From positions 1-23,481 of IMG/VR virus record IMGVR_UViG_3300025671_000539: DNA of 23,481 nt. One strand, given 5' to 3'. Below the pieces are notes generated by a model. That model did not search any database. It saw only the letters and a list, made by a program, of their open reading frames with translations, and was not told the origin of the DNA. A program made the translations under genes and the position numbers. Each line of letters begins with the position of its first letter. Positions within the stretch are counted from its first letter, which is position 1. This document shows positions 1 through 23,481 of this stretch, one piece after another. This DNA is from a virus.

Positions 1-1
1 G

Positions 2-412
2 CGTAGTCTCATTGCCCGTGGGAACGGGGTGCGTGATGCGAAGATGGGTAGCCACGATGGCGCGGAAGCGGATGTGATGGGCATGATGGCGGAGTATGGA
101 TTTGCCAAGCAGATGAATGTATTCCCCGATCTTGGCCTTACCCCAAGGAGCGGGTCTGCGGATGGGGTAATGGCGAGCGGAAAGCGTTATGATATAAAAG
201 CGTCCAAGCACAAGAGTGCGAGGCTACTTAGCACACTCAAGGTAAACCCCGATGTGGATGTGTATGTGCTGTGTGTGGTGGATGGAAACACTTTGGATTT
301 TAAGGGATGGGCGTGGAAGCACGAACTCATCAAGGAGGAAAATAAGAAAGACCTCGGTCATGGCGTGGGCTATGCGTTGGATCAGGATAAGTTGAGGAAG
401 TTTAATGCCTAA
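2..412 (+). CDS. PD-(D/E)XK nuclease-like phage protein (5' end outside window)
   Basis: The frame is open to the left edge, so the true start probably lies upstream. The first in-window candidate start is a GTG at 29, but the in-frame codons before it read like coding sequence. Numbering from that GTG, the protein has an acidic N-terminal helix (E13, D15, E22), then D45 and a Y-D-I-K strand (D55, K57), a spacing like the D...(D/E)xK active site of the restriction-endonuclease fold. A C-terminal G-W-A-W-K-H-E-L stretch is also typical of small phage proteins of this kind. Which nucleic acid it cuts, or whether it is active, cannot be read from the sequence. It overlaps the start of the large terminase gene by 8 bases, so a role linked to packaging or to late DNA processing is plausible but inferred. 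A degenerate, non-catalytic member of the fold is the main alternative. Confidence 0.6.
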   Translation, partial: RSLIARGNGVRDAKMGSHDGAEADVMGMMAEYGFAKQMNVFPDLGLTPRSGSADGVMASGKRYDIKASKHKSARLLSTLKVNPDVDVYVLCVVDGNTLDFKGWAWKHELIKEENKKDLGHGVGYALDQDKLRKFNA

Positions 413-2081
413 GTTCACCTATGCAGATGAGATAGACGCGAACTTCGGTATCCCGTGGACGAATGATCTACGGTTTACCAAGGGCGATTTAGAGTGTGCG
501 TTATCCGAGGAAGAGATCGATGCTCTTCCGCCTGAGCGTGCAGAGATGCTTAGTCGCTTACTGATCGACCAACCCAATAGCGAGAAGGAAGATCCAATCC
601 AATGGGGTTGGACTCTTCCTGGGTGGCGTAGGGTGATGGATAATTGGAAGGATACGAAAATCCATGTGATCCTCGGCGGTAACCGTAGCTCAAAGACGAT
701 GTTCGCTTCCCGCATGCTGGTACACTTGGCTCAGTCCATCCCCGAAGCAGAGATTCGCTCGATGCATGTTACGGAGGAGCGAAGCATAACGGATGCACAG
801 AAGTATATTTGGCAAAACTTACCAGCACGCTACAAGCGGGCAAAGAAGAAGAGCGAGAACCATAGCTTGCAGTACAACCAAAAGAATGGGTTTAACTCTG
901 CCAAAGCAATCTTACCGCCCACCACCCCCGGTGCAGAGCGTGGAAGTACGATATATTTTAACAATTATAGGCAGTACATGGCAGACCCTCAGATATTCGA
1001 GGGTTGGTCTGCACACGCCATCCACCTGGATGAGGAGGTCCCCGAAAGTATATTCAATACATTGCTTGGACGGACGGTGGATTATCACGGGCGTTTGATC
1101 CTTACTTTCACAACCTTGCAAGGCTGGACACCTCTAATCAATAGTTTGCTCAAGGGTGCAGAGACTGTGCAGTCCAGGTATAGCGATATTATTGGTAGGG
1201 AATTACCTACTGAGCAAATTTGTCACAATTGGCCGGACTGCCGCATTTATTATTTTTGGACCGAGCATAACCCATTTATAGACGGACAAGAGTTAATTCG
1301 CACATACTCTCGGCAACCATTGGAAGCGAAGCTGGCCCGGCTCTATGGTATACCGTCCAAGGCGATGGAGGGGCGTTTTCCAAAATTCAACCGCGAAACG
1401 AATGTTGTGCCACATGAGAAGATCCCCTTCATCGCCGATCCGTCCACCCCATGCACCCGTTACTTTGTGTGCGACCCTGGGGGGAGCAAGCCTTGGGTGG
1501 CGATATGGGCGGGTGTGATGCCGGATGGGCGAATCTATATTTACCGCGAGTTCCCTGACAGCACGATGGGGCAATGGGCATTACCACATGTCAATGCATT
1601 GGGGAAAAGTGTGGGTAAAGCGGGTCCCGCCCAGCGTCCGCTAGGATGGGGGTACGAGGATTACCGCAACCACTTCGAGGACTTGGAGGATGGGGAGGAT
1701 ATATTTGAGCGTATTGTGGACCCACGCATGGGAGCGGCCACGGTGCGAACAAAGGAGGGGGAGAGCAATATCATAAATCAAATGGCAAACCTCGACTTTG
1801 TATTTCGTCCCGCTCCAGGCGTGGATATCGAGGCGGGTATTGCCAAGATCAATGATGCCCTTGCATGGGATGATTCCGAGCCTATGACTCCTCGTAATCG
1901 CCCAAAGCTCTACATATCAGACAATTGCGACAATACAATTACCTCGCTCCTTGAGTACAGCGGGCAGAGTAGGGGGGAGCATTTTAAGGATCAGATCGAT
2001 TGTATCCGCTATTTACTCGTCAGCGGAGCCGAGCATATCACAGGTGCGAGCCTCCAATGCACAGGTGGTGGCGGGTATTAA
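405..2081 (+). CDS. terL: Terminase large subunit (ATPase-nuclease DNA packaging motor)
   Basis: Motor that pumps phage DNA into the procapsid through the portal and cuts the concatemer. The 558-aa protein shows a Walker A-like loop GGNRSSKT at residues 91-98, a Walker B strand AIHLDEE at 205-211 with the D-E pair, and a TFTTLQG segment (234-240) fitting the coupling motif. The C-terminal RNase H-like nuclease half supplies three acidic clusters: D357 in VCDPGG, D439 in IVDP, and D529/D532 near FKDQIDCIRYLL. Length is normal for a TerL. The ATG overlaps the end of the upstream nuclease-like gene by 8 bases, so translation is probably coupled. No small terminase was recognised in the window; it may lie upstream. 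Both catalytic domains look intact. Confidence 0.95.
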   Translation: MPKFTYADEIDANFGIPWTNDLRFTKGDLECALSEEEIDALPPERAEMLSRLLIDQPNSEKEDPIQWGWTLPGWRRVMDNWKDTKIHVILGGNRSSKTMFASRMLVHLAQSIPEAEIRSMHVTEERSITDAQKYIWQNLPARYKRAKKKSENHSLQYNQKNGFNSAKAILPPTTPGAERGSTIYFNNYRQYMADPQIFEGWSAHAIHLDEEVPESIFNTLLGRTVDYHGRLILTFTTLQGWTPLINSLLKGAETVQSRYSDIIGRELPTEQICHNWPDCRIYYFWTEHNPFIDGQELIRTYSRQPLEAKLARLYGIPSKAMEGRFPKFNRETNVVPHEKIPFIADPSTPCTRYFVCDPGGSKPWVAIWAGVMPDGRIYIYREFPDSTMGQWALPHVNALGKSVGKAGPAQRPLGWGYEDYRNHFEDLEDGEDIFERIVDPRMGAATVRTKEGESNIINQMANLDFVFRPAPGVDIEAGIAKINDALAWDDSEPMTPRNRPKLYISDNCDNTITSLLEYSGQSRGEHFKDQIDCIRYLLVSGAEHITGASLQCTGGGGY

Positions 2082-2082
2082 G

Positions 2083-2111
2083 TTGACGAGTCAAGGACAA
2101 AAAGCTACATT
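2083..2111 (+). promoter_or_regulatory. Possible sigma70-type promoter before the portal gene
   Basis: In the terL-portal gap there is TTGACG (2083-2088), a 17-base spacer, and TACATT (2106-2111), matching the -35 and -10 consensus at five and four positions. Transcription would begin near 2118, almost at the ATG at 2121, so a transcript from here would be nearly leaderless for the portal. The match may be chance. Confidence 0.3.
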
Positions 2112-4193
2112 GTGCTACGCATGCACAATTCCTCTGATCCCGAACTCTTGTTCGTTTCCAAGGAACCCGACATAAACTATTTGCGGGATACTTACCGCGA
2201 AACACAGTCGAGCCTTGGCGAATGGATAGATCGTAGACAACGCGACTACGATGTACGGAATTGTATGTGGGCGGGAAAGTCGAATGACTTTAAGAAGCAT
2301 TCCGCAAATTCCGAAACAGGCGAGGTATTCCCTTGGCCTGGTGCGAGTGACCAAGAGATACGCTTAGTTGATAACCAAATAAACAAGTGTGTGGCCATGT
2401 GCCTCAACTCGGTACGCCAAGCCCATGTGGTGGCTACTCCTGTGGAATCCAGCGATATTGAGCGTGCCAATGTAATATCTTTATTTGTCCGTTGGTTGGT
2501 AAATACCAAGATGGATGACTTTTACGATCAAGTGGAGTTAGGGTTAAATCATCTCTTTGAGAAGGGAATGATGGTCCACTATGTGTACTACGAGTCTCAA
2601 GACCTAAAGCAACAGCAGTCAATTAAGTTGGATGAGATTGCCATGGCTATGCCACAGATCGCCGAGGCGATCCAGGATGGCAGTATGGACGAAGAGTTGT
2701 CCGCCGCTATGTCCGAGCAGTTCGATGTCTCCAAGAAGAAATCGAGAAGCATGCTCAAGGAGTTGCGCAAGGAGGGAGAAACCACAATCCCTGTCACTCG
2801 TCAGGTCATCAGCCGACCACGCATAAAAGCTCTTGCTCCTGACGAGGACATTTTTTGGCCCAACTACACAATCGACCCACAGGAAGCACCCTATGTTTTC
2901 CATGTGTTAAACATGACTCCCGAACAACTTCGCTCCAAAATACAAACCGAAGGGTGGAGCGAGGAGTTTGTGGATAAAGCCATAGAATCCGCAACCATTG
3001 GGGAGAACGATGTCTACACGCATAACCTTAGTTTACAGGATGAGATCCTCCGAGATGACGATGAAACCATCCGTATTGTTTACTGTTACCAACGCCTGTT
3101 GGATGAAGATGATATCCCAGGCATATTCTGCACCGTATTCTGTAATGAAGTTCCTGACCTTTATGCAAAACATACGCTCATGGATTATGGGCATGGTGGA
3201 TACCCTTTTGTCGTGTCCACTTATGAAAAAACTTCTAAGCGGCTCTACTCCTCCCGCTCCATCCCGGAAGTCGGCGAACCGTTCCAGCAAGTCATCAAAG
3301 TCGAAACGGACGCGAGCATCGACAGGCAAAGCATCGCCACGGTCCCGCCGCTCGAACACCCGCTCGGCCGCGCGCCGTCCAAGTGGGGGCCGGGGGTAAG
3401 AGTACCTTACCGCACACCTGGCGAAATTCGCTTTGCTGATACCCCGCGTTACGATGCGGGTTCCACCGAGGTACGCAGATTTGTACAGGAAATGTTTGAC
3501 CGCTACATGGGCAACAACGCACCAGGTGTGGACCCCGTGGAGTCGCAGATTAAACAGCAAAACATCATCAACCGCGTACTGCACCATATGAAAAAAGTGG
3601 TGGATCAAGTGTACACCTTGTACCAGCAGTACGGCCCGGACCAAGAATATTTTAGAGTCACAGGCGTACAAGACATGCAGAAGTATGCAAAGGGCAGACC
3701 TGGAGAACGATTTGACTTTTACATGCAGTACGATGTGGCTACTCAAGACCCTGAGCAAATGCTCGAACGGGTGAAGACGATTGGCACAATTGCTGGCACG
3801 ATGGATAAGAATGGCGTGGTTGATACCGAGCAACTCCTCGCTATGGCAATCGGGCAAGTTATGCCCGGTGCGGCAGAGAAAGTAATCTTGCCCAAGGAAA
3901 CTGCCACACAGAAAGCAATGGAGGAGGAGCGTCAATTAATCGCCGAGCTAGTTGCGGGTGTACCACCCAATGTACGCGAGAACGATGCTCACGAGATGAA
4001 GCTCCAAGTATTTCAGCAATGGTTACAACAGCCCGATATCCAGCAAAAAGCCCAGCAAGACCAAGCGTTAGCCGAGCGTATCCAAGGGTATATAAAACAG
4101 CGTCAGTTCGCGATCCAGCAAAAACAAAACGCTACCATTGGTAGGCTAGGAGCCGCACCCACACAATTTGGACAAACAGCTAGTGCGGCATGA
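2112..4193 (+). CDS. Portal protein
   Basis: A 693-aa protein directly after TerL and before the scaffold and capsid genes, the standard place for the portal: the dodecameric ring at the capsid vertex through which DNA enters and leaves. Supporting traits are its length, an acidic/aromatic N-terminal third, a long helical region around residues 480-510, and a Gln-rich, helical C-terminal tail (about 600-690) like the barrel/tail of podoviral portals. Two starts are possible, GTG at 2112 or ATG at 2121. An AAGGA at 2093-2097 is 14 bases before the GTG, so the start is not firmly decided. The end overlaps the next gene by four bases (ATGA). Codons for residues about 380-430 (3241-3405) are strikingly GC-rich compared with both flanks, though the reading frame is unbroken. 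Assignment rests on position and general character more than on a single diagnostic motif. Confidence 0.85.
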   Translation: MLRMHNSSDPELLFVSKEPDINYLRDTYRETQSSLGEWIDRRQRDYDVRNCMWAGKSNDFKKHSANSETGEVFPWPGASDQEIRLVDNQINKCVAMCLNSVRQAHVVATPVESSDIERANVISLFVRWLVNTKMDDFYDQVELGLNHLFEKGMMVHYVYYESQDLKQQQSIKLDEIAMAMPQIAEAIQDGSMDEELSAAMSEQFDVSKKKSRSMLKELRKEGETTIPVTRQVISRPRIKALAPDEDIFWPNYTIDPQEAPYVFHVLNMTPEQLRSKIQTEGWSEEFVDKAIESATIGENDVYTHNLSLQDEILRDDDETIRIVYCYQRLLDEDDIPGIFCTVFCNEVPDLYAKHTLMDYGHGGYPFVVSTYEKTSKRLYSSRSIPEVGEPFQQVIKVETDASIDRQSIATVPPLEHPLGRAPSKWGPGVRVPYRTPGEIRFADTPRYDAGSTEVRRFVQEMFDRYMGNNAPGVDPVESQIKQQNIINRVLHHMKKVVDQVYTLYQQYGPDQEYFRVTGVQDMQKYAKGRPGERFDFYMQYDVATQDPEQMLERVKTIGTIAGTMDKNGVVDTEQLLAMAIGQVMPGAAEKVILPKETATQKAMEEERQLIAELVAGVPPNVRENDAHEMKLQVFQQWLQQPDIQQKAQQDQALAERIQGYIKQRQFAIQQKQNATIGRLGAAPTQFGQTASAA

Positions 4194-4438
4194 GCATAAC
4201 TCATCGTGGTGAGCGATTCTCAGGATACAATAAACCTAAGCGAACTCCTGGCAAATCTAAGAAGTTTGCCGTACTCGCAAAAGAGGGAGACAAAGTTCGT
4301 CTTGTTCGTTTTGGAGATCCCAACATGTCCATTAAAAAGAACATACCCGCACGGCGTAAATCCTTCCGAGCGCGACATAAGTGCGATGAAAAGAAGTCTA
4401 AACTAACCGCTGGTTATTGGTCCTGTAAGAAATGGTGA
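4190..4438 (+). CDS. Small basic protein with RRKSFRARHKC...YWSC motif
   Basis: An 82-aa, very basic protein. Its C-terminal half carries the distinctive pattern IPARRKSFRARHKCD (residues 52-66) and YWSCKKW (76-82), with H63, C65 and C79 as possible metal or disulfide ligands. From memory, short proteins with this RxRHxC...YWSC signature recur beside head genes in marine and other environmental phages, but I know no established function. It starts inside the portal stop codon (ATGA overlap) and is followed four bases later by another small gene, so it is translated with the packaging genes. A structural or DNA-binding role in the head is only a guess from charge and neighbourhood. Confidence 0.75.
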   Translation: MSITHRGERFSGYNKPKRTPGKSKKFAVLAKEGDKVRLVRFGDPNMSIKKNIPARRKSFRARHKCDEKKSKLTAGYWSCKKW

Positions 4439-4442
4439 TCAA

Positions 4443-4676
4443 ATGAAACGAAAAAAGTACCACTCGGTAGATGCTGAAGAAGCAATCAACGCCCTACGAT
4501 TCCTCAAGAACGAACCCCATTTTAAAACATACATTGAGGTACGCGAGGCGATGCGGGAGGAAACTATCCGCGAATTACAAAACCGCAAAAATATTGAGAA
4601 CCAAAATCTTCACTTTCACTTCACAGGAAAACTAGAAGCCATAGACGAAGAATTGGACAACTTTTACAGCCTTTAA
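4443..4676 (+). CDS. Small helical protein of unknown function
   Basis: A 77-aa, charged and predominantly helical protein (a long amphipathic stretch over residues 10-55) that I do not recognise. It lies four bases after the preceding gene and ends 18 bases before a strong intrinsic terminator, making it the last gene of the packaging transcript. It has no signal peptide, membrane segment or cysteine motif. It could be a minor head component or assembly factor, but nothing in the sequence decides this. Confidence 0.65.
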   Translation: MKRKKYHSVDAEEAINALRFLKNEPHFKTYIEVREAMREETIRELQNRKNIENQNLHFHFTGKLEAIDEELDNFYSL

Positions 4677-4694
4677 TCTTACCAATAGATTCTT

Positions 4695-4731
4695 AGCCCT
4701 CACGGTTCAGGAGTGTCCGTGGGGGCTTTTT
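4695..4731 (+). terminator. Rho-independent terminator after the packaging/portal genes
   Basis: An 11-base stem (AGCCCTCACGG, 4695-4705, with CCGTGGGGGCT, 4717-4727, containing one G-U pair) closes an 11-base loop and runs into TTTTT. It separates the TerL-portal group from the scaffold-capsid group, so the latter needs its own promoter or read-through. Confidence 0.9.
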
Positions 4732-4762
4732 GTTGCCATTTGCTCTACATGTAGCTAAATTT

Positions 4763-4771
4763 TGCTACACT
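4763..4771 (+). promoter_or_regulatory. Possible extended -10 promoter for the scaffold-capsid operon
   Basis: TGCTACACT fits an extended -10 element (TGn plus TACACT) about 25 bases upstream of the scaffold ATG and just after the terminator at 4695-4731, where a promoter is expected. No good -35 is visible. A perfect 10-base palindrome, CTACATGTAG (4745-4754), sits immediately upstream and could be a regulator site. The surrounding sequence repeats GCTA-type motifs. Confidence 0.3.
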
Positions 4772-4795
4772 AGGCTACTAAAGCCTTGACAACTT

Positions 4796-5902
4796 ATGGA
4801 AACATTAACCGAAGAGGTTGTCTCGGAATCCTCTGAAAATTCCGCGAATAATATAACGCAAGGAGAGGGTAACCTTTCGATGGCCGAATTTGCCGATCAG
4901 TTACTGAAACGCAAGGAACAGCCGGAGGAAGCACAACCCGTTCCTACCGAAGAGATTGAAGAACCCGCTGAAGAAACTGCGGAGCCTACGGATATCTTAA
5001 CGGAAAACACAGAGTCTGCCGAAGAGGAGCAAGTGGAAGAAGATGAATCTTCGCCGCCCGCAGATCCTTCGGATGTTCTTTCCAAATTTAACATCGACCT
5101 GGATAACCTATCCGAAGAGGAGTCCCGCGATCTAGCCAAGGCGCTGAATGCATCTGCCGTCAAACGCTTTGGTCGCTTAACCGCTCAGAAAAAAGCACTA
5201 CTCGCAGAAAATGCAGAGTTGCAAGCACAGGCCGTACAAGCCCAGCAAACGCAAAGTGCCGAACTGCCTGAGTTCCTCAAGGATAATGCCTTGCACAATG
5301 TAAGCGATGTCCAATCTCTCCGTAAAGAAGTTGAGCAACTTACCGCCCTCGTAGAGTGGGCAGATGAGAACCTCGACAACGAAGTGGAGTACGATGACAA
5401 CGGTAACGAGTATGTGGCAAAGGACGGGGACAAAGTCTACAGCAAAGCAGACTTACGCCGGATCAAAGCAAACGCTAACAAGATCCTCCGTAAAGATGCC
5501 CCCGCCCGGCAGAAATGGTTACAAGAGCGTACCCAAGCAGATCAGCAAGCCTTGCAAACCTTCGAGTTCCTCGGAGATGAGCATAGCGATAACTACAAGC
5601 TGTTCATGCAAGTAAAGGAGTCCCCGCTCTACAAGCCCTTGGTTCAATACTTACCTAACTCTAACTTCGCACTTGGACTTATGGTGGAGGGATTAAACGC
5701 AGTCAAAGCTAGACAAGCACAAAAGGCCGCACCTAAACCCAAACCCAAAGCACCAACCGCGAGTACCGAGGCGGGTACAGCTAGGCCCAAGACTCCCCAG
5801 GCGAATGCTCAGAAAGCTCTGCAAGCGGCGAAGGCGAAATTCGACCGATCAGGCTCAATGGCAGACTACCAAGCATATCTTAAACTTAAAAATAAATCAT
5901 AA
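4796..5902 (+). CDS. Scaffolding protein
   Basis: A 368-aa protein immediately upstream of the major capsid gene, the usual scaffold position. Residues about 40-95 are extremely acidic and rich in Glu, Pro, Ser and Thr. Residues about 125-155 are Ala/Gln/Leu-rich and likely coiled coil. A Lys/Pro/Ala-rich segment (about 300-330) precedes a short helical C-terminus ending in YQAYLKLKNKS, reminiscent of the basic helix with which many scaffolds bind the coat protein. There is no cysteine and little hydrophobic core, as expected for an elongated assembly protein that leaves or is degraded before DNA entry. No separate prohead protease gene was seen. The ATG has only a weak ribosome site. Confidence 0.82.
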   Translation: METLTEEVVSESSENSANNITQGEGNLSMAEFADQLLKRKEQPEEAQPVPTEEIEEPAEETAEPTDILTENTESAEEEQVEEDESSPPADPSDVLSKFNIDLDNLSEEESRDLAKALNASAVKRFGRLTAQKKALLAENAELQAQAVQAQQTQSAELPEFLKDNALHNVSDVQSLRKEVEQLTALVEWADENLDNEVEYDDNGNEYVAKDGDKVYSKADLRRIKANANKILRKDAPARQKWLQERTQADQQALQTFEFLGDEHSDNYKLFMQVKESPLYKPLVQYLPNSNFALGLMVEGLNAVKARQAQKAAPKPKPKAPTASTEAGTARPKTPQANAQKALQAAKAKFDRSGSMADYQAYLKLKNKS

Positions 5903-5922
5903 ACCTTTAGGAGGACAAAACT

Positions 5923-6897
5923 ATGGCAATGGCCAAAACAACCAATGTGTCAGGAAATCGCGAGTCACTCAGCGATATCCTTACAATCTTAGAACCTGAG
6001 CGCACCCCGCTTCTATCCCTTGCTAAAAAAGGAAAAGCCAACGGCACATTCTTTGAATGGCAAGTGGACGACATGAGCGAGCCAGCCTTCGCTGGAGTCG
6101 TTGAAGGTACTGACGAGACTAGCTTTACCAATAAGCAAGCCAACCGTGCAAAACTCGGAAACTACATCCAAGTATTCCGCCGTAACTACCAAGTTTCCAA
6201 CATCCAGGAGCTTGTCGATGTGGCTGGTGTGGACAACGAGTTTGCTTATGCCGAAAGCAAAGCTGTTCGGGAAATAAAGCGCGATTTGGAAAGTGCGCTT
6301 TGCTCCGCACAAGACCGTCAGCAAGACGATGGATCTTCCAACCCATACAAGACCCGTGGTCTTTTCAAGTGGTTAGGCGAAGGTGGACAACCCGCTGATG
6401 TTGGAGCCGGATTCCAATCCGTAGCCAGCGTATCCTTGGGTGCGTCTGCATTCACCGAAGCCAACATGAACGGCTTACTTCAAGACTTGTACGAAGCTAA
6501 CGGAATGCCCGGTGGTCAACTTACCTTGATCGCTGGTCCTGGGCTGAAGCGCGACATCTCTGATTTCGCTCGTCAGGAAGGTACAACCACCGCGTTGAAC
6601 TTTCAAGTTACTCAACCCGCTGAGTCCAAGTCCATCTCGCTCGTAGTAAATATGTATGAGGGAGACTTCGGAAATGTGGCCGTGGTTCCATCTTTGTTCC
6701 TTAACAGAACAAGCGGATCGGCAACTGTTGACACCAATGCTGGTTTACTTATCGATCCTGAGTACATTGCCGTAAACACCCTTAAAGCTGAGTCTAACTC
6801 CGAGCTTGAGAACAAAGGTGGCGGTCGCCGTGGATTCTGCGAAGTGATTGCTGGCTTAGCCTGTTTATCACCCAAAGCACACGGTAAAGTTAATTAA
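5923..6897 (+). CDS. Major capsid protein (DUF5309/SU10-like HK97-fold)
   Basis: A 324-aa protein that should form the capsid shell. The N-terminus reads like the family typified by the phage SU10 capsid protein: a GNRESLSDIL start, LEPERTPLLSL (residues 23-33), a FEWQVDDM strand (44-51), EGTDE (61-65), a QVFRRNYQVS strand (83-92) and a long helix ending VREIKRDLESAL (115-126). The family name is assigned from memory of these motifs. Expression is expected to be very high: a perfect AGGAGG at 5909-5914 stands eight bases before the ATG, the strongest ribosome site in the structural region. A stable GC hairpin follows the stop codon. No cleaved pro-region is evident. Confidence 0.92.
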   Translation: MAMAKTTNVSGNRESLSDILTILEPERTPLLSLAKKGKANGTFFEWQVDDMSEPAFAGVVEGTDETSFTNKQANRAKLGNYIQVFRRNYQVSNIQELVDVAGVDNEFAYAESKAVREIKRDLESALCSAQDRQQDDGSSNPYKTRGLFKWLGEGGQPADVGAGFQSVASVSLGASAFTEANMNGLLQDLYEANGMPGGQLTLIAGPGLKRDISDFARQEGTTTALNFQVTQPAESKSISLVVNMYEGDFGNVAVVPSLFLNRTSGSATVDTNAGLLIDPEYIAVNTLKAESNSELENKGGGRRGFCEVIAGLACLSPKAHGKVN

Positions 6898-6923
6898 TCG
6901 TTTGTTTAGCATCTAACCGGGGA

Positions 6924-6956
6924 GGGGAGAGGTACTGCGTAGCGGGGCCTCTCCCC
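6924..6956 (+). other. Stable hairpin downstream of the major capsid gene
   Basis: Perfect 9-base inverted repeat GGGGAGAGG / CCTCTCCCC with a 15-base loop, located 26 bases after the capsid stop. No U-tract follows, so it is not a classical intrinsic terminator. It may protect the 3' end of a capsid message or partly attenuate transcription into the downstream connector genes. Confidence 0.6.
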
Positions 6957-6974
6957 AAACCTTATACACACACT

Positions 6975-7331
6975 ATGCCTGACTTACTCATCCCAAAGTG
7001 GAAAAACGGAAACGGTTCACAGTTCATGAAGAACTTGGATCGTTATTTGCGTTATGAAGTGGATCTCGAACAGCACGAAGCAGTCATGCGCGAAAAAATG
7101 GCAATGAAAGAGAACCAAGAAATGGGAGTCGCCAAGATGGAAGGACTCGGACAACTCAAAGCAAGTATCCCCGCACGCGAGTACTTTCGCTGGCATCAAG
7201 CCGAGCGTGGATGCTGGGGAGACAAGTCCTTCGTAAAAGAGTTCCTTCGCGATAACCCATCCTTCAAAGCAAAGACGCTATCCAGGCAGTCCTTCAGCGG
7301 ACCATCGTTTGGCAATAAAGCCCTGGCATGA
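6975..7331 (+). CDS. Small protein of unknown function between capsid and connector genes
   Basis: A 118-aa, charged protein. Residues about 18-60 form a helical segment rich in Met, Glu and Lys. The second half contains PAREYFRWHQAERGCWGDKSF, with aromatic residues and a single cysteine, then a basic Ser-rich tail. I do not recognise the family. It lies between the capsid gene and the connector-like gene and its stop overlaps the next start by four bases (ATGA), so it is co-translated with virion components and is probably a minor head or head-completion protein. No good Shine-Dalgarno precedes the ATG; the post-capsid hairpin lies just upstream. Confidence 0.7.
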   Translation: MPDLLIPKWKNGNGSQFMKNLDRYLRYEVDLEQHEAVMREKMAMKENQEMGVAKMEGLGQLKASIPAREYFRWHQAERGCWGDKSFVKEFLRDNPSFKAKTLSRQSFSGPSFGNKALA

Positions 7332-8146
7332 GGCAAGTAACCGTCAGCAAACTGCTCGATAACCTCAAGCACATGGCGGGGTTAGACAGCTTGCTTACGC
7401 AAGAACAAGATGCGGCGGTACGCAGTTTTAATCGCTTTGGCAGATTAGCATGGGAGCGTGCAAGATGGCCCGACACCATACGCTTAGAACCAAAGCTACC
7501 CGATGTCCAGGTACGATCCATCGAAGTAACCGTTGGTGGGAGTGGATACACCTCTGTACCTACCGTTACCATTAGCGGAAGTGCCACAGCCACCGCCACT
7601 ATCAATGCCGATGGGCAAGTAAATGGCGTAGCAGTCACAGACAACGGCACAGGCTACCTCGCAGAACCCACCATCACCTTTAGCGGTGGAGGCGGAACCG
7701 GGGCAGAAGCAAAAGCCACCATGATGGGTATCCTCGATTTCGGGTCTGACATTGGCGAGATCATGCGTGTTACCGAACGCGATCCCTACGCCTATGGAAA
7801 CCCAGCCGAAGTGGCGTACCGCGTGGAGTATTCCGCAAGCGGGTATGGTCGGGTAGTCCTGGTAAACCGTGCGGGTACTGCACCCGTGTATGTGCTATAC
7901 CGCACACCCTTCACGGACTATGTGTCGAGCGATACGGATTTTCCGTACATATTTTCTGAGTATGCGGTTTTAGGAGCATTTAGTGACATGCTAAACTCAG
8001 ACGGGCAGATGGATAAAGCGCTCGCGGTACAGCAACAAGCAGAAGCAGTTCTTATAGCCGAGTTAGACAAACTCGAACGACAGCAAGGGCAAAGCAATTT
8101 CATACAATTCACAACATACGGATCCACGATCCAAACACCTTATTAA
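7328..8146 (+). CDS. Head-tail connector/adaptor-like protein with inserted beta domain
   Basis: A 272-aa protein where podoviruses encode the adaptor that docks under the portal. The N-terminal helical part (residues 1-60, including RFGRLAWERARWP) and the C-terminal part (about 135-260, with a YRTPF strand and a closing long helix) look like one all-helical connector. Between them, residues about 62-132 are a low-complexity Gly/Thr/Val beta segment carrying two copies of a repeat: GGSGYTSVPTVTISG at 70-84 and NGTGYLAEPTITFSG at 106-120. That repeat is familiar from phage tail and surface proteins. The insertion may be displayed outside the neck. It starts in an ATGA overlap with the preceding gene. 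The connector assignment is positional. Confidence 0.65.
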   Translation: MRQVTVSKLLDNLKHMAGLDSLLTQEQDAAVRSFNRFGRLAWERARWPDTIRLEPKLPDVQVRSIEVTVGGSGYTSVPTVTISGSATATATINADGQVNGVAVTDNGTGYLAEPTITFSGGGGTGAEAKATMMGILDFGSDIGEIMRVTERDPYAYGNPAEVAYRVEYSASGYGRVVLVNRAGTAPVYVLYRTPFTDYVSSDTDFPYIFSEYAVLGAFSDMLNSDGQMDKALAVQQQAEAVLIAELDKLERQQGQSNFIQFTTYGSTIQTPY

Positions 8147-8148
8147 TT

Positions 8149-8409
8149 ATGGCAACTAGCGAATATAGAGGCGTAGGTCTTAACGGTGGCGAGTTTATCT
8201 CCGACACCTCATCCCACTCAGGCAGATGGTTTAGTATCGTAGCGATGGAAGATACCACCGTTACAAGCATAAGCGGAAACATAAACAATATATCCGACCT
8301 TACCACAGGTGGATCATCCCCGCTTACCCTTAGCGCAAACACCGCATTGTACGGAGCATTTGACGAGATCACCTTAGCGACCGGGAGCGTCATTGCATAC
8401 AACCGATAG
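8149..8409 (+). CDS. Small virion-associated protein (Gly/Ser/Thr-rich beta)
   Basis: An 86-aa protein starting three bases after the connector-like gene. The sequence is beta-rich and polar, with GRWFSIVAMEDTTVTSISG (about residues 25-43) and TLATGSVIAYNR at the C-terminus. Short phage proteins with a comparable 'RW..I..LEDT.....G..I.Y' layout are common among fibre-associated genes, so a small tail or decoration component is likely. The exact role is unknown. There is no clear Shine-Dalgarno, so translation probably depends on the upstream gene. Confidence 0.7.
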   Translation: MATSEYRGVGLNGGEFISDTSSHSGRWFSIVAMEDTTVTSISGNINNISDLTTGGSSPLTLSANTALYGAFDEITLATGSVIAYNR

Positions 8410-8562
8410 ATGTTAACGCATGATCTAAATGTCACCGCTGGGCGGCCACACACACCAAGTGGTATCCCTGTACCTGGTGGACCCGTCATTGACGGCGTAA
8501 TCCAAACAGAGGCGGAGGACTTTCTGCTCGTGGAAGCGGGGCAATTTTTAGCATTCGATTAA
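8410..8562 (+). CDS. 50-aa small structural-type protein
   Basis: An ATG abuts the stop of the preceding gene (TAGATG) and opens 51 codons ending in TAA just before the ribosome site of the next gene. The protein begins MLTHDLNVTAGRP, has a Gly/Pro-rich middle (PSGIPVPGGPVIDG, residues 16-29), and ends in an acidic beta segment EDFLLVEAGQFLAFD. Endings of this kind are familiar in tiny phage tail proteins. The tight packing between neighbours on both sides is the main support. Function is unknown. Confidence 0.6.
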   Translation: MLTHDLNVTAGRPHTPSGIPVPGGPVIDGVIQTEAEDFLLVEAGQFLAFD

Positions 8563-8575
8563 GAGGAAATAAATT

Positions 8576-9370
8576 ATGGCGAATAAACGCATTAGCTCAC
8601 TAGACGACATTACCTTGGTTGGTGGTACATCCACCGCAGAGGTAAATGCCAACGATATTTTACCGATCACCGATGTGGATGACACTACGGGATCAGCACA
8701 AGGAACAACCAAAGCAGTAAAGGTTAGCGACTTAATGGGAGAAGCCCCCGTGCAGTCCGTTGCTGGACGAACGGGTGCGGTAACTATCGCCAACACCGAT
8801 GTGAGTGGCTTAGGCACAGCCGCAACCACAGCATCAACCGACTACGCAACTGCGGCACAAGGTGCAACAGCAGACTCTGCTGTACAACCTACAGACAGCA
8901 TCGATGTATTAGCCGATGTAGACACCAGCACAGTTCCACCTACCAACAATGACTTACTTAAATGGGACGGATCAAACTTCGTACCCGGTACTGTCTCGGT
9001 AGATGTAGACGCACCAATCACCAACGCACTTCGTGGCACGGATAACCCCCACATCGGTGCGTATCCTAATCAATCGTTCAAGGTTATCGATAACCCGTAT
9101 AAATCAGTCATGGTTGTGGCGGATCAGGCGGGTAACTTGAAGCTGCTCAACTCGCTAGGCGTAAACAATATCGCTGTTGGATTCTCAGTCGTTGAAGACG
9201 GCACGGAGCCTGACATTGAAGTGGTGAGTGGTAGTGAAACTTACTCAGTTATCAGCGGAGACTCCGACACTAAAGGAGCCAATGGTTTACCATTTCGCCA
9301 AGGCTTTAATAATCCCGACATCGGGGCCAATCCAGCACCCATCTTAATCTCAGGCGGAACAATCGCTTAA
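8576..9370 (+). CDS. Tail fibre/collagen-like adhesin protein
   Basis: A 264-aa protein with the phage fibre module VQSVAGRTGAVTIANTDVSG (residues 59-78), followed by Ala/Thr-rich shaft-like sequence and a DLLKWDGSNFVPGTVS segment, both common in receptor-binding fibres. The C-terminal half (about 150-264) is beta-rich with several Asp-Asn-Pro turns and is presumably the tip or assembly domain. A strong ribosome site GAGGAAATAAATT (8563-8575) directly precedes the ATG. The neighbouring genes are other small fibre-type proteins and a beta-helix spike, so this is likely part of the host-recognition apparatus. Confidence 0.8.
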   Translation: MANKRISSLDDITLVGGTSTAEVNANDILPITDVDDTTGSAQGTTKAVKVSDLMGEAPVQSVAGRTGAVTIANTDVSGLGTAATTASTDYATAAQGATADSAVQPTDSIDVLADVDTSTVPPTNNDLLKWDGSNFVPGTVSVDVDAPITNALRGTDNPHIGAYPNQSFKVIDNPYKSVMVVADQAGNLKLLNSLGVNNIAVGFSVVEDGTEPDIEVVSGSETYSVISGDSDTKGANGLPFRQGFNNPDIGANPAPILISGGTIA

Positions 9371-9394
9371 CTTAATCTTAACTAATATAACATC

Positions 9395-10240
9395 ATGGCA
9401 ACAGTATACTTTTTCAACGGCACACAAAGCGGAACCGCAGATGGTTCTTATGCAGACCCTTATGATCTTACCCAATTAGCGACACAGGAGTCATCTTCAA
9501 CATTAGGCGATGTGTTTATTTTTAAGGACGGTACATACGCATTAGGTGCTGATAGAACTTTTAGTGGAGGTGCTGGTATAAGTTACCAAGCGGAGTCGGA
9601 CAGAGGTGTAATCTTTGACGCTAACGGCAATCACTTTGTTTTTGGGGTCTCTGATAATGTCGGAGCCACGGTAGATTTTTCATTAAGTGGTTTTGATTTT
9701 ATCGATTTTGCTAACGCAAATAGCCATGCGTTTTATATCCTCATGGACATAACCAACACCGTTACTTTCAATCGTTGCCTCATTGAGAATCAAACAAGCG
9801 GAGCGGCTGGTGGAATAATCGGTAAAGCAAATACTACTGAACACATGAATGTGGTGTTTAACCAATGTGTTTTAGATATATCATCGACTGCGTCTGGGGC
9901 GGAAGCATTTCGGGATCAAAACGGAACAAGTGCCGCTTTAGCGTCCTTAACGCTTAATGGTTGTACACTCAAGCACAGTACAGGAGGTACAAGTAACATA
10001 TTTGACAGAACAGGAACGACTGTAATTAAGAACACCATACTTTATGGGGGCAATAGCGGTATTAGTTTAGGAAGTTTTTCTTCACTAACTGAAAGCTACA
10101 ACTGTTACTACAATGTAAATCAGTCTGCCGACCCCGCAAATAACATCATCGTAGACGACCCGCAATTCGTAGACTCCGCAGATGGCGACTATCGCCTTCG
10201 CTCAACCTCTCCTTGTATCAACGCTGGAACCGCAAGCTAA
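9395..10240 (+). CDS. Right-handed beta-helix tail spike protein (pectate-lyase-like fold)
   Basis: A 281-aa protein. The start (ADGSYADPYDLTQLA, GDVFIFKDGTYALG) and the end (NIIVDDPQFVDSADGDYRLR then SPCINAG) are typical of parallel beta-helix proteins. The middle is a series of short strands with Asn and Gly turns (for example VTFNRCLIENQT, LTLNGCTLKHST, TVIKNTILYGG). It probably forms a trimeric spike that binds, and may cleave, host surface polysaccharide; enzyme activity is inferred from the fold only and no active site can be assigned. It is shorter than classic tailspikes and lacks a recognisable virion-binding head, which the preceding fibre gene might supply. Codons look more AT-rich than in the neighbours, which may mean separate acquisition. 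Confidence 0.75.
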   Translation: MATVYFFNGTQSGTADGSYADPYDLTQLATQESSSTLGDVFIFKDGTYALGADRTFSGGAGISYQAESDRGVIFDANGNHFVFGVSDNVGATVDFSLSGFDFIDFANANSHAFYILMDITNTVTFNRCLIENQTSGAAGGIIGKANTTEHMNVVFNQCVLDISSTASGAEAFRDQNGTSAALASLTLNGCTLKHSTGGTSNIFDRTGTTVIKNTILYGGNSGISLGSFSSLTESYNCYYNVNQSADPANNIIVDDPQFVDSADGDYRLRSTSPCINAGTAS

Positions 10241-10246
10241 GTAGTC

Positions 10247-10441
10247 ATGGCTTACAATAAGTTACATAAGAAGGACTTTACCATTGCGATTAAACATGGT
10301 GCGGATCAAAACGCGGTGAAGTTTAAGAAGGAAGCGGTAAAAGGAGAACTGTTTTTCGATACTACTGATAATAAGCTATACATCGCTTTGAGCGATGCGG
10401 GTGCATCGGACGCAACAGTTGTAAGTGTCACGCTTGCGTAA
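10247..10441 (+). CDS. Small tail-fibre-type protein (GELFFDTTDNKLYIA motif)
   Basis: A 64-aa protein containing GELFFDTTDNKLYIA (residues 34-48), a motif common in phage fibre and tail tip proteins, after a Lys-rich N-terminus. It begins six bases after the spike gene and its TAA shares one base with the next ATG. It is probably a small virion or fibre-attachment component. The motif is recognised from memory, and the function is not established. Confidence 0.65.
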   Translation: MAYNKLHKKDFTIAIKHGADQNAVKFKKEAVKGELFFDTTDNKLYIALSDAGASDATVVSVTLA

Positions 10442-10749
10442 TGGCTCCTAACATCAGCGAGGATACGAATGTAAAGACTCCGTTAGCGTTTTTACTGAAG
10501 GTCTTTGGTGGGACCATCTTCGTGGTCTACTCAGCGATGTTGATCTATGCACGATTAAATACCTTGGAGATGGAGATCCTACGCCTAAAGCATGAGGTGG
10601 AGATGAATAGTGACTTTCGCTACACTTGGCCTAGAGAGGGTGAGTTACCCGCTGATGTCATGCAAAATATGAACATCCAACTTATTAAGGAACGCCTGAC
10701 AAAACATGAAGCATTGTTAGACGAAATCCGCTACGGAACAGCTAGGTGA
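10441..10749 (+). CDS. One-TM, coiled-coil protein, candidate inner-membrane lysis factor (i-spanin-like)
   Basis: A 102-aa protein with a transmembrane stretch at about residues 14-37 (AFLLKVFGGTIFVVYSAMLIYA), then a charged heptad-like region NTLEMEILRLKHEVEM, a WPREGELP turn and a C-terminal coiled coil (about 74-98). One N-terminal TM followed by a periplasmic coiled coil is the layout of Rz-type i-spanins. The following genes are also small membrane proteins, so a lysis role is plausible but unproven. Its start overlaps the previous stop (TAATG), and its own stop is one base from the next ATG. A virion-linked membrane protein is the alternative. Confidence 0.6.
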   Translation: MAPNISEDTNVKTPLAFLLKVFGGTIFVVYSAMLIYARLNTLEMEILRLKHEVEMNSDFRYTWPREGELPADVMQNMNIQLIKERLTKHEALLDEIRYGTAR

Positions 10750-10750
10750 A

Positions 10751-11215
10751 ATGGGCGAAATACTTCTTATGTTACTTACGGGGGGCGGCTCGACAGCTAT
10801 GGGAGCAATGCTCAAAGGTGGGTTCGGAATGCTATTTGAGAGTCGCCGCCAAAAGCACGAGCTTGAACTGGCACGAGAAAGCCGTGCAAACGAAAATTTT
10901 CTTAAACTCCAAACTAAATTGGCTGAAGGAGGTAATAATGAGTTCCGGGATTTTTCTCGTAGAATTATTGCTTTTATGGGCATTGGCACTTTGTGTTTGT
11001 GCGTCCTGTTCTGCACCCTTTTCCCATCGGCAGAGTTCCTCTCCATCACCAACGCGCATGGCGAAGGCAGAACAGAATGGCTCTTCGGTCTTATTAGTTA
11101 CCCAGCCAGCCAAGACCCCATCACGCTATCGAGTGGCCACCTCGCCTATATGGGTCACACCGCCCTTATGGGAATCCTCGGATTTTATTTTGGGCCATCA
11201 CCCAGCAGACGATAA
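10751..11215 (+). CDS. Multi-TM small membrane protein, holin-like
   Basis: A 154-aa protein with a hydrophobic, Gly/Met-rich N-terminus (about residues 3-29), a charged helix (30-60), a clear TM segment RIIAFMGIGTLCLCVLFCTL (71-90), a polar stretch, and a second hydrophobic segment LAYMGHTALMGILGFYFG (131-148). Size, topology and placement between a TM/coiled-coil gene and a 51-aa TM gene suggest a holin or related lysis protein, but I do not recognise the family. A second reading frame over its 3' half has its own near-perfect Shine-Dalgarno (see the overlapping 10938 feature). This frame is preferred as the main gene because its TM segments are coherent. Confidence 0.65.
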   Translation: MGEILLMLLTGGGSTAMGAMLKGGFGMLFESRRQKHELELARESRANENFLKLQTKLAEGGNNEFRDFSRRIIAFMGIGTLCLCVLFCTLFPSAEFLSITNAHGEGRTEWLFGLISYPASQDPITLSSGHLAYMGHTALMGILGFYFGPSPSRR

Positions 11216-11219
11216 ATGA
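10938..11219 (+). CDS. Embedded out-of-frame ORF, candidate Rz1-like o-spanin
   Basis: Inside the 154-aa gene, in another frame, AAGGAGGT (10926-10933) precedes an ATG at 10938 by four bases and opens a 93-codon ORF. The product starts with a hydrophobic stretch (residues 5-20) followed by A-S-C-S-A-P at C24, then a Ser/Pro-rich tail, like an embedded outer-membrane lipoprotein of the Rz1 type. Against it: the lipobox is imperfect (Cys at -3), there is no positive charge before the hydrophobic run but a Glu inside it, and T-rich DNA encoding a TM in one frame tends to look hydrophobic in the others. The AGGAGG could also be incidental, since it encodes Glu-Gly-Gly. Confidence 0.3.
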   Translation: MSSGIFLVELLLLWALALCVCASCSAPFSHRQSSSPSPTRMAKAEQNGSSVLLVTQPAKTPSRYRVATSPIWVTPPLWESSDFILGHHPADDK

Positions 11220-11371
11220 ATATGATTGACCGCGTATCAGTAGCTGGAATGAGTGGCACAGCCGCCACCTTTGGCTTATCCACAATCGACTCTTTTTTGG
11301 GTATAGCAGTAGGTGCGGTCACCCTCGTGTATATGTCGATCAAACTCTACCAGGAGATCCGCAAGAAATAG
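11216..11371 (+). CDS. 51-aa single-TM protein, candidate holin
   Basis: An ATG directly after the TAA of the preceding gene opens a 51-codon ORF ending in a TAG that abuts the ATG of the next gene. The protein starts MNMIDRVSVAGMSGTAATFG, has one strong transmembrane helix (about residues 27-42, LGIAVGAVTLVYM) and a short basic tail KLYQEIRKK. Tiny one-TM proteins with a positively charged tail, located in a cluster of membrane genes, are typical of phage holins. Its exact fit between neighbours supports it being real. An internal ATG at 11222 is an alternative start. A perfect DnaA-box sequence lies within it (11276-11284), probably by chance. Confidence 0.65.
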   Translation: MNMIDRVSVAGMSGTAATFGLSTIDSFLGIAVGAVTLVYMSIKLYQEIRKK

Positions 11372-12985
11372 ATGCCCACATATAAACAGATGGGGCGCTT
11401 AGACTCACCGATTCTTACCGATGGGGATCGTGGGTTTCGTGGCATAAATTCTTACCTTGAGCCAACAACCTTGGAAGCTGGTACGGTGGAGGAGTCTGAG
11501 AATATGCGCTTAGAGGGCGACCTCGCATCAGTACGCAAAGGTATAGAGTTTAAAGCGGGTGCTGTATCGCTTACCTATGCATCCGGCACAGAGCAAGTAT
11601 TTACATCTGCCACATTTAGTGATCCCGCAACCGGGGCAGAATTTATCGCAGTCGCTACCGCCAATAAAGTAATTCTGTGGAACGACAGTAATAACACAGG
11701 GATCGATATCGCTTATCCAGGTGGCGAAGTAGTGGAGAGTGGAGATAACGCGAGTTTCGTACAAGCGATGGAGAAGCTCATCCTGTTTCGCGGGACAAGC
11801 AAATCTCCGCTGGAGTGGGATGGAGATTACACCACACCAACTGCATTCGTTGTAAAGGAAAATGCCACACCCGTAGCGGGCAGGGTACAATGCCCAAATA
11901 CAAACTTTGGTACATTCTTTAGTAACCGCTTAATCGTTCCCCAGCCCAGCGATTCGCAGTACACCGTGATCGCATCGGATCTCTTGGATACGGATAATTT
12001 CTATGCCGCAGAATCGCAGTTTCGTATCAATCGCGGAACAGCAGATCGCTTGGTCGGATTTACTCCATACCTGGAAAATCAGTTAATCGTATTTTTCCGC
12101 AATAGTATACATTTAATTAACAACATCGCACTTACCAACTCTGCGGGAGTATTTGAGATTACCCGCCAACGCGGATGCGTTGCCCGCAAGAGCGTGGCCG
12201 CGAGTGGTCCGCAGTATTACTTCCTGTCCGATGATGGTGTGTACACCCTTCAACAGGGACTCGACCCCGCAAAAAACCTCGGAGTCGCAATCTCGAAAGT
12301 AAGCGGGGAAGCATTACCATTATCACAACCCATCCAGGATCAATTCGCAGATGTGAATTATGCTCATGCAGATAAATCCGTGGGTGTGGTATTTGATAAT
12401 AAGTATTACCTCGCTGTCCCCACAGGTTCATCCACCACGAATAACAAGATATTCGTCTACGATATTTTAAACACCGCATGGACAAGCGTGGATAGTTTCC
12501 CCGCTGGTTTCCAAATCGATGACTTCGTAACTATACTTCATGGATCAAGTCCACAAAAACGCAGACTTTTTGCCGTCTCCGATAAAGGATGGCATTTAAT
12601 CGAGGAAAGCACCACAGACATCACGGGAACGGTAGGGAGCGCAAGCACAACCTCCACCGCGATAAGTGCCAAGCTCAAGACCCGCTCCTTCACATTCGGG
12701 AATATCGATGTGAAGAGTTGGAAGCGCGGACAACTCGGATGCCAGGTCAGCAACGGGGATCAATTCACCATCAAAGTAAACACGATAGACCCGGATCGGA
12801 CGAACACCGTACACACCGAGAATGCGACAACGAGCGAGGAGAAACTGATTCGCTTTGGGAGTGGACGCGCAAGAGGCTACGCGGCCTCCGTAGAGATCGA
12901 TGTAACAGCGGGACAGCCTAGCTTTCGCCATGTCGCATTGGAAGCGATAGAGGGCGGCGCAAACGCGAGAAGGGAATACGCATAA
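11372..12985 (+). CDS. Tail tube/stabilization protein, beta-propeller-like
   Basis: A 537-aa, almost entirely beta-stranded protein. It starts LDSPILTDGDRGFRGINSYLEP and carries repeated blade-like strands: SFVQAMEKLILFRG, FSNRLIVPQ, NQLIVFFRNSIHLI, YYFLSDDGVYTL, VVFDNKYYLAVP, IFVYDILNTAWTSVDSF. This resembles the T7 gp12-type tubular proteins and P22 gp10-type stabilization proteins that extend the portal channel. The assignment is by fold character and by its location before the ejection proteins. The C-terminal 120 residues (NIDVKSWKRGQLGC onward) form a separate jelly-roll-like end. Start and stop abut the flanking genes (TAGATG, TAATG), so it belongs to the same operon. It could equally be called a tail nozzle protein. 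Confidence 0.7.
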   Translation: MPTYKQMGRLDSPILTDGDRGFRGINSYLEPTTLEAGTVEESENMRLEGDLASVRKGIEFKAGAVSLTYASGTEQVFTSATFSDPATGAEFIAVATANKVILWNDSNNTGIDIAYPGGEVVESGDNASFVQAMEKLILFRGTSKSPLEWDGDYTTPTAFVVKENATPVAGRVQCPNTNFGTFFSNRLIVPQPSDSQYTVIASDLLDTDNFYAAESQFRINRGTADRLVGFTPYLENQLIVFFRNSIHLINNIALTNSAGVFEITRQRGCVARKSVAASGPQYYFLSDDGVYTLQQGLDPAKNLGVAISKVSGEALPLSQPIQDQFADVNYAHADKSVGVVFDNKYYLAVPTGSSTTNNKIFVYDILNTAWTSVDSFPAGFQIDDFVTILHGSSPQKRRLFAVSDKGWHLIEESTTDITGTVGSASTTSTAISAKLKTRSFTFGNIDVKSWKRGQLGCQVSNGDQFTIKVNTIDPDRTNTVHTENATTSEEKLIRFGSGRARGYAASVEIDVTAGQPSFRHVALEAIEGGANARREYA

Positions 12986-13296
12986 TGCCTATCACCGCCA
13001 CAGTTACCCGAGGGTTTACTTACGCCACAGGCGTGGAGGTGTCTAGTGCATCACTTAATCGATTAGGCGAACCAACCGTCACCATACCAAGCGTCACCCA
13101 AACCGAGGTGGTGATGGAGAACTTCACCGTAGCTGGATTGCCAACCAACGGCACACCAGGTCGCATCGTCTATGTAACAGACGGGGACGGGGGCAACCCA
13201 TGCATGGCGGTGGACAATGGTACGGATTGGGTACGGGTAAACCTGGGAAGTGCGGTAAGCTCAACCGAAGCGGAGGAATATTTAATCGCTGACTGA
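12985..13296 (+). CDS. Small fibre-associated protein
   Basis: A 103-aa protein containing NGTPGRIVYVTDGDGGNPCMA followed by VDNGTDWVRVNLG, a sequence type that occurs repeatedly in phage fibre and tail tip proteins, after a Thr/Ser/Val-rich beta N-terminus. Its ATG shares one base with the preceding stop and its stop does the same with the next start. It is probably a minor tail component. The motif is recognised from memory and no specific role is known. Confidence 0.65.
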   Translation: MPITATVTRGFTYATGVEVSSASLNRLGEPTVTIPSVTQTEVVMENFTVAGLPTNGTPGRIVYVTDGDGGNPCMAVDNGTDWVRVNLGSAVSSTEAEEYLIAD

Positions 13297-13628
13297 TGAA
13301 CATCCTAGCCCAAGCGAAAGACTTGTACGACAAGTGCGGAATCGACATGAACCGCGATATAGCCACCTACGCCGCCCACGGATATGTGTTTATCACCCCC
13401 AACTCATTTTTACTCGGTAAAGCGGTAAACTCGAAAAGCGATATTCACCCGCAAGACCAATGGAATGTCGAAGATGCGGATGCTTGGTATGTGAATATGG
13501 CGGTTGGCGATGTGAAAGACTTTATCAGTAAAATACCATACCCACTCCCACTAGTCGGGTGGATGAGGGAAACCAAAAACCAGCCCATTCGCTGGTACGA
13601 TTTTAAGAAAATACTTCGGAGGAAATAA
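13296..13628 (+). CDS. Conserved-looking phage protein of unknown function
   Basis: A 110-aa protein with features that look conserved: ATYAAHGYVFITPNSFLLGK (residues 23-42), DADAWYVNMAVGDVKDF (60-76), and a basic end RWYDFKKILRRK. Phage proteins with a 'F.TP..F..' and 'DAW.V..A.G' pattern are familiar to me from podovirus-like genomes next to tail genes, without a known function. It overlaps the previous gene by one base and is followed by the ribosome site of the 860-aa protein. A tail assembly factor or a small enzyme are both possible; no catalytic residues can be assigned. Confidence 0.65.
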   Translation: MNILAQAKDLYDKCGIDMNRDIATYAAHGYVFITPNSFLLGKAVNSKSDIHPQDQWNVEDADAWYVNMAVGDVKDFISKIPYPLPLVGWMRETKNQPIRWYDFKKILRRK

Positions 13629-13631
13629 CTT

Positions 13632-16214
13632 ATGAGTAGCGGAGGAACAAGCAGTAGTTCAATTTTAAATATGCCCGACTATGGGCAAGGACTTGCGGAA
13701 GCATTACAGGCACAGACTGATGCCCTATCAGGCTCACTTACAGGAACCCCGCTACAACAGATTATTGAACAGTACGAGCGACCACTTCGTATGTCTGCCG
13801 CACAGATCGATAATGATGTGCTTCGGCAAACATTGCTTGGTGGGCAAGTGCCTATCTATGAGTCTGTATCTAGCGAAGATTTAGCAGAGCGCAGAGTTTC
13901 TCAACCGGGTGAGGGTGGACAAGTCACACAAATCGACTACGGAGGAGCCGTCACCAAGGATGGTCGGGTAGTTATTGGGGATAGTGAAATACCTGCTGGT
14001 TGGAAAAAACTAAAAGAAGACATAGCAAAGGCTGGGGGTAACCTTGAGAAAATAACTATAGCCTTACACAACAATAGGGAGGTTTTAAGGGAAGTTGACC
14101 CATATGAAGCACGAGAATGGGCAAACTTTGGTAGTTTTTTCGGTCAGAGTTTTAACCCAAATGACCCAGACTCGGTTCTCAAGACGATGATAGTGAAGAT
14201 AGGGTTTGGTACTGGTGGTAGTGGTGTAAAAATTCTTGATAAGCTGTTTGAAAATTATGGTAAACCCGAACCTGTCTACAGGAAGAACGCGGACGGTACA
14301 GACTTTATCGTACCCAAAGATGAGGAAACTGGTGAGTTTATATTAGAAGCAACCAGCGAGACGGAAATACCCGATGGCGGAACAGTTTCAACCACAGGTG
14401 AACTTACAGGCTATACCCGTGCGGGTACAGGGTTGATCGATATGCTGGGCGATAGTCGTATGGCGATTGATCCCACCACAGGACTACCTACCAACCGCCA
14501 AGCTGGCTTCGATGAGAACGACAAATTCCTCGGACTCTCCGCCCTTGCCGAAGATATACAGCGGGGCAACCTATCCCGCCAGCGCGAAGCAGACCTTGCG
14601 GATGTGGAGAGGTTGTCAGACCGCTACTCCACACTCATGGAGGATTACAAGCCTGGCACAACCAGCGGAATTGATGATGCTCGTACCCTCCTCGAACAAC
14701 AGCGTGAAAACCTAACAGGCTTACGCGAAGCCACCCAAGCAGATGTGGATGCTGGGCTTGCTAGTGCTGTAGGCGAGATGATTCAAACAGGTAGCGGTGG
14801 TCCTGTGACTCTCCCTTCAGATGCTACTTTTGGGGGTAGTGTTTCGGGTAACACAATGACAGCCGCAACGGTGGCAGACCCATTGGCATTATCTGCACCC
14901 ACATCATATGACCCATCCGCATCGGTAATTGGTGGAACCTTTGACGCGAATACATCCTACAATGCCACACAGGTAGCCGACCCAATGGCACTAACTGCAC
15001 CAACTAGTTACGATCCTTCCGCCTCGGTAACAGGAGATGGGTACACCGCTACCGCTAACTTACAAGGCGGAAATATCGGTGCAGATTCACTTCGTGCCGC
15101 ACTCTTAGCAGATGCAGAGACTGCATTAGGACAGGGGTTAACTGAGCGCGAACAGGCAAGTATTTCAAACGCTACCCGTGCAAGATCGGGCCTCATGGGA
15201 AGGACATTTGATCAGTCAGGTGCAATCGCAGAAGCCCAAGCACTCGTAGCAGAAGATAATAATCGCAGAATGCAGAACCGAGCCTTTGCGGGAGATACAC
15301 TCGGACGGGAATCTGACATTCAGCGATCTGATCTTGATCGTGGTCTCCAAGCATCCATGCGTAATCAAGATGCTCTCAACCGAGCCGCAGAATTTGGTGC
15401 ATCGCAAAATATGCAAGCCCAGCTTGCCAACCAAGCCGCAACCAACCAAGCACTTAGCCAAGGTTTATCCGCTGGACTCTCGCAAGAAGCACTAGCCGCC
15501 CAACAAGCACAAGCTAAAGCAATGGCAGATGCTACTGCCACTAACCGAGCAAGAGAATTTGGCGTGGGTGCTGGATTGGAACAAGAGGCACGGAGAAACC
15601 AAGCTGGCTTACAGGCACAACTTGCGAACCAACAAGCCACTAACCAAGCCTCCCAATTCGGAGTAGGTGCGGGAATGGAGCAAGACGCACTACGCGCCCA
15701 ACTCGGTCAGCAAACCAACCTCGCACAAGCAGAACTTAACCAACAAGCAAATGCTTTCGATGCAGATGCCGCCCAACGCGCCGCCACCGTAAACCAAGCA
15801 CAAAGGCAACAAGCCGCCCAATTTAATGTAGGCGCACAAATGGATGCCGAACGATTAAACGAGCAACTGCGCCAACAGGGTTTAGGTAACTACATAAACG
15901 CTGTTGGTAACCTCGCACAAATCGAAGACAAGTTTACACTCGATCCATTCCAAGCAATCTTGGGCAGAGCAAGTGGGGGAAGCCTACAAGCTGGACAAGG
16001 AATATTCGGACAAGCGGGTTACGGGTTACAGAGTGGTCCACAATACCTCAACCCCGAATCGGGACTAGGGTATATCTCTAGCATGGCGGCGAACCAAGCA
16101 AATATGTATGCCGCAAATCAATCGGCTAATGCGAGTAGGAATGCGGGTATGATGGGTGGACTAGGTTCGCTTGGTGGTGGAATCATCGGAGGGTTAATTG
16201 GATTAGCTGGATAA
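13632..16214 (+). CDS. Putative internal virion/ejection protein with hendecad-repeat helical domain
   Basis: An 860-aa protein, the first of three large genes that end the late operon, corresponding in position to T7 gp14-gp16-type ejection proteins. Residues 1-400 are mixed. Residues 414-466 contain two copies of a 34-residue repeat with the core ADPxALxAPTSYDPSASV. Residues about 583-747 form some fifteen 11-residue rows rich in Ala, Gln and Asn (examples NRAREFGVGAG, LQAQLANQQAT, NQASQFGVGAG), which predicts an extended helical, right-handed coiled-coil-like rod. The C-terminus is a Gly-zipper hydrophobic tail (GGLGSLGGGIIGGLIGLAG) that could enter a membrane. A strong ribosome site GGAGGAAATAACTT (13618-13631) precedes the ATG. 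Function is inferred from context and composition; a tail needle or fibre shaft is the alternative. Confidence 0.7.
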   Translation: MSSGGTSSSSILNMPDYGQGLAEALQAQTDALSGSLTGTPLQQIIEQYERPLRMSAAQIDNDVLRQTLLGGQVPIYESVSSEDLAERRVSQPGEGGQVTQIDYGGAVTKDGRVVIGDSEIPAGWKKLKEDIAKAGGNLEKITIALHNNREVLREVDPYEAREWANFGSFFGQSFNPNDPDSVLKTMIVKIGFGTGGSGVKILDKLFENYGKPEPVYRKNADGTDFIVPKDEETGEFILEATSETEIPDGGTVSTTGELTGYTRAGTGLIDMLGDSRMAIDPTTGLPTNRQAGFDENDKFLGLSALAEDIQRGNLSRQREADLADVERLSDRYSTLMEDYKPGTTSGIDDARTLLEQQRENLTGLREATQADVDAGLASAVGEMIQTGSGGPVTLPSDATFGGSVSGNTMTAATVADPLALSAPTSYDPSASVIGGTFDANTSYNATQVADPMALTAPTSYDPSASVTGDGYTATANLQGGNIGADSLRAALLADAETALGQGLTEREQASISNATRARSGLMGRTFDQSGAIAEAQALVAEDNNRRMQNRAFAGDTLGRESDIQRSDLDRGLQASMRNQDALNRAAEFGASQNMQAQLANQAATNQALSQGLSAGLSQEALAAQQAQAKAMADATATNRAREFGVGAGLEQEARRNQAGLQAQLANQQATNQASQFGVGAGMEQDALRAQLGQQTNLAQAELNQQANAFDADAAQRAATVNQAQRQQAAQFNVGAQMDAERLNEQLRQQGLGNYINAVGNLAQIEDKFTLDPFQAILGRASGGSLQAGQGIFGQAGYGLQSGPQYLNPESGLGYISSMAANQANMYAANQSANASRNAGMMGGLGSLGGGIIGGLIGLAG
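14871..15029 (+). repeat. Two-copy 34-codon tandem repeat inside the 860-aa protein gene
   Basis: Codons for VADPxALxAPTSYDPSASV start at 14871 and again at 14973, 102 bases apart. The protein copies match at 17 of 19 positions, while the DNA copies differ at many third positions, so this is an old duplication maintained by selection. Confidence 0.7.
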
Positions 16215-16226
16215 GGAGAAATAATT

Positions 16227-17441
16227 ATGAGCAGATTTTTTAGCGGAAACTACGGATCACAATTAGGCGACACGAGAACTGCCGCCAATTTAATCGCCCA
16301 AGCGGGCGCGACTCAAGGGCAAGCACTCGCCAATATGGGTCAACAGTTGGGTGGGGTAATCGGAGGCGCGATAGAGAAGTATCAGCTTAATAAGGAGAAG
16401 CAGAAAGAGAATAAAGCTACGATTAAATCAAGCATAGGTATTCTTCAACGCATGTCCAAACTTGATGAGGCTAATGCCCCTGAGTACATGGCATCAATTC
16501 AGCAGTTAGAAAATGAAGATATACCTCTTAGCCAACGCGGCATGCTTGCAGATAAGACCCTACAAGGACTTTCCATTACTAATCAATTACAGGGGCAGAT
16601 GTTGAGCAACCAAGGAAAGCAACAGGCTTTAGGGTTAGCGAGACAACTAGAAGCTAGTACCGTTGAGAATGCTAAACTTCAAAATACAAACTTAGGTTTG
16701 AGAAATGATTTAACAGAACTTACGAAAAGAAAAGGAGAGGCAATTACTACAGCAGAAATTAGGAGTATCCTGAGTAGGTATAACCAAGAGCAAACACTCC
16801 TTCCGAGTGAAACAGACGCTAAGTTGGCCACTAATAAACTTACCGCAGAAACCGCACAGGCATCAAGGGAACTTCTGCCGTTACAAACATCTGACAAAAA
16901 AGGAGAGTTTGCCGCTAGGTCTACTCAAAGAAAAATTGTTGACGAAGTAATAGACCAATCAGGCGGTATCGAGGGAATGGCTAGTAAGGAAGTGGAGTCT
17001 ACTGACCTAAAGATAGAGGCAGCTAAACAAGAGATCGAAAACAAGAAAGTTCTTGCGAGTTACTACCAAGATGTAGGTTTAGCTAAAAAGCTAGAGGCAG
17101 TAGGTAAATTGAATCCTTCACTTAAACAACAACTAGATCCATTGACTAAAATGCAAGGTGATTTACTTAGCACTAAAGTTGCAGTTCCTGGTGAAGGTCA
17201 AACTCGTATAACGCTATCTGAGTATTTAGAATTAAATAAGGAGGATGACACTAAATATCCATTGAATGGCATAGCTGGAAAACTTCTTGGTATATTACAG
17301 AGTACGGATAAGCAAATGGAAGGTATTTTGTCCGAGCAACTTGTTGATGTTTATAAACCAGACGAGGAAGAGCAGAAACAACCGTTCAATTATACAGATA
17401 TGGGCGGAACACAAACTCTACAAACCTACCCAAGATTATAA
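16227..17441 (+). CDS. Putative internal virion protein, coiled-coil rich
   Basis: A 404-aa protein between the two larger ejection-type proteins. The N-terminal 45 residues are Ala/Gly/Gln-rich (NLIAQAGATQGQALANMGQQ, then GGVIGGAIEKY), like small virion proteins that insert into membranes. The remainder is charged and almost all helical, with coiled-coil stretches at about 115-190 and 245-285, and the last 60 residues look unstructured. It has no enzyme motif. A strong ribosome site AAGGAGAAATAATT (16213-16226) overlaps the upstream stop. By order and size it is analogous to, though not visibly homologous with, the middle member of the T7 internal core. Codons look more AT-rich than in the 860-aa gene. 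Confidence 0.6.
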   Translation: MSRFFSGNYGSQLGDTRTAANLIAQAGATQGQALANMGQQLGGVIGGAIEKYQLNKEKQKENKATIKSSIGILQRMSKLDEANAPEYMASIQQLENEDIPLSQRGMLADKTLQGLSITNQLQGQMLSNQGKQQALGLARQLEASTVENAKLQNTNLGLRNDLTELTKRKGEAITTAEIRSILSRYNQEQTLLPSETDAKLATNKLTAETAQASRELLPLQTSDKKGEFAARSTQRKIVDEVIDQSGGIEGMASKEVESTDLKIEAAKQEIENKKVLASYYQDVGLAKKLEAVGKLNPSLKQQLDPLTKMQGDLLSTKVAVPGEGQTRITLSEYLELNKEDDTKYPLNGIAGKLLGILQSTDKQMEGILSEQLVDVYKPDEEEQKQPFNYTDMGGTQTLQTYPRL

Positions 17442-17444
17442 GAC

Positions 17445-20400
17445 ATGCCAATAGTCAAAATGTCACTAGGCGAAGCCTTGGAAAAAGGCTACCAGGTTGT
17501 AGGCGCACAACAAGCACAACGAGAGGATGCCACATTTAGTGAGTCTGCAATTAGTATTGGCCTCGAAGTTGTACCCGCATTACTAGGTGGCATAATGGGT
17601 GGACCCGCTGGCGGTGCTGGCGGTGCTGGTATAGGTAATTATCTATCGCAAAGATACAGAATTTCACGAGGACTCCAAGATGATTACGGACTTGGTGAAC
17701 TTGGCGCATCTATGGCATTAGGTGCGATACCTGTAGGTAAACTCGCAAATGTTGGCACAGTTGGTAAGACTGCAATTCGCGGAGCGCAAGGATCAGGTAT
17801 GGCGACCGCCGAACTTGCCGCAAGAACTTACATAGACGAAGATCGTGCGCCTACACAGGAGGAACTCGCAAGCACTATATTATTTGGTGGCTTATTTGGT
17901 GGCACACTTGGTGCAGTAGAGGCGAAGTATTTAAACGACACTTTAGATATTGATGCACCCGAAGGGGCGACCCGCCCGGAGGTAGTTAAACTACTTGAGA
18001 ATAAAATAGATGAAGCTGGTGGTATGGATAACTTTGCGGTGGGTAGACCAACCGTCACCGCCCTTGGTCCACGCAGACTGCGTGTATGGAATCCAAAAGA
18101 ATTAGAAGGCCCAAACGCCGAGACACCAGGGGAGTTATTACTCGGAGGAATAGAGGGGCAACTTTTACTTGAGGCAGAGAGTGCCGTAAATAAAGCGGCA
18201 CGAGTAAAAGGCGAGGAAGTGACTGAGCAGATGGCCACACTTCAACAAATATTCGAGGGTAAGGATCTCGCGGATAACCAAATCTTTAAAGGTATTAATA
18301 CCACTATCAATAAAGGCATCCAGCGCGTGGGTGATAATACTGAGTTAAATTCCTTAAAGGAACGCATCGCGGTATTAGATCATAAACTTGGTAAAGGACA
18401 GGGAGCCAAGAAAGAGCGTGCGAGGATCGAGGGCGCTATGCGTAGGGTATATAAGCGTAACGGTTTAAACCTTCTAGATTTACAGGACGATATGCGTGCT
18501 TCGCAAATGGCTCCTAATGATCCACCAAAACTCACAGGTAAGGATCGCCCACCCACAAAAGCTGATCCGATGACTAAGGAGGAGCGACTAGCAGAGAAAT
18601 ATTTTGGGCAAGGGTACGAAAAGTTTTTCGGTGGTGCTGTATCCACAGGTGCAGTAGGTGCGGCTATGTTATCCGAGGAAGATGAGGACGAAATGAAGCG
18701 GGCTGGGTTTAGTCCTGAGATGATCCTTGTTTTAATTGCCGCCGGACTAGGAGCGAAAGGGTTTAGTAAATTTAGAAAAACCAAGTCGTTCAAACAAATG
18801 AACGCACAGGGTAGGGCAAACCCAAAGCAAGCAGAACCTACGCAGTTTAAGGAGCAACGCATGGCCAATAACATGGAGCGTAATGCTTTTGCGGGTCCCA
18901 CTAATGCAGAGAAAATAAAAGAGGATGCTAAAGGTATTATCAGCAACATGCTTGAGCCTCTGTCGCGTAAGTTAAAGAAGATAGATGTATCTTTGGCACG
19001 GGTATTTCGCGATCATGATATGCAAGTCGCAGTAAAGACAAGAGAGTACATGGATAAGGTAACTCCGTTTCTGAGGTCCGTTACCCCACGATTAAAAAAT
19101 AGTCCCGAACTTCAGCGTAAGTTTAAACAATACTTACTTAATGGAGAATACACAAAGATATCAGACGAGATACTGCCGTCTATTAAAGCACCCGAAGCTA
19201 TATTTAAACAAATGAGCGATATGCGTAGCACGCTCGATGAACTGCGTGACTATGCAAGAGAGCGTGGAGGAATAGATGTAGGGTATATAGCATCCTATTT
19301 CCCAAGGCAGATAAAGGACTATAAAAAATTTAGAAAAGCGCTGGATGAAAAGCTAGGTAATACCCAAACTAAAAACCAAATTGATCAAGCCTTAGACGAG
19401 TATGCGAAAAAGCACGGCTATGATAACGCCGATCTAATACCACCCGAAGAAGCGGGCGAAGTGGTAAGTCGAGTACTAAGAGGTTACCCTGTTCAGCCTG
19501 GTCAGATGCCAGCTAATGCGAAGATGCGGAAGATTGAAGAGGTAAATGAAGAGTTCTTGGATGCCTATGCCGATCCAGGTGACGCACTTACCCAATATGT
19601 GGAGCGTATGGTACAGGCAACTGAACGCAGAAACTTTCTTTTCCGTAAACCAAATGTAAGCCAAGAGGTTGGATTCCAAGGAAGCCGCGACCGCACAGGT
19701 GGGGATCTCGGCATGTCTATGGATATGGATGATGGTGTAGTAGGCGCAGTCGCTAGGAGACTAGGCACAGAAAATAACTTATCTGCGGACGATGTGGATG
19801 CACTCCGCAAAATAATCAAAGCTAGATTTAGCGGGCAGTCTGTAAGCAATGCGGCGCAAGTCGTGAAGAACGCAAACTATATCGCCACAATGGGTAACTT
19901 TGGTTCGGCAATCACTCAGCTTGGTGACTTGGCTTATAGTATACACTTTAATGGATTTGGTGAAACCTTCCGCTCTCTGTTTAATCGCAAAGATAATTAC
20001 GATTTTGTTAAACACTTTGGCCTTAGTGACCACAATATAGATACAATTACTACAACAGGAGGATTAAGTAAGGCACTCGATAAAGTCTTTACTGTTACCG
20101 GGCTAAAGAAGCTCGATCAATTGAGTAAGAATACAACCATGAATGCATCGTGGAAAAAGTATAAAGCTCAAGCGATGAAAAACTCCAAGCAGTTGCAAGA
20201 CGAACTTACTCCTGTGTTTGGAGCAGAGCGTGCTGGACAAATGGTAAAAGAATTACGCGAAAGTAATCCTGGGTCTAAGAACCTACCTAAAGGAGTGGAG
20301 GAATTAATTTGGTACAAGTTCCTTGATTTGAATCCAGCGAGTCTTACCGAGATGCCATTGTATTACAATGCGGCTGGTAATATGCGTATCGCTTATATGC

Positions 20401-20882
20401 TCAAGAGTTTTACCATAAAGCAGTTCGATGTATTTAGGGAAGCCGCTGGTAAAGACATAGCGGAAGCTAAACTCAAAATGCAAAAGGGCGACAAGCAAGG
20501 TGCGGCTCGATCTGCGGCACAGGGTATCTATAAACTTACAAGCCTTGGTCTGATATTCGGTGCGGCTAATGCAAGTACCGATGTTATTAAAGACACAATG
20601 TATGGTCGCCCAACGGACATGGATGATCTACTTGCAGATAACGCATTAAAGTTACTTGGTATCAATCGATACTTGGCTTACAAAGCACGGCGCGAAGGTG
20701 TAGGTAAAGCAGTAATGGAGATGGCACTTCCGCCCATGACAGTCATTGATAGATTGGGTAAAGACTTAGATAACTTATTCCAAGGTAAAGACTACAAAGG
20801 TAACATGTTACAAGGCACACCTCTCGATATTATTTATTGGCAGTACTTGGGTGGACTTGACAAAACTCAACGAGCCAAGTAG
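17445..20882 (+). CDS. Large putative DNA-ejection/internal core protein (1145 aa)
   Basis: The longest gene, last of the late operon and directly before its terminator. The N-terminus has two Gly-rich hydrophobic segments (VVPALLGGIMGGPAGGAGGAG at about residues 42-62, and ILFGGLFGGTLGAVEA near 145-160), and another hydrophobic stretch (EMILVLIAAGLGAKG) near 425-440. The rest is helical. The C-terminal half includes YIASYFPRQIKDYKKF, NYIATMGNFGSAITQLGDLAYS and LPPMTVIDRLGKDL, a pattern I associate with very large phage virion proteins. I see no lytic transglycosylase or peptidase motif, so wall degradation cannot be assigned to it. Membrane-active segments plus position suggest a channel-forming ejection protein. 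ATG at 17445 and 17460 are alternative starts with weak ribosome sites. Confidence 0.65.
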   Translation: MPIVKMSLGEALEKGYQVVGAQQAQREDATFSESAISIGLEVVPALLGGIMGGPAGGAGGAGIGNYLSQRYRISRGLQDDYGLGELGASMALGAIPVGKLANVGTVGKTAIRGAQGSGMATAELAARTYIDEDRAPTQEELASTILFGGLFGGTLGAVEAKYLNDTLDIDAPEGATRPEVVKLLENKIDEAGGMDNFAVGRPTVTALGPRRLRVWNPKELEGPNAETPGELLLGGIEGQLLLEAESAVNKAARVKGEEVTEQMATLQQIFEGKDLADNQIFKGINTTINKGIQRVGDNTELNSLKERIAVLDHKLGKGQGAKKERARIEGAMRRVYKRNGLNLLDLQDDMRASQMAPNDPPKLTGKDRPPTKADPMTKEERLAEKYFGQGYEKFFGGAVSTGAVGAAMLSEEDEDEMKRAGFSPEMILVLIAAGLGAKGFSKFRKTKSFKQMNAQGRANPKQAEPTQFKEQRMANNMERNAFAGPTNAEKIKEDAKGIISNMLEPLSRKLKKIDVSLARVFRDHDMQVAVKTREYMDKVTPFLRSVTPRLKNSPELQRKFKQYLLNGEYTKISDEILPSIKAPEAIFKQMSDMRSTLDELRDYARERGGIDVGYIASYFPRQIKDYKKFRKALDEKLGNTQTKNQIDQALDEYAKKHGYDNADLIPPEEAGEVVSRVLRGYPVQPGQMPANAKMRKIEEVNEEFLDAYADPGDALTQYVERMVQATERRNFLFRKPNVSQEVGFQGSRDRTGGDLGMSMDMDDGVVGAVARRLGTENNLSADDVDALRKIIKARFSGQSVSNAAQVVKNANYIATMGNFGSAITQLGDLAYSIHFNGFGETFRSLFNRKDNYDFVKHFGLSDHNIDTITTTGGLSKALDKVFTVTGLKKLDQLSKNTTMNASWKKYKAQAMKNSKQLQDELTPVFGAERAGQMVKELRESNPGSKNLPKGVEELIWYKFLDLNPASLTEMPLYYNAAGNMRIAYMLKSFTIKQFDVFREAAGKDIAEAKLKMQKGDKQGAARSAAQGIYKLTSLGLIFGAANASTDVIKDTMYGRPTDMDDLLADNALKLLGINRYLAYKARREGVGKAVMEMALPPMTVIDRLGKDLDNLFQGKDYKGNMLQGTPLDIIYWQYLGGLDKTQRAK

Positions 20883-20923
20883 CGTGAATCTAGCGTAGTT
20901 TTCATCGACTACCTTTTGTTATT

Positions 20924-20949
20924 AAGCGGGGGCAACCCCGCTTTTTTTT
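20924..20949 (+). terminator. Rho-independent terminator at the end of the late operon
   Basis: Stem AAGCGGGG (20924-20931) and CCCCGCTT (20936-20943) closes a GCAA (GNRA-type) tetraloop and is followed by eight Ts. It is the strongest terminator in the window and lies 41 bases past the last virion gene. It insulates the attachment site and integrase from late transcription. Confidence 0.95.
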
Positions 20950-20999
20950 GCACTTTTTTTGTTAATAGTTTGACACGAATGTCTATTGTGTTTTTTGTG

Positions 21000-21015
21000 C
21001 GTGAATCGATTCGCG
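21000..21015. promoter_or_regulatory. 16-bp near-palindrome upstream of the tRNA fragment
   Basis: CGTGAATCGATTCGCG has one mismatched pair and a perfect central GAATCGATTC. It sits between the late terminator and the tRNA-derived core, a likely place for a site bound by a repressor, an excisionase or the integrase. No binding protein can be assigned. Confidence 0.35.
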
Positions 21016-21037
21016 GATAGCGTAAGATAACCCAAAT

Positions 21038-21082
21038 GCCGGCGTAGCTCAGTTGGTAGAGCAGGAGACTCTTAATCTTTCG
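21038..21082 (+). other. attP: attP core: 5' half of a tRNA-Lys(CUU) gene
   Basis: The stretch begins GCCGGCGTAGCTCAGTTGG and matches tRNA numbering exactly: a 7-base acceptor strand, TA, D-stem GCTC/GAGC with an AGTTGGTA loop, A26, anticodon stem GGAGA/TCTTT, and loop CTCTTAA with anticodon CTT (Lys). It then stops resembling a tRNA: no T-arm, variable loop or acceptor 3' strand follows, and none was found elsewhere in the window. A truncated tRNA beside a tyrosine integrase is the signature of a phage attachment site. The outer anticodon-stem pairs are G-U, so identity with the host gene may end at about 21078 rather than 21082. An unrelated tRNA remnant is the alternative. Confidence 0.75.
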
Positions 21083-21113
21083 TGGATCGTGATGAATACT
21101 GACACGAAAAATT

Positions 21114-22121
21114 ATGATTACATTGACCAAGGCTCCGCAAAGGGATACCAACTCTCGGCTTATGATGAACGCGAACCCCATTCGTGCCGTCTTGCCCAAC
21201 GGCGATACCCTGATAACGCGAGGAGGTTTACCCTCAGTAGCTGACGAGTTAGCCCGCCCGTCATGGCCGATGATTGAGGAGTTGTTTTGGACCTACGAGA
21301 CAGAAAAGCTGACTGCTGGTAATCCTAAGGACGATACCAAGCGCAAAAATGTGGTGGCTATGCGCCGCATCTTGGTGCGTGCGGGGATTGATCCCGTAAC
21401 ATGTGACATCCGCCACTTCGCGGGGAGCGTGGGTAACCGCTGTATCCCGGAGTGGTATGTATGCACGCATAGTGCGAACGATGTAAGGTTAGCACGCTCG
21501 ATGTTCTCCAAGCGGTGGATTATGTTTTACCGCTCGCAGGGTATCGACACCCGCCCATTTGCGAATTGGGTGGCGTTACCTTTGCAAGGGATCAAGGTGA
21601 AGCAGTTTGATCCGAAATATGGCGAGGAAGATAAGATCAATGAGCGTTGTAGGCGCTTAAAGACTGAGGATCAAAGTATGTATTTAATGTACGCATTGGC
21701 GTACGGTCTTGGTCTTCGTAGTTCGGAGATCAAGCGAGCAAGGTTTAAAGACTTGCACTTAGATGGTGTAGGTAATCCTGTAATTGCGATACATAATCCT
21801 AAGAGTGGCGGTAATATTCAGTATCGTCCATGTGACCCATCATGGTGGGAGGAGATAGTATCTTTTAAAACATCGTCCGATGATTTAATAGTTCCTGTCC
21901 AAGAGGATAGGATTACAAGGGACTTTCCGCAGTTCCTCCGTGAGGAATGTGGAGTGGAGGACCTCAGACCTGTGCATCGCTTGCGTAAGTATTGCGGGCA
22001 TCGGGTGATGAGGAGTAACGGGAATAACGCATTTGTGGCGAGCCGTGCGCTTGGCCACTCAAGTGTGGAGATGACTAGCAGAGTGTATGTTGGGAATCCT
22101 CAGATAGCGCCTAGCTTCTAG
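21114..22121 (+). CDS. int: Tyrosine-family integrase (site-specific recombinase)
   Basis: A 335-aa protein that should recombine phage attP with a host tRNA gene. The catalytic domain is complete: R202 in GLGLRSSE, K230 in NPKSGG, H288 and R291 in HRLRKYCG, H315 in ALGHSS and the nucleophile Y325 in SRVYVG. The N-terminal half (about 40-165), including LVRAGIDPVTCDIRHF, fits a core-binding domain, and an arm-binding domain would be short or absent. The start is uncertain: ATG at 21114 lies in the attP region without a ribosome site, and ATGs at 21162 and 21165 are alternatives. The gene begins right after the tRNA fragment and points away from the late operon. Confidence 0.93.
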   Translation: MITLTKAPQRDTNSRLMMNANPIRAVLPNGDTLITRGGLPSVADELARPSWPMIEELFWTYETEKLTAGNPKDDTKRKNVVAMRRILVRAGIDPVTCDIRHFAGSVGNRCIPEWYVCTHSANDVRLARSMFSKRWIMFYRSQGIDTRPFANWVALPLQGIKVKQFDPKYGEEDKINERCRRLKTEDQSMYLMYALAYGLGLRSSEIKRARFKDLHLDGVGNPVIAIHNPKSGGNIQYRPCDPSWWEEIVSFKTSSDDLIVPVQEDRITRDFPQFLREECGVEDLRPVHRLRKYCGHRVMRSNGNNAFVASRALGHSSVEMTSRVYVGNPQIAPSF

Positions 22122-22185
22122 GGGTCGCTAATATCTTATTACTTCTGCGTATAAATGGAATAAAACAGACTACAAAGGAACACTA

Positions 22186-22407
22186 ATGGCTACTACAATA
22201 TCAAATAATGGTGTAAGATTTAGGCACGAGCCTGGGTCTATGGACATAGAAATCTACGCGGAAGCACCTACCGTGCTACCGATCAAGGAAGTGGTGGAGG
22301 ACCTTATCGGTCTACTTTCAAGCGAACAGGCAACTGAAGTCCTTCTTCTCCTTCAAGCGCCTTTAACGCACCGTTTAGTACATGCTCAAACACCTGAGCT
22401 TGCATGA
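22186..22407 (+). CDS. Small protein of unknown function
   Basis: A 73-aa ORF with a good ribosome site (AAAGGA, 22174-22179, six bases before the ATG). The first 50 residues look protein-like, with GSMDIEIYAEAPTVLPIKEV and a Leu-rich amphipathic helix EDLIGLLSSEQATEVLLLL. The last 35 codons lie opposite the 3' half of the minus-strand ribbon-helix-helix gene, so part of this C-terminus is constrained by the other strand. I recognise no family. It is probably an early gene transcribed with or after the integrase; a possible -10 TATAAA lies at 22150-22155 without a clear -35. Confidence 0.5.
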   Translation: MATTISNNGVRFRHEPGSMDIEIYAEAPTVLPIKEVVEDLIGLLSSEQATEVLLLLQAPLTHRLVHAQTPELA

Positions 22408-22501
22408 GTCCTGTGTCTGCGGCGATTTCTTTCACTCGTTCACGGACATACTTGGAGTATCTGATATTCACGGGTTGGGTGAGTCCTTCTTTTTTTGGCA
22501 T
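22304..22501 (-). CDS. Ribbon-helix-helix DNA-binding protein (likely repressor)
   Basis: A 65-aa protein and the only convincing minus-strand gene. Residues 8-49 fit the RHH pattern of the Arc/MetJ/CopG class: a strand TQPVNIRYS, helix A KYVRERVKEIAADTG, and helix B LMQAQVFEHVLNGALKALE. Such proteins dimerise through the strand and bind short tandem operators. The ATG at 22501 is chosen because the frame upstream of it reads as unusual Cys/Tyr/Val sequence and because a perfect dyad is centred on this codon. It is divergent from the SSB gene, and three phased ACACATAA repeats lie between them, suggesting autoregulation and control of the early genes. It overlaps the + strand ORF ending at 22407 by 104 bases. 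Confidence 0.75.
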   Translation of the reverse strand: MPKKEGLTQPVNIRYSKYVRERVKEIAADTGLMQAQVFEHVLNGALKALEGEEGLQLPVRLKVDR

Positions 22502-22535
22502 AGTGCCAACACATAAACACACATAAAACACATAA
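22495..22535. promoter_or_regulatory. Operator-like dyad and three phased ACACATAA repeats
   Basis: A perfect inverted repeat TTGGCA-TAG-TGCCAA (22495-22509) covers the RHH start codon. Three direct copies of ACACATAA follow at 22509-22516, 22519-22526 and 22528-22535, spaced 10 and 9 bases, about one helical turn. RHH repressors typically bind such short tandem sites. The array ends four bases before the AAGGAG of the SSB gene. Promoter hexamers are not clear. Confidence 0.55.
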
Positions 22536-22552
22536 CACAAGGAGAAAATATA

Positions 22553-23134
22553 ATGGGATTCTTAGATGGAATAACAGAAGTGAAGTCATCCGGCGATTCG
22601 GGTGGCAATTATATGAAACTACAACCTGGTGCGAATCAGTTCCGCATTGTGGGTTCCGGCGATGATGGAGGATTCATCCAAGGCATGCTTGGTTGGTCCA
22701 CGAATGACGAGGGTAAACGCCAGCCACATCGGTGGAGAGTGGGCGAAGATGCACCACGCACATTCGAGGAGCGTCCGAAGGAGTTCTTTGCGATGCTGGT
22801 TTGGAACTACAAAGAATCACGCATTCAGATTCTTGAGCTTACACAGGCTGGTCTGAAGCGCGAACTGATGGCATTGGCGAGTGATGCGGAAGATTGGGGT
22901 GACCCAAGAAAGTATGACATCTCTATCACCAAAAGCGGTGAGGGTTTGGAGACGACTTACGCGATGACTCCCAAGCCACCGAAGAAGCGTGCCGATGAGA
23001 TTAACGAGGCGGTGAAGAACTTAAAAGCTAACCTAACGGCACTCTATGATGGTGGAGATCCATTTGAGGATGCACCCGCACCTGTACAAGAACCTGTACA
23101 GGAAGAAGCCGGAGAAGAAGAGGAGCCATTCTGA
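22553..23134 (+). CDS. ssb: Single-stranded DNA-binding protein (phage SSB)
   Basis: A 193-aa protein with a compact N-terminal domain and a long acidic tail ending EAGEEEEPF, the classic SSB C-terminal tip through which replication and recombination partners bind. Segments NYMKLQPGANQFRIVG (19-34), HRWRVGEDAP (59-68), MLVWNYKESRIQILELTQ (81-98) and WGDPRKYDISITKSG (115-129) match the layout of phage SSBs seen in early modules. It coats ssDNA during phage replication and recombination. A strong ribosome site AAGGAGAAAATATA precedes the ATG, so expression is likely high, and it is downstream of the RHH operator region. Its stop overlaps the next start (TGATG). Confidence 0.85.
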   Translation: MGFLDGITEVKSSGDSGGNYMKLQPGANQFRIVGSGDDGGFIQGMLGWSTNDEGKRQPHRWRVGEDAPRTFEERPKEFFAMLVWNYKESRIQILELTQAGLKRELMALASDAEDWGDPRKYDISITKSGEGLETTYAMTPKPPKKRADEINEAVKNLKANLTALYDGGDPFEDAPAPVQEPVQEEAGEEEEPF

Positions 23135-23436
23135 TGTCTATTGGTAAGATTAAAAAGATTATCTGCGAGCGTATGGGTGTGTCGCTAGAAGCCTTGGATT
23201 CGCGTTCTCGGCTGAAGCGTACCGCCCTAGCTCGGCAGATCGCTATGTTCTATGCATATGCTATGGGCAACACATGCATGGAGGTGGGTCGCAAATTTAA
23301 GCGCGACCACTCCAATGTTAGCCACGCACGAAAGAAGGTGGAGCATTGGCGTAAGTACGATTGGGAGATTCGTGCGATGCTGGAAGGTATCGAAGACGAG
23401 TACCCTGTATTAAAAAAGGATACAATCGTATGTTAG
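23134..23436 (+). CDS. Stand-alone DnaA domain IV-like DNA-binding protein
   Basis: A 100-aa protein in which residues 23-72 match the C-terminal DNA-binding domain of the bacterial initiator DnaA: a basic SRSRLKRTALARQIAMFYA helix (residues 23-41), then MEVGRKFKRDHSNVSHARKK (49-68), equivalent to the DnaA signature GRxxxxRDHxxVxHA. The AAA+ ATPase part of DnaA is absent, and the ORF is complete, so this is a domain-only protein rather than a truncated dnaA. It probably binds DnaA-box-like sites, either at the phage origin or to compete with the host initiator; both are inferences. It is translationally coupled to the SSB gene (TGATG) and its stop overlaps the next ATG region. Confidence 0.8.
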   Translation: MSIGKIKKIICERMGVSLEALDSRSRLKRTALARQIAMFYAYAMGNTCMEVGRKFKRDHSNVSHARKKVEHWRKYDWEIRAMLEGIEDEYPVLKKDTIVC

Positions 23437-23481
23437 TAACAGACATATCGAATGAAGCGTACCACGGGTCGAGCGAGTTAT
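23430..23481 (+). CDS. Start of a probable RecE-like/PD-(D/E)XK exonuclease (truncated by window end)
   Basis: Only 17 codons are present: MLVTDISNEAYHGSSEL. The 'I(S)NE.YH....L' opening is typical of RecE/exonuclease VIII-type nucleases and Cas4-like relatives (the DUF3799/PDDEXK family), which work with a phage SSB or annealase in recombination. The ATG overlaps the preceding gene by seven bases, with GGA (23418-23420) nine bases upstream as a ribosome site. With so little sequence, the call is tentative. Confidence 0.5.
   Translation, partial: MLVTDISNEAYHGSSEL

Follow-up and report, generated by a model that had tools for sequence, protein, structure and literature searches.

The main finding of this study is that a phage that appears to infect marine Opitutales carries, directly before its integrase gene, the 5' half of a host tRNA-Lys(CTT) gene, and that relatives with the same family of integrase carry a 3' half at the same place. 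The textbook view is that integrating elements carry the 3' part of their target tRNA, so that the host promoter still drives the gene. The window analysed here—a linear virus record of 23,481 bases—is a fragment of a phage genome. We consider it likely that it comes from a temperate, or at least integration-competent, Opitutales phage, in which strand exchange in the anticodon loop of tRNA-Lys(CTT) would rebuild the tRNA at attR and exchange the promoters of the integrase and tRNA genes. The features on which this reading depends are the following.

17445 to 20882, plus strand: last gene of the late module, 1145 aa, a probable virion protein (weak PHROG head-and-packaging match).
20924 to 20950, plus strand: intrinsic terminator closing the late module (8-bp stem, then a T run).
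20970 to 20998, plus strand: candidate integrase promoter (TTGACA, 17 nt, TTTTGT), a two-box element with 17-nt spacing that lines up in 22 representatives and that would end up as leader of the rebuilt tRNA at attR.
21038 to 21080, plus strand: attP core, nucleotides 1-43 of the host tRNA-Lys(CTT), an exact match to intact Opitutales tRNA genes.
21069 to 21077, plus strand: tRNA positions 32-40, comprising the anticodon loop CTCTTAA (7 nt) and 2 nt more, the sole block common to ten 5'-type and 17 3'-type loci.
21114 to 22121, plus strand: tyrosine-recombinase integrase, 335 aa (PF00589, E=1.2e-8, above cut-off; PHROG integrase).

The 43 nt at 21038-21080 match an intact tRNA-Lys(CTT) gene of 76 nt without a single difference over its positions 1-43, beginning at G1 and stopping just 3' of the anticodon loop (21069-21075, with the anticodon at 21071-21073). 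The initial annotation had recognised the 5' half of a tRNA-Lys(CUU) gene in attP, which is borne out by this exact match, and had placed it at 21038-21082, of which the start is correct but the end lies two nucleotides too far. The search that it had proposed for a bacterial tRNA-Lys(CTT) with an identical 5' part was successful: the 40-mer 21038-21077 is present in five metagenome-assembled genomes (MAGs; L001-L005) titled Opitutales, Opitutia or Verrucomicrobia, in each of which ARAGORN finds a complete 76-nt tRNA-Lys(ctt) starting with it. ARAGORN calls no tRNA gene within the window itself. Chance identity was rejected, as an exact match of 40 nt from the first nucleotide of a tRNA cannot be random. 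The phage is marine and appears to target the gene for tRNA-Lys(CTT) in marine Opitutales (Verrucomicrobiota). The integrase ORF starts 33 bp after the tRNA half and, because phage genes flank it on both sides, the site is by its context the attP of the free phage; its reading as an attL or attR junction was rejected on the same grounds. The site thus both forms part of a host tRNA gene and adjoins int, as is characteristic of tRNA-targeting elements. The integrase is a tyrosine recombinase by its PF00589 domain and its R..K..HxxR..H..Y catalytic set, the residues of which (R202, K230, H288, R291, H315 and Y325) are invariant across 15 relatives; no relative was found in the named phage collection. 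Downstream, the minus strand bears an ORF of 71-78 aa (22304-22540), across from a small ORF on the plus strand (22186-22407). It has a weak match to a ribbon-helix-helix domain (RHH_10, E=0.064, which is below cut-off) and is a possible regulator or excision factor; comparable ORFs also come after int in L006 and L009. Farther on, 23134-23436 encodes a 100-aa phage protein that consists of barely more than a DnaA C-terminal helix-turn-helix (PF08299, E=5e-18).

Integrase searches of IMG/VR, which yielded 24 and then 79 loci, revealed that the arrangement in the window is one of two. The same 5' half occupies the same place in L012, L013 and L014 (integrase identity 100, 83 and 74%, respectively), L006/L055 and L009/L046, while L047, L048, L050-L053 and L061 have a one-base variant (GCAGAAGACTC) that fits an intact tRNA of genome G255. 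In an alignment of 5'-type phages, none of the 40 columns of the 5' half varies, whereas the flanks diverge. By contrast, a 3' half of a tRNA-Lys(CTT) precedes int, in the same position and orientation, in L015-L030, L056, L059, L062, L072 and L076. In most 3'-type loci, this half belongs to a GCCGGGC tRNA present intact in Opitutales genomes, and in L049, L058, L067 and L068 it comes from the same tRNA that supplies the 5' half in the window. Since the genes on either side of att—the late protein, homologues of 17445-20882 being found at the same place beside both types of site, and an SSB-like protein—are homologous across types, these loci represent one phage family. That sister phages hold opposite halves at one place beside one integrase, both with ends that fit the rebuilding of a tRNA, speaks against the idea that the half is no att site but a captured fragment with a role as small RNA or decoy, directed for instance at anticodon nucleases. 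We find this idea scarcely credible, even though the half is short and conserved and would be co-transcribed with int if the element at 20970 is a promoter.

Several loci depart from these two arrangements. L043, L044 and L054, which are nested near the window (68-70% integrase identity), have lost the tRNA half and share instead AGCAGTAGACAATC(or ACC)AATCTTTTGGGAATCGTGA about 60-100 nt before int, which may be a decayed or retargeted att site; this loss in close relatives weighs against the integration model set out below. In L045 (3276-3630), a member of the 5'-half integrase clade, the attP segment is apparently missing between the promoter-like element and int. Outside this integrase family, only the 5' half of a tRNA-Lys(CTT) is found in the viral contigs L136 (around 4706) and L137 (around 9022, reverse complement), the latter with an ORF reading like a tyrosine integrase nearby on the opposite strand. 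Finally, L013 differs sharply from the window on one side of att, as identity of its late protein is just 30% over the part that matches, versus 83% for int and 83-97% for the integrase side. The two sides have therefore recombined apart, and the att region resembles a seam between the modules of a mosaic.

Because both types exist, sequence comparison by itself confines the crossover to nine bases. In 5'-type loci (n=10), the match to the host gene always runs from nucleotide 1 and ends between 40 and 49, whereas in 3'-type loci (n=17) it starts between 22 and 32 and reaches position 76, the last A of CCA, in 15; L026 and L029 diverge from the reference tRNAs because other tRNA-Lys versions fit them. 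Since the types overlap only at positions 32-40, both probably cross over in the anticodon loop, and only the rescued half would differ. This is in keeping with the general account in which an anticodon loop of 7 bp, together with its stem, is similar to the overlap (also 7 bp) and core sites that tyrosine integrases use (PMC8371274).

We propose that the integrase acts on attP and the tRNA-Lys(CTT) gene of the host, exchanging strands in this 7-bp loop. Because attP carries the 5' half, the host 3' half would join the phage 5' half to give an intact tRNA-Lys(CTT) at attR, which in the prophage would adjoin the late gene 17445-20882, and at attL the host promoter and an orphan 5' half would face int. 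The junctions were built in silico with the switch between phage and host sequence placed within the loop: ARAGORN found an intact tRNA-Lys(ctt) in attR (phage on the left, host on the right) and no tRNA in attL or in attP alone. The suggestion that the rebuilt tRNA begins in phage DNA is upheld by this junction, although the phage promoter expected to transcribe it is a candidate only. Integration could alternatively break the host tRNA, with a separate, complete phage tRNA complementing the loss and the 5' identity being incidental. Such tRNA-dependent lysogeny is known in mycobacteriophages and Gordonia phages, some of them at tRNA-Lys sites (PMC10865867), and with a window that is a 23-kb linear fragment, the rest of the genome lies outside it. 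We nevertheless judge it very improbable. These systems share about 8-10 bp with attB, whereas here 43 bp are common from G1 and the joined attR is an intact tRNA, and no tRNA gene is seen in the window or, over the Rfam cut-off, in ten relatives, including records of 36,105 and 37,006 bases. Likewise, the 3' half is absent, within three mismatches, from eight related records. A 3' half elsewhere in the phage, which would have spoken against the initial annotation, was therefore not encountered in those records, bearing in mind that the window is a fragment. The 40 invariant columns and the match from G1 in every 5'-type locus fit selection for a working tRNA, not for recombination alone.

A further part of the proposed mechanism is a reciprocal swap: transcription of the rebuilt tRNA would come from the element at 20970-20998, at attR, and that of int from the host tRNA promoter. 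This element is probably the int promoter of the free phage, which would remain at attR after integration. When representatives are aligned on the first box, the first column of the second box is T in 21 of 22—both types and outgroups included—which offers moderate support for a promoter, the rows being related and the region T-rich. Against this, the second box of the element does not resemble TATAAT, in several relatives the score of the element is no higher than that of shuffled sequence, and a scan found no canonical sigma-70 promoter around attP. A looser scan, also with mixed scores, picked out TTGAA-N16-TAT(A/G)AA 51 nt before the tRNA half in L046, L047, L050, L051, L053 and L061; this site, which the clade of the window itself lacks, may act as promoter of the rebuilt tRNA. 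Given these mixed scores, we do not claim any promoter as demonstrated.

Comparison of the two types also shows which parts of the arrangement are peculiar to the 5' state. The terminator at 20924-20950 had been thought to shield the rebuilt tRNA from late transcription. An intrinsic terminator is indeed present, located at 20924-20943, but both it and the two-box element occur in 3'-type relatives too and are therefore not dedicated to the rebuilt tRNA. Similarly, the placement of int behind the host tRNA promoter follows from the geometry, as had been predicted, but it is not a consequence of carrying a 5' half: the position and direction of int do not differ in 3'-type phages, so int is expected under the host tRNA promoter in both. 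The difference would be that promoter exchange leaves the tRNA its own promoter in the 3' type, whereas in the 5' type the tRNA would change hands too.

How far the host would depend on the phage is less clear-cut than the mutual dependence originally envisaged. The tRNA of the predicted attR does start from phage DNA, but strict host dependence is doubtful, since the one candidate-host genome examined (G003) also has a tRNA-Lys(ttt), which was missed by sequence patterns and recovered by a tRNA family search. A tRNA-Lys(ttt) may read AAG as well. Loss of tRNA-Lys(CTT) therefore need not be lethal, although the fact that divergent 5'-type phages keep all 40 bases unchanged points to a cost.

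Prophages with this integrase were sought in 373 Opitutales genomes, as the initial annotation had advised, and no lysogen was found. There was no close integrase relative, only remote matches (29-49% identity), and no second att copy, with one match per genome at most; in addition, IMG/VR viral contigs contained no intact tRNA-Lys of the two target kinds. Because of this, integration, the exchange point and both promoters are what we infer from sequence geometry and precedent. The same result would be expected if the phage integrated only transiently during lytic growth and formed no stable lysogens, in which case the restored tRNA would matter little. T7-like cyanophages, which are reported to integrate at tRNA-Leu without stable lysogeny, provide a precedent (PMC8776855). 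We hold this to be unlikely, though far from negligible: that divergent phages retain the whole half exactly, from G1 on, suggests survival of cells carrying an integrated phage, and prophages can be hidden by MAG binning and sampling.

Comparison with known systems indicates that the 5' arrangement is rare but already known. In the Islander database, 159 islands have a 5' tDNA fragment versus 3,760 with a 3' fragment (PMC4383910), which agrees with the earlier view that a 5' half is unusual while showing that it is not without precedent. These 5'-fragment islands are alike in having a tyrosine integrase, a tRNA target, a crossover in the anticodon loop (inferred here) and a tRNA rebuilt at the other end. 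The differences are that Islander maps integrated islands, while our data consist of free-phage attP sites and predicted junctions, from searches of 373 genomes and IMG/VR, and that the integrase family described here uses the 3' half as well. There is also an archaeal counterpart in pTN3-like elements, which carry the 5' half and express the rebuilt tRNA from the integrase promoter, an arrangement seldom met in bacteria (PMC8371274); the likeness lies in the att arrangement, our case being a bacterial phage with a candidate promoter. In ICEKp1 at tRNA-Asn, int is transcribed from the host tRNA promoter when the element is integrated and from a promoter at its far (3') end when it is excised (PMC13023037), which is the geometry expected for the element at 20970. 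As described, however, ICEKp1—an ICE at an ordinary site—displaces the terminator of the tRNA, not its promoter, and no element promoter takes over the tRNA. Actinobacteriophages with tRNA-dependent lysogeny (PMC10865867) likewise have a tyrosine integrase at a tRNA gene, commonly with an anticodon-loop crossover, but with a short core, a tRNA that is not rebuilt and the requirement for a separate phage tRNA. The T7-like cyanophages P-SSP7 and S-TIP37 (PMC8776855) are also marine and possess an integrase, and their attP exactly matches a portion of a tRNA gene; this gene is however tRNA-Leu, attP lies downstream of int and stable lysogens are not formed. In the open-access literature, we found no account of one integrase family with opposite halves of the same tRNA gene, and the presence of both halves within one family is apparently new.

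How this family came to use both halves is suggested by the integrase phylogeny. The best tree and bootstrap trees contain two changes between 5' and 3' states, two are forced by strongly supported branches, and in a wider tree the states are interleaved. Constraining the 5' type to one origin comes at a cost of 5.8 log units, yet a topology test does not reject this constraint (p-AU 0.066), and repeated switching is therefore favoured but unproven. We propose, tentatively and with somewhat less than even confidence, that the family has changed more than once which half, 5' or 3', it rescues, with the crossover fixed in the anticodon loop, and that integration in the 5' state swaps the int and tRNA promoters, placing the host tRNA under phage control in the lysogen. 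If the promoter exchange is true, a host tRNA gene would be run by phage DNA in the lysogen. Moreover, the family offers a natural comparison—the same integrase family, int position, target loop and sometimes the same tRNA, but opposite halves—which makes it possible to ask whether the 3' rule reflects the mechanics of recombination or a penalty for giving up the host promoter.
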